Shown here: positions 1-64,000 of the stretch, in pieces | Layout: every line of letters begins with the position of its first letter | Numbering within the stretch: the stretch's first letter is position 1 | Assembly: GCA_031200235.1 (NCBI GenBank) | Contig: CP133595.1 | Location: 744,001 to 808,000 of the forward strand | Reading direction: 5' to 3' | DNA: 64,000 bases | Origin: Cuniculiplasma divulgatum | GTDB lineage: Archaea; Thermoplasmatota; Thermoplasmata; Thermoplasmatales; Thermoplasmataceae | Translations under genes and position numbers: made by a program | The notes under the pieces: model-generated | Database searches by the model: none | The model's input: only the letters and a program-made list of their open reading frames with translations | What the model was told of the DNA's origin: nothing

Positions 1-639
1 AAATCCGCTTTTTTCTTGGCTTTTCTGACATGCGCCAGCCGGGACCATTTGAGGAGCCAGCATGAGCCAGTAATAGCGCCACTATCAGATTGTGGCGCGC
101 CATGGTAAAATAGGCATTCACCGGATGATTGCAGTGTACAATGGAAACCATTGGTGTGGAGTGAGTTGAGCCAGTGGTGGATTCAAGTTACAGAAATCCT
201 CTATTTCTATGGCTTTTCCGACAGGATGCATTTATGGCTACTGCTGAACCATGGTTCCGACAAGAGTTGTATTAGAACTTTCAGAATGTGTTTGAGAACC
301 TCTGTTTTCAGGGATTCCTAAGGGAGCAAGCTTGGAACAAATTTGGAAGCCATATCAAACTGACGGCTAAGCCAGTGGTTCTGGATTGCTGGACATCGTA
401 AATTACTTACCCATCAGATAGTTGCATGTGTACGATGGAGACCAGTGGTTCCGGGAGCCATTTCTGGAACCAGTGACGATGACCGTACATGTATCTATAC
501 TGGTGAGATGCATGACCCCAAAAACGTCCGGCTTAAGACTTGCAGTTTCTGGAAATTTTCGGTGAGACCTTTCTTAAAGGTGAGAAGATCGTCGGTGGCT
601 AGAATCATGCCCAGCGCTTACTGAAGCCATGGACGGTGT
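1..639. other. No intact gene; probable decayed DNA upstream of an IS3 remnant
   Basis: No convincing open reading frame covers this stretch in either direction, and stops are frequent in all frames. The short word ccagtgg recurs near 173, 375 and 441. Because the following segment is a decayed IS3-type transposase, this may include the eroded front part of the same element, but I could not identify an OrfA or an inverted repeat end. Confidence 0.35.
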
Positions 640-1426
640 GTGTATGGAAATTTACATCATATCCGAAGACTGAAGTATCAAAAGGGAAAAATCCCATTAA
701 CACACATACGATTACAGAAGTTGGGCCAAAATGGCTGTCATCCCATCTCCACAGTGAAGGCGTCTAACGAAATCTCAAAAATTGACATGAAATACGTCTG
801 CATGCATGGAGAAAACAGAACATCCAGTCTATTTGAAATGATAGACTGAGTCTAATAAGAAATAGAAACCCTTATCCGCTGATTTTCCGTGCATAGTGAA
901 ATCCGATGATCGGTGGAATCAGGGAAGCAATCGGAAAATATCCCGGATATAACTGCACCTCTGATGATGTGAAGAAGGCAATGGATCTTACGCCCCCTGG
1001 ATCAAGGAATAAAGATGCTTTCCAGTGTCTGGATGAGACGCGACAACGGCACTAAGTTTGTGATCAGATCTGTGCAGCTGTTCCTATGATCATTTAACAT
1101 CGCAAATGAGAGGATACATCCTGCCACTCCAATGGAATGCACACATAGTATCATTCAGTTCCATACTGGAGAAGAAAGCGATAAGGAGGTTTGAGTTTTC
1201 TTCCTTCAAGGATCCAGGCAGCACAGTATCCAGGTTTATCTTATTCTACAGCAATGAAAGGCTGCACTCTGTGGCCAATTGCAGATTCCCTAGGGAAGTA
1301 TATGAAAAATGGAAAGGAAACATAATAGAGGGATGGGCATTAGTCATAAGCCTGTCCACTCTCATAGAGGAACAAACCACTGACAATCATCCACATTTGG
1401 AATTTCAAGAAAAACGCAAATTATAA
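640..1426 (+). pseudogene. Decayed IS3-family transposase (OrfB), several frameshifts and stops
   Basis: Fragments in different frames line up in the order of an IS3-type OrfB. Near 640-720 is a YGxxxI-like segment that resembles the HTH_21 part before the catalytic core. Near 790-845 lies IDMKYV...LFEMID, equivalent to the first catalytic Asp region of a DDE integrase core. Near 1033-1090 is RRDNGTKFV, the second Asp region. From 1130 to 1330 is HIVSFSSILEKK...RFEFSSF...FYSNERLHS, the typical C-terminal part with the catalytic Glu at the usual ESFHSILE position apparently lost. Stops and at least two frame changes separate the pieces, so no functional protein can be made. It is a fossil of an insertion sequence; the family is assigned from remembered motifs only. 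Confidence 0.72.
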
Positions 1427-1450
1427 TTTGCCTAATACAATCAAAGTAAC

Positions 1451-1768
1451 ATGGCATGGTATAAGATAGCCAAGGAAGGGGCCATGAAGGATGGGGACCT
1501 TTTCAAGGCAAACATAGAAGGAAGAGAGGTACTGCTTATAAGAGATGGAGCAAACTATTACGCAACATCGTGTTACTGCACGCACGAAGATTATGATCTC
1601 TCGGAAGGCTTCATGGATGATCATACTCTCATTTGCCCCAACCACTTTGCTGTTTTCAATCCAAAGGACGGCTCCGTGATCAGCCCGCCGGAGGGGTCAG
1701 GAGATATCGGCCCACTTCATTCCTACAAGACCAGGGTGGAAAACGGCCAGATAATGGTGGAGCTCTGA
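1451..1768 (+). CDS. Rieske-type [2Fe-2S] ferredoxin
   Basis: A 105-residue soluble protein with the two Rieske cluster boxes: a C-T-H box at about residues 42-44 and C-P-N-H at about 61-64, roughly 17 residues apart, as in Rieske ferredoxins and the small subunits of ring-hydroxylating systems. These Cys and His pairs would bind one [2Fe-2S] cluster. There is no signal peptide or membrane anchor, so it is probably a cytoplasmic electron carrier rather than part of a bc complex. The length fits a stand-alone Rieske ferredoxin. The neighbours (a transposase fossil and a DNA methylase) give no partner oxygenase, so the electron acceptor is unknown. Confidence 0.85.
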   Translation: MAWYKIAKEGAMKDGDLFKANIEGREVLLIRDGANYYATSCYCTHEDYDLSEGFMDDHTLICPNHFAVFNPKDGSVISPPEGSGDIGPLHSYKTRVENGQIMVEL

Positions 1769-1916
1769 CTGAAGCTGTTGTAACTGGTCGCGTATCTGAG
1801 GGCTGGAAGGCAGGATCCCCTGATCTTCACTCCCTCAATTCTGGAAAATTCTGAAAGCAAATTTCTTCATATGTGCAAATGTTAAAATTTTATGTTCAAT
1901 AACTTACAAGCCTCAA

Positions 1917-2957
1917 ATGTCCATAACTTCTGAAAATATAGCTGCAGAACCTCTAAAAAGACTGCATTTTCTCTGTGAAAACCTTCTTGCAGAAGGTGAT
2001 CTCAATAAGATCAAGGAAGAAACTGCTAATGCCGTCCAGCTTGCTGACGAGGTTCCGGAACCGTTGAAGTCAGTCATTCTTGACCATTTGCACAGGATTC
2101 TTGGGTCCAGGGGGATCGACCGGGCTCATTATTACGTAAGATCCGTCATAAGAGACATTGGCAGTTCCGCAAGTGCCAGTTCACTGGAGTTCAACATAAA
2201 TCTGTGGAAGGCCTACGACGAGATCAGAACAGACAGCCTCTGGATTCTTGGGAAGCGTGACCGGGAGGCAGGACACAAGGGATGGTACTGGGGAAATTTT
2301 GTCCCGCAGATTCCACACCAGCTGATGATGAGGTATACCAGGACATCTGACTGGATCCTTGATCCATTCTGCGGATCAGGAACTACGCTGATTGAGGCCA
2401 TCAGAATGGAAAGGAATTCTGTTGGAATAGAGATAAACCCTGAGGTATATTCAAGGACCAGAGAGGCTGTGCAGTCACTGCCTCACGACGGAACAAGGGC
2501 GGAGATAATTCTGGGAGATTCCTACACTGTCGATCTGGTGCCAGTAATGGAAAGGAACGGAGTATCCAGCTTCGACATGGTGCTGCTGCATCCCCCTTAC
2601 TGGGATATAATAAGGTTTTCAGATGATCAGGGCGATCTCAGTACCTCCCCGGACATGGAGAGCTTCATATCCCGGTTCACGCAGATAGCAAAAAAGTCCA
2701 TTGCCGTGCTGAAGAGTGGAGGCTATATGGGCCTGGTCATTGGCGATGCGTACCGCGACGGAGAGATAGTACCGCTTGGATTCAGGTGCATGGATGCCGT
2801 AGCCTCCCTGAATATGAAGATCAGGGGAATAATTGTGAAGGACATCCAGAACACCCGAGGCAAGAGAAGCAGCGAAAACCTCTGGAGATACAGGGCGCTC
2901 AAGTCAGGATTCTATGTCTTCAAGCATGAGTATGTGTTTGTGTTCCAGAAACCGTGA
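1917..2957 (+). CDS. DNA methyltransferase, N4/N6 amino type (orphan)
   Basis: A 346-residue protein. Its second half has the SAM-binding motif DPFCGSGTT at about residues 144-152, followed by GIEINPE and then HPPYWD (about 227-232), a PPY-type catalytic motif of amino-methyltransferases. This order is that of the N6_N4_Mtase family, which methylates adenine N6 or cytosine N4. Related folds also modify guanine N2 in tRNA, so an RNA substrate is not excluded. The first 110 residues are helical and not recognised. No restriction endonuclease lies next to it, so it looks like an orphan methylase. It converges with the ETF gene, the two stop codons being directly adjacent. Confidence 0.75.
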   Translation: MSITSENIAAEPLKRLHFLCENLLAEGDLNKIKEETANAVQLADEVPEPLKSVILDHLHRILGSRGIDRAHYYVRSVIRDIGSSASASSLEFNINLWKAYDEIRTDSLWILGKRDREAGHKGWYWGNFVPQIPHQLMMRYTRTSDWILDPFCGSGTTLIEAIRMERNSVGIEINPEVYSRTREAVQSLPHDGTRAEIILGDSYTVDLVPVMERNGVSSFDMVLLHPPYWDIIRFSDDQGDLSTSPDMESFISRFTQIAKKSIAVLKSGGYMGLVIGDAYRDGEIVPLGFRCMDAVASLNMKIRGIIVKDIQNTRGKRSSENLWRYRALKSGFYVFKHEYVFVFQKP

Positions 2958-4703
2958 TCATTCTTTCCACGGATTCTTCCCGAGATAGCTCAGGAATCCA
3001 TCAATGAACTCATTCACATCACAGACAATGCCGTAATCCGAATATTTGAATATCTCTGCGGCTGGATCACTGTTCACGGCGAGAACTTTCCCGGCGTACC
3101 TTATGCCCACCACATGATTCGCCTGGCCCGATATGCCAAGGGCAATATAGAAGGCGGGCGAGATGGACATTCCTGTGAGCCCAACCTGCTGCTGCCTGGG
3201 AAGAAAATTCATGTCAACCATAGGCCTTGTGGCACCCACCGATGCATTCAGCGCATCTGCAAGTTTCAGCACATCCCTGACCGAATCTCGCTTCTTTATG
3301 CCCCTCCCTATGGCTATCACGGCATCACTTGAATTGAGGGGCCTGTATTCTGAAGGTACGGGTATGGTCTCAATGAGTTCCTGTCCTGATCCATGGCCTG
3401 GTGGAAACTGTTGGATTCTTGGTTCTTCAGAAGATCTGACGCTCCTGAACATTCCCGGTCTGACGGTGGCCATTGCGGGAGTTTTCCTTGAGTATATGCT
3501 TGCGATTATGCTGCCTCCGAAGGCGGGCTTGTACTGGATGAGCCTTCCATCTTCCACCTGCAGATCAACGCAGTCAGCGGTGAGGCCCAGGCCAAGTTTT
3601 GCCGCTACCACAGAAGCTACATCCCTTCCGTCGGAATTGGATGGAAACACAATGTATGCAGGTTCATACTGCCTTATGAAATCAATTATTGAGCCAGCCA
3701 GGGATATGTAGTCCCGTGAATCCACATAGTAGAGGTCATGGCAGGGAATCCCTCTCAATTTATCTGCAGGAATGTTTCCAATCACGGCCACATTCATGGG
3801 ATGCTGCAGGGCCATCTGGGAGATTCTTGACGCAATCTCCATTGCCGTCTGCGCATCGCCAACCGCAACCCCCAGCACAAGAGGATTCCCGTTCACATAT
3901 GGCGGCATATGGAATTCTGTGCTACCCCCCGAAGACTTGGATCTTGCTGATTTCATCAGTTCAATGATCCTGCCATATACTTTATCGTCAAAGTCAAGCA
4001 TTGAAACCTTTCTGGAACTCTCCATTGATCTTGTGCCGGTCACCACAGTGGGGCTGTATTCCCTGCCGTCTATGTCAAGGCCGAGCCATGCCGAATCAAC
4101 TATGACTACGCGATCCCCCATGTCAGGAACATCAGGCTTCACCGCCCTTGCCCTGTTTATCTTTTCACTCACGGAAAGCACTGCAGGAATTTTGACGTGG
4201 TACCTCTCAATCCCATTTTCACGGTCCTGATCAACAACAATGGTATTCTCCGCCGTATCAATATCAATTTTTGAAACCGATGACCTGAAGCTGTATCCAA
4301 GCATTGTCGCGACCTCAGGCGGTACCTGCGACGTTTCACCATCAAGTGAATATCTGCCTGCGAGGATTATGTCTGGTTTTATCCTTTCTGCAAATTCAGC
4401 AAGTATCCTTGATGTTGCCAGCGTATCTGAACCTCCGAACTTCCTGTCTGTTATGAGATAAGCTTCATCTGCTCCCATCCTCAGGGATTCGTTCAGTATG
4501 TCGGCAGCCTGTGGAGGCCCCATGCTTGCAACCACGGTGTGAAAGCCAAATTTCTCCTTCATCCTGATGGCTTCCTCAACAGCCTTCCTGTCAAATGAAT
4601 TCATTGAGAGTGGAACGTTTTCCCTGACAATCCTGTTTGTAGCTGGATCGAACCTGATGCTGTTCACATCCGGGACCTGCTTTGCAAAAACCAGAACCTT
4701 CAT
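2958..4703 (-). CDS. etfBA: Electron transfer flavoprotein, beta and alpha subunits fused
   Basis: A 581-residue protein. Residues 1 to about 250 are an EtfB-like domain starting MKVLVFAKQVPD; the C-terminal half is EtfA-like, with the FAD-binding region near residues 505-555 (VGLTG, SPAFYIALGISGQANH, NSDPAAEIF). In most organisms these are two proteins; a fused form is known in Thermoplasma-type archaea. The role is to accept electrons from acyl-CoA dehydrogenases and pass them to a quinone reductase (FixC/ETF-QO type), neither of which is in the window. A TATA-like box 19-27 bases before the ATG suggests a leaderless mRNA. Confidence 0.88.
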   Translation of the reverse strand: MKVLVFAKQVPDVNSIRFDPATNRIVRENVPLSMNSFDRKAVEEAIRMKEKFGFHTVVASMGPPQAADILNESLRMGADEAYLITDRKFGGSDTLATSRILAEFAERIKPDIILAGRYSLDGETSQVPPEVATMLGYSFRSSVSKIDIDTAENTIVVDQDRENGIERYHVKIPAVLSVSEKINRARAVKPDVPDMGDRVVIVDSAWLGLDIDGREYSPTVVTGTRSMESSRKVSMLDFDDKVYGRIIELMKSARSKSSGGSTEFHMPPYVNGNPLVLGVAVGDAQTAMEIASRISQMALQHPMNVAVIGNIPADKLRGIPCHDLYYVDSRDYISLAGSIIDFIRQYEPAYIVFPSNSDGRDVASVVAAKLGLGLTADCVDLQVEDGRLIQYKPAFGGSIIASIYSRKTPAMATVRPGMFRSVRSSEEPRIQQFPPGHGSGQELIETIPVPSEYRPLNSSDAVIAIGRGIKKRDSVRDVLKLADALNASVGATRPMVDMNFLPRQQQVGLTGMSISPAFYIALGISGQANHVVGIRYAGKVLAVNSDPAAEIFKYSDYGIVCDVNEFIDGFLSYLGKNPWKE

Positions 4704-4721
4704 GGCGCAAAATTCGCTTAC

Positions 4722-4730
4722 ACTATAAAT
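4722..4730 (-). promoter_or_regulatory. TATA box of the ETF gene
   Basis: Read on the minus strand the sequence is ATTTATAGT. It lies about 19-27 bases before the ATG at 4703, the spacing expected for an archaeal promoter giving an almost leaderless transcript. Confidence 0.5.
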
Positions 4731-4996
4731 ATGATTTGTGTTCCGGTCCTGTAATCCTTTCCTCTTATGTTATCATGGTAACTGCTTCACGGAGATGCCC
4801 CCATAATCATATCCGGGGTCTCATTCAGGATCCAGCTATTAATTTCTGATGATTTTTGGCCTTTAATTTTCCATGGGCTCGCAAGCATATTTCCTGGATG
4901 CTCCCTGCATATGCTGATCTTTGATGGCTTCTCATTTTCCATCATCTGCAAGCCAGTATCAGTGGTGTCCATGATGAAGTAATTTGAGAAAGGAGC

Positions 4997-5587
4997 TTAC
5001 TTCAGGACTGCCCTGCAGGGGGCGCCATCCGTGTCTATCCTTATAGGCAGGCACATGAGTTCGTATCTGCCTGGCTTCACGTCCTTCAGCATCAGTCCCT
5101 CTATTATGGCAATTCCTTTCTCCAGCAGTATCTTGTGAACTTTCATTCCCTTTGTTCCAAACTGCTCAATGGACAGGTAATCAATACCTACCGTTTCCAC
5201 TCCAAGATCAACAAGCCTTTTTCCTGCACTCTCTGAAATGTAGCAGAAATCCTCATGGAAACTGTCATAAAGGCCCGAATTCTTTGTCTTGAACAGCACT
5301 CTCTTCTCCACGGTGCCTGGAATATCCTGAGCATTGATGGCATTACCGTTAACTTCCACGACGGTTGCAGGACCGTTGAGGTGTTCCAGGGGTATGGATG
5401 ACATGGTTCCTCCATTGGGCAGAGCGTGGAACGGCGCATCTATATGTGTGCCGGAATGGGTTTCCATTATGACCCTGGTGATGTGCACTCCATTCTTCTC
5501 ATGGGTCATGTAGTCGTAATGCTCGTACCTTGCATCTCCGGGATACGTGATCAGGTTCCAATCCAGTGGCAATGATATATCGATCAT
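4997..5587 (-). CDS. Cyclase-family metal-dependent hydrolase (kynurenine formamidase-like)
   Basis: A 196-residue protein of the PF04199 cyclase family. The signature H-x-G-T-H-x-D-A-P-x-H is clear at about residues 44-54 (HSGTHIDAPFH). These His and Asp residues bind the catalytic metal in formamidases and in polyketide/isatin hydrolases. The start MIDISLPL is typical of the family. The actual substrate cannot be told from sequence: arylformamide, isatin-like lactam or another cyclic amide are possible. It starts 7 bases after the Nob1 stop and is probably co-transcribed with it. Confidence 0.82.
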   Translation of the reverse strand: MIDISLPLDWNLITYPGDARYEHYDYMTHEKNGVHITRVIMETHSGTHIDAPFHALPNGGTMSSIPLEHLNGPATVVEVNGNAINAQDIPGTVEKRVLFKTKNSGLYDSFHEDFCYISESAGKRLVDLGVETVGIDYLSIEQFGTKGMKVHKILLEKGIAIIEGLMLKDVKPGRYELMCLPIRIDTDGAPCRAVLK

Positions 5588-5593
5588 GAATCA

Positions 5594-6100
5594 CTATTGG
5601 CGCTTTTTATAAGACCTTACCGCCCTCTTTGTCTGGTGACCGCAAACAGGGCATATCTCCACGTGCTGCCGGAACGTCTTTCCACATCCCGTGCAGCGGT
5701 ACTGCCACTTTATATCCCTGTCAATGGGCTTCAGATCGGCTCCCATGAACTCTATTCCAAGCCTGCTGGCCACATTCTGCATGGCATAGTCATCTGTAAC
5801 AAGGATGCCATTAAGTTCAAGGCAGAGGGCAATCAAGTCCAGGTCAGTGCTGCTGAGTTCGTGCAGATCACCGGTTGCTTTAGCGGCTTCTTTTGCGGCA
5901 TACAGACTTTCCTTTCCGGGGGCCAGTATGTCCATCATGTCGCTGCTGAAATCAGTGTATCTGGCAATCTTTCCCAGCCTTATTTCATCCAGCACAGATG
6001 GAGTTGTGACTATGTTTCCATTCATAAGGCTCACCCTGCGTGAAAGAATGGCAGATGTGTCAAGAATCAGTTTCTTTTCATGGATTTTGTCGTCATTCAT
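5594..6100 (-). CDS. nob1: Nob1-type endonuclease for 16S rRNA 3' end maturation
   Basis: PIN-domain nuclease followed by a zinc ribbon. Acidic residues of the PIN fold are seen in LILDTSAIL near the N-terminus and in TDLDLIAL and VTDDYA later. The C-terminal ribbon has C-x2-C (CTGC) and C-x2-C (CPVC) before a basic tail. This architecture is that of archaeal Nob1, which trims the 3' end of pre-16S rRNA. The frame is open to 6145, but I prefer the ATG at 6100 (MNDDKIHEKKLILDTSA), because the 15 residues before it do not resemble the family. Linked to the downstream cyclase gene. Confidence 0.82.
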   Translation of the reverse strand: MNDDKIHEKKLILDTSAILSRRVSLMNGNIVTTPSVLDEIRLGKIARYTDFSSDMMDILAPGKESLYAAKEAAKATGDLHELSSTDLDLIALCLELNGILVTDDYAMQNVASRLGIEFMGADLKPIDRDIKWQYRCTGCGKTFRQHVEICPVCGHQTKRAVRSYKKRQ

Positions 6101-6169
6101 TGCGGCCTTCTGATCCCTTATCCCTGTGGGGAATATGAACAGCACGGAATGTCCCCAAAGGTACAGGAA

Positions 6170-9103
6170 TCAGTGTTTCCTCCTTATGAGGGACACACCA
6201 CTTACCAGAAGAACTATTCCGAAGAACAGAAGCACAAGGTAAAGAACCTCAGTCTGGAAAAATGATTTCGGTGGCTGGTAGCTGATGACAACACTCTGGT
6301 TGCTTCCTGATACGTTCACGTATCCTGAAGATGGACCGTTTGGAGTTGTGCTGCCACGCACATCATACCTGTAGGTGCCGTTTGGCACCTCGAAAGTTAC
6401 CGTCTGGCCGGTGGTCATGTTTGTAAGCCCGTGGAAGGAAATTCCCCATAATGTCCCGGAAGAGAGGCCAGTTTCCCTGAATGTCACAAAATAACCATAG
6501 CTGTAGTTCACGTATACAGTCTGATTCTGGCCGTTGGTGTTCAGTGACACCACAGATATATTAGGGGCATCGTAGCCGGATGGGAACATGTAGAATGTGT
6601 ACTGCCCTCCATACAGGTAGAAGGTTATATTGTCCGTTGTTCCAGATAGTGTCTGGTTTGAAGTGCTGTTCTGGGCCATCACACTCCATTCCTGGTTGGC
6701 AGGGAGGCCACTCTCTATAAAGGAAACATTGAACTGCCCATGCCGGAATTTCATGGAGATGTCAAGGGTCTTGCCATTAACGGTGAAGTTACCGGACTGG
6801 CCGTAATAATTCGGATCAGCGGGCATTCCGGTATAATTATATGACCCGTTTGGAAAATACAGTGCTGCACTATAACCTGAATACTGGCGACTGTAATTCC
6901 ACGCATTAAGTTCCCATGTATCATTTGCTGGAAGCCCCGACTGTGTGAAATTCACCACATATCCATATTTGAAGATAATGTGAACTGTTACGTTTCTGCC
7001 AGTGATATTTATTGACGACTGCGGGGGAACCCCCACCATGCTTCCAACATGAGGTATCTCGTACTGGAATGTCCCGTTGGGGAGGCTCAAATTGACGTAC
7101 CTGCTGTCAGCGCCTGAAAGAAACGATCTGCCCACAATGCTTACAGACCAGCCTGTACCTGCTTTGAGACCTGTCTCAACAAAGGATACGTTATATCTTT
7201 TGATGTTGCTGTCCTGTATGAAGTTGTATGCATTTATTGAACCCCAGCCAGTGACAAGATTGTAGCCCGGTGTTACATTGTACAGGCTGTTTCTGCCGTA
7301 TGACACATTGTAGAACGGCGATCGGGTCAGCCGGGACTCCTTCAGGAATGCTGGATCGTACTGACCGGTTCCAAGTTTGTATATCAGGGGATCAACGAAT
7401 CCCAATGGAGCCTCTGCACTGGCGTTGAGGTATGCATCCATTGTTGCGATAATTCCGGCTTCAACGGGCGATGAAACGCTTGTTCCTGAGACCACGAACA
7501 GACCGCTTGCCGTGGTGTTGGAATAATAAATAAGCGTATTGTTGGCAAGGGCTGCAATGTCAGGCACTCCTCTCCCAGCTCCCTTCAGCACAGTATTGGC
7601 GGACGAATTGGTCTGCCAGGATGGCTCATGGTATACGGTACTTATTCCTCCGGTTGAGCCAACGGTATTGCCTGGAGAAGGCATATACCACGCGCCCTGT
7701 TCCTGGACTTTCAGCGTTGTGGTATTTACTGTAACGTTTGTGCCTCCCACTGCCGTTACTCCGAAGGTATTGTATCCTATGGATGAAGGGAACTGCACCA
7801 TGTCCGGCGGGCCGGCATATTTGGGGCTGCTTGTATTATCTGCCGAATCTCCGCTGCTGGCCAGAACTGTTATGCCTCGAGCCTGAGCCTCCTGCAGATA
7901 TGTGTTCCATGTGGAATCAGTCCCGTCTGACCCACCCCAGGAATTGGATATGACCGTGAGGTTCTGAAAATTCAGCGCAGTGGCAAAGGCCTGCGTCAGA
8001 TCTGTTGTGCTTGCCTGAGGGCCGTATATGTTGTATATCTGGGCTCCAGGTGCAAGGCTTCCAGCCATCTCAAGATCAAGAGTGTTCTCGATTGTCGCTC
8101 CTGAGGTGTCCTTCTCTGCTGAAACACCTGGTGCAGGGGCGCCGTCTATTGGCACCCCAGTCACCGTTGGGAATGGCTCAGAATACGTTCCGTTGGGATA
8201 CTTAGGATATGAATCCTGAAAGTATTTTGTTATATCAGATGGATTGAAGGGGGCTGTATAAGTTGTGATCCCTTTGCTGTTTGTATAGTTGCCTGACCAT
8301 AAAAGGGTGGCTATGACCTCACCTCTGTCATAATGGCTGCCGAATAACTGGGTTTCGTTGTAAGCCACCTGCATGTAAGTACCGTAGAGCGCTTCGGCAC
8401 CGTTGCTGAGATACCCAACCTTAGGATATCCCCCTGCGGTGTCTGTTCTGACAGTCTCAAGCTGTTTCAGCTCACCTTCCACATTCAGGCTGAAGGAAAG
8501 CTGCGGGGATGTGCCAAGGCCCACTATGTCATAAACCTGAGACGACAGCCACTTTGGAAGCTCTGGGCTGGACGAGGGCCCCGTAACCATGGAACCGTTC
8601 TCAGATGCGCCCACCAGGTTTGTATGGAATGCATTGCTTATGGCCTGGCTGCTTCCTGACATTGCGATGGTGTTCCTGCCCTGGAATGTTGTTATGTTCA
8701 CCATGCCGGCAGACCTGAAGTAGGCAACTGCCCTGTCGTATTCAGCTGCAGATGGTGAGAAATTGGCGTAAAACTGATCCGCAGTCATGTAATGGCGATA
8801 TTGAGGGCTGGAAGGATCAGAAAGATTGTGAAGGAAAGACTGCAGCCTGCTCTCATTGCTGTAGTTCAGGATCACCACTATCTGCTCCTTTCCCGTGTAT
8901 GGCGAGGATCCATTCACAACCTTGCCCAGGAACGGGACATTTACGAGTGCCTGAAGTGAGTCGGAAACATGGGAAAAAGCAGGCAAAGGCGATGCAGAAA
9001 CGGTATCATGCTGCTGGAAAGCAGAGTTGACCATGAGAAAAGCCATGGCAACAGCCAATACTGTTACCGCTATCCTGGTTGACCTGCTTCCATTCATGAG
9101 CAT
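6170..9103 (-). CDS. Secreted sedolisin (S53) protease with repeated C-terminal domains and membrane anchor
   Basis: 977 residues. An N-terminal hydrophobic segment (about residues 10-27) acts as a signal. A pro-kumamolisin activation domain follows, then the S53 catalytic domain with E-x3-D in ENTLDLE, an Asp in SSGDSAD for the oxyanion hole, and the nucleophile Ser in VSGTSVSSP near residue 545. After this come about four copies of a beta-rich repeat starting F-x-E-T/S-G-L-x-x-x-x-W, common in Thermoplasmatales surface proteins. A final hydrophobic helix and RRKH anchor the protein in the membrane. It is likely an acid-stable peptidase on the outside of the cell, used to digest peptides. 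Many N-glycosylation sequons (NxS/T) fit surface exposure. The start MLMNGS could also be the Met two codons on. Confidence 0.88.
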   Translation of the reverse strand: MLMNGSRSTRIAVTVLAVAMAFLMVNSAFQQHDTVSASPLPAFSHVSDSLQALVNVPFLGKVVNGSSPYTGKEQIVVILNYSNESRLQSFLHNLSDPSSPQYRHYMTADQFYANFSPSAAEYDRAVAYFRSAGMVNITTFQGRNTIAMSGSSQAISNAFHTNLVGASENGSMVTGPSSSPELPKWLSSQVYDIVGLGTSPQLSFSLNVEGELKQLETVRTDTAGGYPKVGYLSNGAEALYGTYMQVAYNETQLFGSHYDRGEVIATLLWSGNYTNSKGITTYTAPFNPSDITKYFQDSYPKYPNGTYSEPFPTVTGVPIDGAPAPGVSAEKDTSGATIENTLDLEMAGSLAPGAQIYNIYGPQASTTDLTQAFATALNFQNLTVISNSWGGSDGTDSTWNTYLQEAQARGITVLASSGDSADNTSSPKYAGPPDMVQFPSSIGYNTFGVTAVGGTNVTVNTTTLKVQEQGAWYMPSPGNTVGSTGGISTVYHEPSWQTNSSANTVLKGAGRGVPDIAALANNTLIYYSNTTASGLFVVSGTSVSSPVEAGIIATMDAYLNASAEAPLGFVDPLIYKLGTGQYDPAFLKESRLTRSPFYNVSYGRNSLYNVTPGYNLVTGWGSINAYNFIQDSNIKRYNVSFVETGLKAGTGWSVSIVGRSFLSGADSRYVNLSLPNGTFQYEIPHVGSMVGVPPQSSINITGRNVTVHIIFKYGYVVNFTQSGLPANDTWELNAWNYSRQYSGYSAALYFPNGSYNYTGMPADPNYYGQSGNFTVNGKTLDISMKFRHGQFNVSFIESGLPANQEWSVMAQNSTSNQTLSGTTDNITFYLYGGQYTFYMFPSGYDAPNISVVSLNTNGQNQTVYVNYSYGYFVTFRETGLSSGTLWGISFHGLTNMTTGQTVTFEVPNGTYRYDVRGSTTPNGPSSGYVNVSGSNQSVVISYQPPKSFFQTEVLYLVLLFFGIVLLVSGVSLIRRKH

Positions 9104-9154
9104 GGTTAGGAAACCTTGTAGAAAAACTTTTCAGGGATTTTTTCATGATTTCTT

Positions 9155-10795
9155 CTATTTCTTCAAGGTCTGTTCCTCTATGAGTATCCTCTTCAGTGTT
9201 CTTCCGCTTATGCTCTTTGGCATGGAATCTCTGAGGTAGAACTCTGCTGGAACCTTCTCCTTTGAAAGCCTGCTTTCGCACGCTTCCCTGAGTCTGTCTA
9301 TTGAAACATCTTTTCCACTGGCAGGTACCACCACAGCAACTATTTTCTGGTCTCCCTGCCCCGTGTCCAGGCCGATAACCGCGGCCTCAGATACTCCTTC
9401 GACCTGAGAAAGGAATTTCTCAATTTCTCCCGGACTGACGATGACATCCCTTGATATGAGAAATTCCCTGTGATAATCCGTTACGTAAAGGTAACCGTCC
9501 TCGTCTATCCTTGCCATGTCTCCTGTCTTCAGCATATTGCCGGAAAAATTTCCTTCAGTGCCCTCTGCTGGAAAATATCCCCTGGTTATCTGATTGCCCC
9601 CAAGAAGGAGAAGGCCAACCTTGCCGTGTTCCAGGTCTTCCCCTGTGGCCTCATCCACTATTTTCTGTGTAACTCCCCTGAGAGGCCGACCCACACTTCC
9701 CTGCCTTATCTGGTTCCTGTCTGCGGGCTGCATGTGGGTGATGCCGGTCATCTCCGGCACATCGTAGTATTCAAGCACCGGGACCTTGAATTTCTCCTGG
9801 AACATTGATCTGATTCCATCGTTCATGAGATATGAGGGGCAGAGAGCTCCCTTGAGGCTCTTTGATCCCTGCAGCGGAACGTTCTCATCAGCCATTGAGT
9901 ATATGTCGTTCGGCATTCCGCATACATAGTCGCAGTCAAAGAGGCTGCACAGCCTGGCCAATCTTTCATAATCATTCCTTTCGTACGCGCATATTACTGT
10001 TCCGCCCAGAACGGCAGGAAGCATTACTGATAACTGAAAGCCCGAAGGAGAGAAAACAGGTGTGGATGAAGCAATCCTGAATCTTCTCTTTGGTATCCTG
10101 AGATTCTCCCTCATGCCGGCTATGGAGTTCAGGAGGTTTGAACCGCTGTAAGTTATGCCCCTCAGATCGCCATCTATGGACGGAAAGACAAACATTACCG
10201 CCGGGTCTGCTTCCAGATCCACCTGCTCCTCCTCGCCTCTGGGCTCAAATATCATTTCACTGAACCATGCAGTGGTCACCCCTGTGGTGGCGAGCTTAAC
10301 GGATTTGGCAATCTGCCCTGCCGTGACCGATACGGCTTTCTCAAACGGCAGGAATTCCTGCAGTCTTGTTAGTATAATTCCGGATATTCCGCTTTCCTGT
10401 TTCACCGTTATATCGGCGGTGTAGACTGCCACAAGCACCTTGATGCCTGTGAAATGTATGACATTCTCCATCTCCCATGTCGTCAGGAGGTGATCCATGG
10501 GAACTGCAACTGCGCCTATCTTCATTGCAGCAAAGAACGTCACCATGAACTGCGGAGACAGCGGCAGAGCAATCCCTATCCTGTCTCCTTTCTTCACTGA
10601 AAACTTCTTCCTGAGTGTTTCTGCCATGGAATCAGCCATTGAGAGCAGGCTGTGATATGTGACATGTTTTCCGTGGTAAATTATTATGGGAAAACTTGTG
10701 TTATGGGATTCAGCGTCGTGGAGGATGGAGTAAATTGAACGTATTCCGCCCAGCCAGCCTTCCTCACCAGTAACTGTGCTTTCCACCATTTCCAT
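9155..10795 (-). CDS. Acyl-CoA synthetase-like (ANL superfamily) protein with degenerate active-site motifs
   Basis: 546 residues with the overall plan of an AMP-dependent acyl-CoA synthetase: large N-terminal domain, TGDMARIDEDGYLYVTD (motif A7) near residue 420, then the hinge and the small C-terminal domain. Three motifs are abnormal. The P-loop, normally TSGTTGxPKG, is replaced around residue 205 by PSIDGDLRGI. The YGxTE motif reads YDVPE. The adenylation lysine in PK-x2-SGK is Arg (SISGRTLKR). The conserved Glu of A5 and the Asp of A7 remain. It may therefore bind ligands or do only part of the reaction, or be a diverged enzyme with a different chemistry. It is divergent from ilvE, with a shared intergenic region. 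Confidence 0.7.
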   Translation of the reverse strand: MEMVESTVTGEEGWLGGIRSIYSILHDAESHNTSFPIIIYHGKHVTYHSLLSMADSMAETLRKKFSVKKGDRIGIALPLSPQFMVTFFAAMKIGAVAVPMDHLLTTWEMENVIHFTGIKVLVAVYTADITVKQESGISGIILTRLQEFLPFEKAVSVTAGQIAKSVKLATTGVTTAWFSEMIFEPRGEEEQVDLEADPAVMFVFPSIDGDLRGITYSGSNLLNSIAGMRENLRIPKRRFRIASSTPVFSPSGFQLSVMLPAVLGGTVICAYERNDYERLARLCSLFDCDYVCGMPNDIYSMADENVPLQGSKSLKGALCPSYLMNDGIRSMFQEKFKVPVLEYYDVPEMTGITHMQPADRNQIRQGSVGRPLRGVTQKIVDEATGEDLEHGKVGLLLLGGNQITRGYFPAEGTEGNFSGNMLKTGDMARIDEDGYLYVTDYHREFLISRDVIVSPGEIEKFLSQVEGVSEAAVIGLDTGQGDQKIVAVVVPASGKDVSIDRLREACESRLSKEKVPAEFYLRDSMPKSISGRTLKRILIEEQTLKK

Positions 10796-10882
10796 GCACC
10801 ATCAGGTAATGGAATAACGCATGGTCTCCATAAAATCTTTTCCGGTGTGACCCACGTCGGAAATGGATGGCGAATACAAGGG

Positions 10883-10890
10883 ATTATAAA
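10883..10890 (+). promoter_or_regulatory. TATA box of ilvE
   Basis: The sequence ATTATAAA lies about 30-36 bases before the ATG at 10919. It favours this ATG over the in-frame ATG at 10847, which lies upstream of the box. Confidence 0.5.
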
Positions 10891-10918
10891 CAATTTCTAT
10901 CTGATCCACGTGAGAAAA

Positions 10919-11827
10919 ATGCCGGGAAAGGTTTGGCTAGACGGGAAAATTGTTGATTATGACAGCGCAAGGGTACCAATCCTGACGCATTCCCTGCAGT
11001 ACGGTACCGGGATATTTGAGGGCATAAGGGCCTATGAGAATTCTGGAGTTGCTTCTATTTTCAGGCTCAGTGATCATGTAAAGAGGTTCCTAGACACGGC
11101 ACGTGTTTACCACATGAATCTTGGCTTTTCTCCCAGTGATCTTGAGGAAGCCATCATTGAAGTTGTCAGGGCAAATGCCCTTAAGGCATGCTACATCCGT
11201 CCATTCGCGTACTATGCCAGCGATGATATATCGCTGTCAACTAAAGGGAAGAGGGTTAGCGTTGCCGTTGCTGCAGTTCCATTCGGGCAGTATTTCGGAG
11301 ACAAATTGTCCCAGGGTGTGAAATGCCGCGTATCCTCATGGAGACGCATAAATTCTGACATCCTTCCTGTCCAGGCCAAGGCCAGCGGAAACTACCTCAA
11401 TTCCATCATAGCCTCCATGGATGTGGAAGGCACGGATTTTGATGAGGCCATACTGCTCACCTCAAGGGGCTATGTTGCTGAAGGGCCGGGGGAGAACATA
11501 TTCATTGTGAGGAACGGACGTCTTCTCACGCCAGGTGTGGAATCCGACATCCTGCTTGGCATCACAAGGAGTTCAGTCATTGAAATCGCCGGGAATCTGG
11601 GCATCAGGACTGAGGAGAGAGAGGTACACAGGGAAGAACTCTACACTGCGGACGAAGTATTCTTCTGCGGAACAGCCGCTGAGATCACGCCAGTTATAAA
11701 TGTGGACGGCGTTCCTGTTGGCAACGGGAAAAAGGGCACCATAACCTCAAGGCTGCAGAAAACATACTTTGACGCTGTCACCGGCAGGCTTCCGGAATAC
11801 AGAAGATGGCTTACTCCAGTCAGCTGA
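10919..11827 (+). CDS. ilvE: Branched-chain amino acid aminotransferase
   Basis: PLP enzyme of fold type IV that interconverts Leu, Ile and Val with their 2-oxo acids, using 2-oxoglutarate/glutamate. The typical family start KVWLDGKIVDYDSARVP is followed by HSLQYGTGIFEGIRAYE. The PLP lysine is in VQAKASGNYLNS (about residue 158), and EGPGENIF and the final SGTAAE-like CGTAAEITPV are present. The length of 302 residues from 10919 is normal. The frame is open back to 10847, but the first 24 residues of that version are unlike the family and the TATA box lies inside them. It overlaps the 3' end of the cupin gene by 8 bases, tail to tail. Confidence 0.9.
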   Translation: MPGKVWLDGKIVDYDSARVPILTHSLQYGTGIFEGIRAYENSGVASIFRLSDHVKRFLDTARVYHMNLGFSPSDLEEAIIEVVRANALKACYIRPFAYYASDDISLSTKGKRVSVAVAAVPFGQYFGDKLSQGVKCRVSSWRRINSDILPVQAKASGNYLNSIIASMDVEGTDFDEAILLTSRGYVAEGPGENIFIVRNGRLLTPGVESDILLGITRSSVIEIAGNLGIRTEEREVHREELYTADEVFFCGTAAEITPVINVDGVPVGNGKKGTITSRLQKTYFDAVTGRLPEYRRWLTPVS

Positions 11828-12179
11828 CACCTGTTTCAGGCATCTTTGTGTCGCTTCTGCAGAGCAGGGCACATACTATGACGGTGGCTCCTGATCTTCC
11901 AGCCACCAGGGAGTGCTTGACCATAACTGGAAAAGAGTGAAAATCCCCCTTCTTCATGGTCTTCCTTCCACCATCAATCTCTGTTTCGATGGTGCCTTCC
12001 ACAACATATACCCACTCAAACCTGTCCCTGTGATAATGCATTGGATAAACGGCGCCTGGCTTGAACTTCAGGAACTTGATCATGCCGCTGCCCATGGAGT
12101 TTACCACGCTCTGTAAAATTCCCAGCTTGCCGTCAGAGACTTCATCCCATTTGATATCCGCCAGAGAGATTCTCTCCAT
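11820..12179 (-). CDS. Small cupin-domain protein
   Basis: 119 residues forming one cupin barrel. The first motif reads YPMHYHRDRFEWVYVVEG, with H-x-H...E as metal ligands, and the second is GDFHSFPVMVKHS with a further His. Such single-domain cupins bind a metal and serve as dioxygenases, isomerases or ligand sensors; which one cannot be told. It is a single gene, convergent with ilvE. Confidence 0.72.
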   Translation of the reverse strand: MERISLADIKWDEVSDGKLGILQSVVNSMGSGMIKFLKFKPGAVYPMHYHRDRFEWVYVVEGTIETEIDGGRKTMKKGDFHSFPVMVKHSLVAGRSGATVIVCALLCRSDTKMPETGVS

Positions 12180-12255
12180 TTCGCTACACCATATACTTCA
12201 GGGTTAATATAGATTATCCGGGGAAACCAGCTTACCAGAATGTAATCATTGTAAT

Positions 12256-12870
12256 TCAGTAGCTTTCATCCAGGGGGAGTGATTCGGCGACCCACCTCTG
12301 CATGCCGCCAAGGACATTTGCAACTTTGAAGCCGTTATCTGCAAGATATACAGATACCACCTCGCTCCTGTTTCCGTGGGCGCATATTACAGCGTATTTC
12401 CTGTCCTTCTGAAGATCGCCAAGTTTCTCCGGCACCTCATTCATGGGTATCTTCAGGCTGTTGCTTATTGTGCCCATATTCCACTCGAATGGCTCCCTTA
12501 CATCAAGGATTACATATTCATCCAGTCTGGAACTCAGGTCTTCTGGAGTGATCTCCTCAACCGATGCCACAGAAAGTCCGGATGATTTCCAGCTCTCCAG
12601 CCCATCCTGCATGACATGAACAACCTTAAGGCCAACAGAAGTAAGCTCCTGCGCACCCCGGGAACCTGTCTCTGCATTTGGAGCAACCAGCACAATATCA
12701 GGTGACTGGCCGTTCAGCCAGTTCCTGATTGCCCTTGCCCATGAGTACGGGCTGAAGGGAACGCTCACGGATCCTGGAATATGGGATGCCATGTAATCGC
12801 TGCTGCCCCTAGCATCAATGATTAGTATCTTACCTTCCTGCACTTTTTCCTGAATTTCATTCAGTTGCAT
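12256..12870 (-). CDS. Tandem rhodanese-domain protein (one active, one inactive domain)
   Basis: 204 residues with two rhodanese folds. Domain 1 (about 1-95) has the start motif IIDARGSSDYMASHIPGS, but the loop where the active Cys should be reads VAPNAETGSRG, so it is inactive. Domain 2 (about 105-200) has LDVREPFEW and the active loop CAHGNRS with the catalytic Cys. Enzymes of this type pass sulfane sulfur between donors and acceptors such as cyanide, thioredoxin or sulfur carrier proteins. In sulfur-rich acidic habitats it may handle thiosulfate or persulfides. No sulfur-metabolism partner is adjacent. Confidence 0.85.
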   Translation of the reverse strand: MQLNEIQEKVQEGKILIIDARGSSDYMASHIPGSVSVPFSPYSWARAIRNWLNGQSPDIVLVAPNAETGSRGAQELTSVGLKVVHVMQDGLESWKSSGLSVASVEEITPEDLSSRLDEYVILDVREPFEWNMGTISNSLKIPMNEVPEKLGDLQKDRKYAVICAHGNRSEVVSVYLADNGFKVANVLGGMQRWVAESLPLDESY

Positions 12871-12988
12871 TTACTGTCAGATGACGATATTTATCAGGAT
12901 AATAACTTTGCTGAACAGTTCTGACACCTGTAGTCGGTACCGTGGTTCATATCTGTGGAAATTTCAGATGTTTTGAATGTACGGTGAA

Positions 12989-13006
12989 TTTAGTTCGCTC
13001 ACTAAA
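12989..13006. repeat. Short inverted repeat upstream of the glycosyltransferase
   Basis: TTTAGT and ACTAAA form a perfect 6-base inverted repeat around a 6-base loop, just upstream of the TATA box at 13025. It could be an operator or a terminator-like hairpin. There is no second copy in the window that I noticed. Confidence 0.3.
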
Positions 13007-13024
13007 CTATCATGGCAGTGATCA

Positions 13025-13033
13025 ATATTATAT
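13025..13033 (+). promoter_or_regulatory. TATA box of the glycosyltransferase gene
   Basis: ATATTATAT centred 31 bases before the ATG at 13060, consistent with a short or leaderless transcript. Confidence 0.5.
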
Positions 13034-13059
13034 CCGTTAATTGTATGTGAAGACGACAA

Positions 13060-14451
13060 ATGTTCCACAATGACAGAGAAATAAAGCAACTTGGCCCAAG
13101 GCTTGGCGTGAGTCTCTGGCTCCTGGCCGCCGTATTCTTTACTGTGCTGTCATTTGTCATACTTCACGTCAGCAATACCTGGAACCTGTTCACCATCTAC
13201 GCCACCCTCTCGTGGTCCTTCGGTCTGCCCATCATAATGATGAGCTTCATAGGGGCACTGAGAAGCAGGAGCTTCAGGATGTCTGATTTCAAGGGAAGAA
13301 TACCGAACCTGGTAATTTTCGAGATACCCACCATTGCCAATGAGGATGTTATCCCGGCCCTGTCAAGGGTTGTGGATTCAATCATAAAGTTTGCGCCAAG
13401 AAACCTTGACAACTGGCGCATCGACCTAGTCACAGAGGAGTGGTCTGAGGCACGGGATGCAATTGCTGAAAAGTACGGGTCACTGCCAAATTTCAACCTG
13501 ATTGTTGTCCCCATGGAATATCAGACAGAGAGCAGATCGCTGAACAAGTCAAGGGCACTGCAGTATGCAACTGAATACCATATTGGAAGGGGCGAGAACA
13601 GCGATGCCATCTGGATATTCCATCTGGACGATGACGCATCGATAGGTGAAGACACCGTGGCTGCGATTGCTGAGCACATAAAGTTCAAGGGGCATGAGTA
13701 TTACATCGCCCAGGGTGTACTTGCTTTCCCGCACCATCTCTCAAAATCCATAATACCGAAATTTGCTGATTCCATGAGGCCGACTGATGACCTCACAAGA
13801 TTCTACTTTTTCACGGCACTTCTCAAGACCCCGCTTGTTGGCCTTCATGGAGAGAACCTCCTGGTCAGGTCTGACGTTGAGAGCAGCATAGGGTGGGACA
13901 GCGGAAACCGCCCCATTTCGGATGACAGTTGCTTCGGCCTGCGTTTCTCTGAGAAATATCCCGGAAAATCCTCTTTTCTCCCGGCATTCACCTATGGCGC
14001 ATCACCATCAAATGTCAGGGATATGCTGAAACAGAGAAGAAGGTGGCTGGTGGACCTGACAAACCTTGGAGTTTACGGGCCGCTCCCATGGAAATACAGG
14101 CTTCTTCTCATCTATTCAGTTATATTCTGGAGCAGCATGGCCACCCAGAACATAATGCTGGTGATACTCCTGCTTGAGGGGCTTCATCTCATTGCGTTTG
14201 AGCTCATAACTCCCCCAATGGCTGTCATGTGGGCGTTCACATTCAGCTTCTGGATATGGTTCTACTGGAACGGGCTTCAGATAAACAGCTCTGTTTCAGA
14301 AGAGAAAATGCCTTTCTGGAAGAAGGCTGTCATAATGGTTCCCCTGTTCTTCCTGGTAATAGGCCCGCTGGAAGCTCTGGGAGGCGTGATGGGAATCTAT
14401 GCATTCCTCAGGAATGAGAGAAAATTCGAGGTCATCAAGAAACCCACGTGA
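13060..14451 (+). CDS. Membrane-bound family 2 glycosyltransferase
   Basis: 463 residues. Two hydrophobic helices near residues 15-70 are followed by a cytosolic GT2 domain and by several more helices from about 345 to 450. The nucleotide-sugar and metal site is seen in IFHLDDDAS (about 188-196), the acceptor-site acid in ISDDSCFG, and the processive-type Q-x-x-R-W motif in KQRRRWLVD (about 327-335). This arrangement is shared by cellulose-synthase-like and egghead-like beta-glycosyltransferases. The product is probably a lipid- or surface-linked glycan, which suits a wall-less archaeon with a glycosylated surface. The sugar donor is not predictable. Single gene; it converges with aroD. Confidence 0.82.
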   Translation: MFHNDREIKQLGPRLGVSLWLLAAVFFTVLSFVILHVSNTWNLFTIYATLSWSFGLPIIMMSFIGALRSRSFRMSDFKGRIPNLVIFEIPTIANEDVIPALSRVVDSIIKFAPRNLDNWRIDLVTEEWSEARDAIAEKYGSLPNFNLIVVPMEYQTESRSLNKSRALQYATEYHIGRGENSDAIWIFHLDDDASIGEDTVAAIAEHIKFKGHEYYIAQGVLAFPHHLSKSIIPKFADSMRPTDDLTRFYFFTALLKTPLVGLHGENLLVRSDVESSIGWDSGNRPISDDSCFGLRFSEKYPGKSSFLPAFTYGASPSNVRDMLKQRRRWLVDLTNLGVYGPLPWKYRLLLIYSVIFWSSMATQNIMLVILLLEGLHLIAFELITPPMAVMWAFTFSFWIWFYWNGLQINSSVSEEKMPFWKKAVIMVPLFFLVIGPLEALGGVMGIYAFLRNERKFEVIKKPT

Positions 14452-14499
14452 CTTCCCCATATCCTTTCGGAAGAGGATTTCTCGCTCATTTTTGTTAAA

Positions 14500-15138
14500 T
14501 CATAAGCTCTTCCAGATGCAGTCAATGATTTTCACTGCCCTGGAACATTCCATCTGCCCGGATGCCGTGGGATCCCCAAGATGGCAGTATATCATCTCCG
14601 ATCCAAGCAGGGAAAAGGCAATGCGGCTTTCGGGACTGCCGCCAATTTCCATTATGGACAGATTCTCAGATTCCTCAAGTATATGCAACATAGAGGAGCG
14701 AGAACCGTGGGATGGCACATACGCGATCTTCACGTGTTTGCTCATGCCTCTGGCTTTTTCAACAAGTCCTGAAAGTGCTGATCTCTCAGGGAGCTTCCCG
14801 AGAAAATGCATGGATGATATGAAAGGCTTAATGCCCGTCCGCAATGATGTGACTAGCTCAACATCAACCATGAAACCGTCCCTGACGGCCTTAGAGAGGA
14901 ATGCTTCCCTGATGTCGTCAGGAAAATGATTTATTCCGCCCTCATCCCTGGATCTCAGGGTAAGGATGCACCTCCCGGCAAAGGGCTTCAGCAATTCCAG
15001 GATTTTCGGGTCCACTTCTCGCATATAATCGAGCCTCAGTTCAACCAGATCACAGATTCCTTCCGAATCTTTGATCTTCCTTTCCAGGGAGTCAAGGCTG
15101 AATACGGGGATTGAACCGATGAGAATTGGCCTTTTCAC
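14500..15138 (-). CDS. aroD: 3-dehydroquinate dehydratase, type I
   Basis: 212 residues. Converts 3-dehydroquinate to 3-dehydroshikimate through a Schiff base. Family marks are LVELRLDYM near residue 31 (conserved Glu and Arg), CILTLRSRDEGG, and the Schiff-base lysine in HVKIAYVP (about residue 137). The C-terminal part has GSPESRIAF, as expected. It is the last gene of the shikimate operon and overlaps aroA by 4 bases (ATGA). Confidence 0.92.
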   Translation of the reverse strand: MKRPILIGSIPVFSLDSLERKIKDSEGICDLVELRLDYMREVDPKILELLKPFAGRCILTLRSRDEGGINHFPDDIREAFLSKAVRDGFMVDVELVTSLRTGIKPFISSMHFLGKLPERSALSGLVEKARGMSKHVKIAYVPSHGSRSSMLHILEESENLSIMEIGGSPESRIAFSLLGSEMIYCHLGDPTASGQMECSRAVKIIDCIWKSL

Positions 15139-16370
15139 TGCACTAATTTTATATCTCCTCCCATTGCCGCAAGGTCCCTGAAGAACCCGGAATTGCTCTT
15201 TGATACACAGTCCGCGTCCCTGATCCTTCCACCGGCATGCAGTGAAAGCACGGAAGCAAGCATGGCGATCCTGTGGTCTCCAGCCGCATCAAGTACAGGA
15301 TTTTCCATGGAAGGCTGGCCGTGAATTGTTATGCTGCCATTGGCACTGACACTGACTCCGAATGCCGAAAGTGTCCTGGTGATGGTGAGTATGCGGTTGC
15401 TCTCCTTGGACTTCAGCCCTTCTGTTCCTGAAATGGTTGTCCTGCCTGACAGGAATGGAGCAAATGCTGCTATTGACACTGCCATGTCAGGTGACTGGCT
15501 TGTGTCCATGGTGATGCCATTTCCGGAATCCGACCATGCAACATGCCATGTCCCATCTTGGAAACTGCTTTTCACGCCACTTTCCTGCAGTACACCCACA
15601 ATGCTGTGATCACCCCACCAGCTTTCCTGTTCCGGAAGGCCGCTGATTCTTATATCTCCGCCGGTTGCATAGGCTGCAGCCGCATAGAATGAAGAGAGAA
15701 GATAGTCACCTGGAACATGGCCTGAATATTCCTTCATGTCTCCTCCATTGATCCGGACAACGTTTCCGCTGAATGTAATGTCTGCTCCAAGGGATTTCAG
15801 GATGCTGCATGTCAGGTCTATGTAATGTCTTGAGACAATGGGCGGTACAATTTCAATGCGCCCTCCCCCATTCATGAGAAGTGCAAAAATCAATCCTGAT
15901 ATGGATTGGCTGCTCTCACTTCCCTTTATGGCGACATGATCGGCAACAGCCCTTCCAGACATCCTGAGTGGAATGGAATCGGATGAAAAGCTGATTCCGG
16001 CCTCTGAAAGTGCCCTGACCTCATCTTTAATTGGTCTGGCCCTCAGCGTCCTGTCACCATCTATGGTGAATTCTCCACCCAGGTATGCCAGAAGGGGAAG
16101 AGCCATTCTCAGGGTGGTTCCGGAACCGCCGAAGTATAAATCAGCCCTGTGTTTCAGCTCTTCTCTATGCCGGCTGAAGCTGTTTTCTCTCCTGATAATT
16201 CCCAGCCTTCCAACAAAGTCCACTGCCATTGCAACGTCTGATGAATCCGGCAGGCCCTGAACATTCACATCATGTATGAGAGAATACAGAACAAGGCGTA
16301 TGGCATGGCTCTTTGATGCTGGAGCCATCATATTGCCGGATATTCTTGACTTCTTAATCACTGCCATCAT
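15135..16370 (-). CDS. aroA: 3-phosphoshikimate 1-carboxyvinyltransferase (EPSP synthase)
   Basis: 411 residues, two inside-out alpha/beta domains. The enzyme joins phosphoenolpyruvate to shikimate 3-phosphate. Recognised by the N-terminal Lys-Ser (PASKSHAIR), the GGSGTTLRM motif near residue 80 (a slight variant of GNAGTAxR), RPIKDEVRALSEAG, and DHRIAMLASV near the C-terminus. Its start overlaps the 3' end of the shikimate kinase gene by 17 bases. Confidence 0.93.
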   Translation of the reverse strand: MMAVIKKSRISGNMMAPASKSHAIRLVLYSLIHDVNVQGLPDSSDVAMAVDFVGRLGIIRRENSFSRHREELKHRADLYFGGSGTTLRMALPLLAYLGGEFTIDGDRTLRARPIKDEVRALSEAGISFSSDSIPLRMSGRAVADHVAIKGSESSQSISGLIFALLMNGGGRIEIVPPIVSRHYIDLTCSILKSLGADITFSGNVVRINGGDMKEYSGHVPGDYLLSSFYAAAAYATGGDIRISGLPEQESWWGDHSIVGVLQESGVKSSFQDGTWHVAWSDSGNGITMDTSQSPDMAVSIAAFAPFLSGRTTISGTEGLKSKESNRILTITRTLSAFGVSVSANGSITIHGQPSMENPVLDAAGDHRIAMLASVLSLHAGGRIRDADCVSKSNSGFFRDLAAMGGDIKLVQ

Positions 16371-17163
16371 GCATGATCGGCCTCACAACCATTGTTTTAC
16401 CCCTGCGTGAAAAACAATCCACAAGGGGGCCTTCCTGCCCCTCCCTGAATAGAGCGAAAACAGCCGGGCCATTTCCAGTGATGCCTGATGCAATAGCACC
16501 ATAACGGTCCGCAGTTCTGATGGGTTCCATGCTGTATCCCAGGTGCTCGGCCACAAGCCTTCCGTTAAGGTTCATGGCGCCTGTTATGTCTCCCGACCTG
16601 GCAAGGCGTACTGCCTCCATGAATTCAGAACTGTGTTTGCGGAGGATCTCTGGCCCTGCAATCCCACGCTTTCCGTCAAGCAACAGTACGAACACGGTTT
16701 CCCAATCAAAGTCAATTCTCTGTTCGATTGCCATTGCTGTGTTGTTTGTCAGGAAACTCCCTCCATGATATGCAGCCACTGCATCGTCAAATGCCCCCGT
16801 CACTGATAGTCCAACCTCCCTTGATATGAGGGCTGAAAGCAGCGGAGGGTAGCCTGAAAGGCCTGTGGCCTTCTGGAGGCTTTCAATCAGTGCCACCGAA
16901 ACTGCGCTGCTGCTCTTCAGCCCCATGCCGGCCGGAATTCCGGAATTGATCTTCACACCGTACCTCTTCCCCGTTGATTTGTGGAAGTATTCCATAACAG
17001 CGTTGACAAGATCAGACTGTTGAACCTCAATACCACGCTCCATGACGCAGGATTCAGCCTGCAGATCAACAGCAACTGCTGCCCCGTATCCTGTTGGGAT
17101 GCCATTCAGGATGGATATTCCCCCGTGGCCTACTGAGCATATTCCTTCATGTATACTTTCCAT
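16354..17163 (-). CDS. aroK: Shikimate kinase, archaeal GHMP type
   Basis: 269 residues. This is not the P-loop kinase of bacteria but the GHMP-superfamily shikimate kinase found in archaea. The ATP-binding loop is PAGMGLKSSSAVS (about residues 72-84), and the C-terminal motif ITGNGPAVFAL is also typical. It phosphorylates the 3-hydroxyl of shikimate. It overlaps the chorismate synthase gene upstream by 34 bases, so translation is probably coupled. Confidence 0.92.
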   Translation of the reverse strand: MESIHEGICSVGHGGISILNGIPTGYGAAVAVDLQAESCVMERGIEVQQSDLVNAVMEYFHKSTGKRYGVKINSGIPAGMGLKSSSAVSVALIESLQKATGLSGYPPLLSALISREVGLSVTGAFDDAVAAYHGGSFLTNNTAMAIEQRIDFDWETVFVLLLDGKRGIAGPEILRKHSSEFMEAVRLARSGDITGAMNLNGRLVAEHLGYSMEPIRTADRYGAIASGITGNGPAVFALFREGQEGPLVDCFSRRGKTMVVRPIMHDGSD

Positions 17164-18287
17164 TTTTCCTCCATTTCAGCTGCAGCCGCTCGCGATATCC
17201 TTGAAGATGGGAGTATGCCTTCGTAGAGATAGAAATCCGCAAGAACCAGCGCAACCATTGCCTCTGCTACCGCAACACCACGAACGGCAACAACCGGATC
17301 ATGCCTGCCAATTACTGATATGCTTCCAGGTTCCATTGTGTCCAGATCCACTGTCTTTGCCGGTTTTCTTATGGAGCTTGTGGGTTTGAACGCACATCTC
17401 ACAACAATATCTTGTCCCGTGGTTATCCCCCCCAGTATCCCGCCGGAGAGGTTCCTTTCAGTCCGGAGATCTCCTGAGCTATCCCTCACAATTGAATCGG
17501 AGGCTTCACTTCCCTTCATGGCTGCACTCCTGAAACCAAGGCCATACTCGAAACCTGTGGCTGCAGGCATTGACATTATTGCCGAGGCCAGAGCTGACTT
17601 TATCTTCCAGAAAACAGGATCGCCCATTCCCGGAAGAACACCCGATGACTGGACTTCAACAATACCTCCCGCACTGTCGCCCTCCGAGAACAGCCTGCTT
17701 ATTATTTCAGAGAATTCTGCATCCCATTCACTGTTCCTTGCCCTGGTGGGAAAACGTTTAGACCCCATTGCCTCTGAGAACGTGACTGCATCATTATCAC
17801 CTCTTCCTCCAATTGACTTAAGGTAGGCAGCAACCTGTGTGCCTGCAAGCATGAGAAGTTTCTTTGCCACGGCACCGCCTATGACCCTTGAAAGTGTCTC
17901 CCTGGCACTGCTGCGGCCTCCACCCACGTAATCCCAGTTTTCCCTTCCGTATTTCTTTATGAATGAAAGATCGGCATGTCCCGGCCTGGGAAGGTGAGAA
18001 ACATCCCGATAGAGGAGAGGTTGGGGATCGCTGTTCCTCACCATAACCGTAACAGGCGATCCTGTTGTGTATCCGTTGTATGTACCACTGACTATATCCG
18101 GATTGTCCTCTTCCCTGCGCCCGGACACAAGTTTCCTCCCTGTCCTGCGGAAACCCAGCTCAAACCTGAGGTCTTCCTGTGACAGGGGCAAACCTGCAGG
18201 TATACCGTCAATAACAGCGCCAACATATTTGCTGGCACTTTCCCCGAAAGTAGTGAGAACAAGATGCCTCCCCATGCTGCTAACCAT
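17130..18287 (-). CDS. aroC: Chorismate synthase
   Basis: 385 residues. Converts EPSP to chorismate with reduced FMN. The family signatures are present: TTFGESASKYVGAVIDG at the N-terminus, RPGHADLSFIKKYG, GGGRSSARET, and the SGGILGGITTG and RHDPVVAVR boxes in the second half. The ATG at 18287 gives four extra residues before MGRHLVLTTFGES; the ATG at 18275 is an equally possible start. It overlaps aroE by 8 bases if the first ATG is used. Confidence 0.93.
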   Translation of the reverse strand: MVSSMGRHLVLTTFGESASKYVGAVIDGIPAGLPLSQEDLRFELGFRRTGRKLVSGRREEDNPDIVSGTYNGYTTGSPVTVMVRNSDPQPLLYRDVSHLPRPGHADLSFIKKYGRENWDYVGGGRSSARETLSRVIGGAVAKKLLMLAGTQVAAYLKSIGGRGDNDAVTFSEAMGSKRFPTRARNSEWDAEFSEIISRLFSEGDSAGGIVEVQSSGVLPGMGDPVFWKIKSALASAIMSMPAATGFEYGLGFRSAAMKGSEASDSIVRDSSGDLRTERNLSGGILGGITTGQDIVVRCAFKPTSSIRKPAKTVDLDTMEPGSISVIGRHDPVVAVRGVAVAEAMVALVLADFYLYEGILPSSRISRAAAAEMEEKWKVYMKEYAQ

Positions 18288-19089
18288 GATTCACCTCTTC
18301 CCATGTCACGTCAATCCTTTTCCCCAGCCATATTCTTTCAGCTTCGATGGCCTGCTCAAGGAGTATCTGCTCACCAGTGATAATAGTTGTCATGCCATTT
18401 ACACTCTTGATAAAATTTGTTCCTCTCTCCCCATAATTGAAGTTAATGGCGATCTTGCAGCCTATGGCAGGGAATTCAAAGGTTCCAGACGATATTGCAT
18501 TCACGGCGACATAACCCTTAATGGGCAAATTTGATTTGAAATCCCGGACTTCTGCTTCCCTGAATCCCAGATCAACAAGGCGATCGGATATGCTGTAACC
18601 TGCCTCAGGGTTCCTGCATATTATGCCAATACTCATCCCCAGGTCCGAAAGGGCTATGGCCGATGTCATGGCAGCAGATCCAGAACCCAGTATTATTGCC
18701 TGCTGGCCTGATGCCTTTGGGATAGAGGGACCCACAATGTTTCTGAGTGCCGTATAATCCGTATTGAAGCCTCTGCTTCCTCTCACTGTATTCACATTGC
18801 CGCAGCGTACTGCTTCCTGGCTCAGGGATTCAACCATTGCATGAACATCAGCCTTGTATGGCTTGGTAACGTTGAATCCATCGTAGTTCCTCATAAGGTT
18901 GTGGATTGTTGATGCAAGTGCACCATGATTCACATCAAATATCTCATATGCTGCACTCAAGCCAGCTTTCCGGAATATTGCCCTGTGAATCTGCGGTGAA
19001 AGGGTGTATCCAATATTTTCGCCAACAATGGCAAACCGGAGCGTTCCCTCAGGCGAATTCCCTGTCAAGAAACTCCTCCAGCATTTCAA
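18280..19089 (-). CDS. aroE: Shikimate dehydrogenase
   Basis: 269 residues. NADPH-dependent reduction of 3-dehydroshikimate to shikimate. Marks are YTLSPQIHRAIF (substrate-binding Ser), FNVTKPYK near residue 95 with the catalytic Lys, a Rossmann stretch with ILGSGSAAMTSAIAL, and the GEQILLEQ motif near the C-terminus. The start overlaps aroB by 41 bases; a later start is possible but no better Met is obvious. Confidence 0.92.
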   Translation of the reverse strand: MKCWRSFLTGNSPEGTLRFAIVGENIGYTLSPQIHRAIFRKAGLSAAYEIFDVNHGALASTIHNLMRNYDGFNVTKPYKADVHAMVESLSQEAVRCGNVNTVRGSRGFNTDYTALRNIVGPSIPKASGQQAIILGSGSAAMTSAIALSDLGMSIGIICRNPEAGYSISDRLVDLGFREAEVRDFKSNLPIKGYVAVNAISSGTFEFPAIGCKIAINFNYGERGTNFIKSVNGMTTIITGEQILLEQAIEAERIWLGKRIDVTWEEVNHG

Positions 19090-20119
19090 CGGGTACTGGC
19101 TTCACCTCTGCCTTTCCAGCCTCCCTGATAAATGGCATCAGTATTTTCCCCTGTCTGGATTTCTTGTCTCTCACAAGTGCATTCTTCAGAATGGAAATGT
19201 CAATATGCTGTTTCAGATCCTTATATGATACCGGCAGATTGAAAGACCTGAGAACATCCTCAGTTCCTGCACTTCCCTCTGGAGGAATACCAATGAGCTC
19301 CACTCCAAACCTGTTTTCCATAATCATTCCCACGGAGATGGCTTCTCCGTGCGTGATGGCGAATCCTGATGCCGCCTCCAGTGAATGGCCTATGGTATGT
19401 CCGTAATTCAGGATGTTCCTGATATTCTTCTTTTCAAGGGGATCATTGTTAACCACTGTCATCTTGTCCTCAATGCACCTTTTCACAGCCGACATCAGAA
19501 CAGATCTTTCCCTGCCTGCTATCTTACTGGAGTTATCCAGCATCAGTTTCAGTAAATCACGATCCATTATGAACCCGTATTTCAGCATTTCAGCAATACC
19601 GGATCTGTATTCCCTTTCAGGAAGAGTGTAAAGAAAATCGCCGTTTATCCAGATCTCTTCTGGGAAATAAAAAGTCCCCACGAGATTTTTCGTGTTTCTG
19701 AAATTGATCCCTGTCTTTCCCCCAACCGCCGCATCCACCATACCAAGAAGGGTGGTAGGCACATTTATGGTCTTAACGCCGCGCTTGAAAACAGAGGCAC
19801 CGAATCCAACTGCATCTGTGACACTGCCCCCTCCTACCGGAATAACATAGTCTTCCCTGCCAATATTATTTTCCAGCATTATCTCCAGAAGGCGTTCAAA
19901 TCCATGGAGGCTCTTGAGATTTTCCCCGTCCTCCACCGCAACACTTATTATGTTATCTCCTCGGGCAGAGTCAACAGGATTCCTTATTGTTTCAGAATAA
20001 AATACAAGTTTACGGCCCTTCAGCCGCGATATTTCCGCCGACAGATCATTAACTTCACGATATGGCTTTTTCGTTGATGAATCTACCAGCACAGTTTTCG
20101 AATTACCTGCCAAGCGCAT
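19049..20119 (-). CDS. aroB: 3-dehydroquinate synthase
   Basis: 356 residues. NAD- and metal-dependent cyclisation of DAHP to 3-dehydroquinate. The characteristic run VGGGSVTDAVGF and NVPTTLLGMVDAAVGGKTGIN is clear near residues 96-140, and the metal ligands are in RNILNYGHTIGHSLE (about 240) and ITHGEA. Its presence together with a DAHP synthase shows the classical route from erythrose 4-phosphate, not the aspartate-semialdehyde route of many methanogens. Confidence 0.94.
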   Translation of the reverse strand: MRLAGNSKTVLVDSSTKKPYREVNDLSAEISRLKGRKLVFYSETIRNPVDSARGDNIISVAVEDGENLKSLHGFERLLEIMLENNIGREDYVIPVGGGSVTDAVGFGASVFKRGVKTINVPTTLLGMVDAAVGGKTGINFRNTKNLVGTFYFPEEIWINGDFLYTLPEREYRSGIAEMLKYGFIMDRDLLKLMLDNSSKIAGRERSVLMSAVKRCIEDKMTVVNNDPLEKKNIRNILNYGHTIGHSLEAASGFAITHGEAISVGMIMENRFGVELIGIPPEGSAGTEDVLRSFNLPVSYKDLKQHIDISILKNALVRDKKSRQGKILMPFIREAGKAEVKPVPVEMLEEFLDREFA

Positions 20120-21017
20120 CTTCCAGCTTCCGAATCTGTATCATCAGGCTCTTAAACTGTTTTATCGTCAGCTGCTGTTCACTGTCGCTCCTGGCATTAT
20201 CCGGATCTGGGTGGACCTCAACAAGTATCATATCTGCACCAGCGGCAACTGCTGACAGGGCCAGAGGGATGACCAGATCCCGCTTTCCAGCAGCATGACT
20301 GGGGTCCACGCAGATTGGGAGATGCGTTCTCTGCTTCAGTACCGGTACAGCACCGATGTCAAGGGTGAATCTTGTGGAGTTTTCAAATGTCCTTATGCCC
20401 CGTTCACAGAGTATAACTGATCTGTTGCCGCCCTGCAGTACATATTCAGCGGAACCAAGCAGTTCATCAATTGTGTTTCCCATCCCTCTCTTGAGCAGTA
20501 CTGGCTTCCTCAATTCGCCGAGCTTGGTGAGAAGGGTGAAATTCTGTGCGTTTCTGGAGCCCACCTGAAGTATGTCCACATCCCTGAAAAATGGGAGCTG
20601 GGAAATATCCATGATCTCAGATACAACCGGCAGACCCGTCAGTTCCTTTGCCCTTAGAAGCTCCTTTATTCCCTGCTCTCCGTATCCCTGGAACGAGTAC
20701 GGGCTGGTCCTTGGCTTGAAAGCGCCACCACGTATTATGCTGGCGCCTGCTTTCTTCAGTTCAAGGGCAAATTCGTCCATGCCCTCAAAATCTATGGAAC
20801 ATGGGCCCGCGGCAACCTGCACTGGCCTGGATCCTATCATGGATGATCCCGCTTCAACAATTGTGTCTATGTTGTTTGTTTCCCTATCATAGAGGAACTT
20901 GGCCGATCCCTTTCTTTTTAAATTCACATTATTACCGGACTTACCCTCTGCATGATTCAGGGATCCGGAACTTACGTACTCATTACTCATCTCCACACCC
21001 ATACTGCTGCCTCCCAA
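20103..21017 (-). CDS. aroF: DAHP synthase (3-deoxy-7-phosphoheptulonate synthase), type I beta
   Basis: 304 residues. Condenses phosphoenolpyruvate with erythrose 4-phosphate, the entry step of aromatic synthesis. The barrel domain starts near residue 65, with VAAGPCSID, GGAFKPRTSPYSFQG, QVGSRNAQNF, LLKRGM and PICVDPSHAAGKRD, all typical of the small I-beta (KDO8PS-like) type. There is no ACT or chorismate mutase domain, so no allosteric domain is apparent. The first 60 residues are polar and poorly conserved; the Met at residue 10 may be the real start. First gene of the aro operon; its promoter should lie in 21018-21130, where an AT-rich TTTAAAT-like box is present. Confidence 0.92.
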   Translation of the reverse strand: MGGSSMGVEMSNEYVSSGSLNHAEGKSGNNVNLKRKGSAKFLYDRETNNIDTIVEAGSSMIGSRPVQVAAGPCSIDFEGMDEFALELKKAGASIIRGGAFKPRTSPYSFQGYGEQGIKELLRAKELTGLPVVSEIMDISQLPFFRDVDILQVGSRNAQNFTLLTKLGELRKPVLLKRGMGNTIDELLGSAEYVLQGGNRSVILCERGIRTFENSTRFTLDIGAVPVLKQRTHLPICVDPSHAAGKRDLVIPLALSAVAAGADMILVEVHPDPDNARSDSEQQLTIKQFKSLMIQIRKLEDALGR

Positions 21018-21257
21018 AGTGAATTGATGATTTTTTATTCATCTTGAATTCATTGTATTTCATCTAGTAAATTACCTGCCCCTTTATCTTTATTTAAATG
21101 TACCTGAGACTCTTGAATCTTACCCAAAATGCAATGATATAATTTAAACATTGTTGTTTTTTATGCAACAATACATATGGAAAAGAATTCACAGGCCTGA
21201 GAAAATAAACTTAAAAATCCACTTATGTGTCACCGGCAATAACCTGTTACAAAAAGA

Positions 21258-21265
21258 TTTATAAG
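21258..21265 (+). promoter_or_regulatory. TATA box of the DUF3311/symporter operon
   Basis: TTTATAAG starts 32 bases before the ATG at 21290. The 272-base divergent spacer between aroF and this gene carries promoters for both directions. Confidence 0.5.
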
Positions 21266-21289
21266 TATCGTATCTAATATTTCATCTCA

Positions 21290-21505
21290 ATGAATGCTAT
21301 AGCTAAATTCATTCTGTTGGCTATCCCATACTTTCTGATGGTTTTGGGGATAGGCATATATAATAGGGTGAACCCTGAACTTGGAGGATGGCCATTTTTC
21401 TATTGGTATCAGCTAGTTTGGATCTTCGTTGCGGCCATATTAACTTCGGCCGTATACCTTGTGGAAAGAAGGGAAAAGGCTTCCAAGAAAGGTGATGCAC
21501 AATGA
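21290..21505 (+). CDS. DUF3311 small membrane protein, partner of a solute symporter
   Basis: 71 residues with two hydrophobic helices (about 5-22 and 38-60) joined by a loop containing NRVNPELGGWPFFYWYQ, the hallmark of DUF3311. Members are found directly before sodium/solute symporter genes and are thought to be accessory subunits. Here the stop overlaps the symporter start (ATGA), which supports a joint complex in the membrane. Confidence 0.85.
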   Translation: MNAIAKFILLAIPYFLMVLGIGIYNRVNPELGGWPFFYWYQLVWIFVAAILTSAVYLVERREKASKKGDAQ

Positions 21506-23013
21506 GCTACACGTTTGCCCTGACCGACTACGTAATATTTTTTGCAATAGTTATAGGGGTACTGGTGGCTGGTTTTCTCGGACATTTCTGGAGGAAGCCC
21601 ACCACTTTTAAGGATATCCAGGAGTGGGGAATTGGCGGCAGGCGTTTCGGCACTGTTGTCGTATGGTTCCTGCTTGGCGGAGACCTCTATACAGCTTATA
21701 CACTGGTTGCCGTACCGGGTTTGGCCGCAAGCAGCGGTGCACTGGGTATGTTTGCAATAACTTATGGTATCATGATATATCCAATAGTTTACGCCACTAT
21801 GCCCAGGATGTGGAATGTATCCAAGAGGAGAGGGTATGTTACTGCATCAGACTACGTTAAAGACCGTTTCAACAGCAGAATGCTTGCAATGCTCATTGGA
21901 CTGACAGGAGTTGTTGCTGAAATACCATACATTGCACTTCAGATTGTGGGCATAAAGTTCGTTATGTCCTCGCTGGCAATTCCTGCAATAATAGGACTGA
22001 CAATAGCATTTCTGCTTGTTGCCGGATTCACATTCTTCAGTGGTCTCAGGGGACCAGCCCTCACTGCAATAATTAAGGATGCCATAATATGGGCTGCAGT
22101 CATAGTAATAGTTATATATGTCCCACTGAAGCTTGGAGGCTTCGGTCACATGTTTTCAGCTGCAGCAGCTATTTCTCCAAGTACCGTAAGTCTTTCGCCT
22201 GCACTTGAACTTGGATATGTAACACTTGCGCTGGGATCCGCTCTGGCACTTTTCCTGTATCCTCATGCAATCACCGGCACTTTGGGCTCAAAAAGCTCAA
22301 AGACCATAAAGAGGAATTCTGCTCTACTTCCATTATATAATGTACTCCTCCTCTTTGTTGCCATAATAGGTATTGCCGCCGTTGTACAGAATAATGGCCT
22401 GTATTCATCTTCCACAAGCAGCCTTGCTTTTCCGGATGTTATACTTCACACATTCCCCTCTGCTTTTACCGCATTCGCCTTTGCTGCCGTTGTTGTTGGA
22501 AGCATAGTTCCAGCATCCATAATGGCCCTAGCATCAGCTAATCTGCTCACAAGGAATGTTTATCTGGAATACATAAACCCGAATGCATCGAGTGCAACAC
22601 AGTCCCTTCTCTCCAAGGTGCTGGTTATTGTGGTCATAGCACTGGCCCTTGCCTTCTCTTTCGTTCCGGCAGCATCCGGGGAAATAGTATATCTTCAGAC
22701 ATTCGGTGGTGCATTCATTCTTCAGACGCTGCCTGCAGTTTACCTTTCTCTCTACACAAGAAAGCTGAACAAGTATGCTGTCGGCCTTGGCTGGGCAGCA
22801 GGGCTGGGAACTGCGCTCTATGCACTGTTTGAAATCGGGTTCAAGAGTTCCCTGTATAAGCCCATCGATTTCATTTACGTTGGGATACTTTCACTTGTAG
22901 TCAACCTGGCAGTCCTGGCAGTTGCGATGCTGGTGGTGGTTGCCCTTAAGAAAGTGAAGGAAGAAGGTATAATAGAGAACGCTGAATTTCAGGACATAAG
23001 TGAAATGGATTAA
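21502..23013 (+). CDS. Sodium:solute symporter family (SSS) permease
   Basis: 503 residues with about 13 hydrophobic helices. The family pattern of the first helices and the GGRxFG-like segment (IGGRRFGTVVVWFLLGGDLYTAYT, first 20 residues diagnostic) is that of the SSS/LeuT-fold symporters. With a DUF3311 partner it resembles the MctP branch, which takes up short monocarboxylates or similar organic acids. Substrate and coupling ion are inferred only; in an acidophile proton coupling is quite possible. Confidence 0.85.
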   Translation: MSYTFALTDYVIFFAIVIGVLVAGFLGHFWRKPTTFKDIQEWGIGGRRFGTVVVWFLLGGDLYTAYTLVAVPGLAASSGALGMFAITYGIMIYPIVYATMPRMWNVSKRRGYVTASDYVKDRFNSRMLAMLIGLTGVVAEIPYIALQIVGIKFVMSSLAIPAIIGLTIAFLLVAGFTFFSGLRGPALTAIIKDAIIWAAVIVIVIYVPLKLGGFGHMFSAAAAISPSTVSLSPALELGYVTLALGSALALFLYPHAITGTLGSKSSKTIKRNSALLPLYNVLLLFVAIIGIAAVVQNNGLYSSSTSSLAFPDVILHTFPSAFTAFAFAAVVVGSIVPASIMALASANLLTRNVYLEYINPNASSATQSLLSKVLVIVVIALALAFSFVPAASGEIVYLQTFGGAFILQTLPAVYLSLYTRKLNKYAVGLGWAAGLGTALYALFEIGFKSSLYKPIDFIYVGILSLVVNLAVLAVAMLVVVALKKVKEEGIIENAEFQDISEMD

Positions 23014-23027
23014 ATTCCCAATATTTT

Positions 23028-23483
23028 TCAATTTACAACATTAATTTTCCATACAGACTTCATCTGGATAATATAATTAAACGGAAAGGCTATAGCTGAA
23101 CCTATTATGTTCCCCAGCAGTGGATAAATACCAAAGAAATGCAACAGAGAAAGCTGAATAGATATTGCTATTATATTTCCAAGCAGGTTCAAAACCTGGA
23201 ATTTCCCAAGCCTGATAAAAATTCCCCTTAGAGATGACTCGTGAAACCCTTCATTTCTGGTGGTCCAGTACTCGTTCACCAGGAACTCAAGACTCACTCC
23301 CGTAAAGAATGCAACCGCATCTATTTCCACGATTCTGCTATATCCAAGCAGCCTCAGCCCCAGGTAGGTAACGATCTCAAGGACAAAAAAGCCAAGATAA
23401 CCCGATAGAGAATATTTTATTGAACGGAACAGATTCTTCCTGATAAGTTCAACCATTCTGTCCCTGAGCCGATGGCTTATCAT
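23028..23483 (-). CDS. GtrA-like four-helix membrane protein
   Basis: 151 residues with four hydrophobic helices. The first carries KYSLSGYLGFFVLEIVTYL and the middle loop FLVNEYWTTRN, the usual pattern of the GtrA family (phenylalanine/aspartate-rich flippase-like proteins). Such proteins are thought to help move polyprenyl-linked sugars across the membrane, usually together with a glycosyltransferase. No glycosyltransferase is adjacent; the nearest is at 13060. Confidence 0.75.
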   Translation of the reverse strand: MISHRLRDRMVELIRKNLFRSIKYSLSGYLGFFVLEIVTYLGLRLLGYSRIVEIDAVAFFTGVSLEFLVNEYWTTRNEGFHESSLRGIFIRLGKFQVLNLLGNIIAISIQLSLLHFFGIYPLLGNIIGSAIAFPFNYIIQMKSVWKINVVN

Positions 23484-23533
23484 TGCACCGAAATCACCAT
23501 AAAGAATAAGCCATTAATCCTTGCCTTCTGATT

Positions 23534-23746
23534 TTACCTTATGTTAACTGGAAAATAACGTTGCTTCTTCGGGGATGAATCCGGCGTCGATTTGTAATGA
23601 TGCGATCCGTTTTCCGAGCTCCTGTATCGACAAGCCATTCCCCGGAGGAATAAAAATGTTAATATCGACTGTTTAAAATCACACATTGATTTCAGCAGAA
23701 GACGGAGGAAGCTGACGAGCTCATACAACCTTTTGGCCGGAGTCAC
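23534..23746 (-). CDS. Possible short gene coupled to the upstream unknown gene
   Basis: A 70-codon frame that starts with GTG overlapping the stop of the gene before it (GTGA). The N-terminal half is hydrophobic-helical, the C-terminal half basic. I recognise no family, and the composition of the second half looks non-coding. Reported only because of the translational-coupling geometry. Confidence 0.2.
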   Translation of the reverse strand: MTPAKRLYELVSFLRLLLKSMCDFKQSILTFLFLRGMACRYRSSENGSHHYKSTPDSSPKKQRYFPVNIR

Positions 23747-24594
23747 TTTCTGACATTTTTTCCGTAAACACCACGCAGTGCCCTGTTGTAGTCCTTTTCG
23801 ATCTCATTAAGCCAATCAGGATGCAGATCCGAAGCGCGCTTCAGGAACTTGTCAAACCTTAGTATGTCCTTTGTGCCGTAGTTTTCAACCCTTACAAGGA
23901 ATAAGAATTTAAGGAACTGAAGTGCGTATATGAGTTTCTCGATGTCCTCCTGCGGAACCACCTGATCTTTTGATCCTGTCTTGGTGGCTTCACTTATTCT
24001 TAAGTATGTGGAATAGATCTTCATCTTCCTGAAGACCTTCATGAATTCATCATTCTGCAGTATGTTTGCATTCTTTGCCAGTATCTGACTGAATATCTCC
24101 TCCAGATTTTTTCCATAAACGGAAGATAACATTTCCTGGTTCAGCGCGTTCTCTGCCTTCTGCTGCATGGTTACTATCTCAAACCTGTATTTATCCCTGA
24201 TTTCATTGAGCACGAGTTTTGTCACCCTGATTATTTCATCTATGAGTTCAGGGTCAGTTTTTCTCATGATCTCCACAAGGGCACTATTCTTCCGTCCCTT
24301 ATCCTCTCCCATTCCATATAGAGAAAGAAACTTAATGCCGTTTTCAAGCTTCATGGCCTCACCTCTTGTGATGCCACCATTTCCAGGAAAGGGGTGCTCG
24401 GTATCAATGGTAATTTTGTCCCAGAGCCTTACCAGGGATGTTCTGCTGAAAACAGAGTTAAGTATAGTTTCGGTGTCATCTCTTGGTTCCATTATGAGGT
24501 GCGAATAATTTATGCGCAGCTTTTCATAAAGATGGAGTTCCTGGTCGTAATTCATCCTCTGACGTTCAATTCCCTTGTTGTCTTCTGCTTCCAT
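23743..24594 (-). CDS. Uncharacterised helical protein
   Basis: 283 residues, charged and predicted almost entirely alpha-helical, without Cys pairs, signal peptide or membrane segment. No catalytic motif is visible. It has an acidic, Glu-rich start and a basic C-terminus (GVYGKNVRK). Codon use is like the surrounding core genes, so it is probably a real, lineage-specific gene. Function unknown. A possible short GTG-started frame overlaps its stop codon. Confidence 0.6.
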   Translation of the reverse strand: MEAEDNKGIERQRMNYDQELHLYEKLRINYSHLIMEPRDDTETILNSVFSRTSLVRLWDKITIDTEHPFPGNGGITRGEAMKLENGIKFLSLYGMGEDKGRKNSALVEIMRKTDPELIDEIIRVTKLVLNEIRDKYRFEIVTMQQKAENALNQEMLSSVYGKNLEEIFSQILAKNANILQNDEFMKVFRKMKIYSTYLRISEATKTGSKDQVVPQEDIEKLIYALQFLKFLFLVRVENYGTKDILRFDKFLKRASDLHPDWLNEIEKDYNRALRGVYGKNVRK

Positions 24595-25019
24595 CTCCCT
24601 AGATGACCCCGACGAACGATAAAAAGTTTCATTTTGATGTCACTGCATGATGTGAAAAAAACACTACTTATTTATTCCATTTACGTAATGAACAGTACCA
24701 TAGGTATCTGAATTGGCATGGAGAACCTGAATCTCATAATCCAACAGAGCAAAACAAATTCCAGACCGTTACTTTTCGGGCCACAACCTGAAATTGTGTT
24801 GTATTTCTCCATCCATTTTTCACAGTGCTCTTCCTCAGTGATTAATATTACAACAAAGTCTCATATGGAGACGCATATAGCTGTGGAACCTATGAGCCAA
24901 TGGCAAGAATGGACATAACCGGTTGAACAAGATTTATGTCATATTATCATATTCGAAATATAGATTAGTGAGATCAGGCAAGTTACAGGAAAACCTTAAA
25001 AATTAGGATTTTACAGTGA
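24595..25019. other. Intergenic stretch without recognised gene
   Basis: AT-rich; a 66-codon frame on the plus strand (24718-24918) has no recognisable features and is not called. The left part should contain the promoter of the helical protein gene. The right part precedes the solo HTH gene. Confidence 0.4.
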
Positions 25020-25049
25020 TGTCAAAAAATGATCGTTTTTTATGTGACA
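25020..25049. promoter_or_regulatory. Imperfect inverted repeat upstream of the HTH gene
   Basis: TGTCAAAAAAT at 25020-25030 and TATGTGACA at 25041-25049 form an imperfect dyad (TGTCA...TGACA), placed just before the TATA-like TATTTAAAG at about 25054-25062. A related pair lies downstream of the gene at 25538-25559. It may be an operator bound by the HTH protein or the remains of element ends. Confidence 0.4.
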
Positions 25050-25080
25050 TAATTATTTAAAGTCTATGCAGTTAACTTCA

Positions 25081-25500
25081 ATGGTGATGGACACGCCACT
25101 GGTAAGACATGTCTCAAAGGAACAGCTTGAAATGGTCATTTCCAGGGAGAAATCCCGGGCAAGGATGATTAAGCGGTTGCTGTTCATAAGAGCCCTCTAT
25201 GAGGGACATAATCTTTCGGAGGCATGTGCCCTCGTGGGCATAACGAAATCATGTGGTTATCTGTGGCTGAATCGCTGGAATCTGCAGGGTCCAACAGCGT
25301 TCATTCCCGGGTCCAAAGCCGGAAGGCCCAGGAAAGTTAAGGCTTCATCCAGGCAGCTTGTGGAGATGGTGGAAAGAAGCAGGTCCCTGAAAGCTGCAAA
25401 AAATGCCATTAAGGAGAGGTTCGGCGTCGAATATTCATACAGGCAGATTATCAGGATAAGCAAGCAGATAGAACAGGAAAACCTTGACCGTGTGGAGTGA
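25081..25500 (+). CDS. Solo helix-turn-helix protein of IS630-transposase type
   Basis: The frame is open from 25066. Because the TATA-like box at 25054-25062 is so close, the ATG at 25081 or 25087 is a better start for a leaderless mRNA. The protein of about 139 residues is like the N-terminal DNA-binding half of IS630/Tc1-type transposases: a first HTH around NLSEACALVGITKSCGYLWLN, a linker with PGSKAGRPRK (GRPR AT-hook-like motif), then a second winged-helix with IKERFGVEYSYRQIIRI. The DDE catalytic half is absent downstream in every frame. It may be an OrfA, a domesticated DNA-binding protein or a repressor. Confidence 0.7.
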   Translation: MVMDTPLVRHVSKEQLEMVISREKSRARMIKRLLFIRALYEGHNLSEACALVGITKSCGYLWLNRWNLQGPTAFIPGSKAGRPRKVKASSRQLVEMVERSRSLKAAKNAIKERFGVEYSYRQIIRISKQIEQENLDRVE

Positions 25501-25537
25501 TGGGGTTTGGGAATCTGGAATTCGCGTTCATTCGTGC

Positions 25538-25559
25538 TGTCAAAAAATTCTGTCACATA
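25538..25559. repeat. Second copy of the TGTCAAAAAAT / TGTCACATA element
   Basis: TGTCAAAAAAT at 25538-25548 repeats exactly the word at 25020-25030. TGTCACATA at 25551-25559 is the reverse complement of TATGTGACA at 25041-25049. The two sites bracket the HTH gene, about 0.5 kb apart. Confidence 0.5.
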
Positions 25560-25701
25560 TATACATCCTCATGCATCGTGGATATGCTGAATTTTGAACC
25601 GGCCAACTATCTCGGTTTCTACATTATATAACAGTGCACTCTGCTATCATTCTGCATGCTTGACAAAATACTGAAATACATTTCCTGATTGAATTCCTCA
25701 G

Positions 25702-25740
25702 GGTTGGGACTCTCCTCCCCAAGAGACAGAAATCCCAACC
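25702..25740 (+). promoter_or_regulatory. Stem-loop in the leader of the large sedolisin gene
   Basis: GGTTGGGA (25702-25709) pairs perfectly with TCCCAACC (25733-25740), and an inner CTCT/AGAG pair (25710-25713 / 25722-25725) extends the stem with a CCTCC-containing loop. It ends 18 bases before the ATG, and the ribosome-binding site GAGGTG follows at 25745-25750. A leader with a hairpin and a good Shine-Dalgarno site is unusual here, as most genes look leaderless. Confidence 0.45.
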
Positions 25741-25758
25741 GTCCGAGGTGAAAAAACC

Positions 25759-28700
25759 ATGGATAATAGGTATAAAGTTATTGTCTCTGTGATCGTGGTT
25801 GCACTTTTTGTTGCCTCAGTCATGGTGTATGGCGTAAGCAACGCAACCGGGCGAACAGGGATAGAGAGCTCGACCGCACCGGCGAGCACAATGTCTTCTG
25901 GCCAGCTGGTGCAGATGCAGGGAGCGTCCGTAAACGGGCAGCTTTCCAAATTTGGGAACTTCCAGCTTGTAAGCGAAAATTCCCAGTTCAATCCAAATGC
26001 CCAGCTTGTTGTGACCCTGAGCCTTAAGCCCACAGGAAACCTTTCATCGTACGTATCCGCCATATCAAATCCGGATTCGGCTATGTACAGGCAGTACACG
26101 TCGGCAGCGGGGCTTGGAAATATGTTCGGGGTTTCACAGCAGGCTTACAGCTCCATTGTGTCTTACTTCAGCCAGTACGGCCTTAACGTGCAGACGAGTC
26201 CTGCAAGGCTGTCTCTAACACTTGTTGGTACAGTCTCACAGTTTGAATCAGCATTCGACACGCAGATAGGGGCATATGCCATACAGTATACCAGCGATGG
26301 CGTCTGGATGCCACTGTTCGGCAATGGCAGTGCAGTTCCGGGAAGTGTTTCTCTGTCACCGGTTGAATATGTCAACACCGCCGGCCTGAACATGCCTGCA
26401 GGTATAGCACAGTACGTTAGCGGAGTAACAGGCCTTGACGGCATGGCTGCCTCACCAGACCTCATGTTGCCCTACGGCATGAGTCCCAGTGGAGTTGTGC
26501 CTGGCCTGTATAACAGCACCGGATCAACAGTAACCCTGAATTCCTCACAGGCCCCTGGAAGCATAAACAACCCGTATGATCTAGGATCCGTGCAGAACAT
26601 AACGGATGCGAACTACACCTGGGCACCGAACTATCTGACACCAACTGATGCAGCATTCAACGATCCATTTGGAAATTACCAGTTCATATTCCCGAGCACC
26701 ATGCACGTTCTCACTGGAGCCAGCAATTTATGGTCCGGACAGTCCACCATTGCAAGTGAGCCAGACATGGGCCAGGGTGTAACCGTTGCAGTCATAGAGG
26801 TTGGAGACCTGCCACTCTCATGGCTTCAGGGATTTGCTAAGGAAGTATGGAACAACCCCAACCAGATCACAAGCAGGCTCAGCGTTGTCAATCTTCTGGG
26901 TGCAAATCTATTCGATGGAGAGATATATGGGTGGACTCTTGAGACAGCACTTGACATAGAATATGTAGCAGCAATGGCTCCAGCCGCACACATTGACCTT
27001 GTGGCAGTGCCCAATCCCCAGTTCTCGTCCTTTGACTATGCCTACCAGTATATTGCCCAGAACCTGGTGAGCGGGAACAATGCAACTGATTCAATCAGCA
27101 TCACCAGCAACTCCTACGGCAGCGGAGAGGAATACACGGCATTCTTTGGCGCTCCCATGTACATGACCGTTGAAAACACCCTGCTTTCCGAACTGAATGC
27201 TGTGGGCGTGACGAACTTCTTCGCATCTGGTGATTATGGATCATACGCAGCAGCGTTTGAGTATGGGGCAACATCGGCCGGAGTGCCTGCCATAGCCACT
27301 GGATCCACCAGCGTAGGCGGAGGACAGCTCACAGCAGAGAGCAATGGGGTCGTTTTCCCGGAAACTGGCATCTACGCACTGAATTCCCAGTTTGACCTCG
27401 AGATGCAGGTTGCACCTGCCACTGGTGTGGAGTCATACACGTACTGGTCATATGGTTTTGGTGAGGATGGCACATTCAAGGGATTCATCGGCGGAGGATT
27501 CGGTCAGTCCATAATGTCTTCACAGCCCTGGTGGCAGAACGCCCTTGACACATACAGTTCAGGGGCAAGGATGGACCCCGTTGTCAGCGGACCTGCCGCA
27601 TTCAACATGTCCGTATATACGGGATTCTGGAACCTCTTCTATGGTGGAACATCATTTGCAACTCCAATAACTGCAGGTGAATGGGCACTCATAGATGAAC
27701 AGGCAAATGTGGCCTTCGGATCTCCATCCATGGGAGACATAAACCCGACGCTGTACCAGGCACACAATGCCTATGAAGCAGGAATGTCCTCAGTTCACTT
27801 CAACCCCTACATAGACATGCAGAACATTGGAAAGGGATTCAATTATGGACCTACAAACAGCTTTGACTGGTACTATTTCAACCTGAGCATAAACGAGCCC
27901 TCTGATCCAATTGTGCCCTGGTGGATTTTCACCCTTGGAAACCCGGCCGGAAACAACTGGAACTACCTGCAGGGTCTTGGAATGATCAACGTTGGAATCA
28001 TGGACAGCGCACTCATTGGACAGGTGCCAAGCACACAGCACGCCCTGATGAATGAGCCATTCACCGTAATGGCACTGACTCCTTCCGGTCCAGCTCAGTT
28101 CGAAACCCTTGTTGGAGGTACCACATACACATTCCAGGTGATACTTGCCAACGGCCAGCCTGGAGGATACTACACTGTGGAGGCTTATTCCGGAGGACCC
28201 AATAACGGCATGTATGGAGGAGGGACAGTAACACAGATACACACCAATGCACAGGGGATGTTCAACTACACGCCTGTCTACAACATGAACTCTCCAAGCC
28301 CGGCCGCCTCAGAGTACGGCTACTTCCTTGTTTCGTCAGTGGCAAGCAGTGAAGGGAGCTTCCAGCAATTTGCTGTTGTTCTCCCACCGGTGACAAGCGG
28401 GAACCTGACACTTGGTGTCACAAACGCACTTGGCATGCTTGAAACAAGCGTTGCGGAAGTTCCAATGTTCATGGACACCCAGACCGGCTATTACAACCTC
28501 ATTGGCGCTACCGGTGAAGTGTTCCTCAATGGAACTCCTGTGAGCAATGCTGTTGTGCATGAAGTATCGGTGAGCAACGCACAGTTCTCGTTCGAGGATC
28601 CCACACTGCCTGTATCAAGCTATGCACCGGGAGTGCAGATTGGAACGTTCCTGTCTGACGGAAGGGGCATGTTCAACTTCTGGACGGATGCTTTCCTTGC

Positions 28701-29982
28701 AGAGATCAATGGCCCTCTGTACACACAGGTTGAGATGATCTACGCCACATACGGAAACCTCACCAGCAACATGGTGACTGTGTACATAGAACCGCAGAGC
28801 GGAAGCTTCTATCCAAACATCGGCCTCAACAGTGCCGGCACAGCTCTGGTGGGAACAGTGACCTTCAGTGACATGAAATACGTGAATTACGTGAATATAT
28901 CCATAGGATCAGAGCCTGGACAGTATGTGAATGTCAGCTATCCGCCACAGTTTGTCGATTCACTCACAGGTGTGCCCGTAAGTGGAGTGTTCAATGGCGT
29001 GATCCCTGTGAACTTCACAAATCTGCCGCCTGCTGGTACCCCCATTGTGATGAACATGGTTGCCCAGGGATACAACGATCTGTCATTGAGTTTCAGCTTT
29101 TTCGGGTTCACCTTTGCCATACAGGATGTGCAGAATCCCATAGTGTGGTCCGATCCACTGATCATCAGCAACCCAGGTGCAATGCCTGCAACTGTGCTTT
29201 CAGCCTCTCAGACCGGCCTGGTGAATGGGAACCTGACACTCTCCTATTCGGCATCCTCTGAAACCTCACTGGTGAGTTCCAGCATATCTGTGGCATCTGC
29301 GGCAGGACAGCAGGTTGTTTCCCAGAATCTTCCCATGAAGGGTACATTTGTCATAAACACTGCAGACTATCCTGACGGATACTACACAATAACGTACTCA
29401 GTGACCACGTCAACTGGCCTAACATCCACCTCTCAGGAAACAGTCTATATAGACAACACACAGGCCCAGCTTGAAACACAGATAGCAAGCCTTGAAGCAG
29501 AATACTCATCGGCAATACAGCAGTTGAACACCCTCAAGGCAGAGCTGTCACAGTCGTCAGTCAGCAGCAGTGCACTCCAGAGCCAGATAGCGACACTGAA
29601 CCAGACAATCAGGGAAATGAGCTCCAGCCTTGCATCTGCTGAATCTCAGGAAAACCTCACCTCTTCAGAACTACTGAGTGCTGAGACGCAGCTACTGAAC
29701 GCAGAAAAACAGAACGGAGCTGACCAGCAGCAGATCCAGCAGATGAACAGCGAGATTTCCCAGTACAGGGCAAACGCCACAGCGCAGCAGAACACTATAG
29801 CTTCATTGCAGCAGCAGATTGCAAACCTCCAGCAGCAGATAAACTCACTGAGCGGGAAGAACAATGACAGATCCCCATTCTACTATATCGGCGGCATAAT
29901 GGCTGCTGTTATAGTGGGCATTGTGGCTGCAGTGGCATCGGTCAGCGTCTACAGCTACGGGAGGCAGAAGAAGAAAAACTGA
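25759..29982 (+). CDS. Giant sedolisin (S53) surface protease with coiled-coil stalk and membrane anchor
   Basis: 1407 residues. N-terminal hydrophobic signal (about 7-25), pro-kumamolisin domain (about 70-200), S53 catalytic domain from about 330 to 680. The catalytic E-x3-D is in LETALDIEYVAAMAPAA, the oxyanion Asp in FASGDYGS, and the Ser in YGGTSFATP near residue 635 (GGTS instead of SGTS). Then about 550 residues of beta-rich domains follow, a Gln/Ser-rich coiled coil (about 1230-1365, heptad-like QQQIANLQQQINSL), and a final transmembrane helix with YGRQKKKN facing the cytosol. This layout suggests a protease held away from the membrane on a stalk, perhaps built into the surface layer. 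Start supported by GAGGTG 8 bases upstream. Confidence 0.88.
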   Translation: MDNRYKVIVSVIVVALFVASVMVYGVSNATGRTGIESSTAPASTMSSGQLVQMQGASVNGQLSKFGNFQLVSENSQFNPNAQLVVTLSLKPTGNLSSYVSAISNPDSAMYRQYTSAAGLGNMFGVSQQAYSSIVSYFSQYGLNVQTSPARLSLTLVGTVSQFESAFDTQIGAYAIQYTSDGVWMPLFGNGSAVPGSVSLSPVEYVNTAGLNMPAGIAQYVSGVTGLDGMAASPDLMLPYGMSPSGVVPGLYNSTGSTVTLNSSQAPGSINNPYDLGSVQNITDANYTWAPNYLTPTDAAFNDPFGNYQFIFPSTMHVLTGASNLWSGQSTIASEPDMGQGVTVAVIEVGDLPLSWLQGFAKEVWNNPNQITSRLSVVNLLGANLFDGEIYGWTLETALDIEYVAAMAPAAHIDLVAVPNPQFSSFDYAYQYIAQNLVSGNNATDSISITSNSYGSGEEYTAFFGAPMYMTVENTLLSELNAVGVTNFFASGDYGSYAAAFEYGATSAGVPAIATGSTSVGGGQLTAESNGVVFPETGIYALNSQFDLEMQVAPATGVESYTYWSYGFGEDGTFKGFIGGGFGQSIMSSQPWWQNALDTYSSGARMDPVVSGPAAFNMSVYTGFWNLFYGGTSFATPITAGEWALIDEQANVAFGSPSMGDINPTLYQAHNAYEAGMSSVHFNPYIDMQNIGKGFNYGPTNSFDWYYFNLSINEPSDPIVPWWIFTLGNPAGNNWNYLQGLGMINVGIMDSALIGQVPSTQHALMNEPFTVMALTPSGPAQFETLVGGTTYTFQVILANGQPGGYYTVEAYSGGPNNGMYGGGTVTQIHTNAQGMFNYTPVYNMNSPSPAASEYGYFLVSSVASSEGSFQQFAVVLPPVTSGNLTLGVTNALGMLETSVAEVPMFMDTQTGYYNLIGATGEVFLNGTPVSNAVVHEVSVSNAQFSFEDPTLPVSSYAPGVQIGTFLSDGRGMFNFWTDAFLAEINGPLYTQVEMIYATYGNLTSNMVTVYIEPQSGSFYPNIGLNSAGTALVGTVTFSDMKYVNYVNISIGSEPGQYVNVSYPPQFVDSLTGVPVSGVFNGVIPVNFTNLPPAGTPIVMNMVAQGYNDLSLSFSFFGFTFAIQDVQNPIVWSDPLIISNPGAMPATVLSASQTGLVNGNLTLSYSASSETSLVSSSISVASAAGQQVVSQNLPMKGTFVINTADYPDGYYTITYSVTTSTGLTSTSQETVYIDNTQAQLETQIASLEAEYSSAIQQLNTLKAELSQSSVSSSALQSQIATLNQTIREMSSSLASAESQENLTSSELLSAETQLLNAEKQNGADQQQIQQMNSEISQYRANATAQQNTIASLQQQIANLQQQINSLSGKNNDRSPFYYIGGIMAAVIVGIVAAVASVSVYSYGRQKKKN

Positions 29983-30027
29983 TTGAACACGAGGAGCGTT
30001 TTTCCATATTTTTATCCATTTTTATCT

Positions 30028-31227
30028 TCATTTTTTTCCAGTAAAATTCTTCCTGAACAGGAAATAATAAAGGAAAGGGTCCATTATTGTTATTATTCCC
30101 CCAATAAGAGGCGGATACACTACATTGATGGCCAGGAGGCTACCTGCAACAGGAGGTGAAGCCGCTGAGAAACCGGTCCTTGTCATTGACGTTGCCCCAG
30201 AGGTAGTTGCCCTCTCTGACGGGTCCACAAGTCCCATTGCAAAGGATTGCCTCACCGGGACTGCTCCCATCTGCATCCCCTGCCTCAGCACATACAGCAC
30301 CGCTGCAACCGGCAGTAATGGTGTCACTGCCAGCGCTATCAGTGCAATTGATGCAGCCATTCTTGTCCATATTATGGAAGAAAGCTCTGTTTCAGGATGC
30401 AGGATCCTTGGCAGAATCAGCATGACCAGCAGGACAAAGAGATTGGAGAGACCGAAGATTATTCCTATCTCGCCCGAGGATATGCCGAACCTGAGATGGA
30501 ACCAGAGTGAAAATATTGGTGATATGAAGCCTGCACCTATGCCACTGGGAATGGTTGGGAGAGACAGCTTCATGATGTTCTTCCATGACAGGTTTGGAAG
30601 GATGTGCCTGCTCCTCACCCCATTATCCCTGAGGAACACTGTGATCAATGCCCCGGCTGCCCCCATGATGCTGGCAAGATAGAAGAGGTAGTAGACATCT
30701 ATTTTCTCGGCTTCCACAAGATCAATGAGGAATGATCCTGCACTGGCCGCCATTATGCCAAGAGCAGAGGCAAGAGACAGTATTTTTGAGAATTCTTTCC
30801 TCTCTGTGAACTCAGTTACCAGGGCTGTCTGAACTGCACCGAATGGCCCGCCTGATCCTATGGGGCCCCCACCGGACCCGGTAAATCCGCCAATTCCACT
30901 GAGAACTATGAGCACCAGTATATCCTTTGAGGTCAGAAAGAGCAGGGAAGACATGGAGAAAAGTAGAAAAAGGCTTATAAGAAACAGCTTCCGACCGTAA
31001 TGGTCAGCCATCATTGCCAGAAGAAATGACAGAGCTGAACTGATGAGTATAGCTCCGCCCAGAATCAGGCCAATCTCTATGAGGGAATAACCAAGATGAT
31101 GCAGATACAGACTGAGCAGTACATTCAGGAAGCCGTAACTGAAGCTCAGTAATACCCTTGCCGAAACTATATTCGCAAGATTTAGCCTCTTTCCTTTGGC
31201 TAATTTGATCTTTCCAGTTTCCGTCAT
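30028..31227 (-). CDS. Major facilitator superfamily transporter
   Basis: 399 residues with about 12 hydrophobic helices. The loop between helices 2 and 3 reads MADHYGRKLFLIS, the G-x3-D-R-x-G-R-K-like MFS signature (here A-D-H-Y-G-R-K). A glycine-rich loop (GGFTGSGGGPIGSGG) lies between helices 4 and 5. It resembles drug/peptide-type exporters, but no substrate can be assigned. It converges with the large sedolisin; a link to peptide uptake is only a guess. Confidence 0.8.
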   Translation of the reverse strand: MTETGKIKLAKGKRLNLANIVSARVLLSFSYGFLNVLLSLYLHHLGYSLIEIGLILGGAILISSALSFLLAMMADHYGRKLFLISLFLLFSMSSLLFLTSKDILVLIVLSGIGGFTGSGGGPIGSGGPFGAVQTALVTEFTERKEFSKILSLASALGIMAASAGSFLIDLVEAEKIDVYYLFYLASIMGAAGALITVFLRDNGVRSRHILPNLSWKNIMKLSLPTIPSGIGAGFISPIFSLWFHLRFGISSGEIGIIFGLSNLFVLLVMLILPRILHPETELSSIIWTRMAASIALIALAVTPLLPVAAVLYVLRQGMQMGAVPVRQSFAMGLVDPSERATTSGATSMTRTGFSAASPPVAGSLLAINVVYPPLIGGIITIMDPFLYYFLFRKNFTGKK

Positions 31228-31840
31228 CCAGTTTCCTCCTGCCCTGAGTCCTGTCTCACCGGCCCATTATCGCACTATCCTATAATGCGAATTTCCATCT
31301 GATGGCAGCAACATCTGGCAGCATATACTTTTTGCCAGCAGTAATATGTCTTCGGCATACGCTTGTAATTGTATGCCATTTTATATTCCAGAAATGCAGT
31401 AAGGTTCTCATACCTTTCAGGAATTATCAGTGTTTTAGCCTTCTCTGCCAGGAATTTTCCAGAGCGCCCGAATGGTCTGGTTTGTCTTTGGCTTCTTGAG
31501 CCCGACATACTCTCATCACGAAGGTTCTATGTTTCCTGCTTCGTGGACAGTTCACCATCATGATATCCGGAGATCATGCTCCGTCTCCTGCCGTCCCTTC
31601 CGGGTGGTTTATCAGGCCTAAATTTCCCTCCGCCAGGAGGTATATTTCCTTCATTTTTTCTGTGTTTGCTGGTCTGTCGCATGCAATTCATCCACATGGC
31701 AGATTCAGTGGTTTTCCTGATCAATTCATTGAAAATGCTGCTCTTATGTATTATGGCTATGAGCCTTCATAAGGAATTCTGCCTTGCTGAAACTTCTTTA
31801 GCGGGAGTTTTACCTGCAAAAAAAATTGTCTGGTTAAAGC
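31228..31840 (-). other. Intergenic region, possibly with a decayed transposase C-terminus
   Basis: No intact gene. On the minus strand a 77-codon frame (31508-31275) contains IPERYENLTAFLEYKMAYNYKR, whose first residues through the YNYKR pattern recall the C-terminal end of DDE transposases (FxxYNxxRPH-like). A further minus-strand frame at 31527-31724 lies upstream. The resemblance is weak. The right end carries the promoter of the ATPase gene (TATAATTATAAG at 31841-31852). Confidence 0.3.
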
Positions 31841-31860
31841 TATAATTATAAGCACGTTAC

Positions 31861-34509
31861 ATGTTTGTGGATAACGGGATTCACAGTGCAACTGCCGATC
31901 CAGGAGAGACGCTCAAGCGCCTCGGAGTAGATTCTGAGAACGGTCTTACGCAGTCCGAAGCCGAACTCAGGTTAAAAAAGGATGGGTTGAACGCACTCCC
32001 GGAATCAACCAGCGGAGGTATTTTTCATATAATACTGGAGCAGGTAAGGGAACCCATGATTCTCATACTCATAATCATAGGGCTGATTTATTTTCTCATC
32101 GGGACTCCGGTTGAATCCATATCTGTCATTGTCATAGTATTCATCGTAATCGCCATAGAGGTATACAACGTACGAAAAGCGAGAATATCCATACTCGCCC
32201 TGCGATCTCTTATTTCATCGAAAGCGTGGATTGTCAGAAGCGGCACTACAGTTGAGGTACCGGTCTCGAATATAGTCCCCGGTGATGTTGTACTCATTCA
32301 TTCCGGGGAAAGGATTCCGGCAGATGGCATCATCCTTGAGAGTTTTGGCCTGGAAGTGGACGAATCTTCATTGACGGGAGAATCCATTCCGGTCCATAAG
32401 CAGGCAATTAGTAATCTCGGCAGTGAGCCATGGGATTCCGAGAAGTACCTGCTCATGTCCGGTACACTGGTAGTACAGGGAAGCGGAAAATTTGCAGTTG
32501 TTTCAACAGGCGTGAATACAGAGATCGGGAAAGTCTCGGAATCCGTCAGGACGGAAGGTGAACCTGAGACCCCGCTGGAAATGTCCCTGAAAAGGGCCTC
32601 CAGAGTACTCATAGGCATTGCCGTATTTTTCAGTTTCCTGATACCGCTCATAGGTTACCTGCACGGTAATCCGATTGACCAGATGGTACTTACCGGTTTG
32701 TCCATGGCTTTCGCAACGGTTCCTGAAGAGCTGCCTATTTTGATAACCATCACACTGGCCGTCGGAGCGTATTCTCTTGCCAGGAAAAATGCCATTGTAA
32801 AGGGGCTGAAGGCTGCACAGACCCTGGGAAGCGTGACCGTGATTGCAACCGACAAAACCGGCACACTTACCGAGAACAGAATGAGCGTAGGGCATGTGAT
32901 GCAGGGAGAAAAATTATATGACGCGAGCAATGCTGCCGGACACCGTTTACTGGTATCGGGAGTTCTGGCTACCGGAACCCTGACAATGGACAGCAGGGGT
33001 TCAGAAATTTTCAGGGACCCCATGGAGATATCCATATTCAATTACGCGAAGCAACATGACATCGATTTTGAGAAAGTGCGCCACGAATTTGTGCCCGAGA
33101 ATAAGTTTGCTTTTGACGGGGCTCTGAAGCTCGCGTCTTACATTTACAAAACTCCCTCTGGCCAGGCGATCTTTACAAGTGGCGCCCCGGAAACAGTCGT
33201 GGGAAGATGCACAGGATTTGCAGCAAGCGATGGGACGGAAAGCCCTATGACCGATGGCCACAGGAATATTGTGCTTGGGACTGTTGAAAAACTGGCTGCT
33301 TCTGGAGAGAGAACCATAGCCATATCATACCGCGTATCCTCAAATATAAGCAGGGTCAGGAGTGAAGCAGAGAAAGGTCTGGTATTCCTGGGCCTCTTCA
33401 GTTTTATTGATCCTCCCAGAAAGGGTGTAAGGGAAGCAATAAAAATGTGCCAGAATGCAGGGATACGTGTCATAATGCTGACTGGGGACCACCCCGGAAC
33501 TGCTGCGGCAATAGGAAGAATGGTTGGCATAAACGGATCAGGCAGCACCATGACTGGAGACATGATAAAATCCATGAGCGATGCAGAGCTGGAAAGATCA
33601 GTCAGGAGCCATTCAATTTTTGCCAGGATAAGCCATGGACAAAAACTCAGAATTGTCAGGTCATTACAGAAACTTGGCGAGACTGTCGCTGTGACAGGGG
33701 ACGGCGTCAACGATGCCCCTGCGCTCAGGGCTGCGGAAATAGGCATAGCAATGGGAATAAGGGGGACAGATGTGGCAAAGGAAGCCTCGGACATGGTACT
33801 TGAGGACGATAATTTCCAGACCATTGCCGAGGCTGTGTTTGAGGGAAGAAAAATGCAATACACACTCAGGAAAGGCCTCAGGTATTACATATCTGTCAAA
33901 CTATCTTTGATTTCTATCCTTTTGGTCCCGGTAATCCTGGTGATTCCGTTTCCGTTTCTTCCCATACAGATAATTATAATGGAGCTTTTCATGGATGTTG
34001 GTGCCCTCTGGGGATTCCTTTATGAAAATAGCGAAGCAGGGATTGTGGAGAGGCAGCCCCCGGGAAAGAGATCGAGTTTCATCACAAGAGATATGATGTA
34101 TTCCATATCTACAGCCGCAGCGGGAATATTCATTGCAGTAACAGCTGTGTACCTTTACCTGTATTATGCACATGGAAATATTGTCCAGGCGCAGACGAGC
34201 GCGTTCGCGACATGGATACTATCCCAGGTGATTCTGGCACAGAATCTCAGAACTGAGTATCAGCCAGTCATCAGGAAAGGATTCTTTTCGAATCCCATAA
34301 TACTGGCATGGGGGATCATAATTGTGGGAATGCTTGTAACTGTGACTGTGTACTCTCCACTTCATTCCATAATAGATACGTCATCGCTGGGGCTGCATGA
34401 ATGGCTGATTGTAGTAATTGCCGCAATCTTGTCAAGTTCCTGGATGGAAATTATGAAGTTTTCCAGAAAGGAATACAGGGCACTGCGCAACATGGAAACA
34501 GCTTCTTGA
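31861..34509 (+). CDS. P-type cation-transporting ATPase
   Basis: 882 residues. Actuator loop with SLTGESIPV (about 171-179), phosphorylation motif DKTGTLTE near residue 330, hinge motif TGDGVNDAPALR near 615, and 8-10 transmembrane helices. Helix M4 has PEELP rather than the PEGLP of Ca2+ pumps or PxxLP of H+ pumps; the N-terminus (cation_ATPase_N type, LTQSEAELRLKKDGLNALPE) fits the P2/P3 group. Substrate could be Ca2+, H+ or another cation; pH homeostasis in an acidophile is plausible. A TATA-like box at 31841-31852 is so close to the ATG that the real start could be the GTG at 31867. Confidence 0.87.
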   Translation: MFVDNGIHSATADPGETLKRLGVDSENGLTQSEAELRLKKDGLNALPESTSGGIFHIILEQVREPMILILIIIGLIYFLIGTPVESISVIVIVFIVIAIEVYNVRKARISILALRSLISSKAWIVRSGTTVEVPVSNIVPGDVVLIHSGERIPADGIILESFGLEVDESSLTGESIPVHKQAISNLGSEPWDSEKYLLMSGTLVVQGSGKFAVVSTGVNTEIGKVSESVRTEGEPETPLEMSLKRASRVLIGIAVFFSFLIPLIGYLHGNPIDQMVLTGLSMAFATVPEELPILITITLAVGAYSLARKNAIVKGLKAAQTLGSVTVIATDKTGTLTENRMSVGHVMQGEKLYDASNAAGHRLLVSGVLATGTLTMDSRGSEIFRDPMEISIFNYAKQHDIDFEKVRHEFVPENKFAFDGALKLASYIYKTPSGQAIFTSGAPETVVGRCTGFAASDGTESPMTDGHRNIVLGTVEKLAASGERTIAISYRVSSNISRVRSEAEKGLVFLGLFSFIDPPRKGVREAIKMCQNAGIRVIMLTGDHPGTAAAIGRMVGINGSGSTMTGDMIKSMSDAELERSVRSHSIFARISHGQKLRIVRSLQKLGETVAVTGDGVNDAPALRAAEIGIAMGIRGTDVAKEASDMVLEDDNFQTIAEAVFEGRKMQYTLRKGLRYYISVKLSLISILLVPVILVIPFPFLPIQIIIMELFMDVGALWGFLYENSEAGIVERQPPGKRSSFITRDMMYSISTAAAGIFIAVTAVYLYLYYAHGNIVQAQTSAFATWILSQVILAQNLRTEYQPVIRKGFFSNPIILAWGIIIVGMLVTVTVYSPLHSIIDTSSLGLHEWLIVVIAAILSSSWMEIMKFSRKEYRALRNMETAS

Positions 34510-34738
34510 ATAGAAACATGGAAATCCCCATGAATACGCAACCGCAAGTGTCCGATCCAAGGATACCATTGATATCGGATTATGGAGCATCAGCTATAAT
34601 GAAATTTGCATCAAAGCTGAGCCAGAAAATGTGAGTGAAAAATGATCGACCATTTACAAATTGACTGACCCTTAAATCACTGGTCTTGAAATCCATAACC
34701 TGATGCGGGGATGAGATAGAAGAACTTAGACCATAAAA

Positions 34739-35593
34739 TCAACATTTTTCCTGTTTAATGACAAATTTCAGCATCTCTGTAGCCACGTCAATGCCAGAGG
34801 CTGCAGTGGTCCCCCTGAACTCCATGGTGCCATTTATTTCGTGAACCATCGGCCCACCATCTGTTTCCATTATATCCACACCGTAAATCCCGGTATCCAG
34901 GAAGCTCACCGACTTTATTGCAAGCTCCTCAATTTCACTGTTTTTCTGAAGCTTCTCCACCCTTCCCCCAATTGCAGCGTTTGTCCTCCATTCATCTCCA
35001 ATCTGGTATCGGTACATTCCGGCAATGATGTCCTCTCCTGCCACTATTATCCTGATATCCCGCCCTGGCTTCCTGACAAATTCCTGAAAGTAGTATACGG
35101 ACTGTATGGGATGCATCAGTGATCTGTCGTGAAGAACTACCTGAGCTACGAATTTATCCTTTAAAAGCGCTATCATTCTTCCCCAGCTTCCGGTAATTGG
35201 CTTGAGAACAGCCTCACCATTGAATCTTTCCATAAACAACTTAAGCGCAGCATCCTCCTCGAATGCAAAAGCGGTAAATGGTGTTTGAATCCCGTTTTTA
35301 TGCAGGTGCAGGGATGTCACCAACTTGTTGCCAGTTATTTCCAGGGATCGGTATGTGTTCATGACCCGATGGTCCATCTGCTCAAGTATTGCCGTGGAGA
35401 AAAGGCCTCTGTAGAACCCAACGGATCTTTGAATGCTTATGTCTCCAAGATTTTCTGGCTTTTCATCACCCAGAGCTGGTGTAAATTTCCTGATGTCCAG
35501 CGCCGCAACCGGGATGTTCATTTCGGCAGCTTTCTTCAGCAGTTCCTTTTCTTCCCATCTGAGCACATCATAAAGAACCGATACTGTTACCAT
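34739..35593 (-). CDS. LysX/ArgX-family LysW ligase, copy 1 (outside the main operon)
   Basis: 284 residues, ATP-grasp ligase of the RimK/LysX group. It attaches the amino group of 2-aminoadipate (LysX) or glutamate (ArgX) to the C-terminal Glu of the carrier LysW. Marks: SVLYDVLRWEEKELL, FYRGLFST, VLKPITGSWGRMIALL, WRTNAAIGGRVEK and VHEINGTMEFRGT. A paralogue lies at 42207-43055. It follows lysW1 by 129 bases in the same direction. The pair outside the main operon makes this copy a candidate for the glutamate (ornithine/arginine) branch, but the substrate cannot be fixed by reading alone. Confidence 0.85.
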   Translation of the reverse strand: MVTVSVLYDVLRWEEKELLKKAAEMNIPVAALDIRKFTPALGDEKPENLGDISIQRSVGFYRGLFSTAILEQMDHRVMNTYRSLEITGNKLVTSLHLHKNGIQTPFTAFAFEEDAALKLFMERFNGEAVLKPITGSWGRMIALLKDKFVAQVVLHDRSLMHPIQSVYYFQEFVRKPGRDIRIIVAGEDIIAGMYRYQIGDEWRTNAAIGGRVEKLQKNSEIEELAIKSVSFLDTGIYGVDIMETDGGPMVHEINGTMEFRGTTAASGIDVATEMLKFVIKQEKC

Positions 35594-35722
35594 CTTTTAC
35601 CAATCCAATCATAAACTGATTAAATTCATAACAGATTGATATTCCATATTCAAAAATAATATACTGTTAATATTTTTCATAATATCACATACGATATACA
35701 AAGATCTGTATCATTGAAGGAA

Positions 35723-35911
35723 CTACTCTCCCCAATCTTCCTTGATATTCTCGGCCGCAGCCAGCTTAACCTGGCCGCCATCAAGTGACACAACCTCAAA
35801 CTCCACTCCGCAGTCTGGACATGCCAGTATTTCTCCAGTCATTACATCCTCAGGTACGTTCAGATTTCCACCGCATGTTGCACATTCGTATATGGTCGCT
35901 CTGTCTGCCAT
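35723..35911 (-). CDS. lysW: LysW amino-group carrier protein, copy 1
   Basis: 62 residues. Zinc-ribbon domain with C-x2-C (CATC) and CPDC, then acidic C-terminus ending EDWGE. The terminal Glu is the attachment point for aminoadipate or glutamate, which is carried through phosphorylation, reduction and transamination. It is divergent from a regulator candidate at 35967 and precedes copy 1 of the LysX ligase. A second lysW is at 46158-46331. Confidence 0.93.
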   Translation of the reverse strand: MADRATIYECATCGGNLNVPEDVMTGEILACPDCGVEFEVVSLDGGQVKLAAAENIKEDWGE

Positions 35912-35914
35912 TAA

Positions 35915-35928
35915 GATGCTTAAGCATC
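35915..35928. promoter_or_regulatory. Perfect 14-base palindrome just before lysW1
   Basis: GATGCTTAAGCATC is a perfect palindrome 3 bases upstream of the lysW1 ATG, where the transcription start of a leaderless mRNA would lie. It is not found before lysW2. It may be a separate operator specific to this copy. Confidence 0.4.
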
Positions 35929-35947
35929 GACAAATATTAATTACTTA

Positions 35948-35963
35948 TGACCTATATGGTTCA
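35948..35963. promoter_or_regulatory. Candidate lysine-regulon operator, site 1 (imperfect)
   Basis: TGACCTATATGGTTCA, an imperfect copy of TGACC-N6-GGTCA. It ends 3 bases before the ATG of the regulator candidate and lies upstream of the TATA region for lysW1 in the other direction, so binding here could affect both. Confidence 0.5.
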
Positions 35964-35966
35964 TAA

Positions 35967-36638
35967 ATGCACAAGCCCAGCAATACTTCAATGAGCGTAA
36001 ATCGTGTAGTACGCGATATCATGGAGAAAGACCTGTTCCTGAACATATCTCTGAGGAATGGATATGCTAATTTGAGCGGCATTGCGAGATTTATTGCCCC
36101 TAGAGTAGAATCCAGGCTTGGTGAGCTTCCCAACAGGGAGGCCATAATGTCAGCCATAAAGCGTAATCGAGGCAATATATTCAGCCTGGAGGGGGCGGTG
36201 AAATCCGCTCTGGCCGCATCCACAGTGAAGATGACTACAGGGATGGTTCAGCTGATCTTGCCCAACCTCTATTTTCCAAGAATGCTCGATTACCTCCAGG
36301 CTGGAATTACCAATGGGTCAGTGTTCCTTTCCACCGGCCTCCAGAGTGCAAGCTTTGTGGCTGAAAAAGCGATTCTGCGTAACATGGATAAATCCCTGAG
36401 ACAGCTTGTCTCCAACATAAGGGAGAATGTCTCGGCGATGCACCTGATAATGGACAGGAATGCCCTGGAAACTCCGGGTTTTCTCACTTCTCTATTCGAG
36501 AAACTTTCAATGGCAGGAATCAATGTAATTGGAACCGCGAACTCATATTCTGATCTTGTCATTCTTGTGGACGATGATAACTCCAGTGATGCATTCTCCG
36601 CCATCAATGATATGATAAGATATTCCAGGCTGCCTTAA
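35967..36638 (+). CDS. ACT-like regulator candidate, copy 1
   Basis: 223 residues. The N-terminal 60 residues (VVRDIMEKDLFLNISL...YANLSGIARFI...LPNREAIMSAIKRNR) look like a helix-turn-helix domain of the kind found before ACT domains in archaeal proteins. The C-terminal 55 (ETPGFLTSLFEKLSMAGINVIG...) follow the beta-alpha-beta pattern of ACT-like amino-acid-binding domains. It is paralogous to the protein at 46431, and both are divergent from a lysW gene, which points to control of lysine synthesis by an end product. DNA binding and ligand are inferred. Confidence 0.7.
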   Translation: MHKPSNTSMSVNRVVRDIMEKDLFLNISLRNGYANLSGIARFIAPRVESRLGELPNREAIMSAIKRNRGNIFSLEGAVKSALAASTVKMTTGMVQLILPNLYFPRMLDYLQAGITNGSVFLSTGLQSASFVAEKAILRNMDKSLRQLVSNIRENVSAMHLIMDRNALETPGFLTSLFEKLSMAGINVIGTANSYSDLVILVDDDNSSDAFSAINDMIRYSRLP

Positions 36639-36977
36639 CCTGCTGAAAATGGAAACTGACCATTAAAGAGCCATTGTTTTGTTCGCTCCGATCGCGTAAG
36701 ATTTTCATCCGGCTCCAGCAGTCCATGTCTTTTCCATAGCGCGATACAAACGCGAAGTTCCGAAGAAGACCTGATCATAACCACTATACTATCAAAATTG
36801 CAAATAAAATGTATAAAATAGCAATATCATAGCTATTTCAAAAATCTCTTTCAATTAATGTACATTGCTGACAGATTTAACAGGAATTGGATAGATTAGA
36901 CAATGGTTGTTCTACCTCCATTATTGTCATGACCATGGCTGAGGATAAGGCGAAATTGAAACTGAATAAAATAGATA
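36639..36977. other. Intergenic region between regulator 1 and homocitrate synthase
   Basis: 339 bases between two 3' ends, convergent. AT-rich in the middle, with no recognised gene; a 24-codon frame at about 36930 running into the homocitrate synthase end has no recognisable features. Confidence 0.4.
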
Positions 36978-38150
36978 TCAGGCGGTATGGCTATTGGCCC
37001 TGACTTCGTCGGCTGAAGTGGACTGCAGTTCCCTGGCCATGGAAATAATGGCATCATCAGCGAATGATGATGTTTCAGGACTGCCCTTTATACGTTCCAT
37101 CAGGATGTCAAGCTGGTTTCCACTGCATTTGAGTCCCAGGCTGTTGAGCCTGCTGGCAAGTGCATGTTTTCCCGTGTACTTGTCAATGGTGAAACTCCTG
37201 TCCCGCCCAAGGAAGGATGGATCGATGAATTCATATGTTGAAGGGTTGTTCACAATCCCGGCAACGTGCACTCCTGATTTATGCGTGAAAGCATACTTCC
37301 CAGTAACAGGGTAATTGGGCTGTAATTTGATTCCACTGAATCTCTCGACCATTTCTGATACCCCGGCAAGCTTTGTCAGGTCTGCAGCCTCTATGGACAT
37401 GTGATATTTCAACGCCACAGCAATAACCTGCGTCGGCGTGATTCCCACTCTTTCACCCAATCCGTTTACTGTGGCATGAATGATTGTTGCCCCTCCTTCA
37501 ACTGCTGCAAGAGAGTTCCCCATTGCATTACCCAAATCATTATGGGCATGTATGTCAAACTCAAGTCTTGGGAAGGACCTCGACAGTCGCCGGAACATGG
37601 CCCTCGTCCTCCATGGCAGCATAATTCCCACCGTGTCGGCTATACCAATTCGATCTGCTCCTGCAGATTCTGCAGTACGTATCACATCTGTAAGATAGCC
37701 CCAGTCCGTCCTGGATGCATCTTCCGGAGTGAATCTTACCTTTACACCCTGGGATCTCGCCCTTTCTACACCCTCGCCTATTATCTGAAGTGCCTCTTCC
37801 TGGGTCCTGTGGGTTTTTGAAGAAAGATGTGTTCCACTGACTCCATAGAAAATGGCCACCCTGTCCACTCCTGTGGATACTGCAAGGTCAATGTCGGACG
37901 CAAGTGATCTGCTGTGGGCTATGAGCTCAGAGGATATCATGCCCTGGTCTTTCATCCTGACTATCTGCCTGATGCCTTCCAGTACATCTGGTGAAACGGA
38001 TGGATGTCCTGTTTCTATCATTCTCACACCCAGATCAGATAGGCTCCGTGCGATCATGACCCTCTGTTCAACAGAGAAATTAACTCCAGGGGTCTGCTCA
38101 CCTTCTCTCAGGGTAGTATCAAGGATTCCTGCGTATCTTTTGGTCATCAT
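36978..38150 (-). CDS. lysS: Homocitrate synthase
   Basis: 390 residues, DRE-TIM family. Condenses acetyl-CoA with 2-oxoglutarate, the first step of the aminoadipate route to lysine. Seen: ILDTTLREGEQTPGVNFS at the N-terminus (the DTTLREGEQ metal and catalytic box), GHPSVSPD typical of homocitrate rather than isopropylmalate synthases, HAHNDLGNAMGNS (His metal ligands), NGLGERVG, and FTHKSGVHVAGI. It lies downstream of the main lys operon, but has its own promoter and operator site. The Met at residue 2 is an alternative start. Confidence 0.88.
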   Translation of the reverse strand: MMTKRYAGILDTTLREGEQTPGVNFSVEQRVMIARSLSDLGVRMIETGHPSVSPDVLEGIRQIVRMKDQGMISSELIAHSRSLASDIDLAVSTGVDRVAIFYGVSGTHLSSKTHRTQEEALQIIGEGVERARSQGVKVRFTPEDASRTDWGYLTDVIRTAESAGADRIGIADTVGIMLPWRTRAMFRRLSRSFPRLEFDIHAHNDLGNAMGNSLAAVEGGATIIHATVNGLGERVGITPTQVIAVALKYHMSIEAADLTKLAGVSEMVERFSGIKLQPNYPVTGKYAFTHKSGVHVAGIVNNPSTYEFIDPSFLGRDRSFTIDKYTGKHALASRLNSLGLKCSGNQLDILMERIKGSPETSSFADDAIISMARELQSTSADEVRANSHTA

Positions 38151-38184
38151 TGCAAAATTATCAAGAACATATATAATAGCTTAT

Positions 38185-38200
38185 TGACCAATACTGGTCA
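38185..38200. promoter_or_regulatory. Candidate lysine-regulon operator, site 2
   Basis: TGACCAATACTGGTCA, which extends to an 18-base dyad with one T and one A at the ends. It lies directly upstream of the TATA-like box ATTATATAT (minus strand, about 38169-38178) of homocitrate synthase. Confidence 0.6.
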
Positions 38201-38244
38201 AACATATCATAAATTAAACTTAATTTCAATTTTCAGTTAAAGTT

Positions 38245-39309
38245 TCAAAGATTCTTCAGGATTGAAGCGGTAACATCGACCGTCCCTGCTTTCCCGCCCA
38301 TATCAGGTGTAAGGCTCCCTGCAGATTCCAGTATCCTGTGAACTGAGTCATCAACCGCCCTGTGTGCATCCATGAGCATCTTATCCTGATGCCTATTTGC
38401 CAGCCACTCAAAGAGCATTGAAACCGAGAGAATTTCAGAAAGAGGGTTTGCAAATCCTTTACCGGCAATGTCAGGTGCTGTCCCATGTGAAGCCTGTGCC
38501 ATTGCCCAGTTATCGCCGAAATTAAGTGACGGGGCAATTCCCAGGCTCCCGGCCACAGCCGCTGCCTCGTCCGAGAGTATGTCACCGTACATGTTGGTGG
38601 TGGCTATGACATCGAACTTGTCCGGGTGGAGTATCAGGTCGTATGCGACCGAGTCCACCAGCCGATCTTCGGAGAGGATGTCATGGCAATCCGCAGCCTT
38701 CTTTCTGAACTCTTCCAGGAACAGCCCATCCGTAACACTGAGCACATTGCCCTTGTGAACCGCTGTCACCTTTTTTCTCCTGGTGGCCGCATAACGGAAT
38801 GCGACATCGCTGATCTTGGCCATTTTCTCCCTTGTTATTACACGCACTGAAAGTGCCACATCCCTGGTGGGCATGAATTCCCCACTGCCCAGGAACATGT
38901 TTCTATCGGCATAAAATCCCTGGGTGTTCTCCCTGACTATAAGCGTGTCAATGGGATCAAGTCTTCCCCTCAGGTATGTTCTCACCGGCCTGATGTTGGC
39001 GTAGAGATCAAAATGGGTCCTTATGGCACCTGACGGACTCTTCTGCCCCTTTGAACCGGGATAACTGCCAACTTCCAGTGGCCCCAGTATGAGCCCATCT
39101 GACATTTCAATCTTCTTAAGAACCTCATCTGTGAGGGGTTTGCCCCACAACTGGAATGATTCCCATCCAACCGGCACCTTACTGAAAGATATAAGGCCGG
39201 ATGAACCAAGCCTGTCCATTGCTGCGGAAAACACAGAAACAGCTGACTCCACCACCTCTGGTCCGATGCCGTCTCCGGCAGCCACGCTTATGTCGTATTT
39301 ATCCTTCAT
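38245..39309 (-). CDS. Homoisocitrate dehydrogenase (isocitrate/isopropylmalate dehydrogenase family)
   Basis: 354 residues from the chosen start. NAD(P)-dependent oxidative decarboxylase with the family motifs GDGIGPEVVESA at the N-terminus, VRENTQGFYAD (substrate-binding loop), HKGNVLSVTDGLF, and NMYGDILSDEAAAVAGSLG with the metal-binding Asp residues. Its position after lysT and lysU suggests homoisocitrate as substrate, but a role in leucine synthesis as well cannot be excluded. The frame is open to 39354; I chose ATG 39309 (MKDKYDISVAAGDGIG), which avoids an overlap with lysU and matches the family start. Confidence 0.85.
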   Translation of the reverse strand: MKDKYDISVAAGDGIGPEVVESAVSVFSAAMDRLGSSGLISFSKVPVGWESFQLWGKPLTDEVLKKIEMSDGLILGPLEVGSYPGSKGQKSPSGAIRTHFDLYANIRPVRTYLRGRLDPIDTLIVRENTQGFYADRNMFLGSGEFMPTRDVALSVRVITREKMAKISDVAFRYAATRRKKVTAVHKGNVLSVTDGLFLEEFRKKAADCHDILSEDRLVDSVAYDLILHPDKFDVIATTNMYGDILSDEAAAVAGSLGIAPSLNFGDNWAMAQASHGTAPDIAGKGFANPLSEILSVSMLFEWLANRHQDKMLMDAHRAVDDSVHRILESAGSLTPDMGGKAGTVDVTASILKNL

Positions 39310-39325
39310 ACTGAATCCTTTGTCC

Positions 39326-39835
39326 TCACAGCGGCTCGCTGTCAATATATCCATTGGATCTGAGCACTTCTATTATGCCGCCTGACCTCACGATATTCAT
39401 CAACAGGTCTGGAATCCTGTTGAATTCTCTCACTGATCCGTCCTGTTCCCTTGTTACAGTGCAGTGCTGGAAGTCAACCTGTATGATATCACCCTCGGCG
39501 ATCCATTGCGTAATCCCGTCCATACGCAAAACCGGTAGCCCACAGTTAACGGCGTTTCTCATGAAAAGTCCGTTGACGGTTTCTGCCATCACCAGCACTA
39601 TACCGAGACCCACAAGATTTGCCGCTGCTGGTCGAGAAGAGCCCACCCCGAAATTCCGGCCTGCAACGATGATGTCACCCCTATTAACCTGGGAGGCCCA
39701 TCCGGGCCTGTTTGCCCACATTGTATACTTTGGCCTGTCTTTCTCCGGAAGCGTATAGCAAATGTGGGGATACATGAGGTCTGTGTTTATGTCGTCTCCA
39801 AAACCCCACACCCTTCCCCTGATCTTATCGTCCAT
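39326..39835 (-). CDS. lysU: Homoaconitase small subunit (LeuD/LysU family)
   Basis: 169 residues. Swivelling domain of the aconitase-type hydratase, with the motif NFGVGSSRPAAA near residue 60 that is diagnostic for the family, and the N-terminal GRVWGFGDDINTDLMYP. With LysT it isomerises homocitrate to homoisocitrate (or 2-isopropylmalate, if it also serves leucine synthesis). Its start is directly adjacent to the lysT stop. Confidence 0.9.
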   Translation of the reverse strand: MDDKIRGRVWGFGDDINTDLMYPHICYTLPEKDRPKYTMWANRPGWASQVNRGDIIVAGRNFGVGSSRPAAANLVGLGIVLVMAETVNGLFMRNAVNCGLPVLRMDGITQWIAEGDIIQVDFQHCTVTREQDGSVREFNRIPDLLMNIVRSGGIIEVLRSNGYIDSEPL

Positions 39836-41098
39836 CTATGAACCTCCAGGGATGCTGCTGGGGCTCACTATCTCACCTGCAACTGCCGAGGCCGCCACTG
39901 TGGCGGAGGATGCCATGTATATTCTGGCATCTCTGGAACCCATCCTTCCCTTGAAATTCCTGGTTGTTGATGTTATGGCAGTTTCTCCGTCAGCAAGGAG
40001 ACCCATGTGGCCACCCATGCATGATCCGCAGGTTGGATTGGTCACGATCCCTCCGGCCTTCACTATTGTTGGGATGTAGCCAAGTTCCATCCCCCTTAGA
40101 TAGATGGACTGGGTGGCAGGCGTCACAATCAGCCTTGTTCCTGGATGCACCTTTCTTCCCTTGAGAATCCTTGCAGCCACTTCCAGATCGGACAGTTTCC
40201 CGTTGGCACATGATCCGATGGTGCACTGGTCAACCTTGATTCCCTGTATGTCATCCACCGGCCTGGTATTCCCGGCAACAGAATCTGGTAGTGCGGCCAT
40301 GGGCACCACCTCGGACATATCAAGCTGGTATGCGCCTGCATAACTGGCAGATGGGTCAGGAGACACCGGGGAATATTCCTGAACTCCCCGTTCCTGAACA
40401 TAGGACCGCAGTACCTCATCACCTGGAAAGACGGCAAATTCCACACTCAGTTCAGCACACATGGTTGAGATAACCGTCCTCTGATCCATGTTCAGGGCCA
40501 TCACACCGTCTCCTGCAAATTCAATATTCATGTTGGGCATATCCCCAAGGTCACCAGCCATTTTCAGGAAAACATCCTTTGCTTCGGACATTCCTGAAAG
40601 TTTTCCAGAAAGGTCAACCTTAAGTGTTTCACCCACAGCAAACCACGTTTTTCCGGTGCACATGACCTGCATGAGTTCTGGCGTTCCAAGTCCTCTGCTC
40701 AGCATGTTGAATGCCCCGGCAGCCACAGAATGGGAATCTGTATTGGCAACAATCTGGCCGGGATAGAACCATCCTGACTCGGCGGCAAAGGCGTGAGCTA
40801 TTCCTCCAGACCCGTAGTCATAGAAATCATTCAGGTTCAGTCTCTTCACCAGCTTTCGTATCTTGGCAGTGCCATTGGCCATCTCCACGTTTGGCGCAGG
40901 TACAAAGTGATCGAAAACAACGCTGATCTTTGATGGGTCAAAGACCCTTGCCGGTGGATTCTGGATCAGTTCAGGATGCTGGCCCGCTATGTCAAGCAGG
41001 ATCACTCTGTCCACGGACACGGTTACTATGTCGCCCGGTTCCACCTTCCCTGAACTGTCCGAAGAATGTGAGGAAAGTATCTTCTCAGCAATATTCAG
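39836..41098 (-). CDS. lysT: Homoaconitase large subunit (LeuC/LysT family), CTG start proposed
   Basis: 420 residues with the proposed start. [4Fe-4S] hydratase: cluster Cys residues in TIGSCANGK and in PTCGSCMGGH, plus FDHFVPAPN near residue 60. The first ATG/GTG/TTG in frame is a GTG at 41044, but this cuts off a conserved stretch. Reading 18 codons further upstream gives IAEKILSSH, the normal LeuC/LysT N-terminus, and the only suitable start there is a CTG at 41098 that overlaps the lysK stop (CTGA). It is preceded by the purine-rich GGAGAGGG. An ATT start at 41092 is less likely. Confidence 0.85.
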   Translation of the reverse strand: MNIAEKILSSHSSDSSGKVEPGDIVTVSVDRVILLDIAGQHPELIQNPPARVFDPSKISVVFDHFVPAPNVEMANGTAKIRKLVKRLNLNDFYDYGSGGIAHAFAAESGWFYPGQIVANTDSHSVAAGAFNMLSRGLGTPELMQVMCTGKTWFAVGETLKVDLSGKLSGMSEAKDVFLKMAGDLGDMPNMNIEFAGDGVMALNMDQRTVISTMCAELSVEFAVFPGDEVLRSYVQERGVQEYSPVSPDPSASYAGAYQLDMSEVVPMAALPDSVAGNTRPVDDIQGIKVDQCTIGSCANGKLSDLEVAARILKGRKVHPGTRLIVTPATQSIYLRGMELGYIPTIVKAGGIVTNPTCGSCMGGHMGLLADGETAITSTTRNFKGRMGSRDARIYMASSATVAASAVAGEIVSPSSIPGGS

Positions 41099-42210
41099 GT
41101 AGTCCCTCTCCTCTTTTCACTGATCACCTGGCCTTCCTTTCGGCCTCGTTCCAGATTCAACAGTGCGTCTGCAACTATTTCGGCGCTTCTCCATACTTCC
41201 TCAAGCGATATTTCCTCCAGTTCCGTATGTGAAAGCTGAGGGTTGCCTGGCCCATAGGTCACGCACGGTATTTTCCATCTTGACCCAAGTATGTTCATAT
41301 CGCCGCTCCCGCTCTTGAATAGCAACTGCGCTTCACTTCCGGTGTTCTTTCTCACAGATTCCTTGAAGGCTGAGATCAGAGGCGTCTTCAGCCCTGAAAC
41401 ATAAGGTTCCACACTGCTTCTGATCATGAAAGATGGTTCAGAAGCGGTGGAGGATTTCACCAGGTCCAGTATTTCTGAAAGGACGTCATCCTGCTTTCTG
41501 GATGGAGGGTATCTTACATCAAGGGTCATCGCGGCATTTGAAGGGGTCATGTTGTCCGCCTCCCCTGCCCTTATGGATGTCAGCGCAGCTGAAACCTTTG
41601 AAAATTCCCTGTTCTTTCCAAGTTTATCCCTGACTGAATTCCATGCCTCCACGGCAGATTCCACAGCACTCTGGCCCAGCCAGGGAGCACTGGCATGCAC
41701 CTGCCCTGACCTGAATTCCATATCCAGAAGGATGCGCCCACGGTAGCCCACTGTTATGCCTGTTACTGCAGAGGGTTCGCCAAAAATGGCATAGTCTGAT
41801 CTGGGCTGGCTGGAGGCTACTTCAATAATGCCCTTGCCAGGTCCCTCCTCACCCACAGCAGCAATCATACGTATGGTTCCGCTGAATCCTCTCTGTTTCG
41901 CCATCGACACGCCAAACATCAGCGATACCAGTGAGGATTTTGCATCCGTTGCCCCCCTTCCATAAAGAGTGCCTCCATCCTCCCTCACAGGTAGCTGGCC
42001 GGGGACAGTGTCTATGTGCCCGCAGACAAGAATTTCCGGAGATCCGCCGCTGAAAATGGAAACACCATTACCGGCCCTGTCCACAAAGAATTCGTCTGCG
42101 CCCAGGCGCAACATTTCCCTTCCAAAGTATTCTACAGCCTTCTCCTCATTCCCTGTTGGAGAATATATATCCACAAGCTCTTTCACCACCCTGTCTGTGG
42201 GATGCGTCAC
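41095..42210 (-). CDS. lysK: [LysW]-lysine (or -ornithine) hydrolase
   Basis: 371 residues, M20-family zinc peptidase. Releases the finished amino acid from LysW. Metal-site motifs: CGHIDTVPG near residue 61, GRGATDAKSS, and AVGEEGPGKG near residue 115, the catalytic Glu pair. The penultimate C-terminal His (PQLSHTELEEISLEEV) is also present. Its stop overlaps the proposed CTG start of lysT; its start overlaps lysX2 by 4 bases. Confidence 0.9.
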   Translation of the reverse strand: MTHPTDRVVKELVDIYSPTGNEEKAVEYFGREMLRLGADEFFVDRAGNGVSIFSGGSPEILVCGHIDTVPGQLPVREDGGTLYGRGATDAKSSLVSLMFGVSMAKQRGFSGTIRMIAAVGEEGPGKGIIEVASSQPRSDYAIFGEPSAVTGITVGYRGRILLDMEFRSGQVHASAPWLGQSAVESAVEAWNSVRDKLGKNREFSKVSAALTSIRAGEADNMTPSNAAMTLDVRYPPSRKQDDVLSEILDLVKSSTASEPSFMIRSSVEPYVSGLKTPLISAFKESVRKNTGSEAQLLFKSGSGDMNILGSRWKIPCVTYGPGNPQLSHTELEEISLEEVWRSAEIVADALLNLERGRKEGQVISEKRRGTT

Positions 42211-43055
42211 CTGAGAACCTCCCTGACATAATCCATGATTTCGCTGGGAACATCCACCTGTGCTACCCTGACAGTGTTCTTGAACTCCGTAGTGCTGTTC
42301 ACCTCGTGTACCACATAGCCATTTTCAGTTTCCATGATGTCAACCCCGAAAACGCCTTTCCCAACACTTCTTGCCGCCCTTATGGATATGTCCTCAAGTT
42401 CCGGTGTGATGGGACATTTCTCGGCTCTACCGCCAATTGCCGTGTTGGTCCTCCAGTCATCGTCCGACTGGTATCTGTAGATTCCTCCGATGACCCTGTC
42501 CCCCACAACGAATGTTCTGATGTCCCTGGGCGGCCGTTTTACGAATTCCTGAAGATAGAAGATGGAATATAACGGGTACATGTATTCCCTGTCCTCCATT
42601 ACGGCCGATGCAGCCGTCCTGTCATTGAGAAGCGCAACCATCCTTCCCCAGCTCCCTGTAACAGGTTTCAGGACCGCCCTGCCTCCGAACTTGGAGGAAA
42701 ACTGCTTCATGGCTGTAGGGTAAGAGGCTGCCACTGAAGTCTTTGGAGTTGGCACGCCATTCTTCACCAGGGCAAGTGATGTCAGCATCTTGTTTCCCGC
42801 CACATCAATGGTGTTGAAGTCGTTTATGACCTTCTGCCCCTTGAACTCCAGATAGGCTGTTGAATGCAGGCCGCGATAGTAGGAAGTGCACCTCTGGAGA
42901 GTCACGGATCCGTATTCTCCAGGCAGTGGCGCATCAAGGTCCATATCCATGTCCTTGACATCCACCATGTTGATCTCCATGCCCCGGTCCTGGCCGGCCT
43001 TGAGCAATGCCTTTTCCTCCCATCTCACAAGATCATAAACCATTGAGATTTTCAT
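42207..43055 (-). CDS. lysX: LysX-family LysW ligase, copy 2 (main operon)
   Basis: 282 residues, ATP-grasp. Start MKISMVYDLVRWEEKALL, YRGLHSTAYL, VLKPVTGSWGRMVALL, WRTNTAIGGRAEKCP and VHEVNSTTEFKNT. Because it is embedded between lysJ and lysK with 4-base overlaps on both sides, I take it as the aminoadipate-specific ligase of lysine synthesis. Its paralogue at 34739 differs in the last motif (NGTMEF against NSTTEF) and may have another substrate. Confidence 0.9.
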   Translation of the reverse strand: MKISMVYDLVRWEEKALLKAGQDRGMEINMVDVKDMDMDLDAPLPGEYGSVTLQRCTSYYRGLHSTAYLEFKGQKVINDFNTIDVAGNKMLTSLALVKNGVPTPKTSVAASYPTAMKQFSSKFGGRAVLKPVTGSWGRMVALLNDRTAASAVMEDREYMYPLYSIFYLQEFVKRPPRDIRTFVVGDRVIGGIYRYQSDDDWRTNTAIGGRAEKCPITPELEDISIRAARSVGKGVFGVDIMETENGYVVHEVNSTTEFKNTVRVAQVDVPSEIMDYVREVLR

Positions 43056-44257
43056 TCTGCCCCACTCCGCTTTAGCTGGCCATCAAGAGCCCCCTTTATT
43101 TCCACGATGGCCTCATCCACCTGTTCCCTTGTGAGGATGTAGGGCGGAAGCATCCTTATGATGTTGATACCGGAGTACAGGGTTATGACGCCCCTGTCCA
43201 GAAGATTCATCAGAACTGGCAGAAACCTGATTCTAAGCTCAAGGGCAAGCATCATGCCTATCCCTCTGGCATGGCTAACCAGACGATGGTTTCCCAGATC
43301 CTCCTGCATCCTTTCCAGAAAGTATTTTCCAGTATCCCCTGCCTTCTCCACGTATCCGCTCCTGAGCCGGCCTATAACTGCACTTCCTGCGGCACAGGCC
43401 AGCGGGTTGCCTCCTGTTGTTGAACTCTGCTCCCCTATTTCAAGGGCATCCACGAACTCGCTCCTCCCCACTGTAACGCCCATGGGGATTCCTCCACCTA
43501 TGCCCTTTCCTACCGTCATGATGTCCGGTGTTATGCCCCAGTGCTCGTGGGCCCACATCTTTCCGGTCCTTCCCAGGCCTGACTGAATCTCATCCATGAT
43601 GAGAAGCGTTCCCGATGCCTCTGTCATTTCTCTCACTTCCTTAAGATACTGGTCTCCAGGAAGGTTTATTCCGCCCTCCCCCTGAACCGGCTCCAAAAAG
43701 ACGGCTGCCACGTCGAAGGACGAAAGGGCTTTCCTGAGCATTTCTGCATCGCCAAATTTCACAAATTCAACATCGCCAACAAGAAGATCCTGGAACGATT
43801 TCCTGTATTTTGAGGAATGCGTGACCGAGAGTGATCCCAGTGTCTTTCCGTGGTATCCCCTTTCCATGCTTATCATCCTGTGTCTCCTGGTGGACTTCAC
43901 TGCAATTTTTATTGCGGCCTCAACAGCCTCGGTTCCGCTATTGGAAAGAAAAGCCCGGTTAAGCCCCCTGGGCGCTATTGACATGAAGTCCTTTAGAAAT
44001 TCAGCTCTTGCAGGGCTGTAAACCGAGGCATGAGTTATGTATACCTTCTCCATCTGCTGCATTATGGCTTCCTTGATTTTCTCATCAGAGTGTCCAAGGA
44101 TGGCAACCCCATAGCCGCTCATGAGATCCAGATACTCCTTACCGTCCAGATCCCATATGTTTACGCCCTTGGCCCTGGCGGCCAGTACCGGTATCTTCTG
44201 GTAGGTTCCCGCCAGGAATTCATCCTCTATCTTCTGGTAATATCCATTATCCATCAT
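43052..44257 (-). CDS. lysJ: [LysW]-aminoadipate semialdehyde aminotransferase
   Basis: 401 residues, class III PLP aminotransferase. The PLP region reads LLIMDEIQSGLGRTGKMWAHE and the Schiff-base lysine lies in MTVGKGIGGGIP (about residue 248). Converts LysW-bound semialdehyde to LysW-lysine (or to LysW-ornithine), with glutamate as donor. Single copy in the window, so it would have to serve both branches if two exist. Confidence 0.9.
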   Translation of the reverse strand: MMDNGYYQKIEDEFLAGTYQKIPVLAARAKGVNIWDLDGKEYLDLMSGYGVAILGHSDEKIKEAIMQQMEKVYITHASVYSPARAEFLKDFMSIAPRGLNRAFLSNSGTEAVEAAIKIAVKSTRRHRMISMERGYHGKTLGSLSVTHSSKYRKSFQDLLVGDVEFVKFGDAEMLRKALSSFDVAAVFLEPVQGEGGINLPGDQYLKEVREMTEASGTLLIMDEIQSGLGRTGKMWAHEHWGITPDIMTVGKGIGGGIPMGVTVGRSEFVDALEIGEQSSTTGGNPLACAAGSAVIGRLRSGYVEKAGDTGKYFLERMQEDLGNHRLVSHARGIGMMLALELRIRFLPVLMNLLDRGVITLYSGINIIRMLPPYILTREQVDEAIVEIKGALDGQLKRSGAE

Positions 44258-45063
44258 TTTTCAATCACCGTTTTCATTTTTCCCTGAACTGCATTTTCAA
44301 GCGGGTTTGATATGGAACCGGAACTGATGACGACCCTTCCGGCTCCACTGGCCAGTGCCTCCCTTGCTGCAATCAGTTTCTTATCCATTCCGTTTCCCAC
44401 ACCCCGTATGGCTTCATCCAGTTCCGTCCCTGCAATATGCGGAACCAGTGAATCTTCACGCATCACACCAGTAACATTTGTCAAAAGAACAAGCAGATCC
44501 GCCTTCAGAGAACCTGCTATTGCCGCCGCAGCCCTGTCTCCATCGACATTGAGCGCCTCCCCGTCTTTGCTGACTGCTATTGGAGCTATGACCGGCAACT
44601 GGCCAAGATCCATAAGGCCATTCAGGAAGGCCGAATTGACCTCTGTTATCCTCCCTGTGTAGCCACCATCTACAAACATGGGACGCCCGTTCCCGCTCAG
44701 TATCTTCAATCGGCTCTTGCGTTCAGCAACCATCAATCCTGCATCGATACCGGTGATGCCCACCGAATTTCTGCCGTATTTTCTCAGGGCAAGAACAATA
44801 TCGGTGTTTATCCTGCCTTTCATCGCCATAAGAAAGACCTCCATTGTTTGTGCATCCGTATACCTGCTCCTTACTCCGTCAGGAGATGTGACAAATCTGG
44901 GTTCAATGCCAAGCCTCATGGTCAGGTCAGTTACCGCCGGCCCACCGCCATGGACAAGAACAATCCGGTCATTCTCATAATATGCAATTTCCTTTATGAG
45001 AGAATCTGGAACTCCGCTGCTGGCAATGCTTCCACCAACCTTCACCACTGTGACCATGATCAC
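44254..45063 (-). CDS. lysZ: [LysW]-aminoadipate/glutamate kinase
   Basis: 269 residues, amino acid kinase family (related to ArgB). N-terminal VVKVGGSIAS, LVHGGGPAVTDL near residue 35, LNVDGDRAAAAIAGSLKADLLVLLTNVTGV near 170, and GNGMDKKLIAA. It phosphorylates the side carboxyl of the amino acid held on LysW. Overlaps both neighbours by 4 bases. Confidence 0.92.
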   Translation of the reverse strand: MIMVTVVKVGGSIASSGVPDSLIKEIAYYENDRIVLVHGGGPAVTDLTMRLGIEPRFVTSPDGVRSRYTDAQTMEVFLMAMKGRINTDIVLALRKYGRNSVGITGIDAGLMVAERKSRLKILSGNGRPMFVDGGYTGRITEVNSAFLNGLMDLGQLPVIAPIAVSKDGEALNVDGDRAAAAIAGSLKADLLVLLTNVTGVMREDSLVPHIAGTELDEAIRGVGNGMDKKLIAAREALASGAGRVVISSGSISNPLENAVQGKMKTVIEK

Positions 45064-46121
45064 ACCAGCCTGAGAGGGGCAGAATTGAGGCCTGCATTTT
45101 CAGGGTATCCCATCATTATGTTCATTGACTGGATTGCATTACCTGCTGCACCCTTGATCAGGTTATCAATTGCTCCTATGGCAACAACTCTGTTCACGTG
45201 CCTGTCAATTGCAAATCCCAGGTCCACGAAATTCGATCCGATTACCAGCTTTGGATCCGGGTACCTGAAGAGGCCATTGGGATCCATCATGAACCTTATG
45301 AATGGCTCGTTTCGGTACATGGAGCGATAAGCCTTCCATAAATCAGTTTCCGCGGGCCTGTGTTCTGTAAATATGCTTGATGTTGTCAGTATGCCCCTCA
45401 CCATATTCACCGAATGTGCAGACATGGTAACTGTCACCCGTTTTTCGGCAGCAATTGATAATTCCTGCTCAATTTCACCTATATGCCTGTGATCCGAGGG
45501 GCTGTAAATCCTCACTGAATTAAATCTCTCAGAAAAATGGGTTGCGGACGTGGATTTGTTGCCAGACCCAGATGATCCTATCTTTGCATCTATTACGGTG
45601 ATACCGGCCAGCAATCCGGATTTTGCCAGTGGTGCCAGGCTGTATATGGATGAGCTTGCAATGCAGCCGGGAACAGCGATCAGCCTTGAATTGCGTATCT
45701 CGTCCCTGTGAAGTTCAGGCATACCATAGGTGAACTTCTGCAGGAGATCCGGAGCAGGATGTTCCCAACCGTACCATACTGGATACTGGGAGCTATCCTT
45801 CAGCCTGAAATCAGCGCTCATGTCTATGATCCTTGTGCCTGTTTCAACAAGCTGCGGTGTTATCTTCACGGATGATCCATGTGGAACTGCCAGAAACAGA
45901 ATGTCCACCTTTGCTGCAACGTCCATTGGCGTTTCATCGGTGAACTTCAGGTTCGTGTAACCCTTCAGGTTGGGATGAACCCTGGCGATGTATTCCCCAG
46001 CATTGTGCTTTGATGTGGCTGCGGTAATTTCAACTTCGGGATGATTCAGCAGGAGCCGGAGGATTTCTCCGCCTGTGTATCCGGATGCGCCGATAATGCC
46101 TACTTTAGACAAAAATATCAA
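45060..46121 (-). CDS. lysY: [LysW]-aminoadipate/glutamyl phosphate reductase
   Basis: 353 residues, ArgC-like NADPH-dependent reductase. Rossmann start VGIIGASGYTGGEILRLL, catalytic Cys in VPGCIASSSIY near residue 150, and a His in the second half (SAHSVNMVRGI). It follows lysW2 by 36 bases and is the second gene of the operon. Its start MIFLSKVG could also be one of the next codons. Confidence 0.92.
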   Translation of the reverse strand: MIFLSKVGIIGASGYTGGEILRLLLNHPEVEITAATSKHNAGEYIARVHPNLKGYTNLKFTDETPMDVAAKVDILFLAVPHGSSVKITPQLVETGTRIIDMSADFRLKDSSQYPVWYGWEHPAPDLLQKFTYGMPELHRDEIRNSRLIAVPGCIASSSIYSLAPLAKSGLLAGITVIDAKIGSSGSGNKSTSATHFSERFNSVRIYSPSDHRHIGEIEQELSIAAEKRVTVTMSAHSVNMVRGILTTSSIFTEHRPAETDLWKAYRSMYRNEPFIRFMMDPNGLFRYPDPKLVIGSNFVDLGFAIDRHVNRVVAIGAIDNLIKGAAGNAIQSMNIMMGYPENAGLNSAPLRLV

Positions 46122-46157
46122 TCCAAAAAGATAGAAAATGATTCAGAGGCAGGCTGA

Positions 46158-46331
46158 TCATTCGCCCCAGTCTTCCCTTATTTCCTCTGCTGCCCTCAGG
46201 ACAGGGTTTCCATCACGTATTTCTGAAACCTCATACTCAACTCCGCAATCCGGGCAACTCACAATCTCGCCTTTTATTACATCATCGGGAACCTGCAGCG
46301 ACCCGCCACAAACATTACACTCTGTTTCCAT
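46158..46331 (-). CDS. lysW: LysW amino-group carrier protein, copy 2 (first gene of the lys operon)
   Basis: 57 residues, shorter than many gene-finding cut-offs. It reads METECNVCGG... with two Cys pairs (CNVC, CPDC) of a zinc ribbon and ends IREDWGE, the LysW tail whose last Glu carries the amino acid. GGTGTG lies a few bases before the ATG, so the mRNA seems to have a leader. It is about 60% identical by eye to LysW1. It is divergent from the second regulator candidate. Confidence 0.93.
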   Translation of the reverse strand: METECNVCGGSLQVPDDVIKGEIVSCPDCGVEYEVSEIRDGNPVLRAAEEIREDWGE

Positions 46332-46384
46332 ATTTCACACCTTTTCTGTCATCATAAGATGGCAATATACCGTTTCAGTCTTGG

Positions 46385-46400
46385 AAAATATTAATATTTT
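46385..46400. promoter_or_regulatory. Bidirectional TATA region between lysW2 and regulator 2
   Basis: AAAATATTAATATTTT is a perfect 16-base palindrome that can serve as TATA box in both directions: about 31-46 bases before the regulator ATG and about 54-70 before the lysW2 ATG. Confidence 0.45.
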
Positions 46401-46401
46401 A

Positions 46402-46417
46402 TGACCTATTCTGGTCA
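46402..46417. promoter_or_regulatory. Candidate lysine-regulon operator, site 3
   Basis: TGACCTATTCTGGTCA, extended by A and T at the ends to an 18-base dyad. It lies between the TATA region and the ATG of the regulator candidate, and directly upstream of the TATA region when read towards lysW2. Confidence 0.6.
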
Positions 46418-46430
46418 TAGTTTGACTTAA

Positions 46431-47111
46431 ATGACCAAAATGGAGCTAAGTATAAACGGCCTTGTGAAAAACATGGTTACCAATGACATATTCCTTGCAA
46501 CATCACTGAACAGGGGATACGTGAATCTCAGCGCTGTTGCTCGCGACCTCAAGCCAGCAATAGAGATGCGGTTGGGGCAGGAGGTGAATACAGAGGCCAT
46601 AATTTCTGCTCTGAAGAGAAACAGGGATACGTCCAGAAAATATGATAACAGGGTCCTGGAATCCATGGCCCAGACCAGTGTGCAGATGCTGACCTCTGTC
46701 ACCAAGTTTGTGCTTCCTGTGAACAAGAACGAAAGGGTTTTCAGGGAAATGTATGAACTGAAAATGCCCGGGGCAGTTTATATTTCCACCGGAACTGAGT
46801 TCACCACATTCATAGTCGAGGACAGGAACCTTGGCTCATTTTCTGAAATTATCAGGAGAGGCATAGTAGACAGGAAGACTGGACTTGCCGTGATAATAGT
46901 GAAGAGCCCCGTCTCAATGATCGAAACGCCGGGGTACCTGATGTCGCTCTATTCCAAACTGGCATTTTCCGGGATAAATGTGGAGGAGACAACCAACAGT
47001 TACACGGACGCCATCATTGTTGTCAGCGAACGTGATTCCAGTGAGGCGTTCATGGCAATTCATGATCTCATACAGTATGCAAGGGAACATGTCCATCCCG
47101 GAAAGCGGTAG
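46431..47111 (+). CDS. ACT-like regulator candidate, copy 2
   Basis: 226 residues. Same two-part plan as the protein at 35967: N-terminal helix-turn-helix-like part (GLVKNMVTNDIFLA...VNLSAVARDLK...VNTEAIISALKRNR) and C-terminal ACT-like part (ETPGYLMSLYSKLAFSGINVEETTN...). Divergent from lysW2, with an operator-like palindrome in between. It probably senses lysine, arginine or an intermediate and controls the operon, possibly also itself. The two copies are clearly paralogous but not close, so they may answer to different ligands. Confidence 0.72.
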   Translation: MTKMELSINGLVKNMVTNDIFLATSLNRGYVNLSAVARDLKPAIEMRLGQEVNTEAIISALKRNRDTSRKYDNRVLESMAQTSVQMLTSVTKFVLPVNKNERVFREMYELKMPGAVYISTGTEFTTFIVEDRNLGSFSEIIRRGIVDRKTGLAVIIVKSPVSMIETPGYLMSLYSKLAFSGINVEETTNSYTDAIIVVSERDSSEAFMAIHDLIQYAREHVHPGKR

Positions 47112-47547
47112 ACTGGATCTGTTGTGATATCGCCCCCCTATCGGATGGGGTTTCCTGATTCATGGATTGGCATCTGCCTGTATGGATATATTCCGCACAT
47201 ACCCGGAGTGGCAATCTCCACAGGCTTGAATTCGGATATTCAATTTCGTGGACAATTGGGATCAGGCACTCTGGAGGCAAATGTCAATATCCGATCCAGC
47301 ATGGGATTCTCACTGTGCTGCCGACCCATAGAGATAAATGAATGCTGCCATTCTGCTGCCTCAGGGTGCCCCTATTTCCAATACAGGTTCACTTGCTGTT
47401 TCTCCCCGATATATCATCACAGAACGCAGAAGTCTTCTTCCATTCTCTGGCCGGAATTTCAGGTATCCAGTTCATATGGCTTCAACCTCCTCTCAAAAAT
47501 TTCAGGATCAGGGAATAAATTTTACATTCTTCATTCCATGGCGGAAA

Positions 47548-49548
47548 ATGTACAGAAGATATTATGTTATAAGGGATAACGCAGCGAATCCCCCCTATGC
47601 CGGCAAGCCATGGCTGATGTCTCTTGGCTCCCATGGAATAGTCATTGGAAAGACAGGAGCTGGAAAATCCAACTATCTGCTCCACATCCTCAAGCATATC
47701 GACAGGGAAGACTGCAACATTGTCCTGTTAGATCCCCACGGGCAGACTGCAGATTCCTTTCTTTCGATGACAGGGAAGGACCCCATTATCCTCAGCGGTC
47801 ACGATTATCCCGGATCTGAGGGCAGATACTCTGGGATCAACGCGCTTCATACTTCAGGAGAGGAGGAAAATGCCTACCGGGTCGGAGACTGGATGGTACA
47901 GGCATTTTCCAGCAATGAGGCCATGTCCAACGGAAGCTGGGGTCCAAGAATCAACCTGATCATCTCGCAGGTAATGGTCAACATAATGTTAAGGGAGAAA
48001 GGTCTACCGCTTGACAGATTCACCGAAATCCTCACAGATCAGAAGAGACTCTTTTCCTATTTTCCGGTTCAGGAGCACTCCCCAATAAGAAATGCACTCA
48101 GTTCCGGCAATATTTCAAGGAACTGGGGGGACTTCATAATGAGTTCACTGAACAAGCTCCTGCCGCTGGTGGGAAATCCGCTGATCAGAAGAGTCATCTC
48201 AGTTTCTGAGGAAAAGAGCGTTAACCTGGATCATTGCATACTCACTGGAAACAAGCTCATAAGCCCTGAAATCAGTATTGGTGAGACCGGGGTAACATCG
48301 GCCAGCATCATTGCAAGCGTGCTTCTGGCAAGAATCTGGAACATACTTGTTGGGCGCGGCCCATCTGATTACAAGACATATATCATCATCGATGAAGCCC
48401 ACATAATACCTGAATCTGTCCTTGACATGTTTCTTTCCCAGGGAAGGAAATATGGTGTCATCCTCATCCTTGCCTACCAGTCCCTTGGCCAGCTGACTGA
48501 CAAATTCAGGGATGTTATGTTCTCGAACCTGAACAACTATGCCTGCTTCAACCTGACTGAGAGGGATGCCAAGTACATATCGGACAACATAACATGGAGT
48601 TCGAAGAGGCAGAGTGTCATAGAGACACTGGTAAACCAGCCCAGACATTATGTCACAGTGACATGCAATCATGTTGAGGCGGAGGGATCATCATCCAGTA
48701 ATTCTGGAAAATACGGTCCCATCACCCTGAAGCCACCATTGATTGCACATGCCCCTGACACTGCCTCTGTGCAAAAAATCAAGGCATCCATCATAAACAG
48801 AATCGGATACGGTGAGGAGAATACGACATCATCCTGTGAAAATTCCACGCTGCACAACAGGCTGATCTTTCTCTTTTCAGACTTCTTGGAGTCCAGGAAT
48901 GTGAAGGTAACTGTTGAGCCCAATATCGGGAATCTTATACCGGACATACTCATTGAACATAACGGCAGGATCATTTACTGTGAGGTTGAAGATTCCGATC
49001 TCATGGTTTCTCACAGGATTGCGAAGAAGATGGTGGATTACATGGGCAATCCCATTATCTTCCTGTGCAGGGATGAAGACTTTGGAAAAATAGTATCCAT
49101 TTTTAGGAACATGGTGGGGCATGCCGGAGATGGTGGCTTTTACCAGAACGGAGATGAGATTATACCGTTCTCAAAAATACCTGAAGCCCTTCTGAACACC
49201 TCGCTGGTTACATATTCCGGGAACACTTTCAGTTTCTTCAACGGCATTAAAAAGGTAAAGTTTTCTCCCATGCATCTGGAAAAGGATTCCTCATTCATGA
49301 ATCGTGCGAAGAAACTCCCGTATGGAAATCTGCGCTTAAACATCCTCCTAAACCTTGTGGAAACTGTCAGAGATGGAGGAGGAATTGATCTTGATGTGCT
49401 GGAGGCAAAATACGGAAGGGACAAGCTCCGTGAGCTTCTGCAGGTCATAAGGGATTCAGGATACAGCGAAGGCCTAACCTTCAATTCGCTCCTTGAACTG
49501 GACAGAATCCACGAACCTGATATGCAAGACGGTGAGGTAACTGAATAA
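47548..49548 (+). CDS. HerA/TraG-like ATPase with C-terminal PD-(D/E)XK-like domain
   Basis: About 666 residues from the chosen start; the frame is open from 47338. Walker A is in VIGKTGAGKSN and Walker B in YIIIDEAH, with FLSQGRKYGVILILAYQS after it, as in DUF87/HerA and conjugative coupling ATPases. After a linker comes a domain with LHNRLIFLFSDFLESRNV...IPDILIEHNGRIIYCEVEDSD, a restriction-endonuclease-like fold with P-D and E-V-E (Lys of the canonical E-x-K replaced). The ATG at 47548 is favoured by a TATA-like box ATAAATTTTA at about 47515 and because the first 70 residues of the longer version look random. It could move DNA during conjugation or act in defence. Confidence 0.7.
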   Translation: MYRRYYVIRDNAANPPYAGKPWLMSLGSHGIVIGKTGAGKSNYLLHILKHIDREDCNIVLLDPHGQTADSFLSMTGKDPIILSGHDYPGSEGRYSGINALHTSGEEENAYRVGDWMVQAFSSNEAMSNGSWGPRINLIISQVMVNIMLREKGLPLDRFTEILTDQKRLFSYFPVQEHSPIRNALSSGNISRNWGDFIMSSLNKLLPLVGNPLIRRVISVSEEKSVNLDHCILTGNKLISPEISIGETGVTSASIIASVLLARIWNILVGRGPSDYKTYIIIDEAHIIPESVLDMFLSQGRKYGVILILAYQSLGQLTDKFRDVMFSNLNNYACFNLTERDAKYISDNITWSSKRQSVIETLVNQPRHYVTVTCNHVEAEGSSSSNSGKYGPITLKPPLIAHAPDTASVQKIKASIINRIGYGEENTTSSCENSTLHNRLIFLFSDFLESRNVKVTVEPNIGNLIPDILIEHNGRIIYCEVEDSDLMVSHRIAKKMVDYMGNPIIFLCRDEDFGKIVSIFRNMVGHAGDGGFYQNGDEIIPFSKIPEALLNTSLVTYSGNTFSFFNGIKKVKFSPMHLEKDSSFMNRAKKLPYGNLRLNILLNLVETVRDGGGIDLDVLEAKYGRDKLRELLQVIRDSGYSEGLTFNSLLELDRIHEPDMQDGEVTE

Positions 49549-49605
49549 GGTGGAGCTCTGCAAGGGCGCGGATATTTCAATCAAGCGATATTCTGGCTGG
49601 GAATC

Positions 49606-50457
49606 ATGGTCACCATAAGGAAGATGGAGCAGGGAGGCAGAACCTACTACTACCTGGAATACCCGGTTAAGGTTAACGGAAGGGTCAGAAAATATTCGAG
49701 ATACATTGGAAAGGATATTCCGGAGGATATTGATCACCTTAAGAGGCAGTTTCAGCTTGAGATCATTGAGAACCGCCGGGAACCGCTATCCTTGCATGCC
49801 AGGAGTGTGATGATAGGCCGGACTGATGGAATGTCAAGGGAGAAGATCGATCAGTTTTACCATGAAACCGCACTGCATTTCACTGCCAGTACACTGAAAC
49901 TGGCTGGTTCCAAGCTGACGGAACTCGAACTTAAAAGACTTCTCGTTGATAAAGTGATCCCTGGCTGGCGCGACACGGATGATGTTAAACTGGCGGTAGT
50001 TCACTATGGAATCGCAAAAGACATTCTTCTAAACAGCCCGCAACTTTCCCTCGACCTTCTGGCTGAGTGGCACTGGAAGCTCTATCGTGAGATCAAGCCA
50101 TCGATTGCCGGTGTAATCACAGGGGTGCATGGAGCTGAGGCGGAATATTCAGGGTTCGATTCTGCCTACAGAGAATACAGAGAAAAATTTGGTGGTCTCA
50201 TGCTTGCTGGCCTGATTCATTTTGTTTTATTTAAAAGGCCACAGTTTCAGGACGGGAATGGAATCATTGCAAGGCTCGCAATGAACTGCGTTTTACATGC
50301 CAGTGGGTTTCCCATTCTGGACATTGATTACAGTGAGAGGAAACGGTATGAAAACGCACTGGAAAGATCTTTGAAATTCAATGACGAAACGGAGTTTCTC
50401 AAATGGTTTTTCCTGAAATACAAAAGAAAAATTGCGAAATTTGAATCGCCCATATAA
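49606..50457 (+). CDS. Fic-fold protein with a degenerate active site
   Basis: 283 residues. A short beta-rich N-terminal part (TYYYLEYPVKVNGRVRKYSR) is followed by a helical Fic domain. The Fic motif HPFxxGNGRxxR appears near residue 208 as PQFQDGNGIIAR: the catalytic His is replaced by Pro and the Arg after GNG by Ile. Normal Fic enzymes transfer AMP or another nucleotide to a hydroxyl on a target protein and need this His. The protein may be an inactive binder, an antitoxin-like partner or use another chemistry. It starts 57 bases after the HerA-like ATPase gene, so the two may form an operon. Confidence 0.68.
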   Translation: MVTIRKMEQGGRTYYYLEYPVKVNGRVRKYSRYIGKDIPEDIDHLKRQFQLEIIENRREPLSLHARSVMIGRTDGMSREKIDQFYHETALHFTASTLKLAGSKLTELELKRLLVDKVIPGWRDTDDVKLAVVHYGIAKDILLNSPQLSLDLLAEWHWKLYREIKPSIAGVITGVHGAEAEYSGFDSAYREYREKFGGLMLAGLIHFVLFKRPQFQDGNGIIARLAMNCVLHASGFPILDIDYSERKRYENALERSLKFNDETEFLKWFFLKYKRKIAKFESPI

Positions 50458-50573
50458 ACTGAAATTCATCAGCGCCCTATAATTAATTTTACTTTCCGGA
50501 TGAATTAAAAATTGAGTTTCGCAAGAAAATAGGCGGGAAATGTTACACTGAGCCAGGCAGTTCCGTGGTTTCC

Positions 50574-50598
50574 GTTTCTTCCGGTTTGCGGAAGAAAC
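50574..50598. repeat. Perfect 10-base inverted repeat (hairpin) after the Fic gene
   Basis: GTTTCTTCCG (50574-50583) and CGGAAGAAAC (50589-50598) pair perfectly around a 5-base loop. It lies 117 bases after the Fic-like gene and may be a terminator, a protein-binding site or an element end. The stretch 50458-50721 contains no gene. Confidence 0.5.
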
Positions 50599-50721
50599 CT
50601 CATGTAAAAGAAGTCCGCAAATAAGGTTAAGAATGGTTCTGGAAAAAGATGGAATTATCCCATCTAATTTTTTGGTGCTGTCATCGTGGCCCCCTGATCA
50701 TATTCATGTTTCAATCTCCGG

Positions 50722-51639
50722 ATGAAGGACATCGGTCCCACGCAAACACAGCTTGAGAAGCAGGCCCGGAATCTCCTTGGAGGTCTCAGCATAATAACAA
50801 CAGTGGATCAACTCCTACCGCAGATGAGAAAGTAATCCGGCACTCTAGGGGACTATTCTGGTTTCAATTCACTGCTCAGAGGGATGCAGGGTCCAAATGC
50901 TACCATCGTCAGGTCTAGGAACGAGTGGAAGTATTTCGGTCGGGAAGTGAATGATGGTGCAATCCCAATAAGTGTGCTCTATCCTGTGGGAGAAGCACAC
51001 AAGGATGGCCCTAGAGAAGTGAAGGACTGTATTGAGAAGAAAAGATTTGAAGGTCTTAGTGATGAAGCCCTTGAGTAAATTGTCAGGAAGAAATTCAACC
51101 TCACTGGTGGTGGTTTTACCAAGGTATAAAGCACCGGAAAGGTATATTACTTCTCACAGACCACACCCATTCCTGGAAAAGCAAAGCCGATTGAGGCGGA
51201 TGTAAAGGCGACAACCCTTTACAACACTCTGAAAAAGATCGCAAAGGAGCATTACGAGGTTGAGGAATCTCCAATCAATAATGGTGCAAGAGGATATACA
51301 GCACATTCAGGGGAAGGCCAGAAGATAGTTGTGATGAAGATACTAGGAGAGGATGTGAATGTCCTCCATACCCTGATACATGAGATGTCCCATGCTCGGC
51401 TTGAATATCTCTACAGGAAAGAACTTCCAAGAGGCCTTGCTGAATCTGAGGCAGAATTGTCAACATACCTTGTAGGAGCGCACTTTGGCTTTGACTTCAG
51501 AGAGGATTCTTCAGCATACATCAAGGGATGGCTTGATGATGCTAAAAAGGCGGGAAAAGGACTAGGAAAGGAGAACCTTGACAGGGTTCTGAACAATGCA
51601 AGGTGGCTGATAAACGAAATATTTAACAAATTATCTTAA
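50722..51639 (+). pseudogene. ArdC-like zinc metalloprotease gene with three in-frame TAA codons
   Basis: One single frame runs from ATG 50722 to the stop at 51637-51639 (305 codons), interrupted by TAA at 50833, 51076 and 51127, with no frameshift. The N-terminal part (ATIVRSRNEWKYFGREVNDGAIPISVLYP, first residues through the G-x-x-x-x-P turn) fits the ArdC ssDNA-binding domain, and the C-terminal part has the zincin motif HEMSHARLEYL (HExxH) and a downstream ESEAELSTYL. Such proteins protect incoming plasmids from restriction. It is most likely a recently inactivated gene of a mobile element. The last uninterrupted piece, from ATG 51331, still codes for 102 residues with the metal site. Confidence 0.7.
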
Positions 51640-51924
51640 TATTTCATAATCTTGCCATGTTAGAAAATCTATTTTCCCGTCATGCAACTCACAGGAATCG
51701 TTGGCACATACCCAGTATTCCACATTATCCTTACCTATTCTTGGGAACACTAAAGATCCGCATCTTGGGCAAGAATATCTTTCTCTGAATTTTTTATGAT
51801 CTAAAACTGTGTAAACCACAGGAACTAAACCACTTTCTATGATTAGCACAACACTTATGATCGGATTCATAGCTTGGAAATTTGCAGCAATCTCAATGAT
51901 AGTGAATAGCAGTATTATGAACAT
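51631..51924 (-). CDS. Small membrane protein with zinc ribbon
   Basis: 97 residues. Two hydrophobic helices in the first 40 residues, then a ribbon with C-x2-C (CPRC) and a second pair (CANDSC). Nothing more specific is recognised. It overlaps the last codons of the ArdC-like gene on the other strand by 9 bases. Position inside an accessory region suggests a lineage-specific gene. Confidence 0.5.
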   Translation of the reverse strand: MFIILLFTIIEIAANFQAMNPIISVVLIIESGLVPVVYTVLDHKKFRERYSCPRCGSLVFPRIGKDNVEYWVCANDSCELHDGKIDFLTWQDYEILR

Positions 51925-52143
51925 GGTGTTAAAAAGCGGATTGTAATAAGATTTGTCAAGATATTCCTGTCCTGGCTGATTCAGCTTAACATGGGTAATT
52001 TACTTCTTTCCATGACCTGAATTCCCTCTTTTGATAACAGTAAAGACACTCTGGTTTGAACATAGAAATTTGAATGACAGACTTGATAATATATTTTGTT
52101 TAAAAGATACAACAATTCAAATGTTTGTATTCTTAACCGTAAT

Positions 52144-52716
52144 ATGATCCCGGAACCAAGTTTCGACAAGGAAAGGAAACATGTAGTTTCTTTTATGTCT
52201 GCAAAAAATCTAGACAGCGAGCTTTTGATGAAAAGTGTGAATCCAGGAAACGCAATACCTTTATCCGTACTAACGCTGAATGACTTGGCCATATACCCGG
52301 GCATTGGACTTTATTTCTTCTACAATATGAGAAATGAGCTTCAATATGTTGGTAAATGCACTTCCAGGTCTTTTATGGAAAGAATCCCATCTCATTTTGA
52401 TTGCAGGAATCATGCTAGGTTTGCTACAATTGCCAGAAGACGAGTTGATGAACTTAGTCAAAGTGATGACATTTCGGAGACAGTCTATCAAGCATTAACG
52501 GACTTGAAGTTGTTCCTTGTAAATTTTATGTATGATAAGATTTTTTGGGACAACGGGAGTTATTCTGATATTAACAAGAAACAAGAAACTGGTCGTGAAG
52601 CAGAATATATAGAAAAGCTTGAAAGAGACACAATACAGAAGAAAGAACCTCATCTGAATAGGATGAACAAACGGAAATCTACTCATCAGAACGATGACCG
52701 TAGGAGTGAGATTTAA
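52144..52716 (+). CDS. GIY-YIG nuclease-domain protein
   Basis: About 190 residues from ATG 52144 (the frame opens earlier with a TTG at 52096). The GIY-YIG pattern is seen in GIGLYFFYNMRNELQYVGKC with the following Arg in SRSFMERI and a His/Asn-rich helix. The fold cuts DNA using one Glu and a metal; members include UvrC, homing enzymes and restriction enzymes. The C-terminal 60 residues are charged. It is followed after 27 bases by a probable PD-(D/E)XK protein, and the two may act together. Strongly AT-rich compared with the metabolic genes. Confidence 0.65.
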   Translation: MIPEPSFDKERKHVVSFMSAKNLDSELLMKSVNPGNAIPLSVLTLNDLAIYPGIGLYFFYNMRNELQYVGKCTSRSFMERIPSHFDCRNHARFATIARRRVDELSQSDDISETVYQALTDLKLFLVNFMYDKIFWDNGSYSDINKKQETGREAEYIEKLERDTIQKKEPHLNRMNKRKSTHQNDDRRSEI

Positions 52717-52743
52717 TAATGATGCTGGGAATATACATTTTCA

Positions 52744-53403
52744 ATGGGATTAATTGAAATTTCGGAAACCTATAATCGTTTTCTCCGGCACCTCTCAAAT
52801 AAAAGTGGATCTCTTGCGCCACTTCAGCTAACAGGCTTACTTGAAGATTATCTCGTACATGAATTTATAGTTCATGTGTACAAGGAAACGAGGGGTGAAA
52901 TTTTAGGAATAACCAATCTTGGAAACAAAGGGGAGCGGAAGTATGACATTGCTTTTATTAAAAACAATCTAATGGGTAATAGAGAAATAGTAAGTGCATT
53001 TGAAGCCAAGTATATTACGAACGCTCATAAACTTAGAAAAGAGGAAGATGCCATTGACAATATCGGCACAACTCTGAAGAGCCTCTCAAAACAACTCAAG
53101 AATGTTATTACCAACAAACACGGAGGTTATCCAGTGGTTCAGGAAGCAGTTGGAAGTAAACTTTACGGTTTGGTTTTTGCCTCATGTCGAAAATCAAGTC
53201 CAGGCAATGGAACAAAGAGTAATTTTTTTGATAATCAGATACTGGACCGGGCCAAGAAAATGGGATTTACGCGCTACGGTTCAAATGAGGATGAACCTAT
53301 TTTCAATGACGTATATGAGGATATAGAAGTGCGCGCTGTCGGGTACAAATATTACCTTACACTCAAAGTAGGCTTATGGCAGAGCAGTGAATCTGAGGAT
53401 TGA
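52744..53403 (+). CDS. Probable PD-(D/E)XK nuclease
   Basis: 219 residues. The central stretch KYDIAFIKNN...EIVSAFEAKYI follows the D-(x)n-E-x-K order of restriction-endonuclease-like proteins: Asp in YDIAF and E-A-K at the end of a beta strand. The N-terminal helix (LTGLLEDYLVHEFIVHVYKET) is as expected before it. Substrate and family unknown. Close and in the same direction as the GIY-YIG gene, with similarly AT-rich codon use. Confidence 0.5.
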   Translation: MGLIEISETYNRFLRHLSNKSGSLAPLQLTGLLEDYLVHEFIVHVYKETRGEILGITNLGNKGERKYDIAFIKNNLMGNREIVSAFEAKYITNAHKLRKEEDAIDNIGTTLKSLSKQLKNVITNKHGGYPVVQEAVGSKLYGLVFASCRKSSPGNGTKSNFFDNQILDRAKKMGFTRYGSNEDEPIFNDVYEDIEVRAVGYKYYLTLKVGLWQSSESED

Positions 53404-53610
53404 AAACAGAATCACAGGTTTTACTGCGTACGAATGCGAAGAGCTTCTAGGCGCTTTTGTTTATTTCTTGTTAACTCCTGTTGTAAAACTTAACGGGGCT
53501 TAAATATTCTTCAATATGATTAACAGAGCAAGGGGTCTCGGATCAAACACAGCACAGCAAAAGAGATATTTTATATAATTAAACCTTGAATGTAGTGAAG
53601 AGGTATAAAT

Positions 53611-54342
53611 CTGGCAAAGTCAGTATATAAAATTTACACTGTCGATGTGATTCCATTTTTTGTTATAGTGGTGTTCTTCATTGTCGGCCTTTTAGTTAGA
53701 ATATTTTTTGGAAATGCAGTGTTGTCTCTTGCTAACTCCGTGAATACACCCTGGGGAATAATCACGTCTAACTTTGTCTTTGACGGCTTCCAGAACATGG
53801 AAGCTATGCTTCTATTTCTAGTATTTCTATATCTTACAAGCGTGTCATTCAAAATTAAACTTAGAAATGGAAGATACATAGCCACATTAGTAAGTATGTT
53901 CGCAGGAGGCATTATTGCGAACTTTTTGTGGTTTTATGAGATGTTTAGAAGTGGGAGCACTGTTACCAGTGCCGGCCAGTCAGGGGTTGTCTATGCATTC
54001 TGGGGCGCATGTTTTTCCCTGTTCCTCTTCGATACCATAATTATCATAATCGGCAAAGGAGCCAAATTAATCAGAAGAAATTCCTCTCAAATTGGGGCAC
54101 TTAAGTCAAGCTCGAAGAGGTTGAGATGGATAGGAGGTGCCTGCTCTGTTGTGTTCTCAATAATCGTATTGGCGGATTTGTATGATGGACAGAGAGCATT
54201 TTTTTCAGAGCTTCCTCACATTAACTATTTCGTACATATAGCAGCATTTTTTAGTGGAGTGTTAATTTGTGCTTTCATTTACTTGCCCATATTAATTAGA
54301 AACATACTCAAAGTTAAGCCCATTACGACCGTTCAGTTATAG
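53611..54342 (+). CDS. Membrane protein, five helices, possible CTG start
   Basis: About 243 residues. Hydrophobic helices near residues 14-35, 55-75, 85-105, 120-140, then two more near 170-235 (the exact number is uncertain). No family recognised. The first standard start is GTG 53647, but GAGGT lies 6 bases before an in-frame CTG at 53611 (reading AKSVYKIYTVDVIPFF), which would add a short basic N-terminus. The choice is uncertain. A TATA-like stretch lies near 53570. Confidence 0.55.
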   Translation: MAKSVYKIYTVDVIPFFVIVVFFIVGLLVRIFFGNAVLSLANSVNTPWGIITSNFVFDGFQNMEAMLLFLVFLYLTSVSFKIKLRNGRYIATLVSMFAGGIIANFLWFYEMFRSGSTVTSAGQSGVVYAFWGACFSLFLFDTIIIIIGKGAKLIRRNSSQIGALKSSSKRLRWIGGACSVVFSIIVLADLYDGQRAFFSELPHINYFVHIAAFFSGVLICAFIYLPILIRNILKVKPITTVQL

Positions 54343-54482
54343 AAAATGCATGTCCAAGTAGCGAATTGACACGGTAAAAAAAGAACAAATTATTGGGCGT
54401 TACAATAATAATGGATGACTTAATCAAAGTCAACGTTGGCAAAAATTTATGCCCTAGCAATGGTTTCGTACAATGAGACAAA

Positions 54483-54635
54483 ATGCCTGAAGAAAAGAAG
54501 CGTTCTTCGAACGCCCAAAGGTCGGATGCCTTCAATCCAACGTCCAGTGATTCTAGGGCAAATGCCGATAACAGGAGCAACCAGATGAACCCTAACAATA
54601 CGGCCTACAGATCTTCAAGGAAGGGAAGAAAGTAA
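54483..54635 (+). CDS. Small conserved-type polar protein (NQMNPNN motif)
   Basis: 50 residues, too short for many gene finders. Polar and disordered-looking, with the C-terminal motif NRSNQMNPNNTAYRSSRKGRK whose core (R-x-x-Q-x-N-P-N-N-x-x-Y-x-x-S-R) recurs in small proteins of many archaea and some bacteria. Their function is unknown. A TATA-like stretch (AATTTATG) lies about 35-40 bases upstream. Confidence 0.65.
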   Translation: MPEEKKRSSNAQRSDAFNPTSSDSRANADNRSNQMNPNNTAYRSSRKGRK

Positions 54636-54685
54636 TTTTCACCCTTCTATTTTTTTAAGGCCATTGTTTAGAATGACGAAATATA

Positions 54686-55162
54686 TTAATTGAATAAAAT
54701 TTGGAGTGGGTAGGTGAATTCAAGATCGATCTTCGCCGTATTATTCGGGTTTGCCCTGAACTCTATCTCCACTGCGCTCACCTTTGTCAGGTTTACAATC
54801 CCGGTGTCGTTTGGCTTGTAACCAGTGCTAAATGGAAATTTTTCAGAACTAGAATTTTTCCACCCCACAACGATCATATTTACGGTCTGATTCTGTCCTA
54901 GGCCATTGACTACATAGAATGAATACACGACACTTACATTGCTGGTTGAAAATGGATAGGTGTTAATCAATATGGTTCCATTTGGCGACAACGAAAATTG
55001 ACTGAAACTCTGTATAAGAACAGATCTTGATCCCTGGGAGAACCCATTTTGATATCCAATGTCCTTACCATGGTTAAGGCCAAGCTCATAAAATCCAATC
55101 GAGGCAGAAATTAATGCAACGGTTACTACAGTGGCAATGATCAGATCTCTTTTCCTCCACAT
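54686..55162 (-). CDS. Membrane-anchored extracellular protein of unknown function
   Basis: 158 residues. A basic start MWRKRD, one hydrophobic helix (about 8-28), then an outside domain rich in Ser, Asn and Thr with several NxS/T glycosylation sequons. The rest is predicted beta-stranded, without Cys. Nothing similar is recognised. Isolated gene between the small NQMNPNN gene and the repeat region. Confidence 0.55.
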   Translation of the reverse strand: MWRKRDLIIATVVTVALISASIGFYELGLNHGKDIGYQNGFSQGSRSVLIQSFSQFSLSPNGTILINTYPFSTSNVSVVYSFYVVNGLGQNQTVNMIVVGWKNSSSEKFPFSTGYKPNDTGIVNLTKVSAVEIEFRANPNNTAKIDLEFTYPLQILFN

Positions 55163-55268
55163 GCTGCAAAAACATATTTAACCCATATAATTTTAACGAA
55201 TCCTTCGACCCTGAAGGAGTTCTTAGGAGTTACTCGTATAGAAAGTCACTGGGACAGATGGCACATTA

Positions 55269-55348
55269 TTGATTATCAATGATGACTTTTTCGTATTGTA
55301 AAGCTAATACAAACTTACCAGACTCATTATTCCTCAAGGTTGACAAAA
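55269..55348. repeat. Direct repeat, copy A (80 bases)
   Basis: Aligns without gaps to 57808-57887, with 67 of 80 positions identical by manual count; most differences are transitions. It includes the last codons of the small gene at 55327-55503 (minus strand) and about 58 bases beyond its stop. The two copies bracket the HEPN-like and DUF559-like genes. Confidence 0.75.
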
Positions 55349-55503
55349 TCTGCTATCAGGAATCCGTCAATGGGTAGGAACCTGATCCGTTCAATTGATG
55401 AAAAGGGATTCAACGGAGAACCTCCGTCAGAGCCATAATGTGAAACAATGTCTACTAGATCTGAGTCTGTTGCAGACCTTACTTCTGCTTCGAATCCAGC
55501 CAT
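55327..55503 (-). CDS. Short hypothetical protein ending in the direct repeat
   Basis: 58 residues, starting MAGFEAEVRS and ending IADFVNLEE, on the minus strand. It fills most of the gap before the HEPN-like gene. The last residues (FVNLEE and stop) recur in copy B of the direct repeat, where the rest of the gene is missing, so copy B looks like the 3' end of a related gene. No family recognised. Confidence 0.4.
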   Translation of the reverse strand: MAGFEAEVRSATDSDLVDIVSHYGSDGGSPLNPFSSIERIRFLPIDGFLIADFVNLEE

Positions 55504-55539
55504 GAACTTAGAACTAATTAAGGTATTGAAATATTTCCT

Positions 55540-56292
55540 ATGGATTTATATATTTTAAAAATTTATAGACGCATGGTTAGCAATGAAGCAATAAAATTTG
55601 TAGTAAATGATGGACCATATGTAATTTCATCTGCCCCGTCTACAACTTCAGTAAATGTTTTGAATACCTTCAACAAAAAGGGTGGTTTGCAACAGATTTC
55701 AATAGGTCCCTCAGAGTGTGGAAATGAAAGAGATGGAAGGGCATCTGATGTGAATTCGGTGTGGAAATCACTTGACATTAGTAAATTTATTCCAGGCCAG
55801 TTTAGAAGTGTCCTTGATTTATTCAGGGAAGCTCTGTCCTGCTACCAAAATGGAGCATACATGGCATCATGTATAATGTGCCGGACTGCTACCGAATCAC
55901 TCTTATTTATCGCAATAAACTCTGAGTATGATCACGATAAAAGGGAAATAAAATTCATGAGGCCACAAAATAAGGAAAAAGGAGGCCAAAAAGGATATAT
56001 GAAATATGACGAAATCCTGAGAGAGGCTAATAAGTATTTGAATGATAATGAAAAAAAGTGGTTAGAACCAAAATTGGATTCAAACGGCAAAGAAACAGGT
56101 CTAATCAGACACAGTGGGGATATCGTGGCACACTACAGTGAAAAAATAAGTGAGGAGATAAGTTCTTTAAGTGCGAGTCAGTTAATAGAATTCTGGAAAG
56201 ACAAGGATTCGACCTTAGAAATCCTTAAAAAAACTGCTTTGGTTATTAAAATGGTAAATGACAGATACAAATCTGTTAATATGATCCATTAA
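55540..56292 (+). CDS. DUF4145/HEPN-like helical protein
   Basis: 250 residues. The segment LFREALSCYQNGAYMASCIMCRTATESLL (first residues diagnostic) with RHSGDIVAHYSEK later follows the pattern of DUF4145 proteins, which belong near the HEPN group. They are frequent next to restriction and abortive-infection genes; some HEPN proteins cut RNA using an R-x4-6-H motif, but here the R...H spacing (RHSGDIVAH) is only roughly alike. The ATG at 55573 is an alternative start because a TATA-like TTATATATTTTA covers 55546-55557. AT-rich. Confidence 0.55.
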   Translation: MDLYILKIYRRMVSNEAIKFVVNDGPYVISSAPSTTSVNVLNTFNKKGGLQQISIGPSECGNERDGRASDVNSVWKSLDISKFIPGQFRSVLDLFREALSCYQNGAYMASCIMCRTATESLLFIAINSEYDHDKREIKFMRPQNKEKGGQKGYMKYDEILREANKYLNDNEKKWLEPKLDSNGKETGLIRHSGDIVAHYSEKISEEISSLSASQLIEFWKDKDSTLEILKKTALVIKMVNDRYKSVNMIH

Positions 56293-56764
56293 CGGGAATA
56301 AATTATACATTCTCATCGAATAAAATTTTAACTTCTAATGCACAACAGGTAGATACTTGCGTTAAATTTAATTCATAATCTTAACTTTCATCAGATAATA
56401 CATTCACTATTATGATAAAGGCACTGTAATCTCAACTAACAAGTGTGAGATTAATGGGACTCAGGATGAATAACTAATTTTCTAAACATAGGGAGATGAT
56501 GATTATTGTCAATATCTAAACAGCTATATTTAGGCCCATAGTTAGATCTTCAAAAATTTCGGGTGAGGGCCCTCAGACCCGTTGGTTTTGAAACCTCTGA
56601 TTATGATTGATAATGTATTGAGAAAATATATCACAATTTTCTGAACCCATACAAATTAAAACCTCGCCTTATTCTTTTGAATTATGTGTCTGATTTCCTG
56701 AGTAATTTAGATGTGTTTTTCGGGTCTTCATAGAATGATCTTTGGACAGAATAACATATAAAAG
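56293..56764. other. AT-rich intergenic region with two adjacent inverted repeats
   Basis: No gene recognised. At about 56562-56581 the stretch GGGTGAGGGCCCTCAGACCC contains the 10-base palindrome GAGGGCCCTC flanked by GGGT/ACCC, followed closely by GGTTTTGAAACC. I considered a tRNA but the arms do not fit. The end near 56752 has a TATA-like CATATAAAAG for the next gene. Confidence 0.4.
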
Positions 56765-57757
56765 ATGGTTTCCATTTATTGCACGCGGATTATGTCGAGT
56801 TACTGGAAATACTCCCTAAAGGATATGACAAGAGATGACCGAATGCCAGAGCCAACGAAAAGTGAATTGAAGGCGAGATATTTACTCAAGAAGATAGGTA
56901 TACCCTTCGAAGTAGAACATAAACTTTTCTTCTCTTTGTCGAGGTTTTACACACCTGACTTAATTGTCGGGGGCAATCTCATTGTGGAAATTGACGGAAA
57001 GATACATGATAGAAGCTGGATGAAAACACCAGATAGAATAAGGCAGAGGGCACTTGAAATGATGGGTTACACCGTTATAAGGATAAAGAATGAGGAGCTT
57101 AACGCGAATCCCGAAAGATGTGCTGATTTTATACGAGAAAAATTCTATCAGGTAACAGGTGTAAGCAAAGAAAGTAAGATCAACAGAATTCCTACACAAA
57201 TGCGCGGTGGCAAAAAGACCTCCATAGAAATATCCAAACAAGCTCAAAAATTGTTGAAGGAGAATAGCAGTCTCCTTCAATATGAATCTCCACAATTTGA
57301 GGAGAGTCTTGAAGAAATAATGACCGGGGCTTCTAGGGAACCAGAAATAGTTGAAATTGCACTACTACGCAAATTTGGTTATTCACTTGTTTCTGAGAAG
57401 GACAGTAAATACTTGGATTTTCATTCTGCGGCAGAATCCTTCAAGAATTGCCTATCTATTGCAGAAAATCTGTTGGGGCCTTATGGGGTCGTCGGGCTTG
57501 AGAACTCATTTTTAATCACGGCACCCAATTTCATTAAAAATTTAGTATTCAATGGCGGACCTCGTGTAAAGCCAAATATCGTTGAAATAACAAGTGAGGA
57601 CGAGTTGAACTTTACTATAGATAGATTCAACCAGTATTTCAGGGAATTTGGTGTAACTGTGGATAAATCAGATGTCCTTGCTGAATGCAAAGAAGCTTTG
57701 AAAATTAGAAACCCTTCTAGATTAGCTTGGCTGTCCACTCTTTGTGGTTTAGCCTAA
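56765..57757 (+). CDS. Protein with N-terminal DUF559/Vsr-like nuclease domain
   Basis: 330 residues. Residues about 30-125 follow the DUF559 (Vsr/MutH-like) pattern: SELKARYLLKKIGIPFE, RFYTPDLIV, LIVEIDGKIHDR and GYTVIRIKNEEL, i.e. E...PD...E-x-D/G-K and the conserved R before an acidic residue. These residues form a PD-(D/E)XK site. The remaining 200 residues are unknown and may recognise the target. The ATG at 56792 is an alternative start better placed with respect to the TATA-like box at about 56752. Genes of this type occur in restriction and repair islands. Confidence 0.62.
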   Translation: MVSIYCTRIMSSYWKYSLKDMTRDDRMPEPTKSELKARYLLKKIGIPFEVEHKLFFSLSRFYTPDLIVGGNLIVEIDGKIHDRSWMKTPDRIRQRALEMMGYTVIRIKNEELNANPERCADFIREKFYQVTGVSKESKINRIPTQMRGGKKTSIEISKQAQKLLKENSSLLQYESPQFEESLEEIMTGASREPEIVEIALLRKFGYSLVSEKDSKYLDFHSAAESFKNCLSIAENLLGPYGVVGLENSFLITAPNFIKNLVFNGGPRVKPNIVEITSEDELNFTIDRFNQYFREFGVTVDKSDVLAECKEALKIRNPSRLAWLSTLCGLA

Positions 57758-57807
57758 CACTAATTTTTCTGCATCACATACCATTATGGAATGTGTACAA
57801 GTTTGCG

Positions 57808-57887
57808 TTGATTGTTAATAATAACTTTTTCGCATCGTAAAACTAATGCAAACTTACCCCGTTCATTATTCCTCAAGATTGACAAAA
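57808..57887. repeat. Direct repeat, copy B (80 bases)
   Basis: Partner of copy A at 55269-55348, 67 of 80 identical. It abuts the truncated recombinase fragment. On the minus strand it still reads FVNLEE and stop, like the end of the small gene at copy A. Confidence 0.75.
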
Positions 57888-58219
57888 CAAACATTTTGTC
57901 ATGTTATATTTCGTTGGTCTTGCCCGTGTTTATATACTCAGGCACATTGGATGAAGACGTTTTTCATTTGCCCTATGAACAAACGCATTTAAAGACTAAA
58001 ATATTGTCACGTTATGCCTCTTCCCATCCCACAAAGAGTATATTGATCCGGTCTTCTGGAAGACCGCTCTCAATTGATTTCTTCTCAGATGAGGAGATCC
58101 AGCAGATACTGCATGAAATATCCCGCAAGAACGTGGCAGATAAGAGCAGGTCAGAAAAGCACAGAAGGTATTTCCTTCTTGTTGAATTTCTCTTCAGAAC
58201 ATGCGAAAGGATAGATTAA
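57812..58219 (+). pseudogene. Truncated tyrosine recombinase (integrase) fragment
   Basis: The frame is open from 57812, but the first 40 residues come from the repeat and look random. From about 57941 it reads TLDEDVFHLPYEQ... and then LSIDFFSDEEIQQILHEISRK...RYFLLVEFLFRTCERID, stop. This last part fits the start of the catalytic domain of Xer-type recombinases (LTxEEVxxLL...LLLEFLYRTGLRI). The protein ends just where the first catalytic Arg region begins, and the other catalytic residues are missing. Likely the remnant of an integrase gene cut at an element boundary. Confidence 0.5.
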
Positions 58220-58444
58220 ATCCTAAAGGTTAGGCCATTAAGCATAAATCTGGCCACAAATTCAATCAGACTGAAAACACTCAAGCAGGGAAAGGACGGG
58301 AACGGCCGGCAACAGAACAGTGATGCCTGATGAAATCCCGGGGAAACTCCTGCTCCGAATGCATGTCCACGGGACATCTCCGATAAAGGATAATAGGGGT
58401 TTGCAATCAGCATTATGTGATGGTGCAGTGGATGGTGAAATAAT

Positions 58445-59212
58445 ATGCCTGTGGCTGATCTGAAAAAGTTCGCCGAGGATCGGGGGATTGTGATACCGCC
58501 GCAGGACGGCATTGTGAATGAGGCTCTCCGGTCGATAATTTCCGGATACGGCGATGACCCCGCGGTGCTCAAGGAAAATTTTGACGAGGCGGTTTCCCTC
58601 TCCGAGAAACTTGCGTACGGGATATATCTGAAGAAGGAGAGGGAGTACGGAAGGAGAGTGTTCTTGGAATTCGCAGAGCATCTGTCCGCAACCGGCGAGA
58701 TCAGGACACTGGATGACCTTGGCACGGTCCTGGGTGACCATTTCACCATCCTTGACCACTTCTACCTGTCTCTGGCACAGTCGAGGAAGTCCAGAGCTGG
58801 CAAGGGGTTTGAGGAGATACACAACAGCCTCTTCTCCAGGCTGGGCTACCCTTTCACGGCCCAGGCGGTGATAAACGGGAAGCCGGACTTCGTCATGCCA
58901 TCGGTGGACTACTACAGGAAAAACCCCATGGAAAGCATAATATTCACGGCAAAGAGAACCATAAGGGAGAGATGGAGGCAGATAGTCACAGAGGGGACCA
59001 GGGGTCTTGGCTTCTACCTTGCCACGATTGATCCCGGGGTCTCCTCGGAGCAGCTTGCCGAGATGATGTCGCACAGGATATACATGGTCGTCCCGCATGC
59101 CCTGAAGATGGAAAAGTATAACGGCAGGGAGAACGTTATCTCGTTCATGGAGTTCTTCCGGGACCATCTTGATCCCAGGATGGAGGTCTGGAGAAGGAAG
59201 GGGGTCATTTGA
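58445..59212 (+). CDS. Type II restriction endonuclease, EcoRII-like catalytic core
   Basis: 255 residues. The C-terminal part has GKPDFVMPS followed by [18 protein letters not shown], i.e. P-D and x-x-K with the RERWRQI helix that is typical of the EcoRII/SsoII type nucleases. The N-terminal half is helical and may be a small recognition or effector domain; it is shorter than in EcoRII itself. Operon with a Dcm-like C5 methylase whose TTG start overlaps its stop (TTGA). Likely specificity CCWGG or a close relative, inferred from the methylase. GC-rich compared with the DNA on the left. Confidence 0.78.
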
Positions 59213-60222
59213 GCGGATTCACATTCATCGATCTTTTTGCCGGGATAGGCGGATTCAGGGTGGCACTTCAGGAACTCGGCGGAACGTGCGTCTTCTCATC
59301 CGAGTGGAACAGGTTCTCGAGGGAGACATACAGGGCCAACTTCGGTGAGGAACCGGCCGGTGACATAACCCGGATAGACGAGAGGACCATACCGGACCAT
59401 GACATCCTTGCCGCCGGATTCCCCTGCCAGCCATTCTCAATTGCTGGCGTCTCCAAGAAGAACAGCCTGGGGAGACCCCACGGCTTTCTGGACGAGCTGC
59501 AGGGCAACCTGTTCTTTGACATAGCCCGGATAATTGCCGCAAAGCGGCCGAAGGCATTCATCCTTGAGAACGTGAAGAACCTGGTGCACCACGACCGCGG
59601 GAGAACGTTCAGGATCATAAGGAACACACTCACGGCCGAACTGGGCTATGTGATATTCTGGAGGATCGTTGACGCCTCCGCGTACGTCCCCCAGCACAGG
59701 GAGAGAACAATTATCGTGGGATTCAGGGGGGACCTCTACCCGGACCCGCAGTTCACGTTCCCCGATCCGCCGGCTCATGGCCCGGCACTGGCCCGCATAC
59801 TGGAACAGAACCCGGATCCGAAGTACACACTGTCCGATCATCTGTGGGAGTACCTGCAGAACTATGCAGAAAAGCACAGGGCAAAGGGCAACGGCTTTGG
59901 GTACGGCCTTGTGGACCCCGGGAGGGACAGGATAACCAGGACTCTCAGCGCAAGGTACCACAAGGACGGATCCGAGATACTCATCAGGCAGGAGGGCCGG
60001 AATCCCAGGAGGCTGACCCCGGGGGAGTGCAGGAGACTCATGGGCTTCCCGGACTGGTTCACTGTCCCGGTGTCGGACACACAGGCCTACAGGCAGTTCG
60101 GCAATGCTGTGGTTCCGGCGGTCGTAAGGGCGGTTGCTGAGAAGGTTCTGGAGGTGATGGGAAACGGACAGGATATCCGGGGAGAGAAGAAGCTGGAACA
60201 TGTCCAGAATACGCAGCAGTGA
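59209..60222 (+). CDS. DNA cytosine C5-methyltransferase, Dcm-like
   Basis: 337 residues with all main motifs in order: [12 protein letters not shown] (I), [11 protein letters not shown] with the catalytic Cys (IV), ILENVKNL (VI), [12 protein letters not shown] (VIII), [13 protein letters not shown] (IX) and YRQFGNAVV (X). The stretch [15 protein letters not shown] resembles E. coli Dcm, suggesting CCWGG-type sites. It starts with TTG overlapping the endonuclease stop and is followed by a vsr gene that overlaps its end by 23 bases. It protects host DNA against the neighbouring endonuclease. Confidence 0.9.
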
Positions 60223-60604
60223 CACCTCAATAGAGCTTGCCGTGAGAAAATATCTTTTCTCGGCGGGGTTCAGGTACAGGCTGCACTATCCGCTTCCCGG
60301 AAAACCGGACATTGTTTTCCCCGGAAAGAGGATTGCAGTTTTCGTCAACGGCTGCTTCTGGCACATGCACGGGTGCCGCCTTTCAAAGATGCCATCCACC
60401 AGAATGGATTTCTGGAAAGTCAAGCTCGAGAGAAACAGGGAGAGGGATGCTGAGGTTTCAGCACTGCTCACGGGCAGGGGCTGGACGGTGGTGACACTGT
60501 GGGAATGTGAAATCCGTGACGGCCCTGAGCCGGCGCTGGCACGGCTTGTATCCATTCTGTCCCGGTACGGGGCGTCACAGCCGGATCATGCGTGCACAGG
60601 GTGA
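60200..60604 (+). CDS. vsr: Very short patch repair endonuclease
   Basis: 134 residues, full Vsr length. Typical start [48 protein letters not shown] with the catalytic Asp and His residues and zinc ligands (only the first part is quoted as diagnostic), and [12 protein letters not shown] near the end. Vsr nicks next to T in the T:G mismatches that arise when 5-methylcytosine deaminates. This loss is faster at high temperature, so keeping vsr next to a C5 methylase makes good sense in a thermophile. Confidence 0.92.
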
Positions 60605-60636
60605 TAGTTTTATAAACTCTGCCGCATGAATAATTC

Positions 60637-63423
60637 ATGCCTGATGACATAGTGCTGACTGATCAGCAGGAACGTGCTGCGGGGCATGAGATGGGGAGAC
60701 TCAGGGTCATTGCATGCCCCGGATCGGGAAAGACCGAGATTATTGCCCGCAGAATTGCAAATCTGATAAAGAATGGAAGCCCGCCTCAGGGCATAGCCGC
60801 CATAACATTCACCGAGAAGGCCGCCGGTGAGCTGAAGCTGAGGATCAGAAAAATCCTGGATTCAGAGTTTCCCCAGAGGGCTGATTTTGGTGACCTGTTC
60901 ATCGGCACCATACATGCCTTCTGTCTGGAGATGCTGAGGGAGATGGATCCTGTTTACAGGACATATGATATACTTGACGGGCCCAGGAGGGTGGCATTCC
61001 TGGCAAAATACGGAAACTACTACCATAATATAGGGCTGGTAAGGCTCGAAAAAAAACACGGTCTCAGATTTTACCAGACCGTAAGGCAGTTCATGCGGAG
61101 TGCTGACATAATGCTTACGGAAAGCATAAATCCGGATAATCTTACAGACACCAGCTTTGCCGAAGTCTTCAGGAACTACATCAGCGAGCTTGACGCCCAG
61201 AGATACTTTGATTTCCCGTCCATAATCAGCAGGCTGGTCAGCACACTTGAAGGCGACAGGGGGAAACTGGATCTCATAGAACACAGAATCCGCCACGTGA
61301 TTGTCGACGAGTTCCAGGACGTTGATCCGCTGCAGGGAAAGCTTCTTGACATAATTTCGGAAAGGGCTCAGTCCGTGGCCGTTGTGGGGGACGACGATCA
61401 GGGGATATACCACTGGAGGGGGACTGACGTGAGCATTATCATTGATTTCGGATCAGAGACCAAAGGCGCGTGCACCGATGTGAAGCTGGAGACAAATTTC
61501 CGCAGCACTCCTGAAATAGTTGATCTGGCCTCGGTCTTCATCTCCAACAATCGGAGAAGACTCAGCAAGGCTATGAAATCCAATCCCAAGCTGGCAAGGA
61601 GATACGAGCCTGGCGACATTCAGGCGGGAATGTTCGGGAACGAGGAGGAGGAGCTTGATTTCATCGTTGGCAGGATGAGGGAACTGCATGAAACCGATTT
61701 CACTGACCGGAGAAACATACCGTTCTCCATCTCATGGTCTGACATGGCTGTTCTTACAAGGACCAACAGCTGGGCATCCAAGATTATTGACAGGCTTGAG
61801 AGGGGGGGCATACCGGCAGTCGCATCAAGCGGGGAGAGCATATTTGAAAGGCCCGAGGTCCAGTTTGCACTTGACTGTCTGTCCTATGTCTTCAGGACCG
61901 AAAGGTTTGGACGTGACGGCAGAATCCTGCCTGACGCCAAGTACCTCAGGAACTCCTATTCCGCAATTTTTCCGCGGGAAAGGTTTAGCCCAGCTGATCC
62001 GTCCCTATTTGTCAGGAATATTGAACAAATAAGGGGGGACATGATCAGACTGTCGGAGAAGGATGATAAGGATTACCTGCCCGGTCTTGGTCTCCAGGAG
62101 ATATACCACAGGATCCTTCAGGCGGCCGGTGCGGACAGGTTTGATTTCGGCGAGGTGTACAGCTACAACCTGGCGGCACTCAGCCAGGCCGTTTCAGACT
62201 ACGAATCTGTATGGGTCAGGCTCCGGGCATCGGAAGTGAAATATTTTTTCAATTTCGTGAGTGCCTACGGCGATGACGCATACCAGGACCCGAGACACAG
62301 CGATCAGGGTCTTGTGGACGCGGTGAGGATAATGACAATACACAAAGCTAAAGGACTGGAGTTTCCGGTAGTTTTCATTCCGGATTTCGTTGATAAACGT
62401 CGTCCCAATGAAACGCAGACATTTGTCGACAGAAATCTTTACAATAGTGACAGGTACAGGGGAGGGGAAGAGGATGAGCGGAGAGTGTACTACACAGCAC
62501 TGACAAGGTCAGAGAAATACATCTTTATGACGGGATCCCGTACTGTGCCAGACAGGAAAAAACCCAGGGATATGCACCGGTTTCTGGGAGAAATGCCTGC
62601 AAAATATGTGTCCGGGGCGTCGATGCTTTCCAGAAGCAGGAGCGGTTACCCGCCGAGACTCAGAGCCACAGGCGAATATGAGACATCCTACAGCGAGATG
62701 ATAAGCTATCTGCGCTGCCCTGAAGACTTCCTACTGAGGAACATATACGGGTTCAATGCGGGAGTTCCGGCAGCATTTGGATACGGGACAAACATCCACA
62801 ATGTTCTGAACATGATTCACCGCCAGTACATCAGAGAGGGGAGAGTCCCGGATGAAAAGGAGATAGAAAGCATCACGCAGAGGATGTTCAGACTCCGATA
62901 TGCAACGCGGGAAATGGAGAGGAACATGATGGAGTCTGCAATAAAGGTCATACAGCGCTACGTGAAGATTCACAGCAGGGACTTCTCACGGATTCTTGAA
63001 ACAGAGAAGAGATTCGAGTTTGTACTTGACAGTGCTCTCATAAACGGCCAGATTGACCTTTTAAAGAAGCTGGACAGTGACGGGGCAATAAAGCAGGTGG
63101 AAATAATTGACTTCAAGACGGAAAAACTTGACGGAGCTTACTCCGCCGATTATGAGAGACAGCTCCGGTACTATGCAATAGCGTGCCTTGAATCGCTGAA
63201 CATGAAACCTGAAAAGGCCTTTGTGCATCATCTTGATCAGGATGATCCCTCCAAAGCCTTCACGGAGGTTGACATTTCAGAACCAAGGCTTCAGGCCGCC
63301 AAGAATGAGATTAAAACAGTGGTTTCAAAAATAACCGGCAGGGAGTTCCCCCCATCACCTTCGTCCTCAAAGTGCGCTGAATGCGACTATAATAGAATAT
63401 GCAGCTATGGGGCCAGATCATGA
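60637..63423 (+). CDS. UvrD/RecB-like helicase fused to a PD-(D/E)XK nuclease with Fe-S cluster
   Basis: 928 residues. Superfamily 1 helicase motifs: ACPGSGKTE (Walker A, about 26-34), VDEFQDVDP (II, about 223), VVGDDDQGIYHWRG (III), TIHKAKGLEFPVV (V) and VYYTALTRSEK (VI). The C-terminal nuclease has LINGQIDLL and IIDFKTEK (D...D-x-K) and four Cys (LRCPED near 690 and CAECDYNRIC at the end), as in AddB/Cas4-type Fe-S nucleases. It would unwind and degrade DNA ends, in repair or against foreign DNA. It starts 33 bases after vsr and is probably in the same operon or under the TATA-like box AGTTTTATAAAC just before it. Confidence 0.85.
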   Translation: MPDDIVLTDQQERAAGHEMGRLRVIACPGSGKTEIIARRIANLIKNGSPPQGIAAITFTEKAAGELKLRIRKILDSEFPQRADFGDLFIGTIHAFCLEMLREMDPVYRTYDILDGPRRVAFLAKYGNYYHNIGLVRLEKKHGLRFYQTVRQFMRSADIMLTESINPDNLTDTSFAEVFRNYISELDAQRYFDFPSIISRLVSTLEGDRGKLDLIEHRIRHVIVDEFQDVDPLQGKLLDIISERAQSVAVVGDDDQGIYHWRGTDVSIIIDFGSETKGACTDVKLETNFRSTPEIVDLASVFISNNRRRLSKAMKSNPKLARRYEPGDIQAGMFGNEEEELDFIVGRMRELHETDFTDRRNIPFSISWSDMAVLTRTNSWASKIIDRLERGGIPAVASSGESIFERPEVQFALDCLSYVFRTERFGRDGRILPDAKYLRNSYSAIFPRERFSPADPSLFVRNIEQIRGDMIRLSEKDDKDYLPGLGLQEIYHRILQAAGADRFDFGEVYSYNLAALSQAVSDYESVWVRLRASEVKYFFNFVSAYGDDAYQDPRHSDQGLVDAVRIMTIHKAKGLEFPVVFIPDFVDKRRPNETQTFVDRNLYNSDRYRGGEEDERRVYYTALTRSEKYIFMTGSRTVPDRKKPRDMHRFLGEMPAKYVSGASMLSRSRSGYPPRLRATGEYETSYSEMISYLRCPEDFLLRNIYGFNAGVPAAFGYGTNIHNVLNMIHRQYIREGRVPDEKEIESITQRMFRLRYATREMERNMMESAIKVIQRYVKIHSRDFSRILETEKRFEFVLDSALINGQIDLLKKLDSDGAIKQVEIIDFKTEKLDGAYSADYERQLRYYAIACLESLNMKPEKAFVHHLDQDDPSKAFTEVDISEPRLQAAKNEIKTVVSKITGREFPPSPSSSKCAECDYNRICSYGARS

Positions 63424-63883
63424 CTGACGCGAAGTTTTGCCGCCCCAATAGGCAGTCCGGAAAATTACTGGGGTACTAGCTGATGGATTTCCGGGTCTTG
63501 CGTGGATTATGGTATGCGGGAAGGAGAGAACCAATTTTGAGTCAAATAAGCAAATGCGGATTAATCTCCCAATTCTTGGCGCGTAACTTATTTTTCTTTA
63601 TGTTTTCTGAATGGGGGTATCTCTAGATGGAAGCATCTTAAATCCAAAGAGTTTGAGGCGTAAAACAGTGAAATGTTCTTTAAATTTACCTTGGAGTCAC
63701 AATTTCAGTAGAAAATTCAACGAGCTATGGCCGCTCACTGAATAGGGACTTCTTTAGTGCCCGTTCATTGCACAAATGTTAAACTTTAGAATATGCGAAA
63801 ACTAAATGATAAATATTGTCATGCTATCATAAAAAAACTTATATCTTTCCTATGAGTAAGACATGGCATAAACGTGGTAATTA
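63424..63883. other. Intergenic region after the helicase-nuclease
   Basis: 460 bases without a recognised gene. The right part has the promoter of the next gene: a TATA-like ACTTATATC at about 63837-63845 and GTGGT at 63874-63878 as possible ribosome-binding site. Confidence 0.4.
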
Positions 63884-64000
63884 TTGATAAATCCTAATGA
63901 CACAGATATAGAGAATGTAAGAAATCTGGAAAAATCCCTCAAATCTCAAATAAGTAAACTAGAAAACCTGAGGGAAGAAGTCAGAAAACTAAAATTTGTT
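63884..64000 (+). CDS. 5' end of a coiled-coil protein gene, cut by the window edge
   Basis: 39 codons from a TTG start at 63884, preceded by GTGGT at 5 bases distance. It reads (M)INPNDTDIENVRNLEK... and continues as a Leu/Lys/Glu heptad pattern typical of a coiled coil. N-terminal coiled coils of this sort occur in proteasome-activating ATPases and many other proteins; with 39 residues I cannot name it. Confidence 0.4.
   Translation, partial: MINPNDTDIENVRNLEKSLKSQISKLENLREEVRKLKFV

Follow-up and report, generated by a model that had tools for sequence, protein, structure and literature searches.

The lysine gene row

The window analysed here, a stretch of 64,000 nucleotides from the Cuniculiplasma divulgatum genome (2.0 Mb in a single contig; G000 below), carries on its minus strand a row of genes that family models assign to lysY, lysZ, a lysJ-like gene, lysX, lysK, lysT and lysU, followed by homoisocitrate-dehydrogenase-like and homocitrate-synthase genes; the score of the dehydrogenase-like gene is below the cut-off of its best model. 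The part of the row from lysY to lysU reads as follows:

45060..46121, minus strand: lysY (argC-like), TTG start at 46121 or 46112; TIGR01850 above cut-off
44254..45063, minus strand: lysZ, starting at GTG 45063 in a GTGA or at ATG 45057, which has the better Shine-Dalgarno (SD) sequence; NF010662 above cut-off
43052..44257, minus strand: lysJ-like aminotransferase, ATG start in an ATGA; best model TIGR00707, below cut-off
42207..43055, minus strand: lysX, ATG start in an ATGA; TIGR02144 above cut-off
41095..42210, minus strand: lysK, [LysW]-lysine hydrolase-like, GTG start; TIGR01902 above cut-off, the better-scoring NF003367 below its own cut-off
39836..41098, minus strand: lysT, homoaconitase/isopropylmalate dehydratase large-subunit family, 420 residues if read from CTG
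39326..39835, minus strand: lysU, small subunit, ATG directly after the lysT TAG; TIGR02087 above cut-off

LysT scores 428 bits against NF001614 (cut-off 385) and 401.2 against TIGR01343 (cut-off 385.7), matches PF00330, and has homologs of known structure (PDB 4nqy, 4kp1 and 4kp2). The gene context suggests that the protein may act as a homoaconitase. In another genome of the same genus (G003; locus L111, G003:C4:401832-406831), the argC-like gene, lysZ, lysJ, lysX and lysK are present, lysX having a TTG start in a 4-nt overlap, and no lysT follows lysK; hence the lysTU part of the row is not universal in the genus.

The junction of lysK and lysT

The features at the junction of lysK and lysT are listed below in the direction of reading:

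41117..41119, minus strand: in-frame stop (TGA) at the upstream limit of the lysT frame (frame reading)
41104..41113, minus strand: SD-like GAGGAGAGGG, 5 nt before CTG; -8.2 kcal/mol with the genome's own anti-SD
41096..41098, minus strand: CTG, proposed lysT start; aligned with ATG or TTG in orthologs, and also CTG in the sister species
41095..41097, minus strand: TGA, lysK stop (frame reading)
41090..41092, minus strand: ATT, rival non-standard start two codons past CTG; the SD of CTG lies at spacing 11
41042..41044, minus strand: GTG, first standard in-frame start, residue 19; SD absent at the usual spacing

From the TGA at 41119-41117 the lysT frame runs through AAA GAG GAG AGG GAC TAC to the CTG at 41098-41096, and continues as CTG AAT ATT GCT GAG AAG ATA CTT TCC TCA CAT ... 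AAG GTG (41044). Reading the frame back to this TGA confirmed the statement of the initial annotation that no ATG, GTG or TTG precedes GTG 41044, and there is consequently no in-frame AUG, GUG or UUG able to give the full conserved LysT. The same annotation had placed the start at a CTG that overlaps the lysK stop as CTGA with an SD just before it, and this arrangement is indeed found: the lysK TGA (41097-41095) shares its TG with the CTG to give CTGA at 41098-41095, a 4-nt start/stop overlap on one strand (a -4 overlap), and GAGGAGAGGG lies 5 nt upstream. The C of this CTG is also the third base of ACC (Thr), the final sense codon of lysK. Replacement of that codon by ACA, ACG or ACT would give ATGA, GTGA or TTGA and leave LysK unchanged; the overlap therefore does not force a CTG, because the C occupies a free third position.

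Pairing energies were computed against the 3' end of the genome's own 16S rRNA, GGATCACCTCCT. The SD of the lysT CTG (-8.2 kcal/mol, spacing 5 nt) has the same spacing as those of lysJ (-8.0), lysX (-7.2), lysK (-11.2) and lysU (-10.5 kcal/mol), while the pattern is missing in lysY (-2.4 or -4.9), the GTG of lysZ (-4.9 at 0 nt) and the dehydrogenase gene (-5.6 at 13 nt). Among random CTGA sites, 34 of 3000 have an SD of -8.2 kcal/mol or stronger at 3-7 nt; among random positions from 20 sampled stretches of the genome, 69 of 4000 do. The geometry had been described as that of the ATGA overlaps at the other junctions of the row, which holds for lysZ/lysJ and lysJ/lysX only: lysX/lysK and lysY/lysZ are GTGA, though lysZ also has the better-placed ATG 45057 to choose, and lysT and lysU do not overlap, the TAG of the one being directly followed by the ATG of the other. 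The start of lysZ may be ATG 45057 (SD -7.6 kcal/mol at 4 nt) and not GTG 45063.

A gene caller restricted to ATG, GTG and TTG would pick GTG 41044, the first standard start, and LysT would then be shorter by the 18 N-terminal residues of its family. This start pairs with the 16S rRNA at -4.0 kcal/mol with a spacing of 1, that is, without an SD at the usual distance, and it would leave 50 nt of intergenic sequence in an otherwise tightly packed row. Moreover, the residues ahead of it are coding-like and include positions that are invariant in the orthologs described below, all of which makes GTG 41044 quite improbable as the real start. The other candidate within the frame is ATT 41092, ATT being a known rare start codon. 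It is preceded by the same SD as the CTG, but at 11 nt, compared with 5 nt in lysJ, lysX, lysK and lysU; nor does it overlap the lysK stop.

LysT start codons in the Thermoplasmatales

The start of LysT can be traced through 25 rows of an alignment from Thermoplasmatales, comprising 24 matches at E 1e-110 or better and one further sequence, UBA582 (L085), with weaker aconitase-family matches left out. Matches at this level (24 in total) occur in 23 of 77 family genomes; an aconitase superfamily match of some kind is present in 58 of 61 genomes. Named relatives with at least 53% identity are mostly Thermoplasmata metagenome genomes, in addition to Ferroplasma acidarmanus and Acidiplasma aeolicum. 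Other named loci, most of them apparently from the same genomes, were left uncounted, as was L086 (filed as Marsarchaeota), which has ATG at the aligned place. The gene in L008 (from G011) is interrupted by a stop, and 286 of its residues were used for the tree; the distant rows L074, L075, L077 and L083 served as outgroup only.

The initial annotation had proposed to check whether related genomes carry an ATG or GTG here, and standard starts are indeed common: the codon aligned with CTG 41098 is ATG in 19 of the 25 rows, TTG in three (G035, G064 and G089) and CTG in three (G000, G001 and UBA582). Most LysT orthologs thus have an accepted start codon at this very position, and Asn follows it directly in 25/25 rows. 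Residues N2, E5, K6, I7, H11 and S12 are invariant in six of six aligned orthologs and would all be lost by a start at GTG 41044; across the 25 rows, position 6 differs in L096 only and position 12 in L091 only. The alignments with PDB 4nqy and 4kp1 begin at residue 2 and that with 4kp2 at residue 4. Since the first two align from residue 2, the first 18 residues of LysT are family sequence, in agreement with the earlier claim that the family N-terminus is encoded ahead of GTG 41044; residues 2-18 are conserved in the family.

For ATT 41092 this comparison cuts both ways. An ATG occupies the codon aligned with it in UBA582, G064 and G011, yet a start at ATT would leave Asn2 untranslated, although this residue is present in every row, and with the unusual SD spacing given above we consider initiation at ATT hardly likely. 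The choice of starts differs among the relatives: in G064 and UBA582 an ATG is found two codons after the aligned start, and still further upstream there are standard starts in G064 and G089. Of the rows with CTG, G000 and G001 are the only ones without a standard start to choose. The CTG of UBA582 is at most a possible further start: with its later ATG this gene does not need it, although the SD lies 4 nt from the CTG and 10 nt from the ATG and hence fits the CTG better.

In the LysT tree, G000 and G001 group with G064 (TTG) and UBA582 (CTG) with weak support (85/78), and the row of UBA582 fills only 36% of the alignment columns. One origin of the CTG or two are therefore both possible.

Conservation in the sister species

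The sister species G001, which was assembled separately, keeps the CTGA and has GGGGAGAGGG as SD; around the lysK/lysT junction the two genomes differ in 8 of 231 columns. A sequencing error at 41098, named in the initial annotation as grounds for refuting a CTG start, is very unlikely since the same CTGA recurs in this separate assembly, the G001 contig itself having a low coverage of about 2.6. Between the two species 24 codons of lysT differ synonymously and 2 nonsynonymously, which indicates that the gene is not decaying; for lysK the numbers are 41 and 13. Codons 1-18 of lysT contribute 2 synonymous and 1 nonsynonymous difference, numbers too small to be judged separately. One might still think of a wrong base call or of a gene that has only lately died, as just one base, C for A, makes the difference. 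With the CTGA present in both assemblies and a full-length lysT under purifying selection, however, such an explanation is scarcely credible. The retention of CTG in two such close species says little about selection on the codon itself, because only 8-15% of the fourfold sites in lysX, lysK and lysT differ between them.

Another conceivable route to LysT is a fusion with LysK, made by -1 frameshifting of the ribosome ahead of the lysK stop. The lysT gene does lie in the -1 frame, which is open for six codons before the CTG, and in G001 the sequence A AAG GGG fits a slippery heptamer. The corresponding A AAG AGG of G000 does not fit, so the heptamer is not conserved between the two species; moreover, lysK and lysT are separated by a gap in relatives such as G064, and lysT has its own ATG in 19 of the 25 rows. 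We regard a fusion of this kind as extremely unlikely.

At the level of sequence, the position and frame of the lysT start, its conservation, its SD and the selection on the gene are well established. The SD, the conserved N-terminus and the purifying selection favour CTG over GTG 41044 and, with the ortholog starts, support the proposal of the initial annotation that lysT starts at the CTG within the lysK stop. Very probably, lysT is an intact gene that is translated from CTG 41098, presumably by a restart after lysK.

Search for CTG starts elsewhere in the genome

General use of CTG as a start was surveyed in the window and in 20 stretches of 20 kb, together about 23% of the genome. In this sample 382 genes were called with a simple codon model made for this analysis. 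The coding score of lysT upstream of its first standard start is 4.8 over 24 codons, the second highest among the 382 genes (highest 12.0, at 51331; third 2.9). The top-scoring frame, at 51130-51639 on the plus strand of the window, has 67 coding-like codons before GTG 51331, no start codon and no Pfam match, and seems to be part of a longer gene.

Among same-strand gene pairs with an upstream TGA that place an NTG in an open frame (n=40), the base before TG is A in 22, G in 8, T in 5 and C in 5, while in the remaining same-strand TGA pairs (n=108) it is C in 49, G in 27, A in 23 and T in 9. CTGA is accordingly depleted where its CTG would serve as start (5/40 vs 49/108; Fisher p 2e-4). Of these five CTGA cases, three are CTGATG, with ATG as the next codon, and the other two belong to an agmatinase gene and to lysT; four of the five have a better explanation than a CTG start, lysT being the fifth. 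Upstream of the first standard start, an SD precedes 4 of 63 CTG codons, compared with 172 of 3421 for all non-standard codons including CTG, 60 of 253 for ATG, 13 of 67 for TTG and 3 of 62 for GTG (obtained by subtraction); this test is weak, since GTG fails as a positive control. We therefore rejected a general use of CTG starts, as neither SD-preceded nor stop-overlapping sites are enriched in the roughly 23% of the genome sampled, with the SD part of the argument being weak. On this evidence, a CTG start is an exception in this genome and not a habit.

A CTG with an SD at 49558 (plus strand) was set aside because of an ATG 16 codons later. One further site in the window had been pointed out by the initial annotation as a second possible CTG start:

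53611..53613, plus strand: second possible CTG start, SD -7.2 kcal/mol at 5 nt; gene of an accessory protein, frame open at 53599-54339

The site and its SD exist as described, and the standard start at GTG 53647 has an SD of only -0.4 kcal/mol. Distant homologs of the protein are found in only two of 60 relatives. In one (L135, from G060) an ATG aligns with CTG 53611 and the residues IYTV just before GTG 53647 are common to both sequences, in a gapped part of the alignment; in the other (L134, from G009) the alignment begins only after GTG 53647. Initiation at CTG 53611 is thus plausible on these comparisons, the case being a thin one. The protein encoded at 53599-54339 (plus strand) has no Pfam match, and its GQSG motif recalls, in our judgement, rhomboid proteases.

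The agmatinase junction

The agmatinase gene (Arginase family) lies at L035:4356 on the minus strand (G000:C1:~314356), with the loci of relatives at L113-L169, and is overlapped by a gene which we take to be aIF5A from its C-terminal sequence. An agmatinase hit is present in 68 of 77 family genomes; loci were available for 49 and gave 48 rows, G001 being dropped as identical to G002. These two genomes (L114 and L115), although listed as different species of the genus, are identical over 400 bases around the agmatinase core. The stop of the aIF5A-like gene falls at the same place of the agmatinase frame in 20 of 20 genomes.

In this genome the agmatinase junction is CTGA, but a TTG with GGAGGT is found 13 codons upstream. 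A TTG 34 codons before the core motif occurs in 37 of the 49 genomes, including this one; where the bases ahead of this TTG were compared, they contain an SD resembling GGAGGT. Seven genomes have a plain ATG right at the upstream stop (G003, G022, G013, G029, G078, G080 and G082). In nine of 49 genomes, all drafts, the open agmatinase frame upstream of the core contains no ATG, GTG or TTG (G005, G007, G014, G017, G023, G033, G091, G097 and G100). Seven of the nine have a CTG at the place of the TTG, at the upstream stop or at both, as in G017; in G007 and G100 the TTG place is followed by an in-frame stop, and no NTG codon precedes the core. The SD and the CTG or TTG may here be by-products, because the coding of the upstream gene dictates the sequence.

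Taken together, lysT and agmatinase could represent two cases of a relaxed start identity in this archaeal family, in which ribosomes positioned by a stop codon and an SD would restart on CUG, and perhaps on CUA or UUA, besides AUG, GUG and UUG, wherever a start overlaps or adjoins the preceding stop. We regard this generalisation as doubtful.

A proposed restart on CUG and comparison with known systems

For lysT we suggest that a ribosome finishing lysK would be held on or next to the CUG by the pairing of GAGGAGAGGG with the 16S rRNA. It would then restart there with initiator Met-tRNA, by termination-reinitiation, to yield MNIAEKILSSH... of 420 residues. The CUG is probably read by the initiator tRNA in this way; we infer that translation of lysT is coupled to that of lysK and less efficient than from an ATG. 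A one-base change most likely turned an ATG or TTG at this place into the CTG, in the ancestor of G000 and G001 or somewhat earlier.

To our knowledge, few CUG starts of prokaryotes have evidence beyond their annotation. The lysT start can be followed through 25 rows and is CTG in two species, and its overlap with a stop codon makes coupling testable by a few point changes. Gene callers limited to ATG, GTG and TTG would trim 18 conserved residues from LysT. Among the titles and abstracts searched, which cover part of the literature, we found no description of an archaeal CUG start, and the term CUG did not occur in several archaeal or prokaryotic papers examined for it.

In family matches and gene order the row resembles the LysW-type lysine row (lysYZJXK and lysTU with homoisocitrate dehydrogenase and homocitrate synthase), from which it departs only in the start codon of lysT. 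Reinitiation at non-canonical starts is described for a eukaryotic expression system (PMC4648390), and offers an analogy only. In archaea, aIF1 counteracts non-canonical starts (PMC6237735), which fits the rarity of CUG starts. The -4 overlap is the commonest one in archaea and bacteria, and overlapping gene pairs are reported to be tightly coupled in translation (PMC10666635). The lysK/lysT junction shares with these pairs the common bases of start and stop on the same strand. It differs in its CTGA: the overlap is given there as ATGA or GTGA, with no mention of CTGA, CTG or CUG in that text, and the coupling of lysK and lysT is our own suggestion.

Initiation at CUG is already known as a very rare event, and the lysT CTG appears to be a well-supported further case. 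Belinky, Rogozin and Koonin (2017, PMC5622118) counted switches to CUG from 2 of 61,358 ancestral AUG, 1 of 5,080 GUG and 1 of 2,468 UUG starts. As in those rare cases, a near-cognate NTG would have replaced ATG or TTG at a conserved position in lysT. In contrast to them, the lysT CUG is common to two species, lies inside the preceding stop codon, and belongs to a biosynthetic gene of the Thermoplasmatales.
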